NCBI RefSeq assembly: GCF_000297025.1
Contig: NZ_CAKD01000021.1
Location: 1 to 64,000 of the forward strand
Direction: 5' to 3'
DNA length: 64,000 nt
Source: Lactobacillus pasteurii DSM 23907 = CRBIP 24.76
GTDB taxonomy: Bacteria; Bacillota; Bacilli; Lactobacillales; Lactobacillaceae
Within the stretch, counting starts at the first letter, position 1; the number at the start of each line of letters is the position of its first letter. Positions 1-64,000 of this stretch are shown piece after piece. The translations under genes were made by a program, and so were the position numbers. Below the pieces are notes generated by a model. It had not been told where the DNA came from. It was given only the letters and a program-made list of their open reading frames with translations, and did not search any database.

Positions 1-492
1 AGTTGGATTTGAACTTGGTGCCGTTTGTACAATCTTAGAAACCATTACTGTCAATTGTTGTAAAGCCTTTTGCGTAGCTTCTTGTGATTGCTTTGAACTT
101 TCAAGCATTTTAGCCAATTGAGCTGATTGATTAATAGCTACGTTCTGTGATTGTTGTAAATTTGAAACAGTTTGAGTATATCCTTTTAAATCATTGGATA
201 ATTCCTTAACCTGTGCTTCATAGTATGCTTCACCACGGTCAATCCATTTGTTAGCTGCATAATCATACTTTGGATGCTTCATATCTGGATCAGGACCGGT
301 TAATACAAAAGGATATTCATTTGTATTCATCATATGAGGTGCATTGATTGGACCATAGCAATCCTCATTTTTGCCTAAATAAGTACCAGAAACCCAAACC
401 ATTTGAGGTTTTGAAGCTTGTTCCTTAAACTGCTCGAATTCTTCTTTTAGAGCAGTGAATTCTTCAATACTTACTGTTGTTTCTTCTGCCAT
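1..492 (-). CDS. Phage baseplate/tail-associated protein, C-terminus cut by window edge
   Basis: An open frame of 164 codons runs from an ATG at 492 to the window edge without a stop, so the gene is partial. A ribosome binding site (GGAG) sits 6 nt before the ATG. The product starts MAEETTVSIEEF, has a short globular part containing GKNEDCYGPINAPH, and continues into a Gln/Ser-rich, probably coiled-coil stretch from about residue 85. It follows the baseplate genes of the prophage on the same strand. I do not recognise a defined family. Its position downstream of the BppU-type gene suggests an accessory baseplate or host-contact protein. Confidence 0.6.
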   Translation of the reverse strand, partial: MAEETTVSIEEFTALKEEFEQFKEQASKPQMVWVSGTYLGKNEDCYGPINAPHMMNTNEYPFVLTGPDPDMKHPKYDYAANKWIDRGEAYYEAQVKELSNDLKGYTQTVSNLQQSQNVAINQSAQLAKMLESSKQSQEATQKALQQLTVMVSKIVQTAPSSNPT

Positions 493-567
493 AATTGGCT
501 CCTTTCTTTCAAAAAAAGCCCACGAGAACGCCCCGTAAGCTATGTTGTTTTCAATTTTTATAATCCG

Positions 568-891
568 TTACCAGATTGGAGTACAGTCGCTTTCAGAAAA
601 TGACAAAATATAATTTCCGCTTGGACCCGAATAGCTAACTATATATCTCTTTTTACCATTGTCATGGTAGATGCTTTTATAAGCACCGATTACGTTAAAA
701 ACTTGGTCCCTACTAAAGGTATATGAATAATAGCCACCTTCTACTGACATAATATCAGTAACAACATTCTTATTTACTTTAATCTTTGAAGGTAGCGCAT
801 AAAGACTTCGACCATTAACAGTGAGTTTGTCAGCATTGTCAGCAACGTTGAACCATTTGAGCTTGTTTAAAAGTAAATGACTTAGTTCCAT
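568..891 (-). CDS. Small phage protein of the baseplate region
   Basis: The product is 107 aa with no recognised domain; it is rich in Ser, Tyr and aromatic residues and ends SESDCTPIW. The frame is open from 915, but the AAAGGAG ribosome binding site lies inside that extension, so the ATG at 891 (or the adjacent one at 894) is the better start. It sits between the BppU-like gene and the partial gene at the window edge. Its place suggests a small baseplate or tail-fibre component, but this is context only. Confidence 0.55.
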   Translation of the reverse strand: MELSHLLLNKLKWFNVADNADKLTVNGRSLYALPSKIKVNKNVVTDIMSVEGGYYSYTFSRDQVFNVIGAYKSIYHDNGKKRYIVSYSGPSGNYILSFSESDCTPIW

Positions 892-904
892 CATTATCTC
901 CTTT

Positions 905-2464
905 CTACTTTTCAATCATTGCAAGTCTTGTAGGCTTTTCGTTCTCCCAAGCTTCTGCTTGCGCTTCTTGTGATGCTGGGAATCGTCTACCTTCAATGTA
1001 ATTGTCTTGGATGTACTTAATTTCGTTTTCTGCGTTAGTTAGACGCGTTGTGAGTGACTGAATTGTTTGATTTTGCTGATTAATCAGGTCTTGCAGACTA
1101 TTAACGTCACTGGCATTTGCCTTACCACCTATTTGGTTAAGCAAATCAACCACACGTTGAGCCGTCCAGTCATCGTGATACAAGTCAATCGTGTAAGTGC
1201 CGTCTGCATTCTTGGTAGCTTGCCACGTGCTGTCAGCGGTCTTGTTGTCACCAGTTACATACTGCATGCGAAACTTGATCTTGCCAAAATCAATTGCATC
1301 AATTTTGCTATCAACGTAAGTCTTGTCAGCCTTCGGAACCAGCTCGCTTTTATGAACAAAGTCACTTAAATCTGGATCAGGTACGGGTAAAGCTAGGTTT
1401 CCTGACTCATCTGGGGTAAATTTCTCTCCGCCATTAACGGTAACTGACTTAACATCCGTTTTAAGTAACTCATCAACCTGATCTTTCGTATAATAGCCGG
1501 TTAAATCTGACAGTTGGGCAAATTTGGTAAAGTCTACCTTGTTTAGCTCCGTTTGCAAACTTTGCATTTGTGCAATGGTATCTTTAACCGACTTAGTAAC
1601 GCCATCAAGGTTTTGCCTGTTTGCATCAATGCTCTGCTTTATTGGGTCTACTGTCGCATTGAAATCTTTAACGGTTTGGACCTTCCAATCGTCATAGTCA
1701 TCCTGTAACTCGGATAACTTAGCGTTTAACTTGTCGTTTGCTTGCTGAATTTGTTGGTTAGTGCCATCAACAATCTTGCTAATCGCATCAGTTTCAGTTT
1801 CCGCAATCTTATCTTTTAAGTTCTGCAAGTCTTCTAAGTTTTGTGCTTTTGCAGCGTCAAAATCTTTTAGATATTGATCAAACTGATCACTGTAACTCTT
1901 TATTTTTTCCTGTAATGTAGCATTGCCACTAGCAATAGCACTATCCAACGCATTTGAAAGTCTATCAGTAACGCTTTTAATTTGAGCATCAGCATTGTTA
2001 ATAATAGCGTTGTAATGAGCTTTAAATGCTTCCATATCTGATACATAAGAAGTGTTTTCAGGTGCTAGTGCTCCAGTTGCCTGAATATCAATAAAGAAGG
2101 AACTTGAAACGTCAATATGTTTGGAGTCGGTCACAAACTCAAAACACGCTTCACCGCTCTGCTGCATAGCAATATCAGTAAATACATATGTAAATTTACC
2201 AGCCTTGTCGTTTTCATCAGTACGAATAAATTTACCAGATTGTGATCCTAATGAGTCCGAACTATCAACAATAATTTTGTTTTCTATCTTATCCTCAGTA
2301 AAGATAAGAGTTTTGCCGGTTAAATCATACGCACTAGAACCATCATTATCAATTACAGTAACATCAATTGCCCTGCCTCGTTCTGCTTGATTGTACTTTA
2401 AACGCCGGTTATCAACGCTAGAACTAACTTTGTTGATCTGCAAAATAAGCTGATCATTAGCCAT
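905..2464 (-). CDS. Baseplate upper protein, BppU-like
   Basis: The product is 519 aa. Residues 1 to about 140 match the BppU N-terminal domain (formerly DUF2479) of phage baseplates: a beta-rich start, then DLTGKTLIFTE and a GKFTYVFTD strand. Residues about 145-320 are heptad-rich and probably form a long trimeric coiled coil, with NATLQEKIKSY as an example. A beta segment follows (about 330-430), then a second short coiled coil and a tail ending AWENEKPTRLAMIEK. In related phages this protein links the Dit/Tal baseplate core to receptor-binding tips. It lies directly downstream of Tal and a small coiled-coil gene. Confidence 0.8.
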   Translation of the reverse strand: MANDQLILQINKVSSSVDNRRLKYNQAERGRAIDVTVIDNDGSSAYDLTGKTLIFTEDKIENKIIVDSSDSLGSQSGKFIRTDENDKAGKFTYVFTDIAMQQSGEACFEFVTDSKHIDVSSSFFIDIQATGALAPENTSYVSDMEAFKAHYNAIINNADAQIKSVTDRLSNALDSAIASGNATLQEKIKSYSDQFDQYLKDFDAAKAQNLEDLQNLKDKIAETETDAISKIVDGTNQQIQQANDKLNAKLSELQDDYDDWKVQTVKDFNATVDPIKQSIDANRQNLDGVTKSVKDTIAQMQSLQTELNKVDFTKFAQLSDLTGYYTKDQVDELLKTDVKSVTVNGGEKFTPDESGNLALPVPDPDLSDFVHKSELVPKADKTYVDSKIDAIDFGKIKFRMQYVTGDNKTADSTWQATKNADGTYTIDLYHDDWTAQRVVDLLNQIGGKANASDVNSLQDLINQQNQTIQSLTTRLTNAENEIKYIQDNYIEGRRFPASQEAQAEAWENEKPTRLAMIEK

Positions 2465-2472
2465 TTAATCAC

Positions 2473-2658
2473 CTACTTCTTTTCTAAATTAGTAATTTTA
2501 TGCTGCAACTCTTTGATTAGATCATCTTTACTACTCAATTCTTGTTTCAATGTAGCATTATCCGTCTCTAACTTTGCAATTTGAAGTTGCAGCTGTGCAA
2601 CCATATTTCCAAAATTTGCAGCTAATGTATATGGTAACTTGTTTACATTATTATTCAT
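2473..2658 (-). CDS. Small coiled-coil phage protein
   Basis: The product is 61 aa; residues about 25-60 form an uninterrupted heptad pattern (LQLQIAKLETDNATLKQELS). The frame stays open to 2673, but the upstream GAAGGG is correctly placed for the ATG at 2658, which begins 2 nt after the Tal stop codon. It is co-transcribed with tal and the BppU-like gene. It could be an oligomerising baseplate accessory; no family was recognised. Confidence 0.6.
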   Translation of the reverse strand: MNNNVNKLPYTLAANFGNMVAQLQLQIAKLETDNATLKQELSSKDDLIKELQHKITNLEKK

Positions 2659-2660
2659 TA

Positions 2661-5600
2661 TTATCCCTTCCATGCTGTTGATTTAACCCAGCTTCGAACC
2701 CAATCCTTAATAGTATTTTTTTCATGACTCGAAAAATTGGCCATTGTCAAAACGTGGTTAGCATCATTCTGAACTGATATATAACTAGGATGTATGCGAG
2801 TATTAATAGCTTGTCCGTCTACTCCGTTTGACGACCATTTTTGACTAACCGCAACTTGCCCGCTGGAATACATTGCTTCATAGCCATTAGATACCACCCA
2901 AATAACATTTGAAGTAATATCATCAGGAACTAAACTAGAAATTATATTATTGCTATTTTCTACGCCAATATAAATCTTCATATTTGTTTCATCACCAATT
3001 GTTAATGCTGACTCAACCAAACATGATTTTATATTTACCGCTTCAATGGTACCGGCTAAAATGCTATCTGCGTAAACTTTACCATCACTCGTAATACCAG
3101 TTCTAGGCCGTTCCCGGCCATAAGCATCATAAAAAACAAGTCCGTTTGCCGAAAATGCCATTGTGCCACCGTCACTAGTTGTAGCAGTGAGCATTGTTGG
3201 ATCATGCCAATCAGGACTTGCTTTAATTGTATTTTTTTGATCAACGTTGTAAACCCAACTGACCATCTCTTGTGCTTGACTTTGTATGCTGTCCATACGA
3301 TTTTCAAAGTTTTTTAATGATACAATTTGTGCATCAATTTTTTTACCTTGTGAATCAGTAACTTCTTGAATTAAACCCAGTTGTTTCATTAACTGTCGTT
3401 CTGCTGCTAACCTTGATGACCCTTCTTTTTGAAGTGCTTGATCATACTGATTTAAAAGCCCTTTTGTTCGACTGGTTGACCGGCTTACAATCTGGTTTGT
3501 TGTCTCTTTTGCTTGATCTAAAAGAGTATGTGCCCAGGTTTTAGGTGGTTCCCCAATAGTTACGCTGTCATAACTAGAATACTCCCCGGCCATATTCCAA
3601 ACAGTACCAGACACCCGGCCTTTTTCTACCTTGTCAAACTGCGTAAAGTCAACGTTAACCGTGTCATACATGCTTAATGCTAGTAAATCAGACTTAGTGC
3701 CATCCAAATCAGCATATTCAACTTGCATAGTAATTGGGAACACGCCAATGTTATATTCCTGCATAGCGTTAACTGCTGCTTGATATAACTGCTGTTTATC
3801 ATCAGCTGTTGCTGACCATGTACCATCAGCTTGTAAGCCTGATTGATCTTGATCATCATGCTTGATATAAGCAGATAAATCTAATCTCATGATATGAGCA
3901 TTCTCTGACTGATTAACGCCCTCTGCGTATAAAGCGCCGTTAAAAACATTGTCAAAAGTATCATCAAGTTCTACTCTAACAACTTGATCATCTACTTTAA
4001 CGTTTTTTTCGTCGTCTTCACCATAAGGGTTGTCGTTGTCTGATGTGGTAGGTTCCATATCAGTTGAAGCACTGGTAGAAGTATTATCTGACAAAATCCA
4101 ACCCGTGTGGTCTTTGTAGGTCACTTCATACCAGGTTTTACCATCAGCGCCTTCCGCCGTGTGTGATATATCGAAACTTTCACCAACAGGAATTGACCAA
4201 TTAAGAGCCGAACCTTTAGAGGGCGTGGAATACATTTGAATTTTTCCCTTAGTTGAAACAATTTTTGACTCAATTTTTGAAGGACTTTCAGGCAATTGAG
4301 TTTTTTTCTTCTTTTGGTCAATATCTGATTTTTTTACGTATGATCCGTTTGATAGCTTGTAATAAACAGTACCAGCAACAACGATTTGACCATAATTAAG
4401 GCTGTAATAGCCTTCTTTTTGCTTGATTGGTCCGCCGTTTAAGTAATCAGGGTTAGGAATTTGAACCTTTTTTCGATTTTTACCAGTACCACGCACGACA
4501 GTAATATATTTTTTCTTTTTAAGCTTTTTAGCCTCGGTCAATGATAAGTGTTTCGTTTCTTCAACGACTTTACCGCTTTTTTCGTCAATATTATACTTTT
4601 TGGCTGTTTTTTTAACATAGCCATATCCGTTTGACTGGTAGGCTTGAACATCAGTCTCTTTATTAATAGACAAGTGATCACCATACAACCACCCGTGCAG
4701 TCCTATTCTATACCAGCGCTTCCCGTTTTCATCAACCGCTATGTAATCGTACTCAATGCGTTCACCGTTTTTATAAGTAACTGGTTTGCCATTGACAGTA
4801 ACTCTATAATGATCCGGGCCTTGATCAGGTGAATAATAAACATGTATGCGTTGGTTACCTTGTGTATAAGTAACAGTTGCGGTACCTTTTATCGCCCAAC
4901 GGGTTAACGGTGTATCAGTACCACTTGCAGCAACCGTTACATGACCGGTTGCATCATTGATCAAGTAATCGCCGTTTTTGCTAAAATTGACCCATGCAGA
5001 CTCAATCCAACCGCCACCATCCTCAGGCGCTATAGGATACCAGCCGTCACCATTCATAGTGTTAACTTGAACTTGTGTACCAGTGATAGAAGTAAGCATA
5101 GTGCCATCATTTAACATAGGTCCCAACTTCAACTTTTGGCCGGTTGTAAGTTTTCTAATCGCTGTTTGACCAGCTACGGGACAGTCATAAACATCAACGC
5201 TACCACCGGCACTATAGGTCACTGATCCTATAGAACTCCAATCAGTTTTATTAATCAGGTCAGACCAATTAATATTGCTTTTTGTAGCCAAAGCTTGGCC
5301 TGGGCTGTAAGTTGCATAAGGATAGATAGCAACGTATGTATCATTGATTGACCTATCTTGGCTATAACTTTTAATATTCTGCCCGTATCTAACCCAAATA
5401 TTGCGGTCTCTACCGGCATTTTTTCTGTGATAGATAGTTGTATTATCAAACACAAAATCACCGCCGTAAATCGCTAGAACGCTGTTAGCCGGTGCGTCAC
5501 CTTGTTGGTCTGGATCAATAATTAAATTAAGTGCATCAGTGTTTGAAGTATCAAGGTTAACGTTCTTAACATCCATAACATCACTATCAATATTGATTGA

Positions 5601-6092
5601 AGGAACTGGCCGAACCAGGTTGTTAATAATCATCCCTAAAACCCAACTTGCAGTAACGTTTGGCTGCGAGATTGAATCAGTTTTTGGTAGGTTGCTTCCC
5701 TTGATAGGATTATGAATAAGATACTCACCTATAATGTGTGTAGCATTAACAGTAATATCTTGATCAGTTGGAATTACTTCTGCGATCCTAAATTTTTGAT
5801 GCGTCAAACTGCGGTTAATATCGCCAATAATAATGCGTTGCGTTTGAAGTTCCCTAACAAACTTACCATCTTTTGGATAGATAAGCTGTAAAGTAGGAAT
5901 TTGATTAGCTAGCCACGTTACTTTACATGACTTGAAGTCAAACAGAACACAAATACCGTTTGTTGAACTATCATCAACGGCATTTTCTTGGATGATAGGA
6001 GCTTGCATAACGTCTTGAAACTCTGATTGTTCTGCATAGTCTCCGACAGTGTAACCATCATCTACTTCTACTGGAACCGGAACCTCTGACAT
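2661..6092 (-). CDS. Tail-associated protein (Tal), prophage endopeptidase-tail family, with SH3-like and SLAP insertions
   Basis: The product is 1143 aa and forms the tip of the tail. Residues about 30-290 and 690-880 look like the two halves of the gp27-like prophage tail domain (HKFRIAEVIP-type strands, then IMRLDLSAYI and FPITMQVEYADL). Between them lies about 400 residues of cell-wall-binding modules: an SH3-like unit (about 295-365), another (about 405-470), a Lys-rich SLAP-like unit (about 490-590, ending in a YYKLSNGSYVKKSDI pattern) and a third SH3-like unit (about 615-675). A coiled coil follows (about 890-960), then a C-terminal region starting near ASPDWHDPTML. The start overlaps the dit stop by 1 nt (TAATG) and has a GGAGG site. 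Confidence 0.8.
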   Translation of the reverse strand: MSEVPVPVEVDDGYTVGDYAEQSEFQDVMQAPIIQENAVDDSSTNGICVLFDFKSCKVTWLANQIPTLQLIYPKDGKFVRELQTQRIIIGDINRSLTHQKFRIAEVIPTDQDITVNATHIIGEYLIHNPIKGSNLPKTDSISQPNVTASWVLGMIINNLVRPVPSINIDSDVMDVKNVNLDTSNTDALNLIIDPDQQGDAPANSVLAIYGGDFVFDNTTIYHRKNAGRDRNIWVRYGQNIKSYSQDRSINDTYVAIYPYATYSPGQALATKSNINWSDLINKTDWSSIGSVTYSAGGSVDVYDCPVAGQTAIRKLTTGQKLKLGPMLNDGTMLTSITGTQVQVNTMNGDGWYPIAPEDGGGWIESAWVNFSKNGDYLINDATGHVTVAASGTDTPLTRWAIKGTATVTYTQGNQRIHVYYSPDQGPDHYRVTVNGKPVTYKNGERIEYDYIAVDENGKRWYRIGLHGWLYGDHLSINKETDVQAYQSNGYGYVKKTAKKYNIDEKSGKVVEETKHLSLTEAKKLKKKKYITVVRGTGKNRKKVQIPNPDYLNGGPIKQKEGYYSLNYGQIVVAGTVYYKLSNGSYVKKSDIDQKKKKTQLPESPSKIESKIVSTKGKIQMYSTPSKGSALNWSIPVGESFDISHTAEGADGKTWYEVTYKDHTGWILSDNTSTSASTDMEPTTSDNDNPYGEDDEKNVKVDDQVVRVELDDTFDNVFNGALYAEGVNQSENAHIMRLDLSAYIKHDDQDQSGLQADGTWSATADDKQQLYQAAVNAMQEYNIGVFPITMQVEYADLDGTKSDLLALSMYDTVNVDFTQFDKVEKGRVSGTVWNMAGEYSSYDSVTIGEPPKTWAHTLLDQAKETTNQIVSRSTSRTKGLLNQYDQALQKEGSSRLAAERQLMKQLGLIQEVTDSQGKKIDAQIVSLKNFENRMDSIQSQAQEMVSWVYNVDQKNTIKASPDWHDPTMLTATTSDGGTMAFSANGLVFYDAYGRERPRTGITSDGKVYADSILAGTIEAVNIKSCLVESALTIGDETNMKIYIGVENSNNIISSLVPDDITSNVIWVVSNGYEAMYSSGQVAVSQKWSSNGVDGQAINTRIHPSYISVQNDANHVLTMANFSSHEKNTIKDWVRSWVKSTAWKG

Positions 6093-6886
6093 TAAATCAA
6101 CCTCCTTAATAGCGGTTTAAGTTCGCACAACTCTAACTTTGATGTATCGTCTAACGCTGCAATGCTTAGATAATTTTCACCGCTGCCATTGCACAATAGT
6201 TCGGGTGCCGTGTTGTTTGCTAATCTGATGTTAGTATTCAACAAATAATTATCATCACTCATAACACTTGGATCTTTTGCATAGGCATTGCCTTCTTCAC
6301 CTATCAAATAAAGATCACCGTTCAAATCGTCAAACTCATACGGCATACCATTGACAGTCAACATAAAGTTCCCGGTTCCCTTGATGTGCCAATCTGGCTT
6401 AACATTAACAGTTTCATCATTATAAATAATTCCACTTTTTGGGATAGGGATGTAATGAATTGTTTTTTCTTTGAATTTGAACGGCTGAAAATGAAAGTTG
6501 ATTGTAGCATTTATTCTTTCAGGGTTAACGGGTGTAAAGGTTGGTGCCGTTACGATTTGAGCCCTATATAAATAATCTGGATCTTGTTCGAACTTTAACC
6601 AATCTTCATTGCCGTAAAGCCAATTCTCTATATCACCCTTTAAAGTCCACCAATTGCCATCATATTTTTTGGGTATTCTAATGACCGCATTAACGGCCGT
6701 CTCTGCTGCTTGATAACTCCGATTGTTATCAGCCCAATCGCCCGATTTACCGGGAATTGTTAGCATTTGCTTGTTTGGTGTTGGTGCCGGTGGGTTAAAA
6801 GGAAATAAAATCTTTAAACCAAAATCAGTACTAGACCGATTATGGTAAACAATATCGCTTGTTCTGAGCGTTTTAATTAAAGCCAC
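6092..6886 (-). CDS. Distal tail protein (Dit)
   Basis: The product is 264 aa and belongs to the siphophage distal tail (Sipho_tail) family, which forms the hub joining the tail tube to the baseplate. Family-like features are the N-terminal region with DFGLKILFPFNPP and PGKSGDWADNNRSY, and the mid segment INFHFQPFKFKE. A galectin-like C-terminal half starts near TVNVKPDWHIKGTG. It lies between the tape measure (14-nt overlap) and tal (1-nt overlap), the standard order. Confidence 0.85.
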   Translation of the reverse strand: MALIKTLRTSDIVYHNRSSTDFGLKILFPFNPPAPTPNKQMLTIPGKSGDWADNNRSYQAAETAVNAVIRIPKKYDGNWWTLKGDIENWLYGNEDWLKFEQDPDYLYRAQIVTAPTFTPVNPERINATINFHFQPFKFKEKTIHYIPIPKSGIIYNDETVNVKPDWHIKGTGNFMLTVNGMPYEFDDLNGDLYLIGEEGNAYAKDPSVMSDDNYLLNTNIRLANNTAPELLCNGSGENYLSIAALDDTSKLELCELKPLLRRLI

Positions 6887-9800
6887 TTATTCTATGTGCC
6901 TCCAATCTTACATTCTTTTGAGTTAATTTATTAACTGTTTGATATAAAGCCTGTCCTAATACACGTTTATCTAAGTAATTATCAACTTGAATAGTAGTTG
7001 GTTGACTAGTTATTAAGCCTAGTGCCATAAGGACTTGATCGAACTTATCGCTTAATACGCTTATTTCAGCATTAATTCTAGACATATCAATATATCCTGT
7101 TTGCTGATCTTGGAATTTTTGAGCGTTACCATCTTGCATCTTAAATCTATCAAGCGTAGCTTGCATAATCGCATAAGCTCTGCCACGTTGTGCAGGATCC
7201 CAAGGAACAATACTTTCTGGGTGTCCGGCTTCCGCCACTTCAATAGTTTCTGGGCTTGTTACAATACCGCCACGTGCAAAACGTCTGTGACCCTGTGGAC
7301 CAGAATGTAACCAATCCATTTTTTGATGGTTCCAAATGGTAGTCCAGCCGATTGAGTTACGCCAATCTGAGTTGTTAAAGAAGGCTAGCAATTGATCATA
7401 CGGGTTCCAAATATTGGTGTGACCCGGCATAGCAAAAGCTTTAAAAGTTTGTGGTGTAAATTGCAATACACCGCGCGCTTCATTACCGCCGGAATTGACA
7501 TCATGAATTTGTTGCATGATTGATCTATTGCCGGACTCACTCATAATCACTTGCATTAACTTCTTAGCAAAACCAGTAGGTAAATCAACATGCATCTTTT
7601 TAGCAGCTGCTTCAATCATACCCATTGTTGCAGCATGACCACCCATATTACCGAACCCAAATTCATCAGCAATTTTATCAATGGTCTTCCAAAATCCTTT
7701 ACCAACAGTTTGTTTGATAGATTTTTGTAGCTTGCTTTTAGCCTTAACACTAGGTTCATCATCAGTCTTATGCTTTAAGCCCGGAACTCTCGCAAATAAT
7801 GGTCCTGGTCTGTGAGTAACGCTATCTAAGCTATTCATTCTGATACCAGTAGAAGGACTTTCAGCACTGAAATAGTTATTGCCACCAGCATAAACACCGA
7901 CGTGTTCTGATCCGCCAGAACCCCAAAATACAAGGTCACCCGGCTTAGCTTGACTTCTAGATATTTTTTGAGACTCCGCATACTGTGAGCCTGAATAGTG
8001 TGCATATTTGATACCTAACTTACCTAATGCATACTGAACTAATCCGGAACAGTCGAAAGCATCCGGACCAGTTGCACCCCAAACATAAGGATGACCTTCA
8101 CCGTATTTTTCAACGGCTTTAAGTAAGCCAGTCGCATCAGCACCGCCACCATCATCAATTTTATCTTCAACCATATCCCACAATTGCTGCCACCAGTCTT
8201 TGACTTGCATTGTAGCCTTGTCAAACACTCCGTTTACTAGCTGATCAATTGCGGTTGTTCCCTTGGATTTTTTGAAGTTAAGCATCTTCTTTAAGCTCTT
8301 AGAAGGATGATTGTAATAGCCTTGTGCTTCTTTATATAACTTCTTTAAATATCCGGTACCGCTAGCATAATGAACTAAACCGAGTTCACGTGTTTCAGTT
8401 GCGTTAAGAATTTCATCCCCCGGCATTAGCATTACAGGCACATTCCGGCCGGTAAATACTCCAAGTTCACCAGTCGAAGGTCTATATAAAGCTTCTCTAT
8501 TGCCGGTTTGTGGGCTGTCGTTACCATCATTTACCATTGCATAGGTTGGTCGTGTGATTGGCCGTCTGACATTGCCGGCAAAAGCACCGGTACCACTAGC
8601 AAACTTAACTGGTTTAATAGCTTGTTTGTTACCGCCAAACTCCGCAACAACTTTGTTAATAGATCTGATAGCACTGTTAAGAACTCCAATAACTTTACTC
8701 AAACCAGTTCTAGCCGTCTTTTGCATGACTGACCAAAAGTGTGAAAATTCCGCATCAACGTTCTTTTCTAAATTTTTCCAGTCGGATTTAAAAGCACGGC
8801 CAAAAGATTTGTTTTTAGAACTAATCTTATCAGAACCTTTTGAAGTGGTTTTAGCTAGTGCATCATACATTTTTTTAAAGTCTGATTTTGTAGCCTTAAC
8901 TAGCCCTGATAGAGTGTCTTTGAAGTCTGATGATTGTTTCTTGAACTGCTTAGCAAAATTTCCTTTACCCTTCAAACCTTTAACCGCTTGTTCTGCTTGA
9001 TCAGCAATTCGATTGCCAAACTTGTATTTTTTGGCTGCGTTGTTTGCTGACTTAATGCTTGAACTAAGTGACTTGATTTTCTTGGTAGTGCTTGTAATGC
9101 TCTTAGTTCCCTTAGTGCTAATAGAGATAGTGTGCTTCTTTTTAGCCAATTTGTTAATCTTGCTTTCAAAAGATTTAACCGACTTTGAGCCTTTAATTTT
9201 AGCCGTAACATTAATCTTTTTATTTTTGATTGATTTAAGGGCTTTACTCAAAGTATTAACAGAACTTAGACCACTTACACTAGCATGAACGCTTGAACTT
9301 ACAGAACCGCCGGAATAGCTTGAACCGCTTGAACCGCTTGAACTCCGACTACTTGAACGGGAACTAGTTAAATTAGAACGACGTCTTGTGGAACTGTGTT
9401 TTGGCAATTTGTACTCACGTTCTTTTTTAGTAAATTGCAAAAGCTTAGCATAAGCGTCTTTATCAAGCGTTACGTAGTGACCAGTGGCTTTTTTAGCACC
9501 TGTAAGCCATTTTGCGTCAACTTGTACTGTATTTTTACCAACGTTCCTTGTTTCGATTGGTGTGTATCTAATCCGAGAGTTTGGATTAACCTTGATAGGT
9601 TTGGCCTTGGTGTAAGACATCAAGCGTTTAAACAATTTTTCGTTTACATATGTAGCAACGCCCGTTTCTTTCCTTGAACCGTAAAGCAAACCCTTATCAA
9701 CTAGAACACTGCCTTTTGTTTTGGTTCCTTCTACCTTGTACGGCTTGTTCTTAGCTTCTTTACGCTCTTTATTTTCAACTTCCTTTTGTCTATCCTGTTT

Positions 9801-12800
9801 TCTCTTAGCTTCCTTCTTAGCTAGGTTGTAAGAGTCCTGACTGATCTTGATGCTTTTAGCAAGTGATCTGCTAATGGTTAGCATAGCCGGATCAATCTTA
9901 TCAGTATTAACAGTTACGGTTGTTGTACCTTTTGCGTAATGCTTAACATCCCCAAATAATTTTGCGGTATCACGAGCATTAATAACCTCTTCACCCGGCA
10001 ATAAAATTCTTCTAAGATTTGGAACGTTTGGCAAAAGTTCAACTGTACCATCATTGTGAATAATAGACTCACGGTTGTTTGTTTGTGGGCTATCAGTACC
10101 ATCATTAAGTATTGCCAATGTACCGTAACGCTTACGCCAATCAGTACCCTCAGCAAAATGAAACGGCCCAATTTTGAATTTACCGTGTGAAATATCATTG
10201 ATAGTATCGCTGACTTTACCCCAAAAGTTGTCCCAAGTGCGTTTAATGCCGTCTACTAGATTGCTAAACCAGTGTGTTATGCCATCCCAACCTTTTTTAA
10301 AGGCTGATACGGAATTTTTACCGACATTGCCAAAAAATCTGCTGATAGGGTTCCAAATTTTCTTAACGCCACCAACAATATTGCCAAACCATTTTGCAAT
10401 ACCGTTATATGCTGATTTAAACAACTTTACGGCCGTTTTACCGACATTACCGAACCATTTGCCTATAGGACTCCAAAGCTTCTTAAAAGTCTTTACAAGC
10501 CCGTTTACCCAACTTCTAAACTTTGCATTGTGTTTGTAAAGTGAGTTAATAGCACCGGCAATAGGATTGATAAAGTAAAGGCCTATTTCCTTCCAGTTCT
10601 TTTTAAACCATTTGATGATATTGTTAACGCCTTTTTTAAAGCTATTAAAAGCCGTGTGCGTTGAATATCCTAGATTTTCGATACTCCAAAAGTTTTTAGG
10701 TGGTTTTTTGGACTTCCAACCTTTTTGAAAGTTAAGAACGGCTTTACCGCCCCATTTTCCGACAGTTTCACCAATTTTAGCACCAATTGCAGCACCTAGC
10801 GGACCGCCAAACCATAAGCCAATACCGCCACCGATACCGACTCCAATACCTTTACCAATACCTTCATATTTTTCTTTTTTGTTTTTGGATTTAATAGCCT
10901 TATAAATATCAATTCCGGCCGTTGCAGCCACTCCAACACCGGCCAAACCGGTTGTAATTTTGCCGGCTGTCGTCAATCCGCTAAAACCACCGGCCGAACG
11001 CATAGATTGAAGGGAACCGCCTAGAACGCCGGCACCAGATCCTTTACCAAAAAGGCCTTTGCCAATTTTAAGCGATTTTTTGTAGCCGGCTGTTATCTGT
11101 GAGCCAATGAACCGACCGGCACTCATGGCTTCTTTACCTACTGCTTTTGCTGCTTTAAGTAATCCACTTCCTAGACTTTTTACGGCTTTACCCATCAACT
11201 TAATCTGTTGTGTAAAAGCACGACCCATCTCTTTTGACGCAAAAGCGATACCTTTAAAAGCTGCTTTACCAAGTTTAAGACTAGTTTTAAAAGTGGTTTT
11301 TAGAATTGATCCAAATTTTCTAATACCATTACCGGCTTTAAGGAACTTAGCACCAGTTTCAGAAATACCTTCAACTTCTTTGATACCACGTAACCCTCTA
11401 CTTAAATTTAAAAGGTTTGAGCCAATACCAAATAATGTGCCACCAACTCTATCAAGCCCTTTAATAGTTGCTATTGCAATAATTGACTTAGATATAAGTT
11501 GAATAGCTAGCTTATTTTTTGAAATAGCATCAAGCATCTCTGCAATAGCATGTAAGCCACTGCTTCCCTTGTCTGAGTTTTTACCGACAAGTCCAAACGC
11601 ACGCCCGATTGAAATTAAAATACTAGAAAAATCTTTCCAAACATTTTTACCAATTTGAACTGCAATAGATACTAGGTCACCAGATATTTGTTTAATATCC
11701 TTACCGTTTTTAGCGATCCAACTAAAAATCTTAGATAAGCTATTAGTAATACCATTAAGCGCGTTGTCCATGACTTTCGCCACGTTTACCGTTTTACCGC
11801 CAAACAGTGCACTGATAACTTCATTCATACCAGTTGAAAATGTTTTACCTAGCTTGTCGAACTCTTTAATCGTCTTACTGGATGATACCCATTTAGATAA
11901 AGCACCATAAAAAGGATTTTTAGCCTTTGTGATAGGTCCTTCAATCGCTTGTAGCAGTCTTTGACTTTGAGCGGAAAAAACACGTTGCATACCAGGAATT
12001 GTGTTTGTAAAGTTCCCTGTTGCACTCTTATACTTTTCACCAGCTTCAAGCAGAACGTTAATCATATCTTGTGATGATACTTTACCTTTACGCATCATCT
12101 CTGATAGGTCTGCACTAGTAAACTTGTTTAAGTGATGTATTCTTTTTTCATACTCAACCAACATAGGCTTCAACTTCGGGAATGTGTTGACGATAGACAA
12201 CATATCCATTGCTGAAACTTTACCGTTTGCCATCATCTGAGAGAATTGCATACCGAAATTTTGAACGGCTGCATCACTTTTACCGAATGCATCTTGTAAA
12301 GTTAAAACTGCCTTTGTAAGTTGTCCGGTCTGCTTAGCGTTGTTGTTGATAGCATAGAATTGTTGTGACAGTTGGTCTACCATCTCGGTACTATTTTGAG
12401 CAGCAGCAGCTAAATCATTAATCTGATTAACCATTGCTTTACCCTTGCTAGCATTACCGGTAAGCGTCAACCATGTAGCGTTCATTGTTTGCTGAGCAAC
12501 TGCATACTGCTTAGCGCTTGCAAGCATTCCGCCAATAGCATTTTTGACCATTCCAAACGCACCAATAGCAGCATTTGAAATAATATTAGCTGAGAAAATT
12601 GACCTAAAAAGTGAGTGTGTTTTTTCTCCGTCTTCACGAACTTTTGTAAAGTGACTGTGAATAGCTGAGAAAATACCGCCCGTGTGATCTTCACCAGTGA
12701 ATTTAGTTCTGTGATTTTTAGGAACTCTTTCGGTGGTTCTTCTAGCTTCATCTGCTTTACGCTTTAAGTCGCTATTATCTGCTTCGAACTTAGTTTTAAC

Positions 12801-13004
12801 AGGCTTATCAAGTTCATTTTTGACTTCTTTACTTGTCTTTTTAGCCTTATCAACTACCTTATCAGCATTATTTTTAAAACTATCGTCCATATTTTCGCCA
12901 GTATTTTTACCTAGCTTAGCTAAGTAATCATTAACGGCTGCTATATCAGTTTTTAGCTTATTTAAAGGAAAATCAACGTCAATAGTAATAACACCATCTG
13001 CCAT
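6873..13004 (-). CDS. Tape measure protein with NlpC/P60 and lytic transglycosylase domains
   Basis: The product is 2043 aa and sets tail length. Residues about 90-330 carry the tape-measure N-terminal domain (AKQYAVAQQTMNATW, MLSIVNTFPKLKPM). Hydrophobic Gly-rich segments follow (about 700-790), then repeated Trp-rich units (KKGWDGITHWFSN, KSAYNGIAKWFGN) and a Ser-rich stretch (about 1210-1240). Residues about 1630-1725 form an NlpC/P60 cysteine peptidase with Cys1652 in FDCSGLVQYAL and His1701 in SEHVGVY. Residues about 1805-1900 form an SLT-type transglycosylase with Glu1823 in MSESGN and GVLQFTPQTFKAF. These activities probably open peptidoglycan locally during DNA entry. Confidence 0.9.
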   Translation of the reverse strand: MADGVITIDVDFPLNKLKTDIAAVNDYLAKLGKNTGENMDDSFKNNADKVVDKAKKTSKEVKNELDKPVKTKFEADNSDLKRKADEARRTTERVPKNHRTKFTGEDHTGGIFSAIHSHFTKVREDGEKTHSLFRSIFSANIISNAAIGAFGMVKNAIGGMLASAKQYAVAQQTMNATWLTLTGNASKGKAMVNQINDLAAAAQNSTEMVDQLSQQFYAINNNAKQTGQLTKAVLTLQDAFGKSDAAVQNFGMQFSQMMANGKVSAMDMLSIVNTFPKLKPMLVEYEKRIHHLNKFTSADLSEMMRKGKVSSQDMINVLLEAGEKYKSATGNFTNTIPGMQRVFSAQSQRLLQAIEGPITKAKNPFYGALSKWVSSSKTIKEFDKLGKTFSTGMNEVISALFGGKTVNVAKVMDNALNGITNSLSKIFSWIAKNGKDIKQISGDLVSIAVQIGKNVWKDFSSILISIGRAFGLVGKNSDKGSSGLHAIAEMLDAISKNKLAIQLISKSIIAIATIKGLDRVGGTLFGIGSNLLNLSRGLRGIKEVEGISETGAKFLKAGNGIRKFGSILKTTFKTSLKLGKAAFKGIAFASKEMGRAFTQQIKLMGKAVKSLGSGLLKAAKAVGKEAMSAGRFIGSQITAGYKKSLKIGKGLFGKGSGAGVLGGSLQSMRSAGGFSGLTTAGKITTGLAGVGVAATAGIDIYKAIKSKNKKEKYEGIGKGIGVGIGGGIGLWFGGPLGAAIGAKIGETVGKWGGKAVLNFQKGWKSKKPPKNFWSIENLGYSTHTAFNSFKKGVNNIIKWFKKNWKEIGLYFINPIAGAINSLYKHNAKFRSWVNGLVKTFKKLWSPIGKWFGNVGKTAVKLFKSAYNGIAKWFGNIVGGVKKIWNPISRFFGNVGKNSVSAFKKGWDGITHWFSNLVDGIKRTWDNFWGKVSDTINDISHGKFKIGPFHFAEGTDWRKRYGTLAILNDGTDSPQTNNRESIIHNDGTVELLPNVPNLRRILLPGEEVINARDTAKLFGDVKHYAKGTTTVTVNTDKIDPAMLTISRSLAKSIKISQDSYNLAKKEAKRKQDRQKEVENKERKEAKNKPYKVEGTKTKGSVLVDKGLLYGSRKETGVATYVNEKLFKRLMSYTKAKPIKVNPNSRIRYTPIETRNVGKNTVQVDAKWLTGAKKATGHYVTLDKDAYAKLLQFTKKEREYKLPKHSSTRRRSNLTSSRSSSRSSSGSSGSSYSGGSVSSSVHASVSGLSSVNTLSKALKSIKNKKINVTAKIKGSKSVKSFESKINKLAKKKHTISISTKGTKSITSTTKKIKSLSSSIKSANNAAKKYKFGNRIADQAEQAVKGLKGKGNFAKQFKKQSSDFKDTLSGLVKATKSDFKKMYDALAKTTSKGSDKISSKNKSFGRAFKSDWKNLEKNVDAEFSHFWSVMQKTARTGLSKVIGVLNSAIRSINKVVAEFGGNKQAIKPVKFASGTGAFAGNVRRPITRPTYAMVNDGNDSPQTGNREALYRPSTGELGVFTGRNVPVMLMPGDEILNATETRELGLVHYASGTGYLKKLYKEAQGYYNHPSKSLKKMLNFKKSKGTTAIDQLVNGVFDKATMQVKDWWQQLWDMVEDKIDDGGGADATGLLKAVEKYGEGHPYVWGATGPDAFDCSGLVQYALGKLGIKYAHYSGSQYAESQKISRSQAKPGDLVFWGSGGSEHVGVYAGGNNYFSAESPSTGIRMNSLDSVTHRPGPLFARVPGLKHKTDDEPSVKAKSKLQKSIKQTVGKGFWKTIDKIADEFGFGNMGGHAATMGMIEAAAKKMHVDLPTGFAKKLMQVIMSESGNRSIMQQIHDVNSGGNEARGVLQFTPQTFKAFAMPGHTNIWNPYDQLLAFFNNSDWRNSIGWTTIWNHQKMDWLHSGPQGHRRFARGGIVTSPETIEVAEAGHPESIVPWDPAQRGRAYAIMQATLDRFKMQDGNAQKFQDQQTGYIDMSRINAEISVLSDKFDQVLMALGLITSQPTTIQVDNYLDKRVLGQALYQTVNKLTQKNVRLEAHRISGFN

Positions 13005-13007
13005 ATA

Positions 13008-13637
13008 CTACCCCCCTTCCTTTTGTGTAAACGAACCAAACAAGCCCGATAAGCCGGTACTGTTAAGCGCATCTTTTGATCTTTCATCATCTGACTTTGA
13101 GCCATCAACCGCATAATAGTTTTGAGCATCAAGCAACTCGCTTCTAGCATTTGGATCATCAAACTTGTTTGGGTCTTCATTCCTGATTGACAAAATACGT
13201 TTAAAGTATGTTTTAGAATTGAGACCATCAAAAAGGGCTTTAAACACTAGCCAGTGCATTTTGCCTTTTTGCTGAAATAAATCAATTCCGTACTGATCTA
13301 AAAAAGAGGCGTAAATAGCACCAGCATCTCTGACATAGTCAAACTGCTTAGTAGCATTTACGCCCCTTTCACCATCAATATTTGAGCCATAAGGATTAAA
13401 GTTGATCACTTTTGAAATAGTTTCAAGTGACTTTATATAAAAGTCTGGATCAGCAGGGATGTTTTTATTTTTGTGGAAAAATAGTTTTAAGGTCTGCTGA
13501 TACTTTTCAAACTCTGTTAGTTCGCTATCATCCTGCATTTGCAAAAATAGCAATACATTATCAAAAGCAAAATCAACTTCATAAATCTTACCGCGCCACT
13601 CCAATTGTGTAGGTGGCGTTTTAGTTAAGCTAAACAT
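13008..13637 (-). CDS. Bacteriophage Gp15-family tail assembly protein
   Basis: The product is 209 aa and resembles the Gp15 family found just upstream of tape-measure genes: an N-terminal ETxIxFDNVL-like core (FDNVLLFLQMQDDSELTEF) and a mid HWLVFKALFDGL motif. Its ATG overlaps the stop of the preceding chaperone gene (TAATG), suggesting coupled translation. By position it is the second tail-assembly chaperone. It ends 3 nt before the tape-measure start. Confidence 0.75.
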   Translation of the reverse strand: MFSLTKTPPTQLEWRGKIYEVDFAFDNVLLFLQMQDDSELTEFEKYQQTLKLFFHKNKNIPADPDFYIKSLETISKVINFNPYGSNIDGERGVNATKQFDYVRDAGAIYASFLDQYGIDLFQQKGKMHWLVFKALFDGLNSKTYFKRILSIRNEDPNKFDDPNARSELLDAQNYYAVDGSKSDDERSKDALNSTGLSGLFGSFTQKEGG

Positions 13638-14077
13638 TAGCGATCAGTATCATATCTAGCCATACGTGCTTGTGATTGTTGTTCTGATACGTTTAAAGCT
13701 TTGTCGCATTCATCATTTAATTTACCAATAATTTGAGCTAAAACTTCGGTTGATTGACCAAATGCATCATAAATTTGGTTACCTGCTTTACCATCGTTAA
13801 GTAATTCATTAATACCGTTAACACATGCATCACGGTATTCTGCTAAATCCTTTTCGATAACTTCACGGCGCTTAGAATCTGACATAGCTAGTAATTTTTG
13901 ATCATAGCTATCATCAGTTTGTTTTTGATAAAGTTTTTCTACCTTACTTGCAATATAGGACGCTTTCGCACGGAATGCATCGTTAAAAACAATGCTCCAA
14001 GTAGTTTCAATTCCTGGAATTTTAATATCTTTGTGATTGTCGAATTTACTAAAATCGTCTAATGTAATTAAACTCAT
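13637..14077 (-). CDS. Tail assembly chaperone
   Basis: The product is 146 aa, mostly helical and acidic (KLYQKQTDDSYDQKLL, LAQIIGKLNDECDKA), placed between the major tail protein and Gp15. This is where siphophages encode the G/GT-type chaperones that coat the tape measure during assembly. A good AAGGGG site precedes the ATG. I saw no slippery heptamer at its end, so separate translation of Gp15 through the TAATG overlap is more likely than a -1 frameshift. Confidence 0.65.
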   Translation of the reverse strand: MSLITLDDFSKFDNHKDIKIPGIETTWSIVFNDAFRAKASYIASKVEKLYQKQTDDSYDQKLLAMSDSKRREVIEKDLAEYRDACVNGINELLNDGKAGNQIYDAFGQSTEVLAQIIGKLNDECDKALNVSEQQSQARMARYDTDR

Positions 14078-14094
14078 AAATTTCCCCTTACTCT

Positions 14095-14200
14095 TTATTG
14101 ATGTTCACCATCTGAACCAGAACTTGGACTTACTTCACTTTGTTCTGATTTAGGGCTTGTTACTTCGGGTTTTACAACCGGGCTAGAACTAGCCTTTACT
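14095..14200 (-). other. Possible frameshifted C-terminal extension of the major tail protein
   Basis: The major tail frame ends AGT AAA GGC TAG at 14200-14189. The +1 frame is open across this stop and continues to a TAA at 14097-14095, giving a Ser/Pro/Glu-rich tail of about 31 residues ending SSGSDGEHQ. No convincing ribosome binding site precedes the ATGs of that frame. A Lys-tRNA slip from AAA to AAG would connect the frames. Some Listeria and other phages extend tail proteins by programmed +1 shifting, so this is a reasoned but unproven call. Confidence 0.4.
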
Positions 14201-14824
14201 AACTTCATCATTTACGACCGCTTCAACAAAAGTTGCTTCGCCTTGTGGTTGTGTTTCAGTATTTACAGTTGCGGTATAGATAGCAGGCTTAGCAGTGGCA
14301 GCCATTGTAAGTTGTCCGTTAAATTCTTTAGGACGACCGTTAAATGCAATAGTAAATGAGAATGTTTGCTTAGCGTTTGCGTTACCACCAGTGGGAACAA
14401 CCGCCGTAATTGTAGCCTTTGCGATTACTGGATGACCGTTGTTAATCCAAATAACACGGGTTTTAACTGCATTAGAGAATTTCCAAAACATATCAGATAC
14501 ATAATCTTGTGCTGGATCCCCAACTTTACGGTTACCAGATACTGCAAGTTGAACTTGCTTACCAGTAACATCGGTTTCAGTAAAGCCACCACCATCATAG
14601 TAAGCGTCGTTTGTGGTAGTTTCGTTTGCACTTGGTGTTACGCTTGTAATTCCTGCTGCAAGCCAAGCCCATTGACCGGTTGTAACATCATCTAGATCAA
14701 CATCACCAGTTTCATCAACACTAGGCTTAGTATCAACAAAGATACGGTTCACAAAGTTTTCTGGGAACCCATTTGCATCAGCCTTTGTACCTGGCATAAA
14801 TTTAGTTTGATTTGTTTCAGCCAT
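14189..14824 (-). CDS. Major tail (tube) protein
   Basis: The product is 211 aa and resembles TP901-1-type phage tail tube proteins: it starts with a short polar arm (MAETNQTKFMPGTKADAN), has alternating beta strands and includes DGGGFTETDVTGKQVQLA and a TFSFTIAFNGRPKEF strand. It follows the connector and terminator genes and overlaps the upstream stop codon (TAATG). The TAG stop may be bypassed, as described in the extension entry. Subunits would stack into the tail tube. Confidence 0.85.
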   Translation of the reverse strand: MAETNQTKFMPGTKADANGFPENFVNRIFVDTKPSVDETGDVDLDDVTTGQWAWLAAGITSVTPSANETTTNDAYYDGGGFTETDVTGKQVQLAVSGNRKVGDPAQDYVSDMFWKFSNAVKTRVIWINNGHPVIAKATITAVVPTGGNANAKQTFSFTIAFNGRPKEFNGQLTMAATAKPAIYTATVNTETQPQGEATFVEAVVNDEVSKG

Positions 14825-15255
14825 TATTTAACTCCTTTTTGTTTATAAACATAGATACTAAAATCCATTGAATAAGTCGCTTTACCTTGTAAGTCTTCTT
14901 GAACTTCCGCCGGCTCGCGTATTTCAATGGAATCAAAAACCCACGACTGATTATTACTTTGTAAGTCGTGGGTCTCATTTAATTGTTGTAGAAATTGCGA
15001 TAACTCGAACAATCTGTTATGTGCAAGTGCACGCGATTTAGTTTTTAAAGTTACTTCATAGTTGTATAACCATAACTCTAAACCGCTATAATCCTTACTA
15101 ATCATATGTGATCCTGGTAGTGGTACTAATCCAATTAGATCATCTTTATCAATAAATTTTATGTAAATATGATCCTTTAAATACGTGAATGAACCTGAAT
15201 CAATATGATCGTTAATGTTCTTAGCTATCGCTTCCTGTAGGTCATTAATCAGCAT
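14824..15255 (-). CDS. Minor capsid protein 3 family / tail terminator
   Basis: The product is 143 aa and resembles the Minor_capsid_3 family: IKFIDKDDLIGLVPLPGS near residue 35, a central YNYEVTLKTKSRA strand and C-terminal YSMDFSIYVYKQKG. By position, last connector before the tail tube gene, it is likely the tail terminator that caps the tube at the neck. Its start overlaps the preceding gene by 11 nt. Confidence 0.7.
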   Translation of the reverse strand: MLINDLQEAIAKNINDHIDSGSFTYLKDHIYIKFIDKDDLIGLVPLPGSHMISKDYSGLELWLYNYEVTLKTKSRALAHNRLFELSQFLQQLNETHDLQSNNQSWVFDSIEIREPAEVQEDLQGKATYSMDFSIYVYKQKGVK

Positions 15256-15640
15256 TTTCAGTCCACTCTAAACCTTTTATAAAAGCGTCACCAACCGCTT
15301 TAAATTCTTCTTTGTTGCCTTTTAGTCTTAAATCCCATCGTTTTGACGTACCAGGCGTTGTGTACTTCTTTACTGGATAGCCTGGATAAGGTCCAACTTT
15401 ACCGTAAAATTGAGCGCGTGCATAAGGTACCTTGTAATTAATATAGTCCCCGCTATCATCAACAAAAGTCATACCACGTAAAGTGGCTCCGCTTTCGTTC
15501 TGACCCATTGAACTACTGGGCACATATTTATTCATAGCCTGTAAAGCTTCATTAGCCATTGCAAGCTTAGCAAATCTCAATCTTTTTTGCGAAAATCGCT
15601 TGTTAAGCTGAGTTAAATCAACCTTAACCTTAACGCCCAT
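15245..15640 (-). CDS. Minor capsid protein 2 family / neck protein
   Basis: The product is 131 aa with the pattern of the Minor_capsid_2 / HK97 gp10-like neck proteins: a basic N-terminus (VKVDLTQLNKRFSQKR), YVPSSSMGQNESGATLRG and VPYARAQFYGKVGPYPG near the middle, and a C-terminal Trp motif. The gene overlaps both neighbours and starts at a TAATG junction. It probably joins the head-tail interface. Confidence 0.7.
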   Translation of the reverse strand: MGVKVKVDLTQLNKRFSQKRLRFAKLAMANEALQAMNKYVPSSSMGQNESGATLRGMTFVDDSGDYINYKVPYARAQFYGKVGPYPGYPVKKYTTPGTSKRWDLRLKGNKEEFKAVGDAFIKGLEWTENAD

Positions 15641-16008
15641 TAGATTACACCTACCTTGTATTGATAGACCTGACTAGTAAAGGGTTCTATATCACGGTTA
15701 ATGCTTGTAATCGTGTACTCTTTACCGTTAAAAACCAACTTATCCCCCTGATTTTTATCGCTAAAATCGTAAAAAGGCTCTGTATAACCGTTCATAAACA
15801 CAACAGTAGCATTAGATACAACTTGACGGTCGTTATTGCTACCACTGTAAACGGTACGCAGAATAAAGCGACAATTAGAAATATTTATCTCGGTTGTTGT
15901 CTTATTTTCTCCGTATACGTCCAAATTGCTATTAGAAGTGTCTCCGTCGTCAATTGAAGAAATTAGCTTAACAGTGTCCTGAAACATTGATTTTGGTGGT
16001 TTAAGCAT
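15640..16008 (-). CDS. Minor capsid protein 1 family / head-closure protein
   Basis: The product is 122 aa, beta-rich, with a central ATVVFMNGYTEPFYDF segment and GDKLVFNGKEYTITSI, as in the Minor_capsid_1 family of putative head-completion proteins. It sits second in a row of four small connector genes that overlap end to start. Position and size fit the head-closure component of the neck. Confidence 0.7.
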   Translation of the reverse strand: MLKPPKSMFQDTVKLISSIDDGDTSNSNLDVYGENKTTTEINISNCRFILRTVYSGSNNDRQVVSNATVVFMNGYTEPFYDFSDKNQGDKLVFNGKEYTITSINRDIEPFTSQVYQYKVGVI

Positions 16009-16387
16009 GTGGAATACCTCGAAACATCAAGCCAGACTGATAAAGATAGTCGATTGACAAACTATAAATACCACCATCAGCATAATCAGTGGCACTTGAA
16101 CCAGTTGAAACACTAGTGCCATCAATAGATACGCTTTTAATATCTTTTTCTGTCATGCCATAAGGCGTTGACGCACCTAGATCATCGGTATAACGGACTT
16201 GTAAATATACTGCCTTTTTGACCAATCGAACACGATAATAATCGGTATCATCGTCAATTGAATTAGTTTCATAGTAAAAGTTAATCAGCGGATTGATTAA
16301 ATCCTCTGCATCTTGTTCTAATGCTAAGAACTTTTTTTCTTCAAGGGTACCGCCGAACTTTTTATAATCATCATATGTTAGCAGCAT
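16001..16387 (-). CDS. Head-tail connector (adaptor) protein
   Basis: The product is 128 aa with an acidic helical N-terminal half (KKFLALEQDAEDLINPLINF) and a helix beginning KKAVYLQVRYTDDLG, like gp6-type adaptors that dock onto the portal. It is the first gene after the major capsid gene and overlaps the next connector by 8 nt. Confidence 0.7.
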   Translation of the reverse strand: MLLTYDDYKKFGGTLEEKKFLALEQDAEDLINPLINFYYETNSIDDDTDYYRVRLVKKAVYLQVRYTDDLGASTPYGMTEKDIKSVSIDGTSVSTGSSATDYADGGIYSLSIDYLYQSGLMFRGIPHA

Positions 16388-16400
16388 GATCAGTTATCCT

Positions 16401-17420
16401 TTAACCTTTAGGACCGCTAGTAGTTTCAGCACCAACGACAAAAGTAGGATCAAGGGTAGACTTGTAGCCAACGACTTTAATTGTTCTAGGATCAATACCA
16501 TCAACGACTTCCCAATTTGAACTCTTAGCAAAATCCTTAAGGGATGCATTAGCAACTGGGCTCTTAATTGAAGTACCAATAACATGAATAGTACCAACAC
16601 GCTTTTGAACCACATCAGTTTGACCACCGTTAACAAGTTCTTCACGCTTTTGAGCTGATGCATACAATGTTTGTGAGTATGCGACAGAACCACGGCCAAA
16701 AATGTATGAAGTGGTTGTTGGCTTACTCTTATCTGATAAATCAACTGGAATTTGATCATCAACAACAATAGTCAATCCGTTATAAGTTCCAAAAGGAGTT
16801 GCTGCGTTTTGTTGTTGAATGGTATCAATCAAGCCGTTTGCCTTCATTTGTGCATACGTTGCTGAGTTTACGGCAATAGCTGTAAGAGTTTGATCAGCAA
16901 TATCACCCATCAAGGCACTTGCACCAATAAAGCCTTTTGCAGAAAAATTGGCCTCTGTTGGTGTCTTAGCGGTTGCGTCAAACAACTTGGTATTTTGAAT
17001 CTTTGAAACGCCAAAAATACCGGATAAAGTTGAAAGTAACATCTTGCTATCTTGTGCTAGCCAGTAATTAGAAAATCTATTAACGATAGTTTGATATATT
17101 GGAGCACCTGAAATAAGTTGTGATTGATCAGTGTAGCCAAATGCTTTTGCTTGGTAGAACTTCTGGGCAATTTGCTTACCACTAGTTAGGTTTGAAACAG
17201 TAATATTAGCTGTGTCTTGCCATACATCAGGATCACCATCATCCAAATCATTGATAAAAGGCACTGTAATAGTAGTTCCCGGTTGGGTCAATTGACCGGC
17301 TAGGGTAGTATCAGGCGTTAAAATACCAGATTGAACTAGGCGGTTTGTCTTGGTCATTTGGTTTAAAACGTATGCGTTAAAGACTTCAGGAACAAACATG
17401 TTTGCTGTATTTGTTTCCAT
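16401..17420 (-). CDS. Major capsid protein
   Basis: The product is 339 aa and directly follows the scaffold gene. It has HK97-fold style features: an N-terminal NMFVPEVFNAYVLNQMTK arm, GTTITVPFINDLDDGD, repeated ADQTLTAIAVNSATYAQMK helices and a late TYNGLTIVVDDQIPV strand. The latter is common to capsid proteins of Gram-positive siphophages. The ATG has an AGGAG site. No decoration domain is visible. Confidence 0.85.
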   Translation of the reverse strand: METNTANMFVPEVFNAYVLNQMTKTNRLVQSGILTPDTTLAGQLTQPGTTITVPFINDLDDGDPDVWQDTANITVSNLTSGKQIAQKFYQAKAFGYTDQSQLISGAPIYQTIVNRFSNYWLAQDSKMLLSTLSGIFGVSKIQNTKLFDATAKTPTEANFSAKGFIGASALMGDIADQTLTAIAVNSATYAQMKANGLIDTIQQQNAATPFGTYNGLTIVVDDQIPVDLSDKSKPTTTSYIFGRGSVAYSQTLYASAQKREELVNGGQTDVVQKRVGTIHVIGTSIKSPVANASLKDFAKSSNWEVVDGIDPRTIKVVGYKSTLDPTFVVGAETTSGPKG

Positions 17421-17436
17421 ATAATAAAACTCCTAT

Positions 17437-18060
17437 CTATTTACTAAATAATTGACGCCACCGGCTCGGATTTTCGTTGTAAAGCTTTACACTTTCTTCA
17501 TATGACATCTTAGCCGGATCAGTCTCAATATCATTTGAGCCATTGCCAGTAGGCACAATTTTTGGCACTGGTTTTGGTTCTGGTTTTGGTTCAGCGGATT
17601 TAAATCCTTGTGGAAATGCTTCACGAACATCAGCAATTACATCATCTAAATGTAAGAAGTTCCCCTTGTCATCAGTACTAATGCGGTCCATATCAACAAA
17701 AGGCATCAAGGCCTTGTTATTGTATGAGCCGGCCTTAGTCAATGCTTGTTCAATCGCAAAAGATTTGCGTTGCTGCAACAATTGACTTTGAAACTTCTTA
17801 TCATTATCTGTAATAGTCTTCTGAGCGTCTTCAAACTTCTTTGATAATTCTTCATTATCCTTAGTAAGTTTTGATAGATCCTTCAATTGGTTATCACGTT
17901 CTGAAATTTGTTGCTGATAGGTCTCTAATTGACCATTTAAATCGTTTAACTTGGTTTCGTTGGCAGTTTTAAGGCTATTAATATCTTTGCCGAACTGTTC
18001 CATAACTGATTTAATTTGATCGGCATTTAACCCTTGTTTTTCCAAAAATTCTCTTTCCAC
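17437..18060 (-). CDS. Phage scaffold protein, GP20 family
   Basis: The product is 207 aa and matches the phage minor structural protein GP20 (scaffold) family. The N-terminus is LEKQGLNADQIKSVMEQFGK, followed by a coiled coil (about 30-95) and a conserved region around AIEQALTKAGSYNNKAL. It starts at GTG with AGGAG 9 nt upstream. It lies between the minor head protein and capsid genes. A decayed homologue lies at 43.5-43.9 kb in the island. Confidence 0.85.
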   Translation of the reverse strand: MEREFLEKQGLNADQIKSVMEQFGKDINSLKTANETKLNDLNGQLETYQQQISERDNQLKDLSKLTKDNEELSKKFEDAQKTITDNDKKFQSQLLQQRKSFAIEQALTKAGSYNNKALMPFVDMDRISTDDKGNFLHLDDVIADVREAFPQGFKSAEPKPEPKPVPKIVPTGNGSNDIETDPAKMSYEESVKLYNENPSRWRQLFSK

Positions 18061-18151
18061 TGTTTCTCTCTCCTAACGTATTTTTTATACGTGGTACGAC
18101 CACGACAGGACATAAAAAATAAGCCTTTTAACGACTTGCTCGGGTCAATTT
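18061..18151 (-). promoter_or_regulatory. Structured intergenic region between minor head and scaffold genes
   Basis: On the minus strand this 91-nt gap contains AAGTC and GGCTT arms followed by ATTTTTT (a weak terminator-like hairpin), then CGTGGT and ACCACG arms and a CGTAT/ATACG pair, before the scaffold ribosome binding site. The stretch GACTTGCTC followed by GGTCAA recurs in the island at about 44027-44042, upstream of the second scaffold gene. It may tune the ratio of scaffold and capsid to portal. Confidence 0.35.
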
Positions 18152-19276
18152 TTAAACTATTTTTTCTCGTTCGTATTGTCTAGCTAAGTAATCATGATCT
18201 TTTACAATCTGTCTTAATTTAGCCTGGTAGCCACGAACACTAGCGGAATATTTAGCAATTCCGTCCGTATCCCCTAATCTTTTTGCTAATTCTAATTTGC
18301 GTTTGCTAGCACGTACGCCTCGTTCTAAATATCGTTGCTTTTGCAATACTTGCATCTTTTGAACGGCTTCTTTTGGGTCATATTGCGGTTGGTGGTTTTC
18401 GCTTATACCCTTGATATAAGGCCATAAAGTATGACCACAATTGACGCCCTGGGTTCCCCCTGGCTCCCCGTAACCGTGATCATAGATATTAGGATAATTA
18501 TTGTCACAACGTGGGTCATTGTGCGGTACTATGCAAACAACTTTGCCTTGAATAGGAGCACACGCCGGCCGTGCTGCAACGTGAGAACTCATAACACAAA
18601 GCACGCTGTCAAAATCTTTCATAGATTGAACACGTAAATCATTATAGACACGGCTAGTAGTGGAATTAATGACCGTTCTAGTGTAGCCTTCCAAACTCCA
18701 TGCATGACCGGCTTTATCTATCAGCGCTGACTTCATACCATTATCACGCCACTGGTAAATAATTGAGTTTAAAGCCTTGCTAGCCTTCTTTTTTCCAACT
18801 AAAACATCTAATACAGTCTTATCTATAACCTTTTGATACGTTTTAGCAACTGTATTGGAGCCATAATTAGTAGTTAGAAGCGTTTGGTTAACATAGTTAT
18901 TGATACCAACAAACATTTGACTTGCATAGCTGTTAATAATAGATCTTTCAGCTAAACTAACATCAATGTTTGGCTTTTTTAGTGCGGTTGAAAGTTCTTT
19001 ATTAAAGCCTTTTGCCACCTTCAAACCATCCGATTCAATAAGATCTATCAATTGTTGTTGCGGAATACCAATATTTTTGCTGATAAGTTTAACAACGTCT
19101 TTTGTCAATCCGCCTAACTTGCTTAATGCTTCTAAACGCCACCTTACTATTTTTTGTGGGTCATCATCAGCCTTTAATAATTGCGGTCTGGTTTGCTTGA
19201 ATACATCAACTAGAATGTAAAACAATTGTTGCTCCAATTCAGCATAGTAATCAGCAATACCGCCGGCTTTATTCAT
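18152..19276 (-). CDS. Phage minor head (minor capsid) protein
   Basis: The product is about 374 aa and resembles the Phage_min_cap2 family: helical N-terminal two thirds, then AWSLEGYTRTVINSTTSR (about 220) and a Cys/His-containing segment with VAARPACAPIQGKV, YPNIYDHGYGEPGG and NCGHTLWPYIKG. The frame is open to a GTG at 19303, but the ATG at 19276, which overlaps the portal stop by 8 nt, is more typical. No toxin domain follows the core: the C-terminus is a basic helix. Confidence 0.8.
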   Translation of the reverse strand: MNKAGGIADYYAELEQQLFYILVDVFKQTRPQLLKADDDPQKIVRWRLEALSKLGGLTKDVVKLISKNIGIPQQQLIDLIESDGLKVAKGFNKELSTALKKPNIDVSLAERSIINSYASQMFVGINNYVNQTLLTTNYGSNTVAKTYQKVIDKTVLDVLVGKKKASKALNSIIYQWRDNGMKSALIDKAGHAWSLEGYTRTVINSTTSRVYNDLRVQSMKDFDSVLCVMSSHVAARPACAPIQGKVVCIVPHNDPRCDNNYPNIYDHGYGEPGGTQGVNCGHTLWPYIKGISENHQPQYDPKEAVQKMQVLQKQRYLERGVRASKRKLELAKRLGDTDGIAKYSASVRGYQAKLRQIVKDHDYLARQYEREKIV

Positions 19277-20921
19277 CAGTTGGTTTTGGCTTATCTGGTT
19301 CACTTACATCACTTTTATCACTTTCATCATTTTTATTATCGTTGTTAGCCGTATTTTCAGCCGGGGCCGGGAACAAGCTTAATTCTTGATCAGGTGGTAA
19401 CGGTGCTTGTTCTGACTCAATCTCTTTTAGCCACTTTTCAGCATCCTCACGAGTTTTGCCATAGTTTCGCATGATAAATTCAACTTTTGGCATCACGCCG
19501 GCTGCAACGGCTGTTAAGTCCTGTGCACGTTGTGTGTCTTGGTCAATAAATACGCCGTCATTAAAATCCGGTGTAATGGTTAACTTGCTAATATCACCGC
19601 TCCAACGGGGCTTGTTATCGCTCCACAAGTCCGGAATTTGTAAGAGTTGTGCAATAGCATAAACTAATTGATCAAGCATTTTTTCAACCTGTGTTAAGTA
19701 ACTTGATCTGGTTTGATAGGTCATAGAGTTGTTTGTTACAACTTCTGTTGCGGTTTGGACTCCGCTAGAAGTGCGGGTAAAAGTTCCCTGTGACAATCCA
19801 ACTTCATTTTCAAATTCGTGTAAAAAGAAGTCCATTGCGCTAGCATATTGATCAACTCTAATATTAATTGCTAGATCTTTAAAAGCCGAACTGTCATCAT
19901 TGCGAGAATTTACCGGAATAAATACGGCATCATCAGGATCCCAATATAGTTGCTGATCCTGTGGAATCTGTCTCCCATTTACTTGTTCGGCACGTCTAAC
20001 CCAACTTCTAGGAACTGTAACACGTCTATAACCGGTTTTAACATCCCAGGCGAAACCATCATGAACTTCATTTACGTTATCAACCGTTTTCCAATAGTTG
20101 TCACATAAGCCCATTCCTAGCGGTGAAATGAAATTCTTGTTATTAGCGCCGGCATTGCGGTAAAAGGCAAAAAGCGGTTTTGTTAGGTTCTGTAAAGTGG
20201 TTTGCGGTTGCAATCCTTCAAATTCCGGAATACTATCAAGTGGAACTATTGAACCAATCGCATCATGATCATTTGACTTGTAAAGTTCGTTTGTGATCCT
20301 ATAAGGATAGTAACTAGAACCGTCTTCATTTGTAACTTTAGGCAGCCACTCATGAAATTCAACTAGCGTATAATAAACCGCCGCGTTATTTTCTACCTTT
20401 TGAATTTTACGAGTTAATGCAATCTCTTTTACCTTGCTTGTGTTAGCTTTAAGCGGATAAACACTTGTAGCATCATCCCAACTTAGTTTGATTTGGTCAT
20501 CTTCCACATAAGGGCGGATAGCTCCCGAACCTAACGCAATCCATTTTTCTAGGTTAGTTTCAAAAGAAGTATAGAAGTCTTCATTCTTGAAAGTTTCATC
20601 AAGAATTTGCTGCAATGCATCATCATCAACCTTGATAGAACATTGCTCGTTAAAAATCAAAGACGCCAAACGTTGGCTAGCCATTTTTAAAAGGTTAATA
20701 GAACTGATTTTACGTTCTTTTTTGTTGCCCATTGCATAGTAGGTAACTTTTGGCAATTCGTCTTGGTAGTAGCGTTTTGCTTTTGCTATTCTTTCGTATT
20801 CTTTAGCCGGCACCTTAATTCTAGGATCATCAGTGATAGCATTTAAACTTTTAACCTGTTGCATCCCTATCAGTTCACCACCTTTTTTAAATAAGCTTTT
20901 TATCTTGTCTAATACGGTCAT
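19269..20921 (-). CDS. Portal protein, SPP1 Gp6-like
   Basis: The product is 550 aa. It resembles SPP1 Gp6-type portals, the dodecameric ring for DNA entry and exit. N-terminal NLLKMASQRLASLIFNEQC, a central region with NNKNFISPLGMGLCDNYW, and TRTSSGVQTATEVVTNNS are typical. The C-terminal tail is acidic and Asn/Asp-rich (about 510-550). It follows terL by 15 nt and its stop overlaps the minor head start. Confidence 0.88.
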   Translation of the reverse strand: MTVLDKIKSLFKKGGELIGMQQVKSLNAITDDPRIKVPAKEYERIAKAKRYYQDELPKVTYYAMGNKKERKISSINLLKMASQRLASLIFNEQCSIKVDDDALQQILDETFKNEDFYTSFETNLEKWIALGSGAIRPYVEDDQIKLSWDDATSVYPLKANTSKVKEIALTRKIQKVENNAAVYYTLVEFHEWLPKVTNEDGSSYYPYRITNELYKSNDHDAIGSIVPLDSIPEFEGLQPQTTLQNLTKPLFAFYRNAGANNKNFISPLGMGLCDNYWKTVDNVNEVHDGFAWDVKTGYRRVTVPRSWVRRAEQVNGRQIPQDQQLYWDPDDAVFIPVNSRNDDSSAFKDLAINIRVDQYASAMDFFLHEFENEVGLSQGTFTRTSSGVQTATEVVTNNSMTYQTRSSYLTQVEKMLDQLVYAIAQLLQIPDLWSDNKPRWSGDISKLTITPDFNDGVFIDQDTQRAQDLTAVAAGVMPKVEFIMRNYGKTREDAEKWLKEIESEQAPLPPDQELSLFPAPAENTANNDNKNDESDKSDVSEPDKPKPTDE

Positions 20922-20936
20922 TTTTTCACCGCCTTA

Positions 20937-22241
20937 CTATACTGACAAACCTAATTCTTGTTCATTGTCTAAAACTAAATATTTGAATGCATCAACACTG
21001 TGATCATCCTCTTTTACAACGTGCGGATGATCACTCTTTATAGTTTGATCATCCCAACGATATTTTTTGTGCTCCTCTATGAAAATATCATTGCTAGGAT
21101 CCTTCACAACGTAAAAACGGCCCTGTGCTAATAAGTCCTGTACCCGGTCAATCATTGCATCTTCACTTAGTTTACGTACTTTTGACCATTGCACATTATA
21201 CATATTCCAATATTGCGTATATAAACCACCATCAGCACTATCAAGGGTCATATTACTAGGATACATCCCGTATTTATCGGTTATATGCTCAACAAATGCA
21301 TGAACGCCTTTTGCCTGTTGTTCCGGGCTCTTTTTTAATTCATACTTTGAAGGGTCATAATACCAGGTCTCCAACAAATACAAGTTGTATTTATTTGTAA
21401 AACCACAAGCGACACAGGCCGTTGCGGACCGCATAAAACCAATGTCCATACCATAGAAAATATCAATAAGATATTCATCATCAGGAATTTTATCAGCGTA
21501 CTTAAACAACTTCATGTTATAAACGTTGGTACCAAGCCCGACCGCTTCCCCTAGATAAAGCCACCTGTAATAGTCCGGATCAGTTTGCTTATAACGTTCA
21601 ATAAGCTTTAATTGTTGTTCTGTCGTAAATCCAAGTTCATCATCTAAGTAACTACTAGTATCAATAAAGTAATCTGGATCAGTTTCTCTATCAGTTATCC
21701 ACTCATTAACCCAACTGTAAGGGTTACGTGGTGGGTTGTAACTAATAAATATTTTTGTCTTGTCTATGAAGTCCGGCTTCTGTCTGATAAAAGTAGGAAC
21801 TGATTGATCAAAAACATCAACGCTTTTAAGGTTGGCAAACTCTTCAAACCAAATCGCAATAACATTTCCAACGATATTAGACTTCAATTTCATTGGGTCA
21901 TTGGCTCCGTAAAAATAAAAAGTGGAACCTGATTGAACGTGTTGAATAAGTAACGGGCTTACTTTTGTTCTAAATTCGTTTTGTACGTTTAAAATCCCAA
22001 TAGCCCAAAGAATTTGATTATAAACGCTGTCTCTTAAATAGTTTGCGTTTTCTCTGATACTGATAACATTAACTGTTTTACCTTCTGATATATAGTTCAT
22101 CATCATGGTAACCAGTTTAAGACTGATAACAGAACTTTTAAAAGAACCACGGCCACCCTTGCAAACAATATAGGGCTTATCAGTTAGCCACATATCATAG
22201 AAATGCGGGTTAATCTGTTTGGTTATCTGTACTGTTTTCAT
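20937..22241 (-). CDS. terL: Terminase large subunit, PBSX-type
   Basis: The product is 434 aa, the packaging ATPase and nuclease. Walker A is GGRGSFKS (residues 29-36), the Walker B acid pair is in IWFEEFANL (Glu133-Glu134), and the RNase-H-like nuclease shows Asp266 in FYGMDIGF and Asp334 in TLDSADGG. A late acid lies in the DDHSVDAFKY motif. The gene overlaps terS by 32 nt. Confidence 0.92.
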   Translation of the reverse strand: MKTVQITKQINPHFYDMWLTDKPYIVCKGGRGSFKSSVISLKLVTMMMNYISEGKTVNVISIRENANYLRDSVYNQILWAIGILNVQNEFRTKVSPLLIQHVQSGSTFYFYGANDPMKLKSNIVGNVIAIWFEEFANLKSVDVFDQSVPTFIRQKPDFIDKTKIFISYNPPRNPYSWVNEWITDRETDPDYFIDTSSYLDDELGFTTEQQLKLIERYKQTDPDYYRWLYLGEAVGLGTNVYNMKLFKYADKIPDDEYLIDIFYGMDIGFMRSATACVACGFTNKYNLYLLETWYYDPSKYELKKSPEQQAKGVHAFVEHITDKYGMYPSNMTLDSADGGLYTQYWNMYNVQWSKVRKLSEDAMIDRVQDLLAQGRFYVVKDPSNDIFIEEHKKYRWDDQTIKSDHPHVVKEDDHSVDAFKYLVLDNEQELGLSV

Positions 22242-22893
22242 CTTTATCCTTCTTAATCAGTTCTTTCATCTTTGCTACATCATCAACAATGATTGTTTGA
22301 TTGCTTGGATTATCAGCCTCTTTAAGTTGTTTAAGCTGCGTTTCAGCAATTCTTGCTTCAATTTCGGTCTTCTTAGCGTTTGCTTCGTTAAGCCGTGCAA
22401 ATGACTGATCACGGTAAATGTCCGGTCTTCTAGCCTTCAACCAGAACATAATAGCAGTTGGATTAGGTCCGACTTCATGAACGGTTCTAGTTGCTAGAAT
22501 TTCTTCATACTCTGATACGCCATTTAAAGTCGCTATCTGGACTTCTTCTTTTGTCGCGTCCGGATGATCAAGTTTGTACTGGTTCATATATACGGTTCTG
22601 TCAGCCTTTAATTTTAGTTCCGACTTCTTAACATTGCGGTATACAAGGGTTTCTGTTTTATAACCATTAATTGTTTTTATTAAAGAGTCTTCAACTTTTG
22701 CGTCTACGACGTCCTTACCCTTTTTTAATGCGTCCGATATGTCCGGATACTTATTGCACCAGTCTTGCAGTGTTGACCGTGATATGCCCATTTTTTCAGC
22801 AATTTGATCATTTGTAAGCCCATCACGTGCCCACATTGTCAATTTTTCCAAGCCTTCAGATTTTAACCACTCTGAATACTTAGCTTTTGCCAC
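22210..22893 (-). CDS. terS: Terminase small subunit
   Basis: The product is 227 aa. It has an N-terminal helix-turn-helix (TNDQIAEKMGISRSTLQDW, about 28-46) used in cos or pac recognition and a long helical remainder. The start is GTG at 22893 with GAAGGTGATC upstream; no ATG is well placed. It overlaps terL and is separated from the upstream toxin/immunity pair by a terminator. Confidence 0.85.
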   Translation of the reverse strand: MAKAKYSEWLKSEGLEKLTMWARDGLTNDQIAEKMGISRSTLQDWCNKYPDISDALKKGKDVVDAKVEDSLIKTINGYKTETLVYRNVKKSELKLKADRTVYMNQYKLDHPDATKEEVQIATLNGVSEYEEILATRTVHEVGPNPTAIMFWLKARRPDIYRDQSFARLNEANAKKTEIEARIAETQLKQLKEADNPSNQTIIVDDVAKMKELIKKDKDENSTDNQTD

Positions 22894-22926
22894 AAACTGA
22901 TCACCTTCTTTACTAATTTAGGGTAC

Positions 22927-22953
22927 AAAAAAAGAGTAGCGGTTAAACTACTC
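22927..22953 (-). terminator. Rho-independent terminator after the toxin/immunity pair
   Basis: On the minus strand GAGTAG and CTACTC arms enclose an 8-nt loop and are followed by seven T residues. It lies 6 nt after the stop of the putative immunity gene and before terS. This would end or attenuate the ParB-toxin-immunity transcript. Confidence 0.75.
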
Positions 22954-22958
22954 TAAAT

Positions 22959-23195
22959 TTAAAATCTTACTGGAATTGCCACACCACTTAAATGATCAAC
23001 AATGATATGCAACGGATACCCAACTAATTTACCTTCATCATCAGGATTGAAGGCAGCAAAACAATAACCATCAATTTTTTGACCATCAATATTTTTGCCT
23101 TCAAAAATTCCTAACTCTAAATCATTATCTTTGCAAAATTTATCTGCAATTTCTTTGCACTGATCGACTGTTAAGGGCTTATCAAAAACATCCAT
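22959..23195 (-). CDS. Putative immunity protein for the adjacent papain-fold toxin
   Basis: The product is 78 aa, small and acidic, with motifs DQCKEIADKFCKDNDLELG, YCFAAFNPDDEGKLVG and a C-terminal IVDHLSGVAIPVRF. I cannot assign a named family. It follows the toxin-like gene by 22 nt on the same strand and is followed by a strong terminator, so the pair forms a unit. Size, charge and position fit a toxin-neutralising protein; this is inference from context. Confidence 0.5.
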   Translation of the reverse strand: MDVFDKPLTVDQCKEIADKFCKDNDLELGIFEGKNIDGQKIDGYCFAAFNPDDEGKLVGYPLHIIVDHLSGVAIPVRF

Positions 23196-23217
23196 TTTCT
23201 GTCTCCTTTAACTAAAA

Positions 23218-23982
23218 CTAATTACTGTTACGTCTAATGATACCATTTTTCCCAGCGATATAATCGTTAAACTTCTTACTCTTTTTGCCAATTTGTGAAT
23301 CAACATAAAGTAGACTACCATTCTTTTTACGTTCAACATTAATCGTGTGACCATATGTTCTTTTACCATCAGGATCACGCCAATGGAATGTAATAACGCC
23401 ACGTTCACCCGCTTTAAGTTTCGATTTAAGCTTACTATCAATATAATCGCCACGCTTAGCAACAGTTTTTGGCAATTTGATATTTTCACGATTTTTAAAT
23501 GCTAAAATTGCCGGTCTATATCCTGTATCTTTCCCTTTTGTTGGTGCTGGTTGTGCAGTTACTTTGTAGCCACGTCTTCTTAATTCATATGCAATAACTG
23601 ATCTTTGACAATTCTCGGAGTATCCTCTAGAAGTCCATTGCATTTGCAACAACTCTTGGGCTTTTTGTTTTCTTTGACTTATTAACGATTGCAATTCTCT
23701 TCTAGCACCAGGACTTGGATTACGCTTAAACTCAGCTTGCTTCTGCTCAATTTTAGTACTAAGTGCGTTAAATTCCCTATTTTTAGTATTGTATAAAGCT
23801 AGTGCTTTTCTACCACCCATGTAGTTAGGATTAGCATTGTGATTGTCTGCGGTATCAATACTCATGCCACCTTCAACTTGCTCTATTTTAGTATTTTTGT
23901 CTACTTTAATTTTATTGCCTTTTTTGCTATTACTAGGATTGTTTTTATTCTTTTTCTTTAAACTTGCACCACGACCACCCAT
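23218..23982 (-). CDS. Phage protein with C-terminal papain-fold toxin (Tox-PL-like) domain
   Basis: The product is 254 aa. It begins MGGRGAS and has a basic, low-complexity N-terminus (to about 55). A helical linker follows, then residues about 118-232 match the papain-fold polymorphic toxin pattern: Cys125 in SENCQRSVIAYELRRRGYKV, His212 in YGHTINVE and Asp228 in LLYVDSQ, an expected Cys-His-Asp triad. There is no signal peptide. It follows parB-DUF4417 with a 2-nt gap and precedes the putative immunity gene. A packaged or head-associated effector is one idea; an in-cell anti-phage or anti-host enzyme is another. Confidence 0.65.
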   Translation of the reverse strand: MGGRGASLKKKNKNNPSNSKKGNKIKVDKNTKIEQVEGGMSIDTADNHNANPNYMGGRKALALYNTKNREFNALSTKIEQKQAEFKRNPSPGARRELQSLISQRKQKAQELLQMQWTSRGYSENCQRSVIAYELRRRGYKVTAQPAPTKGKDTGYRPAILAFKNRENIKLPKTVAKRGDYIDSKLKSKLKAGERGVITFHWRDPDGKRTYGHTINVERKKNGSLLYVDSQIGKKSKKFNDYIAGKNGIIRRNSN

Positions 23983-23983
23983 A

Positions 23984-25096
23984 TTAATTATTTACCCTCT
24001 TTCTTAGTTGCGTTGTAAATGAATCTAATCTAATAATTGTGCTATCGTCTTCTAGCTCTGGTAACATGTCCCCATAATAGAGAATCTGCGACGGGTTAAG
24101 AACTTCAATCATCTTGGTATAACCGGCTAGAAATGCATCTTTTGTTTGTTCACTGTTCATGACACCCACGCTAGAAATTGCAACCGGCTTGTTTACCGGT
24201 TCCCCGTCAAAACACCAAGCCCAGCTATCCTCATCACTCCATGCAATGGTAGGAATTACTTGAATACCGTTTTGTTCAAAATACGCAGCTATCCAATGTT
24301 TCCTAAAATGGTTATAAATTTGTAGCGCCTTTGGGAAGTCCATGTATAAGCTGAAATCAGGACTAGTTACATACTTAGCACGCTTTAAACGTTCAACTTG
24401 AACATCTATGTGTGACCACTCGCGTTCAAACTGGTAATCATCTATGAAGTGATGCACTCCAAACGGTTTATCATCTTTATACGTTTTAAGCATGTTAAAA
24501 CTAATCCAATTAACGTCATCAATATGATCAACGCCTTTTATTTCAGGAATATCATAATCACCCACACCATCAAAAATTGCTTTTTGTGCATTCTGAAAGC
24601 TTGGCTCGAAACTACTATCACTGTCATCAATATCATCTGATAACGGATCAGATAAATCATTAGGATCATCATTGCTAAAAGCAACTTGACCATCAAACAT
24701 GCTATCTATATCTGACTGATCAAAACCCATTTCTTCAAACGATACATCATCTGACAGTTTCAACAGTTCATCTAAATCCCAACTTCCTTGTAGGCTAGGA
24801 TTGTTTAACTGAACGTTTAACTTCTTTTCTGTCTTAGTATCAACGTCAATAATAGCAACTGGTACATCATAATCATTAGATTGATAAATAGTATCTGCTG
24901 CCGTTAATCTCTGATGACCACCAACCAGAACCCCGGTTCTTTGGTTCCAAACAACCGGTTCAATTAAGCCATGATCTTTGATAGCGTTAATAAGTTTATC
25001 CTGGTTACTTTTGTCAATTTTTCTAGGATTGTAATCAGCAAACTTAATTTGTGATCTTTTGATTGTCCCAAATTCAAAGTTTTTTAAATCCTTCAT
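23984..25096 (-). CDS. ParB-like nuclease domain fused to DUF4417-like domain
   Basis: The product is 370 aa from the ATG at 25096; AGGAG abuts an earlier ATG at 25105 but is 9 nt from this one. Residues 1 to about 95 form a ParB/sulfiredoxin domain: FADYNPRKID and GVLVGGHQRLTAA. An acidic linker (about 130-170) follows, then a DUF4417-like domain (YDIPEIKG, DDKPFGVHHFIDDYQFER, DFSLYMDFPKALQIYNHFR, ISSVGVMN). ParB-type domains are common beside phage terminases and methylases. The role of DUF4417 is unknown to me. Confidence 0.7.
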   Translation of the reverse strand: MKDLKNFEFGTIKRSQIKFADYNPRKIDKSNQDKLINAIKDHGLIEPVVWNQRTGVLVGGHQRLTAADTIYQSNDYDVPVAIIDVDTKTEKKLNVQLNNPSLQGSWDLDELLKLSDDVSFEEMGFDQSDIDSMFDGQVAFSNDDPNDLSDPLSDDIDDSDSSFEPSFQNAQKAIFDGVGDYDIPEIKGVDHIDDVNWISFNMLKTYKDDKPFGVHHFIDDYQFEREWSHIDVQVERLKRAKYVTSPDFSLYMDFPKALQIYNHFRKHWIAAYFEQNGIQVIPTIAWSDEDSWAWCFDGEPVNKPVAISSVGVMNSEQTKDAFLAGYTKMIEVLNPSQILYYGDMLPELEDDSTIIRLDSFTTQLRKRVNN

Positions 25097-25101
25097 GCTG
25101 A

Positions 25102-25293
25102 TCATCTCCTATCTATAAATTTTTCTATGATATATAAGATAAGCACGATTACAACTAATCCCGTTATAACTGCGCTTGTAGCATTAACAAAAAAGTTTAT
25201 TTTCTGCCTTCTAAGTTTGCCCGTGAGAATTGCACCCACGTAACCCACGTTAATCACTGATAAAGGTGGGTTAGACTGTCGGCAAACCACCAA
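25102..25293 (-). CDS. Doubtful small membrane protein
   Basis: The open frame codes 63 aa with one convincing membrane helix near the C-terminus (AVITGLVVIVLILYIIEKF) and a basic end. The only start is a GTG at 25293 with no ribosome binding site, and the N-terminal half coincides with tRNA-like element C. The C-terminal half looks coding, so a shorter peptide from a non-standard start is possible. Its stop overlaps the region just before parB. Confidence 0.3.
   Translation of the reverse strand: MVVCRQSNPPLSVINVGYVGAILTGKLRRQKINFFVNATSAVITGLVVIVLILYIIEKFIDRR
25215..25287 (-). ncRNA. tRNA-like structured element C
   Basis: On the minus strand this 73-nt stretch is closed by a 7-bp helix (GTTTGCC with GGCAAAC). 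It contains a 7-bp helix (AACCCAC with GTGGGTT, 17-nt loop) and ends in a T-arm-like hairpin (CGTGGG and CTCACG, loop TGCAATT). One pair in the last hairpin is G-U only in the minus-strand RNA, which favours that strand. There is no D-arm and no clear anticodon, so it is not a canonical tRNA. Confidence 0.45.
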
Positions 25294-25349
25294 GTTTACT
25301 AATTCGAAATTCTAGATTATAAGTGCTTTATCAATGAAATTAGAAGCAG

Positions 25350-25370
25350 TGCCACCCTTGGTAGGTGGCA
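25350..25370. other. Stable hairpin in the late leader region
   Basis: A perfect 7-bp stem (TGCCACC with GGTGGCA) and 7-nt loop. It lies between tRNA-like elements B and C and has no T-run, so it is not an obvious terminator. Confidence 0.5.
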
Positions 25371-25373
25371 AAA

Positions 25374-25465
25374 GGCGTTGGTGGTATCGCACCACCGTCA
25401 CAAGTAAGACTCTATGTTATTTAACAACTAAATTTAATTCTTAATTCTAGCACTTGTAGAACGCC
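25374..25465 (-). ncRNA. tRNA-like structured element B
   Basis: On the minus strand this 92-nt stretch is closed by GGCGTT with AACGCC. It has an inner 6-bp helix (ACAAGT with ACTTGT) around an AT-rich loop and ends in a T-arm-like hairpin with stem GGTGG/CCACC and 7-nt loop TGCGATA. The layout repeats that of elements A and C. Function unknown. Confidence 0.4.
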
Positions 25466-25487
25466 CACCGATTAACACGAAATTAAT

Positions 25488-25505
25488 TAGGCTATTGCTA
25501 GCCTA
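25488..25505 (-). other. Hairpin with GNRA-type loop
   Basis: A perfect 7-bp stem (TAGGCTA with TAGCCTA) closes a GCAA tetraloop on the minus strand. A GNRA loop supports an RNA rather than a DNA role. It lies between elements A and B. Confidence 0.5.
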
Positions 25506-25506
25506 T

Positions 25507-25556
25507 GCAGCATGGTTGGAATTGCACCAACTGTTAAGCTTAATCTTTCATGCTGC
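25507..25556 (-). ncRNA. tRNA-like structured element A
   Basis: On the minus strand an 8-bp closing helix (GCAGCATG with CATGCTGC) encloses a short palindromic arm (TTAAGCTTAA) and a T-arm-like hairpin with stem GTTGG/CCAAC and loop TGCAATT. At 50 nt it is a compact version of the B and C layout. All three lie between the late regulator gene and the packaging genes. Confidence 0.45.
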
Positions 25557-25617
25557 CGTATATGAGACGTAAAATCAGTTACTCAAATAGTTATTTTTTA
25601 GCGGAGGAAATAACTAA

Positions 25618-25710
25618 ATGACAGAAAAAATGGAATATTGGTATTTGGTATCAGTTGAAAGATCTATCTCAATCTTTCAACAATATCAATATACGACTTT
25701 GAGTTGTTGA
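25618..25710 (+). CDS. Possible 30-aa peptide opposite the late leader
   Basis: A GCGGAGG site stands 10 nt before an ATG that opens a 30-codon frame starting MTEKMEYWYLVSVE and ending in a stop at 25710. It is on the plus strand, against all surrounding genes. Inside it lies a perfect 10-bp inverted repeat (GTTGAAAGAT with ATCTTTCAAC, 25652-25679). Such a good ribosome binding site is unlikely by chance in 450 nt of gene-free DNA, but the product has no known relatives to me. Confidence 0.3.
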   Translation: MTEKMEYWYLVSVERSISIFQQYQYTTLSC

Positions 25711-25748
25711 AGTGGTTTTGAATAAATATTGATATTCGTTAAAATATA

Positions 25749-26210
25749 TTAAATATCATTCGTTTTTTCTACGATTAAATTTGGCAATTCGGTTGCATCC
25801 CTTTTGATCCGCCAATAATTCAATCTCTCAGCAAACTCAATGCATCCCAACGTTAGTTGTTTTCTTAACTGGTATTGGGAAAAATTAAGGCTAATACAAA
25901 CTTGTTCCTGTGTCATATGCTTTACAAACAACCTATGCATGATTGTTTTATGTCTTTCATACTCAAAGTCAGAACAATCAAACAGGGCAATTAGAATGGT
26001 TGTAGCTAGGTATTGTGCTCGGTCGGCCTTGTTCATTTGATTTATTAATGAACTTTCAAGCCCGTTAATGTTTGTGTGAGCTGAAATACCGTCTAGTTGT
26101 GGACTTGATAACTGATTAGGGTGTATCCCACCCTGTTGAACGTAATGCCAAAAATCGCTCTCAAAGAATGATTTAACGTTCTTTGTTGTTTCAATATCAT
26201 CAATGCCCAC
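25749..26210 (-). CDS. ArpU-family phage transcriptional regulator
   Basis: The product is 153 aa. The C-terminal half has the sigma-like helix-turn-helix arrangement of ArpU proteins (MTQEQVCISLNFSQYQLRKQ followed by LGCIEFAERLNYWR). It is the last early gene before the non-coding leader and packaging genes, the usual position of the late-gene activator. It probably acts on the late promoter in 25.3-25.7 kb. Confidence 0.65.
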   Translation of the reverse strand: MGIDDIETTKNVKSFFESDFWHYVQQGGIHPNQLSSPQLDGISAHTNINGLESSLINQMNKADRAQYLATTILIALFDCSDFEYERHKTIMHRLFVKHMTQEQVCISLNFSQYQLRKQLTLGCIEFAERLNYWRIKRDATELPNLIVEKTNDI

Positions 26211-26221
26211 AATATCAACTC

Positions 26222-26443
26222 CTACTTTTTGTCCTTCATAATTTCAAATAACACTTCAACCATGCTCTTATAACTTGCTAATTTTTGGCTTAATGCTTGA
26301 TTTTCTTGATCTAACTGCTTGTTACGTTTCTCAAGAAAATCAATCCGCTTGTTTAATACCTTAAAATGCTCATAGTGTGCAGCATATTTTGGATCTTCGA
26401 AAATAAAACCGTCTTCATACTCTTTGTCGTAAATATCAATCAT
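26222..26443 (-). CDS. Small coiled-coil phage protein
   Basis: The product is 73 aa. A GGAAGG site 9 nt upstream favours the ATG at 26443 over the TTG at 26452. Residues about 25-60 form a coiled coil (RIDFLEKRNKQLDQENQALS). Its start overlaps the preceding XRE gene's end by 8 nt. Function unknown. Confidence 0.5.
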   Translation of the reverse strand: MIDIYDKEYEDGFIFEDPKYAAHYEHFKVLNKRIDFLEKRNKQLDQENQALSQKLASYKSMVEVLFEIMKDKK

Positions 26444-26933
26444 TGAATACAACCTTCCTAATCACTTTGAAATGTTTGGACACTTCAAAACTATCATTTG
26501 TAATGACTGCTATTGGCTCCGTTCTATCGTTGTCTTCCAGTTCTATGACTATCTGGCTATAATTTTTCATTGGCTTGTTAACAAGCCTGGTATCATCAAG
26601 CATTTGTTTAACGTTTTTGTTGTCAATCAAATATCTAATACCAAGAATATTTTTAAAAAAGTTCGCCTTTTGTAGCTCGTCAATCTTTGCTCTTAACTTT
26701 TTATTTTCAATTTCAAGTTCCAAAACTTGTCGTTTTAAGTTAGGGAAAATATCCTCGTACTTGTCATCAATTCCAAGCACGTTTGCCAACTTCCAAAAAG
26801 TCTTTATATCCGGCTTACAAATACCGTGTTCATACTGGCTAATAGATCCTTGTCTAATCCCTGATAGTTTGGACAATTGCGTTTGTGATAATCCTTTTGC
26901 TAGTCGTGCTTCTTTCAGCAATTTATAACTCAT
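26436..26933 (-). CDS. XRE-family phage regulator
   Basis: The product is 165 aa. The N-terminal helix-turn-helix is RLAKGLSQTQLSKLSGIRQG (about 10-29). A coiled coil follows (about 65-90), and the C-terminal domain (TEPIAVITNDSFEVSKHFKV) is unassigned. It lies in the block of small regulators between replication genes and arpU, and may act on early or late timing. Confidence 0.65.
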   Translation of the reverse strand: MSYKLLKEARLAKGLSQTQLSKLSGIRQGSISQYEHGICKPDIKTFWKLANVLGIDDKYEDIFPNLKRQVLELEIENKKLRAKIDELQKANFFKNILGIRYLIDNKNVKQMLDDTRLVNKPMKNYSQIVIELEDNDRTEPIAVITNDSFEVSKHFKVIRKVVFND

Positions 26934-26937
26934 GCTG

Positions 26938-27186
26938 CTAACTCCTAATCATCCTAATATCACTAGTCAAAAGCCTGTGAATTTGTTGCCTTAAAAGCCA
27001 AAATTCAATTTTGTTTTTGGTTTTTGGATAGATGTTTGTACGTCTATCTCTCAAAACTTTCACAACTGTTGGCTTACATAGATCCAACTCTTTTGCTAAT
27101 GCATCACACGATAAATTCAATCGCTTTTTGTACTCACGCAAAAGCAAGAATTGATCATACGATAGTTTGACGGTTCCGGCCTTCAT
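26938..27186 (-). CDS. Small helix-turn-helix phage protein
   Basis: The product is 82 aa, basic, with a helix-turn-helix pattern CDALAKELDLCKPTVVKVLR (about 27-46). The start overlaps the upstream stop (TAATG). A DNA-binding role is likely; no named family. Confidence 0.5.
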   Translation of the reverse strand: MKAGTVKLSYDQFLLLREYKKRLNLSCDALAKELDLCKPTVVKVLRDRRTNIYPKTKNKIEFWLLRQQIHRLLTSDIRMIRS

Positions 27187-27416
27187 TACTCAGCCTCCCC
27201 AATATAATCAACCGTTGTTATAACGGCTATTCGGTTTAAATTGATAAACGTGTAATACTCTTTTGAGTAAACATTTTTGCCTCGAACTTCATGGGCTTTA
27301 AGTTTAAAAAGCTTGTTCTTATCGGCTTTATCAATCAAATCAGTCAAATAATAAATATCGTAATCAGTCCATAAGATGTCATTATCAATCTTGATAACTG
27401 TGAATGTTTGCTGCAA
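27186..27416 (-). CDS. Phage protein of unknown function
   Basis: The product is 76 aa, charged, starting MQQTFTVIKIDND and containing KLKAHEVRGKNVYSKEYY. No domain recognised. It is packed between two small early genes with no gap, so it is translated as part of the early operon. Confidence 0.5.
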   Translation of the reverse strand: MQQTFTVIKIDNDILWTDYDIYYLTDLIDKADKNKLFKLKAHEVRGKNVYSKEYYTFINLNRIAVITTVDYIGEAE

Positions 27417-27659
27417 CTACTGTTCCCCCTTCTTTAACTCGTAAAGTTCATACACGGCCTGTCTTTGCTTATCACGCTTTTGAACGACTGTATCAATTTC
27501 TTGACGGGCCACAATTTCAATATGAATAAGCCTTCTAAGTCCCTCTTTGTATTTTGTAGGATCTAAATCCTTGTCAATCAGCTCCGCAAAAGCTTGTAAT
27601 TCATCAGTGCTAATATCACTGATATTTAAAAGATTTAGTTCTTTACCGGCTATTGTCAT
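27417..27659 (-). CDS. Phage protein of unknown function
   Basis: The product is 80 aa from the ATG at 27659, placed 9 nt after GAAGGGA; earlier ATGs at 27668 and 27665 are too close to that site. It is helical and acidic (ISTDELQAFAELIDKDLDP). It overlaps the replication gene upstream by 17 nt. Confidence 0.5.
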   Translation of the reverse strand: MTIAGKELNLLNISDISTDELQAFAELIDKDLDPTKYKEGLRRLIHIEIVARQEIDTVVQKRDKQRQAVYELYELKKGEQ

Positions 27660-28638
27660 CAGCATCATTCCCTTCTAGGTCTTTAAAAGCGTTGTCCAAG
27701 TAATCCAATGTTTCAGGGCTTACTTTGTTTTGCTTTTGCTGATAATCATAGTTCTTTTGGTGTACCTGGCTTAACTCGGTTGGGCTAGGTTCGGTTTTGC
27801 GTTTGACAAAACCACCAAAAGCAACCGGCCGTTTTGCTTTATTCTGCTTTTGCAGCTGACCTTGATTTAAATAGTTCTCAACGTGGCTAGGCCTAAACAA
27901 GGTTGAAGGTCGCATGTATTTAAACATGTCGGTTCCAATCCATGCATCATACATGTTATCTATGACCTGTTTTAAGTCATAGACACCATGACCCTTTTCA
28001 AAATCCTGTTTGATAAAGTTTACAGTCTCTTTTGTGGTTGGGCTGTAATTAGTGCCTAGCTTAGCATTTAGATAATCAATAATTTCTTTTATTGCCTCTT
28101 CATGCTTTACCCACTTTTGAACTTGTTGAACTTGCTTTTTCGGCTTTTGCTTTTTAGGCTTATCGTTAACAACGGGTTCCGGTTCAGCGGAACTATATAT
28201 ATTAGTTCTATTATTTGTTTTATTAATATGTTCTATTATGGCGAACTGTGGTTCACCTGGTTTGCGTCCTGTAGTTCGCCCGTCCCCCGAACTGTGGGAC
28301 ACCTCCCCGGTGAAATCTATTTCTTCACTTTGCTTTTTTACATCAGTTGGAAAATAAATTTCTCTGTTAATTACTGCTCCACTTTCTGGATCAACAATAT
28401 TTTTTGTTTCAATGTAGCCAAGGATTTTTAATTCTTGCAAACACTTTTGAATTGTTCGTTCTGTGCAATTCAATCTCTCTGCTAACTTCTTATTGCTTAA
28501 AAAGCATTTGTTAGTTACGTTAAGAATTGAACTGATCTCACCGTATAAAATTATTGATCTAAAAGATTTAAATCTTGTATCATGTGCAACTTTTGCCGGA
28601 ATGTACAAGAAGTAATTTGATCCCTCGAATTGTTCCAT
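27643..28638 (-). CDS. Phage replication protein, wHTH with Phg_2220 C-terminal domain
   Basis: The product is 331 aa. A winged helix-turn-helix occupies about 30-90 (KKLAERLNCTERTIQKCLQE). After a linker rich in Lys and Pro, residues about 180-255 match the conserved phage C-terminal domain (EIIDYLNAKLGTNYSPTTKE, TDMFKYMRPSTLFRPSHVE). Such proteins act as phage replication initiators or organisers. It lies downstream of a second wHTH gene and the ERF gene. Confidence 0.75.
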   Translation of the reverse strand: MEQFEGSNYFLYIPAKVAHDTRFKSFRSIILYGEISSILNVTNKCFLSNKKLAERLNCTERTIQKCLQELKILGYIETKNIVDPESGAVINREIYFPTDVKKQSEEIDFTGEVSHSSGDGRTTGRKPGEPQFAIIEHINKTNNRTNIYSSAEPEPVVNDKPKKQKPKKQVQQVQKWVKHEEAIKEIIDYLNAKLGTNYSPTTKETVNFIKQDFEKGHGVYDLKQVIDNMYDAWIGTDMFKYMRPSTLFRPSHVENYLNQGQLQKQNKAKRPVAFGGFVKRKTEPSPTELSQVHQKNYDYQQKQNKVSPETLDYLDNAFKDLEGNDADDNSR

Positions 28639-28653
28639 TTTTTCGCACCTAGC

Positions 28654-28950
28654 TTATTTCAAATCCCCGTACTCTGATAAAATCCAAAATGACTCTTTAT
28701 ATTGCCCATTGGTATATCGCTTTTTGTCTCTTTTTAAATAGCCCTTGTTTTCTAGCTCTTTCAATCCGCTTCTAATACTGGTTGTGCCCTCGGGTGTGTG
28801 TTGAACAAGCTTTTTAAAATCTTGTTCGCCACCATTTTTAACTTGTGCCCATAAGTAAACAAATATTCCACGGGCTTTAAATGATAAATTATCAGCATTA
28901 ATTATTTGGTTTGGAACATTCGTAACACTATCAATTTTTCTGATGATCAT
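28654..28950 (-). CDS. Winged-helix phage replication protein
   Basis: The product is 98 aa from the ATG at 28950, preceded by GAGG at 8 nt; the frame is open further upstream but overlaps the ERF gene. It has a wHTH pattern (FKKLVQHTPEGTTSIRSGLK, ELENKGYLKRDKKR). It resembles N-terminal domains of phage replisome organisers and may function with the 27.6 kb protein. Confidence 0.6.
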   Translation of the reverse strand: MIIRKIDSVTNVPNQIINADNLSFKARGIFVYLWAQVKNGGEQDFKKLVQHTPEGTTSIRSGLKELENKGYLKRDKKRYTNGQYKESFWILSEYGDLK

Positions 28951-28963
28951 TTTTAATGCCTCA

Positions 28964-29752
28964 CTATTCCAAACCATCAAACAAATTTTCTGGATTTTCT
29001 GGTTCATGACCATCAACCAGCTCTTTAATGGTTTTATCCTCCGTCTTTTGTTCTACTGGTTCTGGTTTGGGTTCAACCTTCTTAGCAGAACGCTTATAAA
29101 TATCACTCAGCTGTTTAATTGCTATGACTGTTTGTGGGTCACGTTCTGACTTGATCCAATTTTGAACGTCTTTATCACCATCAATAGCATCTTGCATAAG
29201 ATCAGCCAATTTAAGCCGTCTACCAGCATATACAACCATGTAGCTATTCAATTCACTATCGTTTAAATAGTGTGCTTGTGGTTGTTCTGGCTGTTCTGGC
29301 TGATTGTTTACGAACTGTTGTGCATCATCATCATCCTCACTAGCTATGCCAAAAGAAGCTGATAAAGAATATCTTTTAGCATATGAAAGTAGGGATGCGG
29401 ATGATTGAGCATTACCAACGTTTGCTGACTTAAACCATAATTTTGACAATTTAACGGCACAACCCGAACTGTCAATGACTAGCGTTTCGGCCCATATTCC
29501 GTCAATATCAATACCAGCATCAACGGAATAATTAAGACAAGGTAAACCGTCTTTATCCCTAACCTGGTTAACGGCTTGTTGAATAGCTTTATCAACGCCT
29601 GCTAAATCAGCATATTTATAGTTGTAGCGTTGGCCGTTCTTCATCTTTACCGACACGGAATGTGTCTTTTTGGGTTGAATGATCAGCGCCTTAACGGCGT
29701 TGAAATGCTTAGCCCAGTTTGAGAATTGCTCCGAATTTCCTATAATTTCCAT
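28964..29752 (-). CDS. erf: ERF-family single-strand annealing protein
   Basis: The product is 262 aa. The ERF family core is visible: NYKYADLAGVDKAIQQAV (about 45-62), NVGNAQSSASLLSYAKRYSL and GIASEDDDDAQQF (about 120-145). A Pro/Gln-rich linker and acidic C-terminus (EPENPENLFDGLE) follow. ERF proteins anneal ssDNA during phage recombination. The acidic tail resembles ones that bind single-strand binding proteins. Confidence 0.85.
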   Translation of the reverse strand: MEIIGNSEQFSNWAKHFNAVKALIIQPKKTHSVSVKMKNGQRYNYKYADLAGVDKAIQQAVNQVRDKDGLPCLNYSVDAGIDIDGIWAETLVIDSSGCAVKLSKLWFKSANVGNAQSSASLLSYAKRYSLSASFGIASEDDDDAQQFVNNQPEQPEQPQAHYLNDSELNSYMVVYAGRRLKLADLMQDAIDGDKDVQNWIKSERDPQTVIAIKQLSDIYKRSAKKVEPKPEPVEQKTEDKTIKELVDGHEPENPENLFDGLE

Positions 29753-29757
29753 TTTTT

Positions 29758-30669
29758 CTATCTCCTCTTCAATGTATGAGCGTTACCGGCTTTAATACCC
29801 ATATCTTTAATAAACCGTTTTAACTGGTCCATTTGATAAGAAGTGACGCCATAGAACTCTAAACTAAAATCATAGAGTTTTTCTTTTACTTCACCTGTCT
29901 CAGGATCAACAAGGTATTTACCCTGTTTTTTAAGATCCTTTTGCTCTTTTTGTTTTGTCTCCGCTTGTTTTTTAGCAATTGCAGCCACGTCTTTTTTATA
30001 AGCAGTCATTTCTTGTAAAACCGTGCTAAGTGATTTGCTAGTGAGTTCATTAATCCAATGGCTCTCAGGCAAACCTAATGTTTGAGCTTGCAATTTAACG
30101 GCCTTTACGTTTTCTTCAAACTCCAATTGTTTTGCAACTAGGATTTGAATTTGTTGATTGATACTTTTATCAATCGTTTCAAACCTGGTTGTTTTCAGGT
30201 CCCATTTAGAATCATATTCAATCTGGTTTGGATCAATACCGGACACATCAGCCAATTTTGCAATGTACCTTATATTAATACTGTGTCGGTCTGCTTTTTC
30301 CTTGTCTTCTAGCTGTTTGATGCCTTGATCAATCTTGCTAGATGTAGCATTGATCTTATCAAGCAAAACCTTAATGTTTCGCTTGAACTCAGTAACTGGC
30401 GCATCAGCTTGTTTGCTGATGTCAATCTTCACTCTATTGATCCCAGTTTTAAGCCGGTTTAAATCCGCTCTAACGGCTTTTGACTCTTTAATACGTTCTG
30501 GCTTAACTTCCCAATTAGCGTATTCGTTAGCTATTTGATCAACGGTTTGTGCCATTTGGTCATATTCGGGGAAATTGATTTTGGCCGGTTCAAAAGTTAC
30601 TGCAAACTTTTTATTTGCAAAACTTATTTGATTAACCTTGTTTGGTACCAATTCTTGCATTTTAGTCAT
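29758..30669 (-). CDS. DUF1351 family phage protein
   Basis: The product is 303 aa, mostly coiled and charged, with the DUF1351 pattern (ESKAVRADLNRLKTGINRVK, and a C-terminal YGVTSYQMDQLKRFIKDMGI). In lactic acid bacteria phages this family usually sits just upstream of the ERF or RecT gene. It is thus likely a recombination partner; activity unknown. Confidence 0.75.
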   Translation of the reverse strand: MTKMQELVPNKVNQISFANKKFAVTFEPAKINFPEYDQMAQTVDQIANEYANWEVKPERIKESKAVRADLNRLKTGINRVKIDISKQADAPVTEFKRNIKVLLDKINATSSKIDQGIKQLEDKEKADRHSINIRYIAKLADVSGIDPNQIEYDSKWDLKTTRFETIDKSINQQIQILVAKQLEFEENVKAVKLQAQTLGLPESHWINELTSKSLSTVLQEMTAYKKDVAAIAKKQAETKQKEQKDLKKQGKYLVDPETGEVKEKLYDFSLEFYGVTSYQMDQLKRFIKDMGIKAGNAHTLKRR

Positions 30670-31039
30670 CCCATCTATCCTCTAATCTGTAACAGTTATA
30701 ACTTTCAGCTAGCCAATCTTTGAACTCTTCAAAGTTATCATTGCTATTAGCTATTAGATCAAAAATAAAATCTGATCTATCAATTATCCCGGGTGCTCGG
30801 TTGTAACCCAATTCATCAGCTAATGCATTTAAATCATTGTTTAACTCACTTAAACGCCACTCTAAAAATTCATACACTGATTTGAACTGGTATTGATCTT
30901 TGTTTTGCAACTCAGAACAATCACTAATAGTTGCTTCTATGTCATCAACCCAGACAACTAATGCATAAGGATCAGCATGAACCAATATTTCTAAGTAATC
31001 CAAATCTTGATAGAACTTTATTTCTTTACTTTGTAGCAT
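30662..31039 (-). CDS. Phage early protein of unknown function
   Basis: The product is 125 aa, acidic, starting MLQSKEIKFYQDLDYLEI, with a YEFLEWRLSELNNDLNALAD helix. A good AAGGAG site lies upstream. No family recognised. The start of the DUF1351 gene overlaps its end by 8 nt. Confidence 0.55.
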   Translation of the reverse strand: MLQSKEIKFYQDLDYLEILVHADPYALVVWVDDIEATISDCSELQNKDQYQFKSVYEFLEWRLSELNNDLNALADELGYNRAPGIIDRSDFIFDLIANSNDNFEEFKDWLAESYNCYRLEDRWDD

Positions 31040-31074
31040 GTGCTATAATCTCCTTAGGTTTTCTTATAAGATCG

Positions 31075-31185
31075 CTATTTGTTAGCGGTCTTTTTTCTTT
31101 TATCAGCAAAAATTGCGTTACTTGCTTCTAGCAATCTTTGCTTTACATCATCATATTTATCTGATCTTTTGCTCTCAGGTCTCAC
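31075..31185 (-). CDS. Small early phage peptide
   Basis: A 36-aa frame starts at GTG with GAGGTGA 4 nt upstream. The product begins (M)RPESKRSDKYDDVKQRLLEA and is basic at its end. It fills the gap between two early genes in the same direction. Its stop region also forms a GATCGCTA/TAGCGGTC hairpin with a T-run on the plus strand. Confidence 0.4.
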   Translation of the reverse strand: MRPESKRSDKYDDVKQRLLEASNAIFADKRKKTANK

Positions 31186-31189
31186 AATC

Positions 31190-31396
31190 TCACCTCAATC
31201 CTTTAGCTTTTAAAATTGCGTTGGTTATCGCAATTACTACTTGTTCTATCACTCCTAGGGTTCCGCCAATCACTAAAACCCAAAAAGTAATTTTGCTGAT
31301 TACATCACAAACATCATTCATGATGTAATCAAGTTTGCAGCTTCCTTTAGGCGCCGGAATGTCACCAAAAAAATCATCATCATCAAAACCAAACAT
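31190..31396 (-). CDS. Small phage membrane protein
   Basis: The product is 68 aa from the ATG at 31396, which has AAGAAGG upstream; the longer frame from 31459 lacks a site. Residues 1-30 are acidic (MFGFDDDDFFG), then one membrane helix (ITFWVLVIGGTLGVIEQVVI) and a basic end. Possibly a superinfection or early membrane function, but unassigned. Confidence 0.5.
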   Translation of the reverse strand: MFGFDDDDFFGDIPAPKGSCKLDYIMNDVCDVISKITFWVLVIGGTLGVIEQVVIAITNAILKAKGLR

Positions 31397-31397
31397 A

Positions 31398-31754
31398 TTA
31401 AACCTTCTTTCTAATATTCTTGAATTTTGTTGTGTGATAGTTTTCATACAAATCAGCAACTTGATAAAATACAGTATTTAGATCAGTTTTTTCATCTGGT
31501 TTAGCTTTCAACTTGATTGAACTTGCTTTAAAAAATCCCCAACTTAAAGCGTGCAAGTCAATTGAAATGTAACTAAAACTGTCAAATACTAGCTCAATGA
31601 GTTCACCGTATGGGTGGTACTGCATAAGCGCTTCACACCCATCAGGATTTACAACTATGTAGCAGTAGTTGCCCAATCCTTTTACATCATGGTTGCTTAA
31701 AACTTCGCAACCGTGATCTTTTAATTCATTAACCATCAAAGTAATTGGTTCCAT
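31398..31754 (-). CDS. Phage early protein of unknown function
   Basis: The product is 118 aa, starting MEPITLMVNELKDHGCEVL. It has a TAGGAGG site. A central SYISIDLHALSWGFF segment and a basic C-terminus are visible. No family recognised; part of the early operon behind cro. Confidence 0.5.
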   Translation of the reverse strand: MEPITLMVNELKDHGCEVLSNHDVKGLGNYCYIVVNPDGCEALMQYHPYGELIELVFDSFSYISIDLHALSWGFFKASSIKLKAKPDEKTDLNTVFYQVADLYENYHTTKFKNIRKKV

Positions 31755-31766
31755 TTTTTCTACCTC

Positions 31767-31976
31767 CTAAATTCCTAAAAGCTCACGCTTTTTATTGTCT
31801 GATTTCCATTCAATGAACTTATCCCAAAGATCAAGCTTGATAAGTGTTCGATTGCCATCAAACACTAATGCTGATGCATATGGGCTAGTTAAGCACTCCG
31901 CACGTCTTAAGTAATAAGTGCTTAACGAGTAATGTTTTAATTCCATTAACTCGTTACGAGTAACTGTTTTCTCCAT
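31767..31976 (-). CDS. Small DNA-binding protein, possible excisionase
   Basis: The product is 69 aa, basic, with a MerR/Xis-like arrangement (KHYSLSTYYLRRAECLTSPY and LIKLDLWDKFIEWKSDNKK). It lies directly after cro in the early operon. Size and position fit an excisionase or a small regulator, but identity is not certain. Confidence 0.4.
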   Translation of the reverse strand: MEKTVTRNELMELKHYSLSTYYLRRAECLTSPYASALVFDGNRTLIKLDLWDKFIEWKSDNKKRELLGI

Positions 31977-31990
31977 TTTTCCTCCTTTTT

Positions 31991-32006
31991 GTTCACTTTA
32001 GTGAAC
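31991..32006. promoter_or_regulatory. Operator-like palindrome after cro
   Basis: GTTCACT and AGTGAAC form a perfect 7-bp inverted repeat around TT. It overlaps the last codons of the cro-like gene. A close variant lies at 32231-32246 beside the early promoter, so both are probably bound by the same phage repressor. Confidence 0.55.
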
Positions 32007-32213
32007 GTTTTTAGTAAAAAAAAGTGGAAGTTGTTCTTTGCTAAAACCTAATACAGACATGATTTTAATGAATTCATCTATGCCTATATCACGTTGGCCG
32101 TTTTCTTTTTTCCAATAGGTATTAGTGCTAATGCCTATCTTGTGGGCTAATTCGGCCTGAGTAAGTCCTTGGGCCACTCTTTCGGCTTTTAGCCTTTTAA
32201 GATCAAACTCCAT
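31998..32213 (-). CDS. Cro-like XRE repressor
   Basis: The product is 71 aa, an XRE helix-turn-helix protein (GLTQAELAHKIGISTNTYWK, about 16-35). It is the first gene of the early operon, divergent from the CI-like gene across a 147-bp switch. It should repress the lysogeny promoter on entry into lytic growth. Confidence 0.75.
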   Translation of the reverse strand: MEFDLKRLKAERVAQGLTQAELAHKIGISTNTYWKKENGQRDIGIDEFIKIMSVLGFSKEQLPLFFTKNVH

Positions 32214-32230
32214 GTAACTTTTCTCCTTTC

Positions 32231-32281
32231 GTTCTCTTTTGTGAACATCTTTATATTATAACTATCGTTTCTTTTTGTCAA
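32231..32281 (-). promoter_or_regulatory. Early (lytic) promoter with overlapping operator
   Basis: Minus-strand TTGACA (32281-32276), a 17-nt spacer and TAATAT (32258-32253) form a strong promoter for the cro operon. The operator-like GTTCTCTTTTGTGAAC (32231-32246) covers the predicted start site. The -35 box lies inside a near-palindrome, TTTTTGT...ACAAAAA (32272-32287). A related TTTTTTTGTCAACA lies at about 32310-32323. These fit a two-operator lysogeny switch. Confidence 0.65.
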
Positions 32282-32360
32282 CAAAAAATATCAAAAAGTA
32301 TAAAAAAAGTATTTTTTTGTCAACATTTGGGGTATTATATTAATTAAAGGAGTTGATTAA

Positions 32361-32747
32361 ATGAGATCAAGTAGCGAAATAATAGATTACCTTAATGAAC
32401 TTCGTAAAGAACAAGGTGTATCAATAAGTGAACTGGCTAGAAGAGTTGGAATGGCTAAATCTGGTGTTTCCAGATATTTTAACCACACAAGGGAGTTTCC
32501 TATTAATAGAGCGCCTGAATTTGCAAAAGCATTACATGTTCATGTAGAAGATATTTTAGGAGTTGATTCTTTTGGTAAAGATATAGATGCTGACACTGCT
32601 CCAAGTCATAAACCCACCTATAAGGATTTAGGTTTACCGTATAAGGGTGTTATACCTGATGATTTAAACGATTATTATCGTTCAATTGTTGAAACATATG
32701 CCAAAAATAATAAGGTGCCTAAAAGGGATGTAGCTGATGATCTATAA
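32361..32747 (+). CDS. CI-like XRE repressor
   Basis: The product is 128 aa with an N-terminal helix-turn-helix (GVSISELARRVGMAKSGVSR, about 19-38). It lacks a LexA-type peptidase domain and is short for a classical CI. The next gene encodes an ImmA-type protease, so the repressor is probably cleaved in trans as in ICEBs1. Ribosome binding site AAAGGAG. Confidence 0.75.
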   Translation: MRSSSEIIDYLNELRKEQGVSISELARRVGMAKSGVSRYFNHTREFPINRAPEFAKALHVHVEDILGVDSFGKDIDADTAPSHKPTYKDLGLPYKGVIPDDLNDYYRSIVETYAKNNKVPKRDVADDL

Positions 32748-32752
32748 AAGAG

Positions 32753-33178
32753 ATGATTGATTTGAGTAATAAGCGGAATAGAGAACGTTTGATAGAATAT
32801 CTTTTAAATTTTGCGTTTGAAAATGGTATTGGCTTCATAATGGTTAAGGTTGGCCTTGATGACCCGTCTGCTAGCTATCCAGATACTAGAATGATGGTTA
32901 TCAATACTAATCTATCTGATCCAAATGAATTGCCGTTCATCATAGCGCATGAAATAGCACACTTGATGTTAAAGCATAGCCGTTTGGATTTTGACAGTTC
33001 CCCTATCAACGGTTTAAGAACTGACTCAAATGCTGACAGATACGCTTTAAAAATGTTTTTGGAATATTGTAAAATAAACGATTTTTGCTTTGATACCTGG
33101 TTTAAATTTGCTGAGGTGTTTTGTATTCCTAAACGTTGTTATTATCTTTTAGAGAATTATTTTAGAATGGTCGGTTAA
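32753..33178 (+). CDS. ImmA/IrrE-family metallopeptidase
   Basis: The product is 141 aa with the zinc motif HEIAH in LPFIIAHEIAHLMLKHS (about 62-78) and a later acidic residue in DSNADRYALKMF. It is paired with the CI-like repressor. In this family the protease inactivates its cognate repressor to induce the element. The ATG at 32753 has only a close GAG upstream; the TTG at 32760 is out of frame. Confidence 0.75.
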   Translation: MIDLSNKRNRERLIEYLLNFAFENGIGFIMVKVGLDDPSASYPDTRMMVINTNLSDPNELPFIIAHEIAHLMLKHSRLDFDSSPINGLRTDSNADRYALKMFLEYCKINDFCFDTWFKFAEVFCIPKRCYYLLENYFRMVG

Positions 33179-33179
33179 A

Positions 33180-33722
33180 ATGAATAAATTAGTTAAGAAG
33201 TTAGCATTAGCTAGTGCTTGTGTAGCTCTTTTATCAGGTGCAACTGGTGCACTAGTAGGAAACAATCCAGTTCATGCTGCTAAAAGTCCTAGTTGGATTA
33301 AATATACTAGGAAGTTTTACCGAGTTGAAATCAAGAAAAAAACACAGGTTTATAAAGTTATTCCAGGTAAATATGCTGCTTTAAATAGATATAAAAAAGC
33401 ATATATTTTAAATCCTGGTGACACAGTAGCAATTCGTGCACGTGGCGTTAATTGGGGTTGGACTATAAATGATTACAAGCATTGTTCTTTTAGAAGTGTT
33501 GATGATTTAAGTTGGTTCCACACAATTAATTATGATTACTACCCAGCAACTTGGTTTGATGATGATAGTGATGACAATCTTTTTTACAAGCTTACTGACA
33601 AGCAATTTAAGCCGTTAAAAAAGATATTGAATACCTATTATAAAAATCCAAAATTATTAGCCAAAAAATCCAATGCTTACTTTAAAAAGCATCATTTAAA
33701 GCCAATTGATTTTAGTAAGTAA
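33180..33722 (+). CDS. Secreted protein, probable lysogenic-conversion gene
   Basis: The product is 180 aa. It has a signal peptide (basic start, hydrophobic core LALASACVALLSGATGALVG, likely cleavage after PVHA, about residue 34). The mature part is basic and aromatic-rich (YRVEIKKKTQVYKV, GDTVAIRARGVNWGW, SDDNLFYKLT). No family recognised. It lies between the immunity genes and int, a place often used for genes expressed in the lysogen, and ends at a terminator. Confidence 0.6.
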   Translation: MNKLVKKLALASACVALLSGATGALVGNNPVHAAKSPSWIKYTRKFYRVEIKKKTQVYKVIPGKYAALNRYKKAYILNPGDTVAIRARGVNWGWTINDYKHCSFRSVDDLSWFHTINYDYYPATWFDDDSDDNLFYKLTDKQFKPLKKILNTYYKNPKLLAKKSNAYFKKHHLKPIDFSK

Positions 33723-33726
33723 ATAC

Positions 33727-33772
33727 AAAAAAGGCAGCTACTCCGTCGCCAAACATCATAGTTGCCTTTTTA
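33727..33772. terminator. Bidirectional terminator before int
   Basis: AAAAAGGCA-GCTA pairs with TAG-TTGCCTTTTT across a loop; A and T runs flank both sides. It separates the repressor/secreted-protein transcript from the integrase. Confidence 0.65.
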
Positions 33773-33834
33773 TAAAACATGTAGCCTTAACTCATATTAA
33801 GACTACTCTATTATATCAAAAATGGGGTAGAAAA

Positions 33835-35001
33835 ATGAAAGAATATTCAATGACTATTACCGCCCTACCTAGTGGTAAATTTAAGTATACACAGAAATAC
33901 CTTGACCCTTATGCTTCAAAACCTGGTTCGTTGAAATATAAGTCCGTTTCTTGCACGCTAGCCAAAAAGACAAAGCAAGCACAGGCGCACGCACGGGCCA
34001 TATTAAGTGAAAAAATAGAATTAGCTTTAGGTAACCTAGGGACTAGCAATATCACGCTTAGAACCCTTTTTAAGCACTATTGCGAGCATTACAATTTGAA
34101 TAAAGATAAGGCTGAGCTAGATCCTTCATATCAAACTTATTGGGTCTACCAAACTCATATAAAAGAGTACATAAATTCTTTGAATGACTTAGACCCAATC
34201 ATTAGCAATTTGGATGTTCCGTTTTTCAAGGAATACTTTGATAGAATGCAACAAAAATATTCTCATTCATATTGCAATATTAGGCGTGCAGCGCTCTTAC
34301 ATTTGTTCACTTACGGTATAGAGTTCGGCTACATAAAGACTAATCCAATTCTAGGATTAAGACTAAAAAGACATAGGATAGACGCCGTTAAACTCATAGA
34401 GAACAAATATCTAACTGATAAAGAATATAAAGATCTGATTGATTATGTTAAGAAGGCCGGTAAAATTAATTATGCTGATCTTTTCGAAACCATGTATTTA
34501 ACAGGTTTGCGTTTTTCTGAAATATCTGGTCTGCAAGTTAAGGACTTCAAAAAGATAGACGGTAAATATTCTCTTATCATCAATGGAATCTTAGTGAAAA
34601 AACATAAATCTAATAATCAAGCCATCAAGCGTAAAGCAACTAAGACAAACGCCGGTATGAGAGTCGTATATTTGCCACCAAAAGCAAGCGAAATTGTAAA
34701 AAAGCATTGCATTAACAAGAATGATAATCAGTTCATTTTCACTAATAAAAAAATGCCATTAGTTTATACAAGCACTAACCAGTATTTAAAACGTGCAGCC
34801 AAAAAAGCCGGTATTAATAAAAATATCACTACTCACTTTTTTAGACATACGCATATTTCAAAGTTAGCAAGTTTGGGCGTTCCCTTAGAAGACATAAAGA
34901 AGCGTGTAGGTCATGAATCAGCCAAAACCACCGAACAAATCTATTATCACATGCTATCTGAAAGTAAGGATAAGCTTGAAACGATTGTCGATAAGTTGTA
35001 A
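33835..35001 (+). CDS. int: Tyrosine-type phage integrase
   Basis: The product is 388 aa from the ATG at 33835 (GGGGTAG upstream); the longer open frame from 33706 overlaps a terminator. The arm-binding region is at about 1-60 and the SAM-like core-binding domain at about 70-170. The catalytic residues are visible: Arg226 in LTGLRFSE, His334 and Arg337 in THFFRHTHIS, His360 in VGHES and Tyr370 in QIYYHML. It lies at the host junction with the candidate att site 118 bp downstream. Confidence 0.9.
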   Translation: MKEYSMTITALPSGKFKYTQKYLDPYASKPGSLKYKSVSCTLAKKTKQAQAHARAILSEKIELALGNLGTSNITLRTLFKHYCEHYNLNKDKAELDPSYQTYWVYQTHIKEYINSLNDLDPIISNLDVPFFKEYFDRMQQKYSHSYCNIRRAALLHLFTYGIEFGYIKTNPILGLRLKRHRIDAVKLIENKYLTDKEYKDLIDYVKKAGKINYADLFETMYLTGLRFSEISGLQVKDFKKIDGKYSLIINGILVKKHKSNNQAIKRKATKTNAGMRVVYLPPKASEIVKKHCINKNDNQFIFTNKKMPLVYTSTNQYLKRAAKKAGINKNITTHFFRHTHISKLASLGVPLEDIKKRVGHESAKTTEQIYYHMLSESKDKLETIVDKL

Positions 35002-35046
35002 AATGCTTTTAGCATCGTAGTTAAGAATTTGTTGTTAAACATACCT

Positions 35047-35077
35047 AAAAGCCACCCTTTAAACGGGTGGCTTTTAG
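35047..35077 (+). terminator. Terminator after int
   Basis: An 11-bp perfect stem, AAAAGCCACCC with GGGTGGCTTTT, and a 7-nt loop. It works in both directions by symmetry and ends the int transcript. Confidence 0.75.
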
Positions 35078-35119
35078 TTTCGTCTTCTTTTTGTCTTCTT
35101 TGCTATTTTCTAACCCTCT

Positions 35120-35146
35120 CAAATCCTTTATATATCAAAGGATTTG
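35120..35146. other. Candidate attR core
   Basis: CAAATCCTTT and its exact complement AAAGGATTTG form 10-bp arms around a 7-bp spacer (ATATATC). That is the layout of a tyrosine-recombinase core site. It lies between the int terminator and rnhB, where the prophage must end. The matching attL lies left of the window, so the assignment cannot be confirmed here. Confidence 0.45.
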
Positions 35147-35240
35147 CAATTTTACGCAAAAAATGGAGTTTTCTTTTTTTATTTTTGATTTTTTTGAAAA
35201 AATTTACTTTTTAGGATTATAAAGTTGCTTGAACAACGTC

Positions 35241-35264
35241 AAAAATCCCTGGGTTAATCCAGAG
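35241..35264 (-). terminator. Terminator of rbgA-rnhB
   Basis: On the minus strand CTCTGG pairs with CCAGGG around a short loop, followed by ATTTTT. It lies 17 nt after the rnhB stop. Confidence 0.55.
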
Positions 35265-35280
35265 CTTTTATTTTACTCAG

Positions 35281-36039
35281 CTATTTTTGAAAGAATCTGC
35301 TGACGGGTTCAAATGACTTACGATGGATTGGTGTTGGGCCATACATTTCTAAGGCCTTAAGGTGATCTGCCGTTCCGTATCCTGCGTTATGGTTAAATTT
35401 ATACTGAGGATATAACTCATTGTAATCATCCATCAATTTATCACGGAACACTTTGGCTATGATCGATGCTGCCGCGATTGAATTTGACTTGGCGTCTCCC
35501 TTAATTAACTTAACTTGAGGGATGTCGACTGGTACATTCATGGCATCTACTAGCAAGGCATCTGGCTTTATACTTAAGTTGTTAACTGCCTGGGCCATAG
35601 CTAGGCGGTCTGCTTCATAAATATTGATTTGATCAATTACTTCGGCATCTTTAACGCCAACTGCTACAGCTACGGCCTGTTCAAGAATTTTAGGATACAG
35701 TGCCAGTCTTTTCTGCGGACTTAATTTCTTAGAATCGTTAACATCTAACAAATCAAAGCTACTATCGATTATTACCGCTGCTGTTACAACTGGTCCAGCC
35801 AATGGTCCTCTACCTACTTCATCTACTCCAGCTACAATTTGTCCCTTTTTCCAAAACTTTTCTTCATATGAAAAGCGTTTTTGGAATTCCATCTTTTTAG
35901 CTTGAAGCTTTTCTTGCTTCTTGTGATAATTAAGCAGGAGTTTCTTCACGCCTGCACGCTGATCATCAGCAAGTTCTTCCAATAATTCGGTAGAAACTTG
36001 ATCTGCATTAAGTAAATTCTTTATTTCGGTAATTGTCAT
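35281..36039 (-). CDS. rnhB: Ribonuclease HII
   Basis: The product is 252 aa and removes ribonucleotides from RNA-DNA hybrids. The catalytic motif is [15 protein letters not shown] with Asp73 and Glu74; a third acid is Asp102 in NDSKKLS, and a further one is in LLVDAMNVP. An N-terminal extension of about 65 residues precedes the catalytic domain, as in other Firmicutes. The start overlaps rbgA by 4 nt (ATGA). Confidence 0.93.
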
Positions 36040-36875
36040 AGTCTATCTAATGTTATCTTTCCAATCTTTCCTTTACGCAAACGTTGCAACATGTACAAGG
36101 AAAATCTATCATAGTCATCTCTCATACCATAAATATCGGTCAATGCTAATAGTAAATCAGTATCAGAAATTTGTTCAATTTGTTCTTTAGTTGATCTAGC
36201 AAACTTGACTAATTCTGCTAAGTAGTATTGACGCAGCAACTTAATCGTAAATAAAGCAACGTCGTCAGCGTGGAATACTGTATCCTTGATTGCGCCAAAT
36301 GCTGCCAATTTATAACCTACTGCTTGGTCATCAAACTTAGGCCAAAGAATCCCCGGTGTATCCAAAATTTGAATGTTTGTAGATGTCTTTAACCAAGTTT
36401 GCCCTTTAGTAACACCTGGTTTGTTTCCTACTTCTGCCACGTTACGCCCAACTAGTCGGTTAATGATGGTCGATTTGCCACAGTTTGGAATTCCAGCAAA
36501 TGCAATTCTAATGGTAGGATTCACGGCACCCTTTTCTTCCAACTTCTTAGTTTTTTCGCTGGCTGCTTTTTTGATCAGATGAATAAGTCCCTGCATGTTG
36601 GTATTGTGAAGTGAATCCATTGCCAAAACAAATTTGCCATTAGTTTGCAACTTCTTTTGCCATGCCTTTGTCAAAACGGGATCCGCTAGGTCAGCCTTAT
36701 TTAAAATAATTACGTGTGGCTTAGTACCAACTAAATCTGCAATCATTGGATTGCGTGATGAGCTTGGAATTCTTGCATCCAAAACTTCTACTACTACGTC
36801 AATTAGATTTATCTTTTCTTCTAATTGATTTCTAGCCTTATTCATATGACCTGGATACCATTGAATAGTTGCCAT
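36036..36875 (-). CDS. rbgA: Ribosome biogenesis GTPase RbgA (YlqF)
   Basis: The product is 279 aa, a circularly permuted GTPase for late 50S assembly. The G4 motif (LNKAD, about 58) precedes G1 ([13 protein letters not shown]) and G3 (LDTPG), the hallmark of the permutation. The N-terminal WYPGHMNKA is typical. It forms an operon with rnhB. Confidence 0.95.
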
Positions 36876-37071
36876 AATAAAAACTTCCTCTCATTTCATT
36901 ACTCTTAACATGATGAAAACTACTTTTGCGCAATTCCTATTTGCTTAATTTATCATTTTTGATGGGGTGTTTTCAACAGTTGTCTGATTGTTTTTCATTT
37001 TAATAAAATTTAGTAACAACTAATTAGAATTGTATTTTACTGAAACAAAAAATCTTCTTTCTCCACCCGAT

Positions 37072-37102
37072 AAAAAAAGCGATCAACCTAAATCAATCGC
37101 TC
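37072..37102 (-). terminator. Terminator after the degV-yozE pair
   Basis: On the minus strand AGCGAT and ATCGCT arms are followed by seven T residues. The same AGCGAT stem recurs in the phage island at 44.5 and 46.3 kb. The rest of the 263-bp gap (36876-37138) shows only the rbgA ribosome binding site and AT-rich DNA. Confidence 0.7.
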
Positions 37103-37138
37103 AAATTATCAAAACTTATTTAAAAAATCATTCCAGAA

Positions 37139-37366
37139 CTAATACTGCATCTTTTCCTGGTATAACTCGTATGCACGGTCAAAGATTGACATCTCTGGCA
37201 AATAACCCGCATTTAATTCTAAATAATCTGCCAAAGCCTCATAATCCTGTTCTTGCTTTGGAAATGTAGAATCGTGTTGAGCATTGTTGGCAAATTCAGC
37301 TATGTCATCATGTGATCCTGGATCAATTTGAGTCATCAAAAATCGATAAAAACTCTCTCTGTACAT
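37139..37366 (-). CDS. YozE family protein (UPF0346)
   Basis: The product is 75 aa and matches the YozE SAM-like family: [20 protein letters not shown] at the start and [20 protein letters not shown] near the end. Function unknown. It follows the DegV-family gene by 7 nt. Confidence 0.85.
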
Positions 37367-37373
37367 CTAAGTT

Positions 37374-38228
37374 CTACCTCAAATAGTATAAAATTGCGTA
37401 TGCGCCAGTGCCTGCGTGCGTTGCAATAATTGGACTGGTTTGTCTTACTAAAACGTTAATTTCTGGATTTATTTGACGAATTCTATCAGCTAATTTTTCC
37501 ATTTCGTCTGGCGTATCGACGTAAGAAATGCCAACGTCTGAGATTCGATCTTTATTTTCTTCGATATCTTTGAGAATATTTTCGTCAAATGCCTTAGAGA
37601 ACTTCTTTCCTCTACCCTTTTTATCAACTTCTAGTTGACCATTAGGCATAGAAAGAGCAATACGGATGTTCAATAAAGTTGCAACCTTACCAGATAGGGC
37701 TCCTAATCTACCACCCTTGATCAAATTCTTCAAATCTACTACCATCATGCCCAACTTTTGACCGGACTTAATTTGATTAACGTGGTCAATAATTTCTTGC
37801 TTAGATTTGCCAGCTTGTGCATCCTTAGCCGCTTCCAAAACTTGCAAGCCTTCTGCTCTATCAGTTAATTCTGAGTCAATAATTGTTACTCTGTCTTCTC
37901 GATCGGCAATTTCGACTGCTTGTCTAGCTGCATCGATTGTTCCACTAAGAGACTTAGCTAAGAAAATTCCAATAACTTCAGTATCTTCATCTTCAGTCAG
38001 TTGCTTAATTACATCAACAAATCTACCGATAGATGGTTGACTTGTCTTTGGCAATTCTTCAGCTGCTTTCATCTTTTCAACAAATTCGCTTCGACTGATG
38101 TCTTCACCATCAACATAAGTCTTGCCTTCAATCGAAATGGTTAAAGGTACTACGGTAATTTCATATTGCTTGATTTCTTCTTCTGTCAATTGAACAGAGG
38201 AATCAGTCATAATTTTAATCTTTGTCAA
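37374..38228 (-). CDS. DegV family fatty-acid-binding protein
   Basis: The product is 284 aa. I chose the TTG at 38228, because GAGGG lies 8 nt upstream and the protein then begins (M)TKIKIMTDSSVQL, the family's usual start; an in-frame ATG at 38258 has no site. DegV features: SRSEFVEKMK, TSQPSIGRF and a late ATHAGTGAY motif. Family members bind fatty acids, often for the FakA/FakB kinase system. Confidence 0.85.
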   Translation of the reverse strand: MTKIKIMTDSSVQLTEEEIKQYEITVVPLTISIEGKTYVDGEDISRSEFVEKMKAAEELPKTSQPSIGRFVDVIKQLTEDEDTEVIGIFLAKSLSGTIDAARQAVEIADREDRVTIIDSELTDRAEGLQVLEAAKDAQAGKSKQEIIDHVNQIKSGQKLGMMVVDLKNLIKGGRLGALSGKVATLLNIRIALSMPNGQLEVDKKGRGKKFSKAFDENILKDIEENKDRISDVGISYVDTPDEMEKLADRIRQINPEINVLVRQTSPIIATHAGTGAYAILYYLR

Positions 38229-38341
38229 CGTTTTCGCCCTCAATTCTATTAAGCTCATAATTTATGCTAAAATGTGAGCTAGCGTATAAAGTTAGTATAA
38301 CAAAAAAATTCTTTATTAAAATAACAGATTGGATTGAACTA

Positions 38342-39007
38342 ATGAAAATAAATAATCTTTGGAAAGATCCTAAAGTCAGATCTAAAAAATACAATATTCT
38401 AGACAATGTTTTTAGTGCTATTACCCACGGTATTGGCTTTGGACTAGCTGTAGTAGGACTGGTGATTTTAATTGTTAAAGCAGCCCAAACTGGCAGTGCT
38501 CTTAGAGTCGTAACCTTTACAATCTATGGCGTGTGTCTAATTTTGCTCTACCTATTCTCCACCTTATATCATAGTCTGATTTTTACCCGTGCAAGAAACG
38601 TTTTTCAGATTTTTGATCATTCGTCCATTTTCTTGCTGATTGCTGGCTCCTATACTCCCTACTCTTTAGTAGCAATTGGTGGTGCCTGGGGATGGACTTT
38701 ATTCGGTCTTATCTGGGGTTCAACAATCATAGGCATTGTCTATTATATATTCAATCGCGGCAAACATGTAATCTTTGATACGATTCTTTATGTCGTCATG
38801 GGTTGGTTAATCATTCTGTCAGCCAAGTATTTATACATCCGCCTAAGTCCAACCGGCTTTTGGCTACTTGTGCTCGGCGGGGTAGCTTACACTGTGGGGG
38901 CTTTGCTTTATACAATGAAGTCTGTCCCATTTATTCACGTAATTTGGCACATGTTTGTTTTGCTAGGATCAATCCTGATGTATTTTTCTGTGTTATTCTA
39001 CATATAA
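38342..39007 (+). CDS. Hemolysin III family membrane protein
   Basis: The product is 221 aa from the ATG at 38342, with seven predicted membrane helices. Family signatures are AITHGIGFGLAVVG, FSTLYHSL, IFDHSSIFLLIAGSYTPY and a C-terminal IHVIWHMFVLLGS. These are the conserved His/Asp positions of the PAQR/HlyIII superfamily. The frame is open upstream to 38264 but without a ribosome binding site. It diverges from degV. Confidence 0.88.
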   Translation: MKINNLWKDPKVRSKKYNILDNVFSAITHGIGFGLAVVGLVILIVKAAQTGSALRVVTFTIYGVCLILLYLFSTLYHSLIFTRARNVFQIFDHSSIFLLIAGSYTPYSLVAIGGAWGWTLFGLIWGSTIIGIVYYIFNRGKHVIFDTILYVVMGWLIILSAKYLYIRLSPTGFWLLVLGGVAYTVGALLYTMKSVPFIHVIWHMFVLLGSILMYFSVLFYI

Positions 39008-39040
39008 AACAGTCACACTAGTAAAATTATCAAGAAACTA

Positions 39041-39083
39041 AAAATATCAAAATTTTCATTTCTGAGAATTTTGATATTTTTTT
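39041..39083. terminator. Bidirectional terminator between hlyIII and cca
   Basis: ATATCAAAATT and AATTTTGATAT form an 11-bp stem with a 12-nt loop, with T and A runs on opposite sides. The two genes converge here. Confidence 0.8.
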
Positions 39084-39101
39084 GTTGATTTTGTATAAAT
39101 T

Positions 39102-40298
39102 TTACAGATATTTATTTATGTAAAGTGATATTTCGTCCTGATTATTTTCCAAAACTCCATCTACCACTTTTTCTTTTATTTCTTCCAAAATCACGCCTAG
39201 CTGTGGACCCGGTTTAAATCCGGCTTGAATTAAGAAACGTCCATCAATAACTAGTTCATCAGTTGACTTGATTGGTAAAGCCAAGTATCGATCAACTAAA
39301 ACCTTAGAATCAATCGGCTGACCTAAAATATGGGCGACATCAATTGTGTTTAACAAAGTGGTCTTGCCAACTTTAAATAAGTCATAGTCGCTAGGAGTTT
39401 TTTCAGAAAGAATGTCAAAGAAGCTAACAACTCTTTCAACCTCGTCAGTCATTGCATTAGAATTCTTCCAGGCCCTCATGAATTCATGTATCTTATCATT
39501 AGGCAACTTTAACAGAATAATAATAATTGACCACAAACTAGTCTCTTCGGTTGGGCTGAATTGCAATTTTGGAAAAACTTCTAGCAATTTGCTTTTTCCG
39601 GCAAAATGTGGCACTTCTTCGCTCAGTTTGGTTGTCAAGAATACTTCAAAAGCTGTTCTGGCATTTGAACCGATGCCCATTTTAACAAATTCATCTCTAA
39701 TTCTTTCAATCGAGATATTTTTTAGCAACAAATGATTGTCTAAAATTGCTTGTTCTGTCTTATCCTCTAGCTTGAATTTCAGCTGACTCATGAATCTAAC
39801 TGCCCTCATCATTCTTAAGGCATCTTCATGGAATCTTTGGACAGGATCGCCAACAGCTCTAATCAATTGCTTGTCGATATCTCCTAGACCATCATAAAAG
39901 TCGATGATTTCACCTCTAGTATTCATAGCTAGAGCATTAATCGTAAAATCTCTTCGCTTAATATCCTCTGACAGATTTTGAACAAAGGTCACATGATCTG
40001 GCCGTCTAAAGTCTTGATAGCCAGATTCTGTTCTAAAAGTCGTAATTTCATAGCTATTGCCATTGTACAAAACAGTTACTGTACCATGCTTTATGCCTGT
40101 ATCTATCGTTTTGACAAATAAATTTTTGACTTCTTCAGGGTAAGCACTAGTTGCAATATCAATGTCATGAATATGGTGACCTAAAATCAAGTCTCTGACT
40201 GAGCCACCTACAAAATATGCCTCAAAGCCTGCTTCTTCCAATTTATCTAAAACAGGTGCCGCATCTAAAAATATCTTTGGTAATTTGTCTATCTTCAT
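39102..40298 (-). CDS. cca: CCA-adding tRNA nucleotidyltransferase
   Basis: The product is 398 aa. Class II nucleotidyltransferase motifs: [28 protein letters not shown] (catalytic Asp pair), [11 protein letters not shown] and [15 protein letters not shown]. It adds or repairs the 3' CCA of tRNAs. It converges with the hlyIII gene and diverges from the YitT gene. Confidence 0.93.
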
Positions 40299-40380
40299 GT
40301 AAATAAATCAACTCATCCTAGTGTAATAATATTAAACTTGTGATAGGTTAGAGATAGATCTTTTTATACGGAGGTTTTAC

Positions 40381-41271
40381 ATGAAAAATAATGATACTAA
40401 AAAAATTACCATTGATTTGATCATGATTGCCCTCGGCTGTGCTATCTATGCTCTAAGTCTAGATATGATTTCCGTACCTAACCGACTTGCAGATGGCGGT
40501 ATAAGTGGTATCACTCTAATTCTTAATCACTTCTGGGGAATCAATATGGGGTTGTCCACACTGGTTCTCAATATTCCTTTGATTATACTGGGCTACCGCT
40601 ATATGGGAAAGCTACTCCTTGCTTATACAATCTGGGGAACAGCATCCCTGTCATTTTTCTTATGGTTTTGGCGCCTGACTCCTATTATAACGCAACTAAA
40701 CCTAGACAACGACCTATTCCTTTCAGCTATTTTAGCCGGAACTCTTTCAGGCTTGGGTTTAGGGCTAGTTTTCAGGTTTAATGGTACTTCAGGTGGTACA
40801 GATATTATCGCACGAATTTTTCAAATCAAGTTCGGCATATCTTCAGGGAAAGTGCTACTAGCGTGCGATGCCATCATCTTATTCATTTCCTTAAGTTATT
40901 TAGACATCAAGCATATGATGTACACGCTATTAGCTTCATTCTTGCTGACTAGAGTACTAGACAGCGTTCAACAAGGAGCATACAGCGCTAGAGGTATTTT
41001 GATCATCTCTGACAAATACGAAAATATTGCGAAAATGATCGACATAGAACTTGAGCGCGGATTTACTTATCTCAACGCTTTAGGTGGATACAAGCAAGAT
41101 GACAAGAAAGTTATTTACCTTGTCGTTTCTCCTAGAGAAATTCCTCAAGTTAAGCATTTGATTCAAAATGAGGACCCTAATGCGTTTGTTTCAATCTTTG
41201 AGGTACATGAAGCATTAGGCGAAGGTTTTACTTATAAGCAGAAAAAGCCTCGTCTCTTCACTCGTAAATAA
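40381..41271 (+). CDS. YitT family membrane protein
   Basis: The product is 296 aa with five or six membrane helices and a C-terminal DUF2179 domain. Family features: VPNRLADGGISGITLIL, FRFNGTSGGTDIIARI and, at about 210-285, YSARGILIISDKYENI with FTYLNALGGY. Function unknown; transport is suspected. The ribosome binding site is CGGAGG. Confidence 0.88.
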   Translation: MKNNDTKKITIDLIMIALGCAIYALSLDMISVPNRLADGGISGITLILNHFWGINMGLSTLVLNIPLIILGYRYMGKLLLAYTIWGTASLSFFLWFWRLTPIITQLNLDNDLFLSAILAGTLSGLGLGLVFRFNGTSGGTDIIARIFQIKFGISSGKVLLACDAIILFISLSYLDIKHMMYTLLASFLLTRVLDSVQQGAYSARGILIISDKYENIAKMIDIELERGFTYLNALGGYKQDDKKVIYLVVSPREIPQVKHLIQNEDPNAFVSIFEVHEALGEGFTYKQKKPRLFTRK

Positions 41272-41288
41272 CAAAAGATTATAGGTTA

Positions 41289-41333
41289 AATAGCGAATTG
41301 ATTGTTTGATAAAACAGTTGATTCGCTATTTTG
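41289..41333 (+). terminator. Terminator after the YitT gene
   Basis: AATAGCGAAT pairs with ATTCGCTATT around a 22-nt loop and is followed by TTGCTT. It marks the edge of the core block; phage-derived material begins just after it. Confidence 0.6.
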
Positions 41334-41355
41334 CTTAGCTGGCACGGGTTGCCAA

Positions 41356-41505
41356 TTAAATGATATGAAAGATATATTTAGCACAAAGCCAAATAACCAG
41401 AATAGGCATCCCAAATTCTAAAACTAGCCATAAGATAATTAATGAAATTACCCCTAGCCAATCTTTGAACTTGAACCAAAAATAGAACTTGTCCCAATCA
41501 TCCAA
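41356..41505 (-). CDS. Small island membrane protein
   Basis: A 49-aa frame from a TTG at 41505 (GGTGA 5 nt upstream; a GTG at 41514 is an alternative). It begins (M)DDWDKFYFWFKFKDW and has one long membrane helix (LGVISLIILWLVLEFGMPIL). Two other small membrane proteins occur in the island. Function unknown. Confidence 0.4.
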   Translation of the reverse strand: MDDWDKFYFWFKFKDWLGVISLIILWLVLEFGMPILVIWLCAKYIFHII

Positions 41506-41516
41506 TAATTTCACCA

Positions 41517-41548
41517 AACAAAAAACGATTAACTTTTGTTAATCGTTT
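41517..41548 (-). terminator. Recurrent island hairpin, copy 1
   Basis: On the minus strand AAACGATTAAC and GTTAATCGTTT form a perfect 11-bp stem with an AAAA loop and trailing T residues. Related hairpins lie at 44555, 45649 and 46337. Confidence 0.7.
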
Positions 41549-41609
41549 AAATAAATTGTATAAATGTGCTGAAATCGGTAAAAAACTCACTGTAGTAGTC
41601 TTTAACCTC

Positions 41610-41762
41610 TTACGATTCATCGTTGTGTGTTCTTTTATACTCATCTAATTCTCTTCTATGCTTTTTTCGTAAACGTATTTCTTCTGTATAGTTTCTATTT
41701 TTATATGATTCAGAATCTATCCGTGCACGATAGAACTTTTCCCATTCTTCTTCAGTCATCAT
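41610..41762 (-). CDS. Small charged island protein
   Basis: A 50-aa frame (GAGG 8 nt before the first of two ATGs). The product is very charged: MMTEEEWEKFYRAR, then RLRKKHRRELDEYKR. No family recognised. It is the last of three small genes behind the MuF toxin remnant. Confidence 0.4.
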   Translation of the reverse strand: MMTEEEWEKFYRARIDSESYKNRNYTEEIRLRKKHRRELDEYKRTHNDES

Positions 41763-41801
41763 ACGTCTCGCCTCTATTGACTTGCTTACCTACAAACGGA
41801 C

Positions 41802-42017
41802 TCAATTTAACCATTGTCTACCTGATCTTGAACTCGATCGTATAAATTCATCAGCATAATCTTGCTTTCCATCTTGTGCTAATTCAACTTCTTTATCAAG
41901 AATTCTATCCAATAATTCGAAAGCTTCGTCTTCGGTATAAGTTCGGTTAATATCAAAATCAGACTCAATAATATTCAACAATTTGATATCAAGATTGGTT
42001 AATTTTAGCTTAATCAT
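41802..42017 (-). CDS. Small acidic island protein, possible immunity protein
   Basis: The product is 71 aa, acidic and helical (NLDIKLLNIIESDFDINRTY, EAFELLDRILDKEVEL). The start overlaps the upstream gene (TAATG), so the two are coupled. Position behind a toxin-like fragment suggests an immunity role; this is inference. Confidence 0.4.
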   Translation of the reverse strand: MIKLKLTNLDIKLLNIIESDFDINRTYTEDEAFELLDRILDKEVELAQDGKQDYADEFIRSSSRSGRQWLN

Positions 42018-42265
42018 TAATACACTTCAATATCTATAAAAGGTAGTAGCTCAACTAGTGATTTTCCATCAAAAAGCGGATCATTTAACATATCATCCTT
42101 ATTTGTGTATTCCCTGCTAGTTTTACCAAACCATAATAGGTAATTCACATGATTTTGATCAGCATCTAAAATCTCAAAGCCACACGCCTTATCTTTATAT
42201 TCAAAACTATAATCCAAGCTCCAATCATTTAAAGAAGCCTTTAAATCCTTAATTGTCATGATCAT
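42017..42265 (-). CDS. Putative immunity protein for the MuF toxin remnant
   Basis: The product is 82 aa from the ATG at 42265 (GGGGA 6 nt upstream). Acidic, with KDKACGFEILDADQNHVNY, YLLWFGKTSREYTNKDD and a C-terminal DPLFDGKSLVELLPFIDIEV. It lies 27 nt after the toxin fragment on the same strand. Size, charge and position fit an immunity protein; no named family. Confidence 0.45.
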   Translation of the reverse strand: MIMTIKDLKASLNDWSLDYSFEYKDKACGFEILDADQNHVNYLLWFGKTSREYTNKDDMLNDPLFDGKSLVELLPFIDIEVY

Positions 42266-42292
42266 AATATATCCCCGTTCTTTTATCAAATC

Positions 42293-42758
42293 TCAGCTGA
42301 TCTTCTTTAAAAGTTTTGTTCCATCATCATTAAAAATAAATTCGTGAACATGCTCTATATTTTTACCAAAGGAATGATACTTATCATTATCACCGTGACA
42401 TATCGTATGGATATCTAGTCTCATTATACCATTTTTATCATAGAATCTTCGCTTATCAACCTTGCCATTTTTATCAATGTGATCTAAAACTTCAAAAGAC
42501 TTACCTATTTTAGAAATAGTATGATCTTTAGTCACTCTATGTTGTAATCAGCGCAAGCTGTTAATCTTTTCTTCTGGAGTATCGCCTTCGGCTGCTTCAT
42601 ACATCTTCAAAAGCTTATCTAGATCATATCCCTCAACATCATCTTTATTAACTAAATCTAACTAAAGTTAAACAAAAAGGGCAAGTCATTCCACACGGAA
42701 TCCATGCCCATTCTGCTGGATATCTTATTCCATTTTTTAAAGTCGTATCTGCAGCTAC
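42293..42758 (-). pseudogene. Decayed MuF-type minor head protein with C-terminal toxin-like domain
   Basis: Three pieces of one protein are visible. First, at about 42755-42665, a MuF-like segment: RYPAEWAWIPCGMTCPFC. Second, at about 42660-42560, VEGYDLDKLLKMYEAAEGD, a linker typical of these proteins. Third, after a stop, at 42535-42293, a domain with KRRFYDKNGIMRLDIH, CHGDNDKYHSFGKN and HVHEF, resembling His-rich polymorphic toxin ends. A stop, a frame change and a missing internal segment show it is dead. The third piece could still be translated from 42535. Confidence 0.6.
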
Positions 42759-42838
42759 CCTTATTGCCAATCTTTCCAATTGCATCTTGAATAGATTGAA
42801 TAACTTTTCTTAATCCTGTACCAGCTTTATCAGCTTCT

Positions 42839-43337
42839 CAATTTGTTAACGTATGAGTTCTTTATCTCATGCTTCAATATGTTTCCATATTGTTCAGACT
42901 ATCTTTTAATCCAGATAGGATTACTTGCCTTCGTGGAAATTTTTGTATGAAAAAAGACATGCTTACACATGTCTTCATTTTTAGCTTACTTTTTCTAGTC
43001 GTTACACCTTCTTAGCGTTTCCACTAAGCTTGGCGCGGGATTAGCATATTATAAAAAATTTATAATAACAATAAAAATATAAATAATTGCTAAAAACAAA
43101 CTAGCAATTACGAGGGTCGACACAATTTGCACAAAAAAATGATCAAAAATATAAAATGCTATGGCATATAATACAATAAATCCTAGTATAACTAGCCAAA
43201 ACTCTTTAACAAAATTAATGATCTTTTTCATGTATAACACCCCCCGATTCTTTGATTAAATTATATCATAACTTAGCCTTCCCCGAATTAACAAGTTTTA
43301 TTACCTGAAAGTTACCAATCAGGAGGCCAGCAACTCT
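42839..43337 (-). ncRNA. Group I intron
   Basis: A 499-nt insertion with the group I core. Exon end GGGCU pairs with intron GGCCU (43328-43324) as P1, giving the required U-G at the splice site. P2 is CCUGA/UCAGG. P element AAUUCGGGGAAGGC (43289-43276), Q element AAUCCCGCGCCAAGC (43042-43028), R element GUGUAACGACUAGA (43007-42994) and S element AAAGAUAGUCUG (42906-42895) are in order. P4 pairs CGGGG with UCCCG and P7 pairs GACUA with UAGUC. AAGACATG/CATGTCTT is a P8 candidate. The intron ends in G. A small frame lies in the loop between P and Q. Confidence 0.85.
43049..43231 (-). CDS. Intron-encoded small membrane protein
   Basis: A 60-aa frame starting MKKIINFVKEFWLVILG (ATG at 43231, GGGGGGTG upstream). 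It has two membrane helices (WLVILGFIVLYAIAFYIF and LVIASLFLAIIYIFIVI). It lies in the loop of the group I intron between the P and Q elements, where homing endonucleases are usually found, but shows no endonuclease motif. Confidence 0.5.
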   Translation of the reverse strand: MKKIINFVKEFWLVILGFIVLYAIAFYIFDHFFVQIVSTLVIASLFLAIIYIFIVIINFL

Positions 43338-43499
43338 AGCCCGTTGTTACTAAGAATTCCCATTGCTGAAGAGGTTGATGCAAGTGAAATATTCGCTTGA
43401 TGGGCTATGGAGGATACATAGCTCATCTCCACGACTAAATCTTGGAATCCAGTTGAAGTCATATCGGCTACATAAGCAAGCTGATTTTTGACCTGCATC

Positions 43500-43946
43500 A
43501 AACAAATAAGGATCACTTTTACGGATTGATTCAATTTGTGAATCCAATCCTGACAATTTACCAGATTCATCAAGCTTGATAGTGTCCATATCTAGTAAAG
43601 CCTTGAATGCCTTGGTATTTCTTACCCTTGAACTAGTCAAGGCACTATCAATGGCGCCGTTTAGCTTAACCTTGGCCAATTCTTGAGTAAGATTGTCGTG
43701 ATCTTGCTTATACTTTCCTTGCAATTCTTGCAGCTGCTGAGTTAGTTCTTCATTATCCTTGACATTCTTCTTTAACTTGGCAAAATCCTTATCTCTTTCA
43801 GCCAATTGTGATTTCAAAGCTTCATTTTCTTTGATCATTTCATCATTGCTTGACTTAGCCTTATTAATATCTTCGCCGTTGATATCCATCACAGCTTCGA
43901 TTTGGTCATCTGACAAGCCCAACTCTTTTAATTGATCTCTTTTCAT
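43500..43946 (-). pseudogene. Truncated second scaffold gene, GP20 family
   Basis: The first about 148 residues are a GP20-type scaffold: MKRDQLKELGLSDDQIEAVM, a coiled coil and a conserved IDSALTSSRVRNTKAFKALL region. The frame loses homology after KSDPYLFDAG (about 43500), where tape-measure sequence begins in another frame. A deletion that joined head and tail genes explains this. The order minor head, scaffold matches the resident prophage. Confidence 0.7.
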
Positions 43947-44042
43947 AACAAATATTTCCTTTCCTCTAACATGTTTTTACGAGTTCACCTCTCATCAAGG
44001 CACACAAAAAGAGCAGTTTTACGACTTGCTCAGGTCAAACGG

Positions 44043-44207
44043 TTAAAACAGCTTGAATATGAAATGCAAGCATGCCCACACTGCCAATACAAATGCAGAC
44101 AGCCAAGTTATTGTAACAATTGTTCCTACAACTACATAGAAAGCGTTGGAAAAGAGTAGCTTTCTTTCAAGGTTTTTAGTAAATTTTTCGACTTCATTTT
44201 TGTTCAT
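44043..44207 (-). CDS. Small island membrane protein behind the YjcQ-like gene
   Basis: A 54-aa frame starting MNKNEVEKFTKNLERKLLFS, with a GGAG site 6 nt upstream and a 14-nt overlap with the preceding gene. One membrane helix (VVVGTIVTITWLSAFVLAVW). I prefer it to an opposing plus-strand frame because of the overlap and the ribosome binding site. Function unknown. Confidence 0.55.
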   Translation of the reverse strand: MNKNEVEKFTKNLERKLLFSNAFYVVVGTIVTITWLSAFVLAVWACLHFIFKLF

Positions 44208-44538
44208 GTTTTTCTCCAAATGCTTTGTAATTTAGATAATCTTGCGCTTTGTTCATTGCTTTATCAAAGAAAATATATTCAATACCCTTGGACGTAATCG
44301 AGTAATACCAAGTAAGCTTATTGTTTTCTTTTTCAATACCAAAATCTAGCAATTTATTTTCTATCAGTGAATCTACAATATATTTGTAATATGAATCGTT
44401 TAAGTTGTACTTATTTTTTAGATAACTATCTAAATCAGAGCACAAATTTTTTTGCCCTTTATCTCTTAAATGGCAATAGGTAGTGGATAAAATGTTATAA
44501 GCTACAACAAAATAATCTTTTTCGCAAAAATCAGCCAT
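44194..44538 (-). CDS. YjcQ-like winged-helix protein
   Basis: The product is 114 aa from the ATG at 44538 (GGAGG 6 nt upstream). It resembles phage-linked YjcQ proteins: helical start (KDYFVVAYNILSTTYCHL), a winged-helix region and the conserved end WYYSITSKGIEYIFFDKAM. The first 11 codons recur, degenerate, at 45633, so the gene was once duplicated. Role unknown. Confidence 0.5.
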   Translation of the reverse strand: MADFCEKDYFVVAYNILSTTYCHLRDKGQKNLCSDLDSYLKNKYNLNDSYYKYIVDSLIENKLLDFGIEKENNKLTWYYSITSKGIEYIFFDKAMNKAQDYLNYKAFGEKHEQK

Positions 44539-44554
44539 TGTTATCCTCCGAAAC

Positions 44555-44585
44555 AAAAAAGCGATCAACTTTCGTTAATCGCTTA
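44555..44585 (-). terminator. Recurrent island hairpin, copy 2
   Basis: On the minus strand AAGCGAT and ATCGCTT arms enclose TAACGAAAGTTG and are followed by TTTTG. It ends the transcript of CPCC copy 1. Confidence 0.75.
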
Positions 44586-44602
44586 GATAACTCATACACG
44601 TC

Positions 44603-44842
44603 TTACTTATTTTTGGCTTTATCCCCAAACAAAAATCTATTAATAACCTCGCCTTTAGCATATGCTTCCTTAGCTTCTGCCAGAGTTAATTTATTTGGCC
44701 CACCATCATGATTTATTGGACCTGTGTTTTGCCAGCCACAGTTGAAACAAATATCATAGTATCTAACTTCTTTACCGCATACTGGACAATATAACCAAGT
44801 TTCACCGTCTTTTTTCCACGTCTTTTGCATATTCTCCATCAT
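44603..44842 (-). CDS. CPCC-family cysteine-rich protein, copy 1 (probable immunity)
   Basis: The product is 79 aa from the ATG at 44842 (GGAAGAG 6 nt upstream). It carries a four-cysteine zinc-ribbon pattern (YCPVCGKEV, then YDICFNCGWQNTG) and the family end GGPNKLTLAEAKEAY. These fit the Cys-rich CPCC family. It overlaps the toxin gene's 3' end by 41 nt, so the two are coupled. That arrangement suggests it neutralises that toxin. Confidence 0.65.
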   Translation of the reverse strand: MMENMQKTWKKDGETWLYCPVCGKEVRYYDICFNCGWQNTGPINHDGGPNKLTLAEAKEAYAKGEVINRFLFGDKAKNK

Positions 44843-45582
44843 AATAATCTCTTCCTTCATCAGGCTTAAACATAGTAGTTATATTTTTGGCTTCTGAGTT
44901 TCCCAAAACAAATATATTATTTTTGATATCGTATCGAACTCTTCTTTCTCCAGTGTCATATCCTAATATATCATCTGAAACGGGTTCTGCTAACAACTCT
45001 GCAGCCATTTGTTGATATTCTTCTTTTGTTATATCTCCAAATTCTGATCTATGAGTTTCATAGTGCCCATCATATGATTTCTTGGTTGGAAATTCAGCAC
45101 CAATCCACAGTTCGCGATCTTTTAACTCGCCATACTTCTTACTATCATTATACTTCAAATTCAAGAATTCAGCCAATGAAACAGGTGCTTTATCGCCTAA
45201 TACGTCAACGATTTTATGATATTCTGTACTGTCAACTGTAAGTTTCTTCCATTCTCTAAAAGTAAGCCTCTTAGGTCCATTGTCGACTTTTACAAACTTA
45301 CCTTTACCAGTTTCTGGATCTCTAGACCACCTTGTTTCAATATCTGGTAAATCCTTCATATATGGAACTGTAGTACAGCGACAATATGGATGAATCATTG
45401 GATAATTTAATCCCTCTCGCCGATCTTTGACATAAAAAATACGCTCATCCAAGTGAGCGCAAATTTCGCATGTGTGTATTTCAAGAGTAGCCAAATACTG
45501 ATATTGTTCAATCTCTGAGTCTTCATAGAAGTCAGCTGTAGCTTGTTCTGCCAGTTGCTTAAATCGAAAATTAGTAAGATGT
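44802..45582 (-). pseudogene. 5'-truncated MuF minor head protein with C-terminal RNase-like toxin domain
   Basis: The open frame follows a TGA at 45585-45583 and has no proper start. It begins QLAEQATADFYED and carries the MuF C-terminal metal-type motif (HTCEICAHLDERIF, then MIHPYCRCTT). After the linker LTFREWKKLTV and AEFLNLKYND, residues near the end (RRVRYDIKNNIFVLGNSEA, TTMFKPDEGRDYY) resemble the BECR-fold phage toxins (Barnase/EndoU/ColicinE5/RelE-like). The toxin domain itself looks intact and might be expressed from an internal TTG at 45494. Confidence 0.65.
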
Positions 45583-45588
45583 CATAAG

Positions 45589-45633
45589 TTACATACAACC
45601 AACAAAATAATCTTTTTTGCAAAAACTAGCCAT
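45589..45633 (-). pseudogene. 5' fragment of a duplicated YjcQ-like gene
   Basis: The frame ATG GCT AGT TTT TGC and its continuation to KKDYFV matches codons 1-11 of the gene at 44538, then reads into a stop. It is joined to the truncated MuF gene. This marks a recombination point where one cassette was stitched to another. Confidence 0.6.
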
Positions 45634-45648
45634 TGTTTTTTCTTCAAA

Positions 45649-45680
45649 CAAAAACTATCAACTTTCGTCAGTCGCTTGGT
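45649..45680 (-). repeat. Recurrent island hairpin, copy 3 (degenerate)
   Basis: Shares AAGCGA, GACGAAAGTTGAT and a TTTTTG end with copies 2 and 4, but the stem has drifted (GCGAC against ATAGT). It lies directly after the gene at 45658. Confidence 0.5.
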
Positions 45681-45882
45681 TAATAATTTCTATTGATTTT
45701 ATCTCATTCTCTGGGAATACAAACTCCGTTGTACTATATCCCTCTGCTTTTAACCCTATTTCATCATATTCGTAATCATCGTGGTCAAATGCAAAATCAA
45801 TATTTTTTACTCTTCCAATCCAAATCTTATTATCGCAATCAATAATCTTTACATCTCTTCCAACATATTTTTCCAACTCCAT
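45658..45882 (-). CDS. Small acidic protein, possible immunity or Sm-like fold
   Basis: The product is 74 aa with a strong GGGAGG site. It is beta-rich and acidic: LEKYVGRDVKIIDCDNKIW, RVKNIDFAFDHDDYEYDE and TEFVFPENEIKSIEII. The strand pattern resembles small beta-barrels. It follows CPCC copy 2 by 40 nt and may be a second immunity gene; no family named. Confidence 0.45.
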   Translation of the reverse strand: MELEKYVGRDVKIIDCDNKIWIGRVKNIDFAFDHDDYEYDEIGLKAEGYSTTEFVFPENEIKSIEIINQATDES

Positions 45883-45922
45883 ACTATTCCTCCCTCATCA
45901 CTAATAAAAAACAGGAGCCCCA

Positions 45923-46153
45923 TTATTCTGATAAAAACTTAAAGTTATTTATCTTTCCCGTTTCCTTGTACTGTCTCTGTGCTTCAGCAAGAGTTATGTT
46001 ATTTGGCCCGCCATCATGGTTTATTGGACCTGTGTTTTGCCAACCACACTTGTCACAGATATTATCATAACCTCTAACTTCTTTACCGCACACTGGACAA
46101 TATAACCAATTTTCACCGTCTATTTTCCATGTCTTTTGCATATCCTTCATCAT
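45923..46153 (-). CDS. CPCC-family cysteine-rich protein, copy 2 (probable immunity)
   Basis: The product is 76 aa from the ATG at 46153 (GGGAG 8 nt upstream). Same layout as copy 1: LYCPVCGKEVRGYDN, CDKCGWQNTGPINHDGGPN and ITLAEAQRQY. In the overlapping frame its 5' end encodes a toxin-like tail YDEGYAKDMENRR before a TGA, matching the end of the toxin at 44802. It was therefore once coupled to a toxin gene that is now lost. Confidence 0.65.
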   Translation of the reverse strand: MMKDMQKTWKIDGENWLYCPVCGKEVRGYDNICDKCGWQNTGPINHDGGPNNITLAEAQRQYKETGKINNFKFLSE

Positions 46154-46182
46154 ATTAAGTGCTCCCATTTCAGCTAACTATA

Positions 46183-46318
46183 TTCAATTAGCTCACGATA
46201 CTTTTCATTATCAGCATACTCCAAATTCAAGAATTCAGCCAACAAAACAAGTACTTTACTCCCTAATGTATCAATAATTTTTCAACATTCTAAGTTCATC
46301 AAATGTAAGCTTTTTTAT
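46183..46318 (-). pseudogene. MuF linker fragment upstream of CPCC copy 2
   Basis: Reading frames with stops encode KLTFDELRMLKN, then, after a frame change, LLAEFLNLEYADNEKYREL. These align to LTFREWKKLTV and LAEFLNLKYNDSKKYGEL in the longer gene. Most of the toxin domain after it is deleted. Confidence 0.6.
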
Positions 46319-46336
46319 CAAAAATTTTCTCAAACG

Positions 46337-46364
46337 AAAAACGATCAACTTTCGTTAATCGCTT
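46337..46364 (-). terminator. Recurrent island hairpin, copy 4
   Basis: On the minus strand AGCGAT and ATCGTT arms enclose TAACGAAAGTTG, followed by TTTCG. It ends the CPCC copy 3 unit. Confidence 0.6.
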
Positions 46365-46366
46365 GG

Positions 46367-46645
46367 TTAATATTCAATCTCAGTTATAGGTATTCCAAAC
46401 TCGCCATATCCTATCACTTTAACACTTTTTGGTTCGGGCCTAATTATTTTCCCAGTTTCTTTGTACTGCTTTTGTGCTTCTGCTAAAGTAATATGATTTG
46501 GCCCACCGTCAATATTAGTTTCTCCGGTATTTTGCCAATCATAGTTGAAACAGATATCGTAAGTTTTAACCAATTAGCCACACACAAGGCAATGTATATA
46601 ATCTACGCCATCAATCCATATTACTTTCTCTTCCAAGTTTGCCAT
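46367..46645 (-). pseudogene. CPCC-family gene, copy 3, broken by a stop
   Basis: The frame starts MANLEEKVIWIDGVDYIHCL (GGGGAAG upstream), reaches LVCG and stops at TAA (46576-46574). It then continues in frame as LVKTYDICFNYDWQNTG, DGGPNHITLAEAQKQYKETG and a longer end. One zinc-ligand cysteine is now Tyr. Both changes indicate loss of function. Confidence 0.65.
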
Positions 46646-46740
46646 AGTAATACTTCCCCTTTCTTCAGATTTAAAGAATGTTGATGTTTGTTTACGATCT
46701 TTTTATAACAATAGCATGAATTTTAAATACTTATTACTCT

Positions 46741-46800
46741 CAACATTATCATACTTCAAATTCAAGAATTCAGCCAATGAAACAAATGCTTTGCCCTCGT
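46741..46800 (-). pseudogene. Second MuF linker fragment
   Basis: About 20 codons encode FVSLAEFLNLKYDN, matching the linker of the MuF toxin gene and the fragment at 46183. It lies upstream of CPCC copy 3, in the same relative place. It marks the outer edge of the island. Confidence 0.5.
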
Positions 46801-46810
46801 TTACCTAAAC

Positions 46811-46855
46811 AAAAAAAAGGACCAGCAACCAAAAAACAGCTGCTAGCCCTTTTAT
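46811..46855 (-). terminator. Terminator after the TPR gene
   Basis: On the minus strand AAAAGGGCTAGCAGC pairs with GTTGCTGGTCCTTTT (one mismatch, one G-T) and is followed by T residues. Confidence 0.7.
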
Positions 46856-46874
46856 ATAATACTCTATAGTATTT

Positions 46875-48128
46875 CTATAGATTCTCATCATACATATCTT
46901 GCATATCAAGATCATCGGGTTCTAACTTCAAGTACTTCTTAAGAAGGTCCATTACTACTTCCTTTGAATTTGGCAATGTGTTGAAGAACAACAACATTTG
47001 CTTCAAAAATTCTGGATTCTCTTGATAGTCTGGGTATGCTAAAAGATATTCACTCTTAGCTTGCTCATTATCTTCAAGTCCCTGATATGATCTTGCCAAA
47101 TTCCAGTGAATCTGTGCTTCTTCATCGCTATCTTGAACATCCTTGAACAAATCTAGATTTTCTTGGTACTTATGTCTGCTCAACAACAAGTTAGATAGTT
47201 GCAAACGCAAATCGCTGTTGTCTGGTGCAATCTTAAGCCCCTTCTTCAATAAGTCCTCAGCTACGTCATCTTCATTCAAAACAACGGCTGCTTGAGCTCC
47301 CATTGAATATAAGGTTTCATCCAGCTCATTATAGGCCAAACCAGCTTGAGCTGATCTAAGAACTTGTTCATTATCATTCTTTTCTTGATATGCTTGAGCC
47401 AATATTGGATAAACGTTAACATAATCTGGACTTTGATCGATGACTTGGTCTAAAAACTTGATTGCTTCATCGACTTCTCCTGCTGATAATAAAATCAAGC
47501 CCGCTTGATACTTGCTATCGATATCAAGCAAATCGCTACTATGGTTGCGAATTACTTCAGCTGCTTCTTCGTACTTGCCTAATTTAGCCTTTGTTTGAAT
47601 TAGGCGTTGTTGCAAGTTAACTTCGCTAATTCTTTTTTGACGTTTTAAAAGATCTTCATAGAGCTCTTCTGCCTCTTCATACTGGCCATCCATAAAGTCA
47701 AGCTCAGCAATACCAAACTTAATAGTATCTTCTTCAGGAGCCAATTTTGAAGCTTCTAAGAGCTTAGCTCTGGCTACTTCAATTAATCCATTAGTTTGGT
47801 AATAATCCGCTTGTACTAATAAACTATCTAAATATGCTGTAGAATTTTGATCAACATTATACAAAAGAGTTAATCCATCGTCATCTTGGCCATCGTTTAA
47901 CAAGATTTCAGCCAAATAAACTTTAAATAAGTCTTCACCCGGAAACTGAGCGATTAATGCACGATATACTTCTTTAGCTAAATTCGTAAAACCATAGTCT
48001 GTTAAATTTTCGGCTAATGATGCTAGAACATCTGGATCATCATTATCTAAAGCTAGTTTCAATAATTTTTCGGCATTTGAAAACTCATGGTTTCCAATCG
48101 CATCTAATAATTGCTCAGAATATGTCAT
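46875..48128 (-). CDS. Tetratricopeptide repeat protein
   Basis: The product is 417 aa built of about eleven helical TPR units, for example AGEVDEAIKFLDQVIDQSPD and YEEAEELYEDLL. It resembles B. subtilis YpiA-type proteins, which are of unknown function and usually lie near hup. It forms a run with hup on the same strand, separated by a terminator. No catalytic domain. Confidence 0.8.
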   Translation of the reverse strand: MTYSEQLLDAIGNHEFSNAEKLLKLALDNDDPDVLASLAENLTDYGFTNLAKEVYRALIAQFPGEDLFKVYLAEILLNDGQDDDGLTLLYNVDQNSTAYLDSLLVQADYYQTNGLIEVARAKLLEASKLAPEEDTIKFGIAELDFMDGQYEEAEELYEDLLKRQKRISEVNLQQRLIQTKAKLGKYEEAAEVIRNHSSDLLDIDSKYQAGLILLSAGEVDEAIKFLDQVIDQSPDYVNVYPILAQAYQEKNDNEQVLRSAQAGLAYNELDETLYSMGAQAAVVLNEDDVAEDLLKKGLKIAPDNSDLRLQLSNLLLSRHKYQENLDLFKDVQDSDEEAQIHWNLARSYQGLEDNEQAKSEYLLAYPDYQENPEFLKQMLLFFNTLPNSKEVVMDLLKKYLKLEPDDLDMQDMYDENL

Positions 48129-48154
48129 TTAATTATGTCCTTTACCTATTAAAA

Positions 48155-48182
48155 TAAAAAAGCACTGGCGTAAACCAATGCT
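48155..48182 (-). terminator. Terminator after hup
   Basis: AGCATTGG pairs with CCAGTGCT around a 6-nt loop, followed by six T residues on the minus strand. Confidence 0.75.
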
Positions 48183-48196
48183 CTTGTTAGTCAAAC

Positions 48197-48472
48197 CTAT
48201 TTAATGGCATCCTTAAGTCCCTTACCAGGCTTAAATGCAGGAACCAAGCTTGCTGGAATTTCGATGTCTTCGCCAGTTTGTGGGTTGCGACCCTTGCGAG
48301 CTGCACGGCGACGAACTTCAAAAGTACCAAAGCCGATCAATTGTACCTTGTCACCCTTAGCAAGGTCTTCTTGAATTGCTTCGATCATTGCATCTACAGC
48401 AATTGCTGCTTCCTTCTTAGTAAGTTGAGTCTTTTCAGAAACTTTAGTAACTAATTCTGCCTTATTTGCCAT
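48197..48472 (-). CDS. hup: DNA-binding protein HU
   Basis: The product is 91 aa with the HU signature [20 protein letters not shown]. It is a nucleoid architectural protein. The N-terminus [17 protein letters not shown] and C-terminus [12 protein letters not shown] are standard. Single gene with its own terminator. Confidence 0.96.
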
Positions 48473-48574
48473 AATAAACCTCCGAGCCTAAAAATTGGCT
48501 ATAATCAAAACCTTATTCTTGTATACGAAACCCGACTACAAAATGATTGCGGTTTCTTTAAAACTAAAATATCA

Positions 48575-48596
48575 CAAAAAGGCCTTGACCACAAGG
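48575..48596 (-). terminator. Terminator after der
   Basis: CCTTG and CAAGG arms with a TGGT loop, followed by CCTTTTTGTG on the minus strand, 15 nt after the der stop. Confidence 0.55.
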
Positions 48597-48610
48597 ATAA
48601 TTTGGCTTTT

Positions 48611-49921
48611 TTATTTTCTTTTACGTGCAACTATCTTAATTGGTGTACCCATAAAATCAAAATTGTCTCTTAATTGGTTGATTAAGAATCTTTGATACGA
48701 GAAGTGCATTAATTCAGGTTCATTTACAAATACTACAAATGTAGGTGGATTAGATTTTACTTGTGTCATGTAGTAAACTCTCAATCTCTTACCCTTAATC
48801 ATTGGAGTTGGCACTAATTTGCTTGCTTCAAGCAACATTTCGTTCAACACGCTGGATTGAATACGTTGATTTTGGTTTGCGTAAACCTTTTTTACCAATT
48901 CAGGAATTTGGTTCAATCTTTGACCGGTTTCAGCTGAAACAAAAATTATTGGTGCATAGTCAAGATATTGGAATTCAGAGCGAATAACTTTTTCAAAGTC
49001 TTTGGCACTGTTGCTATTTTTCTCTGGTAGATCCCATTTATTTACGACAATAATGATCCCTCTACCCGCATCATGTGCATATCCTGCTACGTGCTTATCT
49101 TGTTCACGAATACCGGTACTTGCATCAAGCACCAATAACACCACGTCTGAGCGTTCAATTGCGCTCAAAGCTCGCATTACAGAATACTTCTCGGTCTTTT
49201 CATAGACCTTGCCGCGGCGTCTAATACCAGCTGTATCAATTAAACGGTACTTGGTTCCATCTGCAGCAACAAATGGAGTATCGATTGCATCCCGAGTAGT
49301 ACCTTCCATATTGGCAACAATTACTCGTTCTTCGCCTAGCAATTTGTTAACAATAGAAGACTTTCCTACATTTGGTCGGCCAATAACACTAAAGGAAATT
49401 GTGTCATCATCCTTAGTATCACTGTCTGCAGGGAAATTATCGACAATAGTGTCTAATAAGTCACCAATTCCAGTACCGTGACTTGAAGAAACAGGAATCG
49501 GCTCGCCCATTCCTAAACTATAGAAATCATAAATATTACTTCTTTGCTCTGGATTATCTGCTTTATTTACAGCAAGCAAAACAGGTTTATCCGCCTTGTA
49601 AAGAAGTTGGGCAATCTTCTCATCTAAATCTGTCACTCCAGTAACTACATTAGTTAAGAAAACAATTACATCAGCTTCTTCAATAGCGATTTCTGCTTGG
49701 GCACGAATTTCTTCTTCGATCTTACCATCTTCCCAAGTGATTCCACCCGTATCGATAATGTGGAACTTGTGACCCAACCATTCAGCTGGAGCATAATTTC
49801 TATCTCGAGTTACCCCTGGCCTATCTTCTACAATCGCCAAACGTTCTTTAATAATTCGGTTAAATAATGTTGACTTACCTACATTAGGACGTCCAACAAT
49901 TGCAACTGTTGGCAATACCAT
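48611..49921 (-). CDS. der: Ribosome assembly GTPase Der (EngA)
   Basis: The product is 436 aa with two GTPase domains in tandem: G1 motifs GRPNVGKST (about 10) and GRPNVGKSS (about 185), each followed by DTGG or DTAG. A C-terminal KH-like domain ends [14 protein letters not shown]. Needed for 50S assembly. Same strand as rpsA and hup, separated by terminators. Confidence 0.95.
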
Positions 49922-49944
49922 ATCCCAATCATCTCCTTCACTAA

Positions 49945-49970
49945 TAAAAAAAACCGACCTACGTCGGCTT
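49945..49970 (-). terminator. Terminator after rpsA
   Basis: GCCGAC and GTCGGT arms with a GTAG loop, followed by seven or more T residues on the minus strand. Confidence 0.8.
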
Positions 49971-49983
49971 TTTAACTATTGCT

Positions 49984-51192
49984 TTACTTACGATCCTTTA
50001 ATTGATCACCAATAAGGTCACCTAATGCAAAGCCATTGTCGTCATTGCTCATGTACTTCTTGTTTACTGCAGCATCGTTGTTACGTGGACGACGTGGACG
50101 AGCATCTTCATTTGATGAAGCATTTTCATCAGTAGCCTTAATTGATAAAGAAATACGCTTTTCGCTTGGGTCAATGCCTAAAACCTTAACCTTTACGCTT
50201 TGACCAACCTTCAAAACGTCACTTGGCTTATCAACATGCTTATTTGAAATTTCAGAAACATGTACTAAACCTTGAATACCATCAGTTACTTCAACAAAGG
50301 CACCAAAGTTAGTTAATGACTTAACTTCACCTTCGAAAATGTCACCTTCGTGCAAGCCTGAAGTTGCTTGTTCAAATGGTGATGGTTCAGTTTGCTTAAT
50401 TGACAAGGAGATACGGTGTCTGTCATCGTCGATACCGATAACTTTAACCTTAACATCTTGACCAACCTTCAAAGCATCGCTTGGCTTGTCAACATGCTTG
50501 TAAGAAATTTCGGAAATGTGAACTAAACCGTCAACACCACCGACATCAATAAATGCACCAAAGTTAGTCAAACGAGAAACTTTTCCTTCAACAACATCAC
50601 CTACAACTAATTGTGATGCAACTTTACCAAAAGCTTCTTCACGTTCTTCTTCAACTAAATCCTTGTGTGAAAGAATCAAACGGTTCTTGTTAGGATCAAT
50701 TTCAGTGATCTTAAGCTTCATAGTCTTACCGATGTAAGGCTTAAGGTCTGAAACATAACGACTTGAAATCAATGAAGCAGGCAAGAAACCTCTAGTACCA
50801 ACATCAACGAGCAAACCGCCACGTACTGATGAAGTAACAGTACCTTCAATAGGGTTACCTTCTTCAAAGTCCTTTTGTAACTTGTCGAAAGCTTCTCTTT
50901 CCTTCAAACGAGTTACTGAGAAGAAAAATTCACCATTTTCCTTGTCACCACCGGCTCTTCTTAATACTAAAGCCTTAAAAGTTTCACCTGGCTTAACAAG
51001 TTCAGTTAAGTCAGCGTTGCGGTCAGCAGTGAATTCACGGCGAGTAATAACACCTTCAACACCGGCGTTAACAACACCAACATCGATTTGGCCATCTTCA
51101 ACGCCTAATACTTCGACATCGACAATATCTCCGACCTCAACTCCTTGCATTTGTTTTAATGCGTCTAAAAATTGATTACTGTTTTCTGACAT
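49984..51192 (-). CDS. rpsA: 30S ribosomal protein S1 homologue
   Basis: The product is 402 aa with four S1 RNA-binding domains at about 17-90, 105-175, 190-260 and 275-350. The last two share the DGLVHISEISYKHVDKPSD type motif. The acidic/basic tail (about 360-402) is low complexity. This shorter four-domain form is normal for Firmicutes. It follows cmk. Confidence 0.93.
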   Translation of the reverse strand: MSENSNQFLDALKQMQGVEVGDIVDVEVLGVEDGQIDVGVVNAGVEGVITRREFTADRNADLTELVKPGETFKALVLRRAGGDKENGEFFFSVTRLKEREAFDKLQKDFEEGNPIEGTVTSSVRGGLLVDVGTRGFLPASLISSRYVSDLKPYIGKTMKLKITEIDPNKNRLILSHKDLVEEEREEAFGKVASQLVVGDVVEGKVSRLTNFGAFIDVGGVDGLVHISEISYKHVDKPSDALKVGQDVKVKVIGIDDDRHRISLSIKQTEPSPFEQATSGLHEGDIFEGEVKSLTNFGAFVEVTDGIQGLVHVSEISNKHVDKPSDVLKVGQSVKVKVLGIDPSEKRISLSIKATDENASSNEDARPRRPRNNDAAVNKKYMSNDDNGFALGDLIGDQLKDRK

Positions 51193-51262
51193 AAGTACCT
51201 CCCAATATCAAGTTCCATTTTATAGGAAACTGGAATTTTTTTCTACTGTTTTATGCTGTTTT

Positions 51263-51928
51263 TTATAACTTTTTTTCGATTTCTGACAAAATGCGTTCTA
51301 CTACCTGTTCAATCGTCATTTCTGTAGTGTCAATTTCGATTGCATCAGCAGCCTTTTTCAATGGTGAAATTGCTCTGTGAGAATCTTTATAGTCTCGTGC
51401 AGCAATATCTGCTTCAATTTCATCAACTGTTTGAGTAGTTTCGATTCCGCGTTGTTTAAAATCAAGCAAACGTCTTTGAGCACGTGAGCGCGCTGAAGCA
51501 ACCAAAAAGATTTTTACTTCGGCATTTGGTAATACTGTAGTTCCAATATCGCGTCCATCCATAATCACATTCATTTCGCCTGACATTTTGCGTTGCATTT
51601 CAACCATTTCTTCTCTGATTGACTTCAAAGCAGAAACTTGCGAAACATGTGCAGAAATTTCTGGCGTCCGAATTTCTAAAGAAATATCTTCTCCAGCAGA
51701 ATATACTTTCTGCTCACCATCACCAGTCTTAAATTCAATGCCATCTTGTCTAACAGCTCGCAAAATAGCCACTTCATCGCCATAGTCCAAGCCATGACGC
51801 TTAGCTATTACTGTACAAGCTCTGTACATTGCACCAGTGTCAATATAAATAAATGATAGCTTCTTAGCTACTATCTTAGCTACGGTACTCTTTCCTGCTG
51901 ATGCAGGACCATCAATTGCAACTTGCAT
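51263..51928 (-). CDS. cmk: Cytidylate kinase
   Basis: The product is 221 aa and phosphorylates CMP and dCMP. The P-loop is DGPASAGKSTVAK (about 5-17), with MDGRDIGTTVLP (about 105) and RAQRRLLDFKQRG in the lid region. The order cmk-rpsA-der is conserved in Firmicutes. Confidence 0.95.
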   Translation of the reverse strand: MQVAIDGPASAGKSTVAKIVAKKLSFIYIDTGAMYRACTVIAKRHGLDYGDEVAILRAVRQDGIEFKTGDGEQKVYSAGEDISLEIRTPEISAHVSQVSALKSIREEMVEMQRKMSGEMNVIMDGRDIGTTVLPNAEVKIFLVASARSRAQRRLLDFKQRGIETTQTVDEIEADIAARDYKDSHRAISPLKKAADAIEIDTTEMTIEQVVERILSEIEKKL

Positions 51929-51974
51929 TATTAATTAAGAGAAATTCTCTTATCCTTTCTTTAAATTGAAAAAA

Positions 51975-52469
51975 CTATTTCAGTTTGAGAGTTTGACCAG
52001 CTTCAACTGAGGAAGCATCCGTGATTCCATTCAGTTCAGCTAAACGGCTAACTGTCATACCATTTTTTTGAGCAATGCCTGATAAGGTATCTCCAGGTTG
52101 CACAACATAAGTTGAGCTTTCGCTTGAACTTGAAGATGTAGATTCTGCACTAGAACTGGATTGCTTCTTTGAACTACTTGAGCTCTTGCTAGTCTTAGTT
52201 GAAGAAGCCTTACTTTGTGTAGACTTTTTCTTGCTGACATGTTTCTTTGATGAAACTGACTTGCTCGTTTTTTCTAATTCGTAGACTTTGGCCGAATCTC
52301 TATTATTTTTTGCAAAATGATATACCACCGGCACCAAAGCAATCAATACGATGACTACTCCAATAATCGCTTTACTCCACACACTGTTTTTAGCTTTTGG
52401 CTGATCAGTCAATCTAGGACTATCTGGACGCTCAAAGTGTTTGTATGGTCCTTTTGGATGATTATCCAT
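51975..52469 (-). CDS. Membrane-anchored LysM protein
   Basis: The product is 164 aa from the ATG at 52469, 6 nt after GGAGGA (a TTG at 52472 is less likely). It has a cytoplasmic start, one membrane helix (AIIGVVIVLIALVPVVYHF, about 34-52), a Ser/Lys-rich spacer (about 70-115) and a C-terminal LysM domain (YVVQPGDTLSGIAQKNGMTV). LysM would bind peptidoglycan outside the membrane. It lies next to cmk. Confidence 0.88.
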   Translation of the reverse strand: MDNHPKGPYKHFERPDSPRLTDQPKAKNSVWSKAIIGVVIVLIALVPVVYHFAKNNRDSAKVYELEKTSKSVSSKKHVSKKKSTQSKASSTKTSKSSSSSKKQSSSSAESTSSSSSESSTYVVQPGDTLSGIAQKNGMTVSRLAELNGITDASSVEAGQTLKLK

Positions 52470-52572
52470 CAAGAATCCTCCTCCCGTTAGATCGCTAACT
52501 TAAATTTTAGCATAAAGAAGGAATATGTGATAGTGAAGTAATAACAGTTGACATGCTAATTTTCTACTGCAT

Positions 52573-52606
52573 AAAAATACCAGCGAATCAGTTTTTGATT
52601 CGCTGG
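52573..52606 (-). terminator. Terminator after ribU
   Basis: CCAGCGAATCA and TGATTCGCTGG form an 11-bp stem with a 5-nt loop, followed by TATTTTT on the minus strand. Confidence 0.85.
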
Positions 52607-52613
52607 CAATTTC

Positions 52614-53306
52614 TTATCTAGCTAAATTAAATTTCTTTCTTACAAATGGACGGATGCTCTTAAGCACTGCTTCAAACAAAATGTAAACTACAACAGCGTT
52701 TATAGCACCTTTAATCAAGTTAAATGGAACAATGATTCCAAAAATGTAAGCACTCATTGATGGCAAATGCAATAACGCACCAAGGTAGTCATGAACTGTA
52801 AAGTTGTACAAAGCTGCATAACTGCCGATGTGTGGTACATTAGCCATTGATGTTACAGCGTACACTGGGGTCAAAATAAAGGCATTAGTCAAAGCCAAAA
52901 TAACTGTCATTGCCAAAATGCCAATAATCAAACCCACGATTGGCAACAAGTGGCCTTTTAGAGTTTTACGATTTTCTTGAGAAACGCTTTGTGCAATAAA
53001 GTAGAAAGGAAATGCAAATGACAAAGTAGCAACAAATGCAGCAAGTTGTCCAACTAAACTTGGAAGTGCAAAACCACTAAAAATCAACCCCAAAAGCATT
53101 CTGATAAATGCGATAAAAGCACCTGGTCCTGGACCAAAAATAAAAGTACCAATCGTAATTACTACATCTGAGAAATCAAATTTCAAAAATCCTATTCCAG
53201 GTAGAATTGGAAATTCAAATTTCATAATGACAAAAGCAATTGCCCCAATCAAAGCATAGGCGATAACATTAGATAAATTCTTAACTCCTGTATTTGTACG
53301 TTCCAT
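52614..53306 (-). CDS. ribU: Riboflavin ECF transporter S component RibU
   Basis: The product is 230 aa with about six membrane helices. Substrate-binding component for riboflavin uptake with the shared ECF energising module, which is not in this window. Features: LKFDFSDVVITIGTFIFGPG and RMLLGLIFSG. An FMN riboswitch and terminator precede it, which supports the assignment independently. Confidence 0.93.
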   Translation of the reverse strand: MERTNTGVKNLSNVIAYALIGAIAFVIMKFEFPILPGIGFLKFDFSDVVITIGTFIFGPGPGAFIAFIRMLLGLIFSGFALPSLVGQLAAFVATLSFAFPFYFIAQSVSQENRKTLKGHLLPIVGLIIGILAMTVILALTNAFILTPVYAVTSMANVPHIGSYAALYNFTVHDYLGALLHLPSMSAYIFGIIVPFNLIKGAINAVVVYILFEAVLKSIRPFVRKKFNLAR

Positions 53307-53321
53307 ATATATCTCTCCTTA

Positions 53322-53362
53322 AGAAAATAAGAATAGGTCTGTTGCTTCAGCAACAGACCTAT
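53322..53362 (-). terminator. Expression-platform terminator of the FMN riboswitch
   Basis: A 14-bp stem, ATAGGTCTGTTGCT with AGCAACAGACCTAT, has a 2-nt gap at its tip and is followed by TCTTATTTTC on the minus strand. AGACAGACC just upstream could pair with part of the stem to form an antiterminator. Confidence 0.7.
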
Positions 53363-53401
53363 ATCAAAACCATATTCTTAAGTCATCTAATACATGGTCT
53401 G

Positions 53402-53510
53402 TCTTCTTCCATCTAGACTATAACTATCGGTATCTTAAAGAATTCAGCCACTCGCGTGGGTCGCGGACTTTCACCGCCGGTCGGGACTTTCACCCTGCCC
53501 TGAAGACAAC
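53402..53510 (-). promoter_or_regulatory. FMN riboswitch aptamer (RFN element)
   Basis: The conserved core is clear on the minus strand: CTTCAGGGCAGGGTGAAA, then GACCGGCGGT and AAAGTCCGCGACCC, ending GATGGAAGAAG, which closes P1. FMN binding should favour the downstream terminator and switch off ribU. Confidence 0.95.
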
Positions 53511-53540
53511 AAACTATTCAATTTTGATTACGCTTACATT

Positions 53541-54260
53541 CTAGCTTAATCTGTGCAATCTGTCAACCTCTAAGCGTGACAATTCGCGATAATCTCCTGA
53601 TTGCAAACCAACTAAGTCTAAAAATGCATATTTTTCTCTCGACAGCTTGATCACTGGATGGTTTACTGCTTTAAACATTTTCTTGACTTGGTGGTATTTT
53701 CCTTCGTGAATTGTCAATTGTACCAACTGGGTATTCTTCTTAGGATTCGTCTTCAAAACTTTTACTTTTGCTTTAGCACTCTTAAATCCATCAAAAGTTA
53801 CACCCTTTTTTAGAGCAATAATTTCTTCAGGAGCAAGTTGTCCTTCTATTTTAGCAATATAAACCTTATCAACTTTATGCTTAGGGTGCATCAATTTGTT
53901 AGCAAGCTTTCCATCATTAGTCATCAAAAGCGCACCTGAAGTATCATAATCCAATCTTCCAATTGGGTATAAACGATATGGCACATCTTCAAAATAATCT
54001 ACAACTGTTTTTCTACCCTTTTCGTCTTTTACAGTTGAGACAACGCCTCTTGGCTTATAAAAAAGATAAGTGTGCAAGCTTTCTCTTTCAATTGGTTCTC
54101 CATCAACGGTGATATTGCTAAAAGTATCTACCTTGGTTCCCAAAACAGTAACTACTTTTCCATCTACGCGAACACGTCCTTCCTGGATCATTTTTTCAGC
54201 TTTTCTTCTGGAAGCAATCCCAGCTTCAGCTATCACTTTTTGTAATCTTTCTAATGCCAT
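53541..54260 (-). CDS. rluB: 23S rRNA pseudouridine synthase, RsuA/RluB family
   Basis: The product is 239 aa. N-terminal S4 domain (LQKVIAEAGIASRRKAEKMI), then the pseudouridine synthase domain with catalytic Asp in YPIGRLDYDTSGALLMTNDG and YHQVKKMFKAV. The start overlaps the scpB stop (TAATG). Confidence 0.92.
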   Translation of the reverse strand: MALERLQKVIAEAGIASRRKAEKMIQEGRVRVDGKVVTVLGTKVDTFSNITVDGEPIERESLHTYLFYKPRGVVSTVKDEKGRKTVVDYFEDVPYRLYPIGRLDYDTSGALLMTNDGKLANKLMHPKHKVDKVYIAKIEGQLAPEEIIALKKGVTFDGFKSAKAKVKVLKTNPKKNTQLVQLTIHEGKYHQVKKMFKAVNHPVIKLSREKYAFLDLVGLQSGDYRELSRLEVDRLHRLS

Positions 54261-54847
54261 TAATTTTTATCCTCTTCATTTTCTAAATCTGGCTGCTCAT
54301 TTTGCCCAAACAAATTCAAGCTTTCAGATTCATCATCTTCAAAATCTTCAATCAAAGGTAAGTCTGCCAATGACTTAAAATCAAAGTATTGTAAGAAGTA
54401 GCTTGTAGTAATATACAGATTTGGATGACCTGGTGCATTCTTTTTTCCATTAATTTTGATAAGACCACGCCAAATCAAGGTCTGCAAAGCCCCTGATGAA
54501 TTTACTCCTCTGATTTCGTCAATCTCTACTCTAGTTATTGGCTGCCTATAAGCAATGATTGCCAAAATTTCCAAAGCAGATTGACTCAAGTTCTTAGCTA
54601 AATCCTTTGAAAAATATCTTTCGACTATTCTACTAACCTTACTATTAGTAGTCAATTTGTAAAACTCATTAATTTGAACAACTTGAAACGCCGTTTGGGA
54701 ATCATTTTGATATTTTTCAGATAATTGCTCTACTAGTTTTTCTAGCTCAGCTGAATTAATCTCTAATAGCTCAGCTAAAGCCTGCCAACTAATTCCATCA
54801 TCACCTGCTAGATACAATAGCGCTTCTAACTCTGCCAACTTATCCAT
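54260..54847 (-). CDS. scpB: Segregation and condensation protein B
   Basis: The product is 195 aa with two winged-helix domains: [20 protein letters not shown] and [20 protein letters not shown], with [18 protein letters not shown]. Partner of ScpA and Smc in chromosome condensation. It follows scpA by 7 nt. Confidence 0.94.
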
Positions 54848-54854
54848 CCTACAC

Positions 54855-55580
54855 CTAACAGCTTTCTAACTTAATATCTCTAAAATCATGTGATTGACTT
54901 GCTTTAATTTCTTGATTTTTGCATAATTCCAGCATCGCTAAGAATAGCCCAATTGCTTCAGAGATGTTTGTTAAAGATTTGATACATTTGAAAAAGCTGA
55001 CGCTTTTTTCTGTTTTCAGTTTTCGCTTTAGTAACAACATCATTTCATCAACTGATCGGGTCTTAATTTCAACCTCAGCAACAGCTTCTTGCTTAAAGCT
55101 AGCTTTTTTCAAAATTTCTGAAAAAGCTAGCGCTAAATCTTCTGCGTTAATTTGCCCTCGTGGCAATGGCGCTATCCGATCACTATCTAAACTACTAGGT
55201 TCCTTGCTAGCAGTTAATGGCAATTCATCCTGTCTGTTTTTAAAATAATTGGCAATATTTTTGAAAACAGAATACTGAATCAGCTGCTCAACCAGCTCTT
55301 CTCGTGGATCTTCTGAATATTCTTCTTCACTGACAAAATCATTCTTTGGCAACAAATATTGCGACTTTATCCTTAATAAAGTTGATGACATCACAAAATA
55401 CTCACCTGCCAGTTGCAAATTCAACTCTTTCATTCGTTGAATATATGCTAAATATTGGTGAGTTATCTTAGCGATTGGAATATCATAGATATCTATTTTT
55501 TGTGATCGAATCAAATGTAATAGTAAATCCAATGGGCCTTCAAAATTGGGCAATTCAACAGTCAAATCTTGGTTATCCAC
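54855..55580 (-). CDS. scpA: Segregation and condensation protein A
   Basis: The product is 241 aa, the kleisin of the Smc complex. N-terminal motif [20 protein letters not shown] and [18 protein letters not shown] are typical; the C-terminal winged helix starts near [20 protein letters not shown]. It is followed by scpB and rluB, the usual order. Confidence 0.94.
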
Positions 55581-55595
55581 TAACTTTGATCCCCT

Positions 55596-55940
55596 TTAAT
55601 GTAATAATTTCAACAAGTAAGTACATTCTGGAATGGCAGTTATGCGCTTTTTTACGTGTGCATCTGCTAATTCATTCAAAAGCTTACGTTGATTTTCTTC
55701 ATCCCTAAAACCCGGAGCTAGCGATAAATAGCGAACGATTATAAAGTGCTCCGTTTCCTGTGTTCCAACTACACCTACGATGTTGTTGTACTCATTGCGA
55801 TATAAGTATAAACCGAATTCGTTGTCGCCATTTAACAGATCTATTTCATCCTTTAAGTTCTTTAAATTCTTGTAATCAGTTAAATAGGACAACAAACCCA
55901 TCGCAGTTTTTTCATAATCTTTTTTGTACGGTATCAGCAT
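55596..55940 (-). CDS. ribT: RibT-like GNAT acetyltransferase
   Basis: The product is 114 aa and resembles RibT: MLIPYKKDYEKTAMGLLSYL at the start and a GNAT-like ARYLSLAP-type strand, HFIIVRYLSLAPGF. In many lactobacilli it lies between xerD and scpA. Its substrate is unknown; a true riboflavin role is not shown. Confidence 0.78.
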   Translation of the reverse strand: MLIPYKKDYEKTAMGLLSYLTDYKNLKNLKDEIDLLNGDNEFGLYLYRNEYNNIVGVVGTQETEHFIIVRYLSLAPGFRDEENQRKLLNELADAHVKKRITAIPECTYLLKLLH

Positions 55941-55948
55941 TGAATCAC

Positions 55949-56848
55949 CTAGTTTCGTGGATGAGTTTGACGATAAACTTCTATAATATGCTTTTGCGTC
56001 AAATTAGTGTAAATTTGCGTCGTGCTGATATCTGAGTGGCCTAAAATTTCTTGAACAACTCTTAAATCTGCTCCATTTTCCAATAAATGAGTCGCAAAAG
56101 TATGGCGCAAAGTATGGGGAGTTACATCTTTGTCAATTTGAGCTAGTAGACAATATTTCTTAATCAATTGCCAAACAGCCTGTCTAGTTAGCTTGCCTCC
56201 ACGGCCGTTAAGGAATACATAATCGTTGTATTTTCCACTCTTTAAAATCAGCTCATCTCTGACCTTCTCATTATAGGTTTCAAGCCATTTTAAAGCCAAA
56301 TCACTGATTGGAACCAATCTTTCCTTAGAACCCTTACCCAAAACTCTGATCAACTTCAAGTCTAAGTGAATGTTGTCTTCAGTTAGATTAGTCAGTTCGC
56401 TTACTCTCATCCCTGTTGCATAAAGAGTTTCCAGCATAGCCCGATCTCTGATCCCTAACTTAGTATCAACATCTGGCTGCTCCAATAGCCTTTCCATCTC
56501 ATTGACAGATAAAGCTACTGGTAAATGTCTTTCTTTTTTAGGTGGATCAATTTCGATCATTGGATTGAGCTTTTGGATATTTTGTCTAGCCATCCATTGA
56601 TAAAATTTTCTCAAACTAGAAATCAATCTACTAATTGAACTAGAAGCCTTGCCTTGATCTTTCTCATAAGCTAAAAAAGCATCAATATCAGTAGCTTGTG
56701 TAGGCCAAGTTTTAAATTCGTTTTCAGTAAGATAAGTCAAAAACTCTAATAAATCTTGTCGATAGGCCAACACTGTATTATTGCTCAATCCGCGCTCTAA
56801 TTGTATATAGCGTAAATAATCCTCAATTTGTTCTTCTAACTTAGTCAT
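55949..56848 (-). CDS. xerD: Site-specific recombinase XerD
   Basis: The product is 299 aa from the ATG at 56848 (GGAAGAA upstream), which overlaps the cvfB end. Tyrosine recombinase residues: Arg in YATGMRVSELT, His/Arg in TPHTLRHTFATHL, His in EILGHSDIS and Tyr in TQIYTNLTQ. It resolves chromosome dimers at dif. The length is standard for XerC/D and it lacks the arm-binding domain of phage integrases. Confidence 0.9.
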   Translation of the reverse strand: MTKLEEQIEDYLRYIQLERGLSNNTVLAYRQDLLEFLTYLTENEFKTWPTQATDIDAFLAYEKDQGKASSSISRLISSLRKFYQWMARQNIQKLNPMIEIDPPKKERHLPVALSVNEMERLLEQPDVDTKLGIRDRAMLETLYATGMRVSELTNLTEDNIHLDLKLIRVLGKGSKERLVPISDLALKWLETYNEKVRDELILKSGKYNDYVFLNGRGGKLTRQAVWQLIKKYCLLAQIDKDVTPHTLRHTFATHLLENGADLRVVQEILGHSDISTTQIYTNLTQKHIIEVYRQTHPRN

Positions 56849-57725
56849 TGCTTTCTTCCGGATCATTAATTAGGGTAATAGTTCCCGCAACTTTATCTTC
56901 AGTTATCCATTTATTCTTCAACAAATGTCCCAATGCACGTTTGAAGGCAGACTTAGAAATGCCAAAATATCTCTTAATTTCAGCTGCGTCCGATTTGTCG
57001 TAAAATGGCAAAGTCTTGGTTTCCATTCTTCGCAAACTCATTAAAATCATTTGCGCGTCTTCATCGATCTCTTCAAAAGCTCTTGGCAAACAACTTAAGT
57101 TAAGTCGACCATATTGACTAATACCAATAACTCTCGCCTTAAATTGTTCTCCTAAACGAAGTGGTCGAATCATTTCGCTAGCATGAACAAAGGCCAAATA
57201 ATAATCACTAGTCAACGCAAAGGCACCAATTTCTCGACTAGCATAGACAGTTGCAAAAACATTAGTATTATTCATACCATTTGGAAAATTGGCAGATACT
57301 TGTTCAAAGATACCTCCATCAGCCAATTTTGCCCAAATACGATCTTTTTCATCTGTTTCCAGCTTCACAAATAATTTGTCACCCTTTTGTGGCCAGCGAC
57401 TCTTTTCAAGGGGAAGATCATCCATTGACAAAACAACATCTTTATCTGGCAATCCTATATCAACAAAAACCCCTAAATCATAGCGGACTTCTGTCACCTT
57501 ACCCCAACCATATTGATCAGGTTGAGCATATGGCAAAAATTGCGTCATTTCACGATCATGATGCTTATTGTCGTAAATAAATCCTGACACTTCATCACCA
57601 ATCTTTGGCATTTCTTCTTGAGTAATTTCTTGTTTTTTTAATTTATAGGTAAAACCATCAATTTGAACGTAGTATGCTCTATCGTTTTCATCGGTAATTT
57701 TTCCTGATCTAATTGTACCCAGCAT
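56841..57725 (-). CDS. cvfB: CvfB family S1 RNA-binding protein
   Basis: The product is 294 aa with three S1-like domains (for example LGVFVDIGLPDKDVVLSMDD and YYLAFVHASEMIRPLR) and a C-terminal winged helix (RYFGISKSAFKRALGHLLKN). The family (YitL/CvfB) affects virulence regulators in staphylococci. It overlaps xerD by 8 nt. Confidence 0.88.
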   Translation of the reverse strand: MLGTIRSGKITDENDRAYYVQIDGFTYKLKKQEITQEEMPKIGDEVSGFIYDNKHHDREMTQFLPYAQPDQYGWGKVTEVRYDLGVFVDIGLPDKDVVLSMDDLPLEKSRWPQKGDKLFVKLETDEKDRIWAKLADGGIFEQVSANFPNGMNNTNVFATVYASREIGAFALTSDYYLAFVHASEMIRPLRLGEQFKARVIGISQYGRLNLSCLPRAFEEIDEDAQMILMSLRRMETKTLPFYDKSDAAEIKRYFGISKSAFKRALGHLLKNKWITEDKVAGTITLINDPEESND

Positions 57726-57782
57726 GAATAAGTTCTCCTACTTTACATATTTCTTTTTATTAGTATACGCAAAATCTAGGTA

Positions 57783-57815
57783 AAAGAAAATAGCCAGCTG
57801 TAATAGCTGACTATT
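57783..57815 (-). terminator. Terminator after pyk
   Basis: AATAGTCAGCT and AGCTGGCTATT form an 11-bp stem (one G-T) with a 5-nt loop, followed by TTCTTTTA on the minus strand. Confidence 0.8.
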
Positions 57816-57835
57816 TTTAAAGTTTTATTTACTTA

Positions 57836-59605
57836 TTAAAGGTTTGAGATTTCACCTTGGTAAACAGCACCGCGACGTGAGTCAACAGTTACAGTTGAAC
57901 CATCTGAAATCTTGCTGGTTGCTTCTGAAGTACCTACAACAACTGGGATACCTAATGACAAACCAACAACAGCAGCGTGTGAAGTTAAACCTGAAGCTTC
58001 AACAACTAAACCTGCTGCCTTCTTAATAGCTGGCATGTAGTCAGGGTCAGTTACCTTTGAAACTAAGATGTCACCATCTTTAACCTTAGTGTTTGCTTCT
58101 TCTGCTGAAGTTGCAACAACTGCCTTACCAACAACTGAACCGTTACCTACGCCCAAACCTTGAGCAAGCTTGTTACCGATAATTTGTAACTTCATAACGT
58201 TAGTTGTACCTGAGTCACCAACTGGAACACCAGCAACGATGATTACAAGGTCGCCATCCTTAACGAAGCCTCGAGCCTTAGCAACTTCTGCTGCCTTTTC
58301 GAACATGTCATCAGTTGATGATGGCTTTTCTGACAATAATGGTTGTACACCCCAAACAACTGCTAATGAGTGTTGGATCTTTTCATCGAAAGTCAAAGCA
58401 AGGATGTCAGCATCTGGACGGTACTTAGAAATCATTCTAGCAGTGTAACCAGACTTAGTTGCAGTAATGATAGTCTTTACACCTAATTCTTCTGCAGTTC
58501 TAACAACTGATTCACCAATAGCTTCAGTTACGTTTGAACCCTTGTATTCTTCGAATCTTTGAAGTGCTAAAGTGTTACGCTTTTGCATTTCCTTTTCAGT
58601 TCTTACATCAATGTCGTGCATAGCTTGAACTGACTTAACTGGGTACAAACCGTTTGCTGATTCACCTGAAAGCATAGTTGCGTCAGTACCGTCTAAAACA
58701 GCGTTAGCAACGTCAGTTACTTCGGCACGAGTTGGACGTGGGTTTTCTTGCATTGAGTCAAGCATTTGAGTAGCAGTAATAACTGGCTTACCTAAAGCGT
58801 TGCACTTTCTGATCAAGTTCTTTTGAACAAATGGAACGTTGATGAATGGAATTTCAACACCCATGTCACCACGAGCAACCATTAAACCATCTGAAACTTG
58901 AAGAATTGAGTCAATGTTGTCAATACCTTCTTGTGATTCAATCTTAGGGAAGATCTTTACGTAGTCTGCACCTGCTTCTTCACAAAGTGCACGAATGTCC
59001 AAAACGTCTTGAGCCTTACGTACAAATGATGCGAAGATGTAGTTAATACCGTGTTGCAAACCAAATCTAATGTCGTCAGTATCCTTTTCAGTGATACCTG
59101 GGAGGCGAATTTCAACGCCAGGTGCGTTAACACCCTTCTTTGAGCCGATTAAACCAGTGTTTTCAGCCTTAGTAACTAATTCCTTGTTAGCTTCATCTTT
59201 TTCAGTGATCACTAAGTCAACAGTACCGTCGTCGATTAAAACGTGGCCACCTACGTGAGTATCGTCGTAAAGACCTGGATAAGTAACGTAGATCTTGTCC
59301 TTGTTACCAGTCTTAGTAGCATCCATAGAAATACGGATAACGTCACCAGTGTTAATAGTGAACTTGCCGCCTTCTTGGTCAGTGGTTCTGATTTCAGCAC
59401 CCTTAGTATCAAGAGCGATACTCAAAAGCTTACCAGTTTCCTTTTCTACTTCACGAACCATCTTCATTCTTGAAAGGTGTTCTTCGTGATCACCGTGTGA
59501 GAAATTGAAACGGAATACATTTGCACCAGCTTCAACCAACTTAGTAATAGTTTCTTTATCGTTTGATGCTGGTCCTAAAGTACTAACAATCTTAGTTTTC
59601 TTCAT
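57836..59605 (-). CDS. pyk: Pyruvate kinase
   Basis: The product is 589 aa from the ATG at 59605; the ATG at 59626 coincides with the ribosome binding site. Signatures: MKKTKIVSTLGPASND, FPKIESQEGIDNID, MVARGDMGVEIPF and ITATQMLDSMQENPRPTRAE. The extra C-terminal domain (about 475-589, with GLTSHAAVVGLSLGIPVVVG) is the PEP-utilizer-like part found in Bacillus-type enzymes. It follows pfkA by 28 nt, so the two form a glycolytic operon. Confidence 0.95.
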   Translation of the reverse strand: MKKTKIVSTLGPASNDKETITKLVEAGANVFRFNFSHGDHEEHLSRMKMVREVEKETGKLLSIALDTKGAEIRTTDQEGGKFTINTGDVIRISMDATKTGNKDKIYVTYPGLYDDTHVGGHVLIDDGTVDLVITEKDEANKELVTKAENTGLIGSKKGVNAPGVEIRLPGITEKDTDDIRFGLQHGINYIFASFVRKAQDVLDIRALCEEAGADYVKIFPKIESQEGIDNIDSILQVSDGLMVARGDMGVEIPFINVPFVQKNLIRKCNALGKPVITATQMLDSMQENPRPTRAEVTDVANAVLDGTDATMLSGESANGLYPVKSVQAMHDIDVRTEKEMQKRNTLALQRFEEYKGSNVTEAIGESVVRTAEELGVKTIITATKSGYTARMISKYRPDADILALTFDEKIQHSLAVVWGVQPLLSEKPSSTDDMFEKAAEVAKARGFVKDGDLVIIVAGVPVGDSGTTNVMKLQIIGNKLAQGLGVGNGSVVGKAVVATSAEEANTKVKDGDILVSKVTDPDYMPAIKKAAGLVVEASGLTSHAAVVGLSLGIPVVVGTSEATSKISDGSTVTVDSRRGAVYQGEISNL

Positions 59606-59633
59606 TATTAAAAAAATCCTCTCCAAAAATCAA

Positions 59634-60599
59634 CTAATCTAACTTAGTCATTTCGTCATTAACGTCCAAAAGAGTAAAGTCGCCTTGGTGCTTAGCTTCG
59701 AATAAGTCCAAAATATCGTGAGTGTTAAGCTCGCCGTGTTCCATACCTACGGCCAAACCACCCTTGCCGTTTAGCAAGAGGTTTACAGCGTAGTTACCCA
59801 TCTTGGTTGCGTTAACTCTATCTTCCACAGTTGGTGAACCACCACGTTGCATGTGAGCAAGAACATTTGCACGTGCATCAAAGTCGCCGTACTTCAAAAG
59901 TTCTTCTCTAAACTCTTCAGCAGTCATTACACCTTCTGCAACTACTACGATACCATGATCTTTACCTTCTGCAAAGCCATGTTTAAGAGTTTCTGCAATC
60001 TTCTTAACGTCATATGGACGTTCAGGAATAACAATTCCATCTGCACCACTTGCTAAACCAACACGCATAGCAAGATCGCCGCAACCACGACCCATAACGT
60101 TAACAATAAATACACGGTGGTGACTACTTGCAGTGTCGCGAATCTTGTCAATTGCGTCCATTGCAGTAGTCGAAGCTGTGTCATAACCGATAGTGTATTC
60201 TGTATAAGGAATATCATTATCGATAGTTCCTGGCAAACCGATAGAGTTAATACCCAATCTAGTCAATGCCAAAGCACCGTGGTATGAGCCATCTCCACCG
60301 ATAACGATTACAGCGTCAATGCCGTGCTTTCTTAATTGTTCTGCACCCTTCTTTTGCACTTCTTCTTGTGCAAATTCAGGAAAACGTGCAGAGTACAAGA
60401 AAGTACCGCCAAGGTTGATCTTGTGGTCAACATCTGCAGTGGTCAAAGGAATGAAATCACCTGCAACCAAACCTGCAAATCCGTATCTAATACCAAAAAC
60501 TTCTAATCCATGGTGGATAGCAGTCTTAGTAACGGCTCTAACAGCTGCATTCATACCAGGGGCGTCTCCACCACTAGTCAAAATACCAATCCGTTTCAT
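59634..60599 (-). CDS. pfkA: ATP-dependent 6-phosphofructokinase
   Basis: The product is 321 aa. Motifs: [18 protein letters not shown] (1-25), GGDGSYHGA for [23 protein letters not shown] with the catalytic Asp, and [13 protein letters not shown]. It is the standard allosteric bacterial type. It leads the pfkA-pyk operon, with GAGGTGA before the ATG. A cre site lies upstream. Confidence 0.96.
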
Positions 60600-60646
60600 G
60601 AATTCACCTCATCATGATAATTTGTGTAATTTCTCACATCAATTAG

Positions 60647-60686
60647 ATCTTACCATTTTTTTACAAAAAAATCTCTAAAAAAATGG
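60647..60686 (-). promoter_or_regulatory. pfkA promoter region with perfect inverted repeat
   Basis: Minus-strand TAAGAT (60652-60647) is a likely -10 box. ACCATTTTTTTA and TAAAAAAATGGT (60651-60686) form a perfect 12-bp inverted repeat directly upstream, overlapping the -35 region. The -35 match is weak, so activation is plausible. Confidence 0.4.
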
Positions 60687-60718
60687 TTTTATTTTTGCTT
60701 GTAAGCCTTTTATATAAC

Positions 60719-60732
60719 TGTTATCGCTTTCA
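60719..60732 (-). promoter_or_regulatory. Catabolite responsive element (cre) upstream of pfkA-pyk
   Basis: TGAAAGCGATAACA on the minus strand fits the CcpA cre consensus (TGWAANCGNTNWCA) at every position. Its centre is about 85 bp before the predicted pfkA start site, where CcpA usually activates. It lies after the dnaE stop. Confidence 0.7.
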
Positions 60733-60766
60733 TCTCTATGGGATCAACTCAGTCCATTTCAAATAA

Positions 60767-63700
60767 TTATTTAAAATGAACTAAACGTAAATTGGTCAAT
60801 AAATACTGTAGCTTGTTAATATCATAACGATCGCTCTGCGTCCTGATTCCTAAGAGATATATCTCTCCAATCTTCAATTGCTGATGAATCTTTTCATAAA
60901 CGCCAGGGAAAATCGTGACTTCTTGCTGACTTGTGGCATCAGCAAAAACTGCAAATGCCATCGTTTCCCCCTTTTTGGTTCTTATTTGCTTTAACTTCAT
61001 CAATTTTCCAACTGCTACTTCTGATTGGTTGCTAGATAAAGCATTTAGGGCCTTTGCATTGAATTTTTTCGCATATTTTTGAACTGCAACTAGCGGCGTC
61101 ATTGTAACAGCAAAATTCAATACCTGACTTTCCATTTCAGCCTTTTCTGAATTGGTTGGCATAGGCATTTCTTTGGTCGGAGCAATTCCTAAAGCATTGG
61201 AAAGAGCAATGTTTTCGCCAGTCAACTGAATATTTTGAATAATTTCTTCACAATTAGCTAGTAAGTTGGCTCGATTAGGCTCTAATTCATCAAATGTACC
61301 TGCCATAATCAATGATTTTATTGGATCTACTTGCAGATATTTTCCTGGTATTTTTCTCAAAAAATCCTCAAATGAGCTATATCTGGATTTCTTTTCGACA
61401 ATAACTTTCAAAAAGTCCTGTCTTACCCCTTTTATCGCCTTCAAACCAACTAAGATCTCATTGTTGTCCAAACTATAATCTAATTTGCTCTGATTGATAT
61501 CTGGCAATCTCACTTTTACAGATGCAGCTTGCAAATTCATCATATAAGTCTGCGTTTTAACGCTATTTGCAGCCGATGAATTGAGCAAAGACGTGTAAAA
61601 GGCTGCTGGATAGTGGACCTTCAAATATGCCAGCCAATATGCCACTTTGGTATATGCCACCGCATGAGAGCGATTAAAGCCGTAGTTTGCAAACTGCTCT
61701 ATGTAGCTATAGACACGCTCAGCCACTGCTTTTCTATGTCCATTTCTTACAGCACCGTCAATGAATTTGACCCTTTCTTGATCAATTACAGCCTGAATCT
61801 TTTTGGACATAGCTCTTCTTAAAATATCAGCTTCACCCAAAGAAAAGCCTGCCAAAATCTGAGCTGTCTGCATTACTTGTTCTTGATAGACCAAAATGCC
61901 ATATGTTGGCCGCAATATTTGTTCCAAACTAGGATCTGGATATGTTACGGGCTCTTTTCCATGCTTTCTAGCAATAAAGGTATCGATATTTTTAATTGGG
62001 CCTGGTCTAAATAAAGCATTGACTGCTACTAGATCTTCAAAATTATCGGGATGCAGTTTTTTGAGAACTTGTTTTATTCCCTCAGATTCAAATTGAAAAA
62101 TTGCATCCGTGTCAGCTCTTCTAAAAAGGTCTAAAGTTTGTTCATCATTTAACGGTATTCTATTTGGATCAAAATTAATTCCTTGGGAGCGAATCAAATC
62201 GATTGTATTTCCCAAAATAGTCAAATTTCGCAAACCCAAAAAATCAATCTTCAAAAGTCCTAATTTTTCAACATATTTCTTGGTTTGCTGAGTTATCGGA
62301 ACGCCCATCTGACCAGCTTGCAAGCCTGAAATAGCATCAATTGCTTGATCACTGATGACTAACCCGGCAGCATGGATTGAGTAGTGTCTAGGCAAACCTT
62401 CTAACGCTCTAGCAGTTTGGAACAAGAGTTGATTTTGCTGACTAGAATCTACTAGCAAACGCAATTCTCTGGATTGTTCATAAGCATCTTGCAGCTTAAT
62501 TTGCGTCTTGGAAAATGGAATTGCATTTGACCACTTGGACAATTCCGCCATACTTAGACCAAAAACTCTCCCTACATCCCTAAGGGCCTGTTTAGCCGCC
62601 AAAGTTCCAAAAGTCAAAATCTGTGCAGCATGCTCACTGCCGTATTTATGGAACATGTAGCTGATTACCTGATCTCGCTTATTGTCTGGAATGTCTAAGT
62701 CTATATCTGGCATTTCATGTCGAGCAGGATTCAAAAATCGCTCAAACAGTAAATTATAAGCTATCGGGTCTACCCCAGTAATTCCCAAGCAATATGAGAC
62801 AAGCGAGCCACAAGCCGAGCCTCTTCCTGGACTAGTGGTTATTTTTTCTCGATGGCAAAAATTGATAACATCCCAAACAATCAGGAAATAATCATCAAAG
62901 CCCATTTGATTGATGACTTTCAATTCATAAGCCAATCTCTGAACATAATTTCGGGGAATCATTTTGCTGCCAAAGATTCGCTCTAATCCTTTTTTGGCCA
63001 AACTTGATAAAAATTCCTTGGAGGTAGGATATTTATCTTGCCGATACTTTGGCAAAACTGGACTCTGAAAGACAACTTCAGCTGAACATTGCTCGGCAAT
63101 TTTCCAAGTATTTTCAAGTGCTTGATCTAGATCATATTCATGATATCTTTCGATCATTTCTGCTTTTGAAGTTAAATAATGCGAGCCATTTTGCTTTGAC
63201 AAAGGCAGATAATCTTGAAGAAGCTGGCCACTTTTAATAGCCATTAGGGTCTTTTGCAAAAATTGCTGTCTAGGTTCCAAATATTGACTGTCTTCAAGTG
63301 CAACCAAAGGCAAATCAAATTGCTTGGCTAAAGTTTTTACATAGTCGATATATTCAACTTGAGTTTTTGATGCATATACACCTAAATATAGCGAACTATT
63401 AGCTGCTAGCAAGCCTTGCAGTTCCCGTAAATAATTGCTGCCCATTGATTCATTTTCTTGATGTAGCTTAACGAGCTCACTATGCACGTTAGCTGGTACG
63501 ATTACGATCAAATCGTTTAAATCATTTTGCAACTCTTGTAAAAGCACCATCTTATCGTTTTGGCCATTATCAGTTTGCAGATTGACTTTGCTAGAAAGCC
63601 TCAAAATATTTTTATAGCCTGCATTATTTTTAGCCAATAAAATCAAATCATATTTGCTTGCTTGTGTTACTAACCCATTGATGCGCAATTGCATCCCCAG

Positions 63701-63889
63701 CAGCGGCTTAATTCCGCCTATCTTTTTGGCTTGTTCATAGAAGTTGACCAAGCCATAGGTAACATTTACATCGGTCAAAGCAATTGCTTCATACTTGCGC
63801 TTTTTGGCAATCTCTAATAAATCAGTGATCCTTGTTGGACTTTCCAAAAGAGTAAAAGAGCTTATATTTTGTAATGCTGCAACTTCCAT
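60767..63889 (-). CDS. dnaE: DNA polymerase III alpha subunit DnaE
   Basis: The product is 1040 aa. N-terminal PHP domain (about 5-200, degenerate), polymerase core with PGRGSACGSLVSYCLGITGV and the metal-binding PDIDLDIPDN, and FANYGFNRSHAVAYTKVAYW. A C-terminal OB-fold region starts near VAVGKLMKLKQIRTKKGE. It is the short DnaE of Firmicutes that works with PolC on the lagging strand. Confidence 0.95.
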   Translation of the reverse strand: MEVAALQNISSFTLLESPTRITDLLEIAKKRKYEAIALTDVNVTYGLVNFYEQAKKIGGIKPLLGMQLRINGLVTQASKYDLILLAKNNAGYKNILRLSSKVNLQTDNGQNDKMVLLQELQNDLNDLIVIVPANVHSELVKLHQENESMGSNYLRELQGLLAANSSLYLGVYASKTQVEYIDYVKTLAKQFDLPLVALEDSQYLEPRQQFLQKTLMAIKSGQLLQDYLPLSKQNGSHYLTSKAEMIERYHEYDLDQALENTWKIAEQCSAEVVFQSPVLPKYRQDKYPTSKEFLSSLAKKGLERIFGSKMIPRNYVQRLAYELKVINQMGFDDYFLIVWDVINFCHREKITTSPGRGSACGSLVSYCLGITGVDPIAYNLLFERFLNPARHEMPDIDLDIPDNKRDQVISYMFHKYGSEHAAQILTFGTLAAKQALRDVGRVFGLSMAELSKWSNAIPFSKTQIKLQDAYEQSRELRLLVDSSQQNQLLFQTARALEGLPRHYSIHAAGLVISDQAIDAISGLQAGQMGVPITQQTKKYVEKLGLLKIDFLGLRNLTILGNTIDLIRSQGINFDPNRIPLNDEQTLDLFRRADTDAIFQFESEGIKQVLKKLHPDNFEDLVAVNALFRPGPIKNIDTFIARKHGKEPVTYPDPSLEQILRPTYGILVYQEQVMQTAQILAGFSLGEADILRRAMSKKIQAVIDQERVKFIDGAVRNGHRKAVAERVYSYIEQFANYGFNRSHAVAYTKVAYWLAYLKVHYPAAFYTSLLNSSAANSVKTQTYMMNLQAASVKVRLPDINQSKLDYSLDNNEILVGLKAIKGVRQDFLKVIVEKKSRYSSFEDFLRKIPGKYLQVDPIKSLIMAGTFDELEPNRANLLANCEEIIQNIQLTGENIALSNALGIAPTKEMPMPTNSEKAEMESQVLNFAVTMTPLVAVQKYAKKFNAKALNALSSNQSEVAVGKLMKLKQIRTKKGETMAFAVFADATSQQEVTIFPGVYEKIHQQLKIGEIYLLGIRTQSDRYDINKLQYLLTNLRLVHFK

Positions 63890-63909
63890 TTCAAACGTCC
63901 TTTCTTCTG

Positions 63910-63945
63910 CTATAATTAGTATATCAAATGGACTGTTTCAAAGTT
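63910..63945 (-). promoter_or_regulatory. Likely dnaE promoter
   Basis: Minus-strand TTGAAA, a 17-nt spacer and TAATTA precede dnaE, with AAAGGA 8 nt before the ATG. The box is moderate in quality. It lies back to back with a plus-strand promoter. Confidence 0.4.
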
Positions 63946-63973
63946 TGAATTGTAACTGATATTTTGCTAAAAT
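63945..63973 (+). promoter_or_regulatory. Promoter of a gene beyond the window
   Basis: TTGAAT, a 17-nt spacer and TAAAAT with an upstream TGC (extended -10) point right. A possible ribosome binding site (AAGAAGG) lies at about 63986-63995. The gene itself starts after position 64000. Confidence 0.5.
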
Positions 63974-64000
63974 ACTTCTGTCGAAGAAAGAAGGTATCTT

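Follow-up and report, generated by a model that had tools for sequence, protein, structure and literature searches.

Deleted MuF toxin loci with putative orphan immunity genes in a prophage remnant of Lactobacillus pasteurii

MuF polymorphic toxins of temperate phages are the subject of Jamet et al. 2017 (PMC5576092), parts of which describe a MuF toxin and small ORF of an S. mitis phage that are homologous to a MafB toxin-immunity module, and put forward the delivery of MuF toxins into cells by the phage as a hypothesis; the words "orphan" and "array" do not occur in its main text. Orphan immunity genes are familiar from type VI secretion: sections of Kirchberger et al. 2017 (PMC5361080) account for the T6SS orphan immunity arrays of V. 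cholerae by sequential displacement, and acquired interbacterial defence by orphan T6SS immunity genes is described in portions of two reports on gut Bacteroidales (PMC12247911, PMC10470768). Our literature search found no paper joining orphan immunity with phage satellites, none joining CPCC with immunity protein and toxin, and none on the 8EY4 toxin-immunity complex that will concern us below; among the papers it gave on orphan immunity, prophages and polymorphic toxins, none is on MuF by title. Orphan immunity arrays are already known, and what appears to be new here is a MuF-based and presumably phage-delivered version.

The window, by which we mean the whole stretch of 64,000 nucleotides analysed (contig NZ_CAKD01000021.1, positions 1 to 64,000), carries the remains of MuF toxin loci on the - strand, from a YitT gene (ending at 41271) to a TPR gene (46875). 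These two genes are adjacent in many related species, as judged from the gene order in the best 29 of 72 relatives with a TPR match, and the stack of deleted MuF loci has been inserted between them. With the MuF toxins of PMC5576092, as parts of that article present them, the window shares a MuF head domain, a variable toxin end and a small immunity-like gene directly after it; unlike those loci, its cassettes are stacked, partly toxin-less and lodged in a remnant. The likeness to the V. cholerae arrays, as portions of PMC5361080 describe them, is that new effector-immunity modules displace old effectors while the old immunity genes stay and the alleles become heterogeneous. The window likewise has open immunity genes without a cognate toxin (46168-45923 and 45882-45658) and several immunity alleles of different origin (CPCC and phrog_1865 types, and the CPCC tree). 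Its carrier, in contrast, is a phage head protein, its units without toxins are found upstream of the complete cassette, and deletions have removed phage segments between units. The Bacteroidales orphans, in the passages cited, are also toxin-less and protect their hosts, protection being a candidate role in the window; the threat there is the T6SS of neighbours, whereas the presumed threat here is phage particles. The 8EY4 complex, from E. coli O32:H37, agrees in toxin fold and in its CPCC immunity family, as profile and structure matches show, but by its entry title it belongs to contact-dependent growth inhibition (CDI) and not to a MuF head protein. The features of the remnant are these:

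46727..46792, - strand: pre-toxin linker fragment A, whose toxin has been lost (83% nt identity to 45132-45191)
46367..46645, - strand: CPCC copy 3, pseudogene with C-terminal extension (58% aa to copy 2)
46339..46364, - strand: terminator-like hairpin T1
46188..46315, - strand: pre-toxin linker fragment C, toxin body deleted (74% nt to 45122-45248)
46113..46154, - strand: final codons of a toxin otherwise lost, which overlap the beginning of CPCC copy 2 (three-frame translation)
45923..46168, - strand: CPCC copy 2, open, putative orphan immunity gene (PF14206, E 1.8e-8; phrog_6332)
45658..45882, - strand: phrog_1865-family gene, open orphan, predicted Ntox50-type immunity (phrog_1865, E 3.1e-17)
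45638..45685, - strand: diverged hairpin T2
45589..45633, - strand: 5' fragment of a phrog_3675-type gene (45600-45654 82% nt to 44505-44559; translation)
45369..45542, - strand: MuF (PF04233) tail lacking its N-terminal part (40.4 bits over positions 54-111 of 112)
44802..45218, - strand: complete C-terminal toxin domain, colicin D / 8EY4 type
44603..44860, - strand: CPCC copy 1, open, toxin-linked immunity gene
44559..44584, - strand: hairpin T3
44194..44568, - strand: phrog_3675 gene flanking the cassette (83% nt to the C14 flank)
44043..44219, - strand: small gene flanking the cassette, membrane protein by look
43494..43946, - strand: phage scaffold gene, 3' truncated (PF06810, E 4.8e-44)
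43334..43495, - strand: tape-measure fragment adjoining the scaffold remnant, in a different frame (phrog_1293, E 2.7e-15)
42651..42809, - strand: possible head-protein scrap (phrog_13257, E 0.022 only)
42293..42535, - strand: second toxin end, Ntox24-like, head part lost (BLASTP E 6e-7 to L056:15729-17126)
42017..42289, - strand: phrog_3711 gene, candidate immunity by position (phrog_3711, E 8e-9)
41523..41548, - strand: hairpin T4

The region is a genuine stack of several deleted prophage MuF toxin loci, probably three or more. A sequence-only reading of the same DNA had seen in it a dead prophage with stacked MuF polymorphic toxin cassettes and orphan immunity genes, comparable to the orphan arrays of CDI and Rhs systems, and this is supported; the toxin/CPCC pair in fact also occurs as a CDI pair (8EY4). 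Its count of four MuF tails is not confirmed. A match to Phage_Mu_F is found at 45542-45369 alone in the region, and is partial, the other units having none or a weak one; the pieces at 46792-46727 and 46315-46188 are pre-toxin linker and not MuF, and 42809-42651 is the head-protein scrap listed above. The two different toxin-like ends it described are there (45218-44802, complete, and 42535-42293), as are its zinc-ribbon genes, which are three CPCC (PF14206) copies, two open and one with a stop, and its small acidic genes, with a pI of 4.2 for 45882-45658 and 4.5 for both 42289-42017 and 42017-41802. The immunity inventory thus consists of two open orphans, one toxin-linked gene and one decayed copy. 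The MuF gene of the window has lost its N-terminal part, and the phage genes have mostly disappeared; fragments of scaffold and tape measure are among what is left of them. A separate, complete-looking prophage occupies about 1-35 kb of the window; membership of the stack in it was rejected because several chromosomal genes, on our own reading of the gene names, intervene. A chance pattern was rejected as well, since the families and the hairpin are well in excess of chance.

The terminators reported earlier are indeed recurrent, the region having 6 terminator-like sites where shuffled sequence has 1.9 (sd 1.2). One hairpin closes each cassette and is found only at the MuF remnants of this genome: allowing up to three mismatches, it has 5 sites in 1.9 Mb, three here and two on contig C14, all of them at MuF remnants, and the reversed control pattern has 0 sites. 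A further, diverged copy lies at 45638-45685. The promoter scan gave 31 sites against 25.3 (sd 5.1) in shuffles, which is barely above.

The toxin profile and the CPCC profile independently match the two chains of 8EY4, a solved toxin-immunity complex: the variable toxin end at 45218-44802 matches chain A, and profile A1, which includes CPCC copy 2, matches chain I. The same toxin end has no toxin family in Pfam, NCBIfam or PADLOC. PF14206 is above its cut-off for copies 1 and 2 and for the open part of copy 3; copies 1 and 2 have four conserved Cys each, and copy 3 has three, having lost a conserved Pro and one Cys and acquired one in-frame stop. Copy 1 overlaps the toxin end, so that the immunity gene is directly downstream of the toxin, and CPCC is present at all 46 of 46 toxin loci in IMG/VR (own locus included). 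Taken together, the solved homologous complex and the pairing by position suggest that copy 2 is an orphan immunity gene whose target would be a colicin D/8EY4-type nuclease.

The second open orphan is of another type. A phrog_1865-type gene lies directly after an Ntox50 toxin in each of the 9 non-own viral loci in IMG/VR, several of them near-identical, and Pfam places Ntox50 in the gene preceding it in Javan210, Javan576, OlisA2 and Javan118. Ntox50 has no match anywhere in the window's own genome, and 45882-45658 may well be an orphan immunity gene for Ntox50-type toxins. In the L096 locus a 72-aa gene behind Ntox50 has no phrog_1865 match, so that the Ntox50 pairing there is by position only. 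The protein model of the phrog_1865 gene has a predicted Sm-like fold; its fold matches are the common small barrel and are uninformative on function.

A lack of any toxin-family match for the C-termini would have told against the original proposal; one of them has such a match, by structure and profile, and the other a weaker one. This other end, 42535-42293, resembles the Ntox24-like end of a different MuF protein, encoded on contig C14 of this genome, and has no match to PF15529 (Ntox24) or any other toxin in Pfam; the C14 protein itself reaches 20 bits against PF15529, where the cut-off is 24. On C14, too, the Ntox24-like MuF is followed by a phrog_3711 gene. The window and C14 phrog_3711 genes show no similarity by direct BLASTP, though both match the PHROG profile, and the phrog_3711 query had no match in phage records.

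The explanation that we favour, with slightly better than even confidence, is that this stack of deleted MuF loci was left with orphan immunity genes by cassette swaps, and that these orphans would block toxins carried in by phages. The fuller layout would be a MuF head protein with an exchangeable toxin end, an immunity gene, a hairpin terminator, a phrog_3675 gene, a small gene and a scaffold gene, and we infer that swaps took place through the conserved flanks, the MuF tail on one side and the hairpin-to-scaffold stretch on the other. Successive phage cassettes would have been swapped or deleted in this way, losing their toxins and most phage genes and leaving the immunity genes: CPCC copy 2 and the phrog_1865 gene open without toxins, copy 1 with its toxin and copy 3 decayed. 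Expressed orphan proteins would most likely bind and block matching toxins brought in by phage particles, and cells that retained them would thereby survive toxin-armed phages. Between the window and C14 the MuF tail is 83% identical at the nucleotide level, the toxin is unmatched, and a flank of 938 bp follows at 83%, C14 carrying a different toxin behind a similar MuF tail; in L096 the MuF tails are 88-95% identical where the toxins differ. The same observations could speak for a remnant that donates toxin-immunity cassettes to incoming phages by recombination through these flanks. We regard this as unlikely, as no recombinant was seen and the two upstream units, being without toxins, could donate immunity only. 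Less probable still, and disfavoured, is that one cassette was duplicated locally in tandem and the copies then diverged. The units do repeat in the same orientation at 74-90% nucleotide identity, but the immunity types differ from unit to unit, copy 2 is nearer to the metagenomic protein P0078 (76%) than to copy 1 (73%) and groups with P0078 at a bootstrap of 82, which led us to reject a recent local duplication of CPCC, and copy 3 groups elsewhere in the tree (bootstrap 60, weak).

A more serious rival to protection by orphan genes is a plain prophage graveyard, in which decay is random throughout and any immunity gene still open is simply young or lucky and without function; we give it a substantial probability, if clearly below even. 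Chance favours the longest survival of short genes, the scaffold, tape-measure and head genes are wrecked, and two CPCC copies are broken, one of the three in the window and a fourth on contig C8 (an NCBIfam search of the small genes beside the latter was without match). Copy 2 differs at 6 of the 28 conserved columns, against 3 for copy 1 and 0-8 for linked genes in a leave-one-out comparison, and the promoter scan has no sigma-70-like site on the - strand from T1 to copy 2; both count against our explanation. So does, for this particular host, the rarity of the threat: a complete CPCC-type toxin occurs in this genome alone among 75 of the genus, and in the others the matches extend over the MuF part and no further than the linker, so that a toxin threat to this host was not seen in the 75 genomes. 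On the other side, neutral decay of all the small genes, which would have undone the original proposal, is not what is found, with two CPCC copies and the phrog_1865 gene open and one CPCC broken. The remnant retains mainly the toxin-immunity segment of its phages, and such segments with their surroundings lost are also found on C14, in L096, where the stack has three MuF tails, and in L240, where both toxins are stopped and both immunity genes open. Javan576 is a parallel stack, and in G317 a frameshifted toxin and an open CPCC are followed, after 44 nt, by a stopped Ntox50. Against the graveyard there is also the purifying selection shown by toxin-free arrays elsewhere, and their place on mobile satellites.

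These arrays, of both the CPCC and phrog_1865 families, are found repeatedly on satellite phages and chromosomes of Streptococcus, some of them near AbiE or Cas9 genes, and together with the selection on them they make the defence idea likelier than it would be from the window alone. If a toxin end is counted as intact when 85% or more of the C-terminal toxin domain is present and free of stops (the MuF part being outside the criterion), the 41 genomic CPCC copies divide into 26 that are open and lack such an end, 13 that are open and have one, and 2 that are broken; every intact toxin end comes with an open CPCC. The tally joins 17 copies from one search, its weak matches G277 and G305 dropped, with 24 further copies, and leaves out G540:C19:65774, which has no locus of its own. 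The copies are not independent, as the arrays of G307, G428, G527, G560, G554 and G488 look related, and the tally alone shows no selection, since toxicity by itself would make toxins break ahead of immunity genes. The dropped G305 carries a phrog_1865-type match as well, a weak one, and lies outside the Ntox50 test. In arrays of other bacteria, purifying selection is seen in the dN/dS of orphan CPCC (0.11 and 0.22) and of orphan phrog_1865 genes (0.39), values pooled over all pairs, related and hence non-independent ones included.

It is difficult to see why immunity genes should be kept in toxin-free genomes if cells or satellites do not encounter the toxin from outside, which bears on the purpose of MuF toxins and on whether phage particles deliver them to harm cells. 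Protection from phage-borne toxins is the functional reading that these findings best suggest, and with two defined pairs (8EY4-type toxin/CPCC and Ntox50/phrog_1865) and natural orphan carriers, the question of defence is directly testable. Tentatively, and at a little under even confidence, we propose that Lactobacillales bacteria and phage satellites keep acquired immunity arrays against phage-head toxins that are not tied to a live phage, with the present remnant as an instance from Lactobacillus and the Streptococcus rows of the type ph-CPCC-CPCC-ext-CPCC-ph as the developed form. The 'ext' domain, fused to satellite CPCC, had been taken as a third MuF immunity type, a guess left unsupported by its occurrence in 5 satellite records only and never behind a MuF toxin. 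Five of the six satellite phages with CPCC lack a toxin match over their entire record, and the match in the sixth covers the last 32 positions only. The genomes of genus g23 are probably Streptococcus, since their arrays match genes of Streptococcus phages and satellites at 90-100% identity.

The phage remains occupy 5.6 kb of the minus strand between a YitT gene (plus strand, ending at 41271) and a TPR gene (46875-48128, minus strand). Among the best 29 of the 72 genus relatives with a TPR match, each compared with 1.5 kb flanks, YitT adjoins TPR in 18, with a gap of at most ~170 bp in 16 of these and of ~0.8 and ~1 kb in the other two; the YitT match is partial in one of the 29, and no match lies within the 1.5-kb flank of TPR in 10. 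Since the two genes are neighbours in 18 of the 29 relatives, the phage remains between them are an insertion. The remnant reads as follows, with CPCC denoting the zinc-ribbon immunity family PF14206 (8EY4 chain I type), phrog_1865 the immunity family paired with Ntox50 toxins, and T1 to T4 the hairpin terminators.

Units of the remnant, in transcriptional order
Unit 1, minus strand: scrap of a pre-toxin linker, CPCC copy 3 (interrupted by an in-frame stop), hairpin T1
Unit 2, first half, minus strand: linker scrap, final codons of a toxin otherwise lost, open CPCC copy 2
Unit 2, second half, minus strand: phrog_1865 gene (45882-45658, open), hairpin T2, initial codons of a phrog_3675-type gene
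Unit 3, first half, minus strand: MuF tail, complete toxin end, open CPCC copy 1 that overlaps it
Unit 3, second half, minus strand: hairpin T3, phrog_3675, small gene, cut-off scaffold gene beside a tape-measure scrap
Unit 4, minus strand: weak head-protein scrap, second toxin end (Ntox24-like), phrog_3711 gene, 71-aa gene, hairpin T4

The sequence-only reading had counted four tails of MuF, the phage head-protein domain that bears an exchangeable C-terminal toxin; one is indeed a clear tail, but two are linkers and one is a weak scrap. On homology, the identity of the toxin-immunity pairs is close to settled. The complete-looking prophage at ~1-35 kb is another element; it holds (within 1-35001) an integrase-like gene recognized by sequence reading (33706-35001), a head protein of the Phage_min_cap2 family (18152-19303) and, at 23218-23982, a gene whose product has a toxin domain of the papain-fold glutamine deamidase type (PF15644). 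An IMG/VR virus record, IMGVR_UViG_2563366755_000002 (L062/L117), spans bases 1 to 46153 of the window, and its boundary looks wrong because host genes lie inside it and its end falls within CPCC copy 2.

The hairpin pattern of T1, T3 and T4 (up to 3 mismatches) has 5 sites in the 1.9 Mb genome, three in the remnant and two on another contig, C14, every one at a MuF remnant; a reversed control pattern has 0 sites in the same 1.9 Mb. The exact-match version found three IMG/VR contigs: the window's own, one that is a sibling of C14, and one where the hairpin stands just ahead of an ORF that looks scaffold-like by sequence reading. On C14 the hairpin lies between the phrog_3711 gene and phrog_3675.

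C14 (L056:9428-18286) carries two further MuF cassettes: a 5'-truncated MuF with a toxin end of no named type and an 83-aa phrog_37318 gene, and a full MuF whose end is Ntox24-like, with a phrog_3711 gene and then a truncated scaffold-like gene behind it. A tyrosine recombinase, which we take to be xerS-like, is nearby.

When the window is aligned with C14, the MuF tail is alike (83% of 260 bp), the toxin segment has no match, and the match resumes at the hairpin, continues across phrog_3675 and reaches the scaffold (83% of 938 bp), as though the MuF tail and the hairpin-to-scaffold stretch were conserved arms flanking a cassette that had been exchanged. The CPCC copies represent different alleles, and thus the units probably came from different phages: copy 2 has 76% identity to P0078, a metagenomic sequence, against 73% to copy 1 (bootstrap 82), and the fourth copy, on contig C8, has an S. 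suis phage as its nearest match (69%) among the 15 sequences compared; the tree position of copy 3 is weakly supported (bootstrap 60). There is good support for the stack having formed through successive rounds of replacement and deletion. The same displacement logic is given by Kirchberger et al. (PMC5361080) for the T6SS of V. cholerae; unlike the system as described there, the remnant has lost phage segments too.

Similar stacks occur elsewhere. Phage Javan576 carries, in this order, a MuF-Ntox50, two phrog_1865-type genes, the C-terminal part of the CPCC-type (colicin D / 8EY4 type) toxin and an open CPCC. The IMG/VR locus L240 has a tape-measure-like scrap (by sequence reading), then a toxin interrupted by one stop beside an open CPCC; next comes a MuF-type tail whose Ntox50 likewise has a single stop, with its phrog_1865-type gene open. 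In genome G317 (L163:5493-6361) a frameshifted CPCC-type toxin precedes an open CPCC, with an Ntox50 carrying one stop 44 nt behind it, a further dead stack whose antidote is still alive. A locus in another genome of the genus (L096:4343-14596) holds three MuF tails, 88-95% identical among themselves, with three different ends: an ADP-ribosyltransferase, an end with an HEFSHH motif (by sequence reading) for which a family search gave no match, and an Ntox50. By sequence reading, the locus also has a scaffold-like fragment joined to a lysin-like end.

Immunity genes also stand in rows without toxins. Six Streptococcus satellite phage records have two CPCC copies each; a toxin profile run over the whole records had no match in five, and in the sixth, Javan218, it matched only its last 32 positions, ahead of the second CPCC. 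Of the satellites with a phrog_1865-type gene, Javan543 keeps the linker piece alone, and no toxin remains were found in the whole Javan228 record. Two genomes have rows in which phrog_1865-type genes bracket three CPCC copies, with the domain fused to satellite CPCC ("ext") between the second and third. Of 395 genomes from the window's order, 14 have CPCC (12 with strong matches); of 197 from the Streptococcus-like genus, 19 do. Among 41 copies examined, CPCC was open beside a toxin end that was intact in 13, broken in 6 and absent in 20; the other two, both in the L. pasteurii genome, had an absent toxin end and a stop in CPCC. None of the 41 paired an intact toxin end with a CPCC that was broken, as is expected because an intact toxin without its antidote kills. 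In the L. pasteurii genome, and in the eight others where a clear phrog_1865-type gene sits next to CPCC, no Ntox50 match was found.

Pooled Nei-Gojobori dN/dS, from non-independent pairs in satellites and arrays into which some alleles may have been swapped, was 0.11 for the orphan second CPCC (n=12), 0.22 for the orphan first CPCC with extension (n=9) and 0.39 for the orphan phrog_1865 type (n=9); toxin-linked CPCC gave 0.26 (n=8). The values for window copy 1 against copy 2 (dN 0.18, dS 0.64) mostly mirror a phage past, not the orphan stage. Copy 2 deviates at 6 of 28 conserved columns and retains four cysteines; copy 3 deviates at 7 of 28 and has three.

We infer that a protective function would best explain the comparative pattern: orphan genes are open where the matching toxin is absent from the genome, and toxin-free rows are conserved elsewhere. 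Plain decay is nevertheless a serious rival for the window locus itself. Against protection count the one dead copy among the three CPCC copies there, a search for a promoter-like site for copy 2 that found none, and the occurrence of a complete CPCC-type toxin in no other of 75 genus genomes, though Ntox50 is present in the genus, at the L096 locus. In the record of phage EJ-1 a promoter is annotated at L005:3676-3705, within the 3'-terminal part of the minor head (MuF) gene and ahead of its CPCC gene; orphans retaining the toxin's last codons might retain such a promoter.

Orphan immunity arrays are already known; what we take to be new here is the MuF-toxin version. In the open-access literature, no paper was found that joins orphan immunity to phage satellites, or CPCC to an immunity protein and a toxin. 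Among the titles listed on orphan immunity, prophage and polymorphic toxin, and among those listed on any two of satellite phage, immunity protein and MuF, none concerned arrays of this sort for MuF toxins.

A few further sites deserve mention. The C8 copy (L059:3569-4803), which is broken, lies beside two small unassigned genes of 85 and 234 aa, and its surroundings showed no phage genes; it is possibly a second orphan-immunity spot. An orphan CPCC whose toxin is wrecked is separated by ~300 bp from a Cas9 gene (L162:1398-5962), and an orphan pair of "ext" domain and CPCC is near AbiEi/AbiEii and the PADLOC candidates PDC-S14 and PDC-S26 (L166:5229-7640). In two genomes (L197/L198; G554, G488) two CPCC domains stand head to tail in a single open frame of 194 residues, a putative fused double immunity protein.
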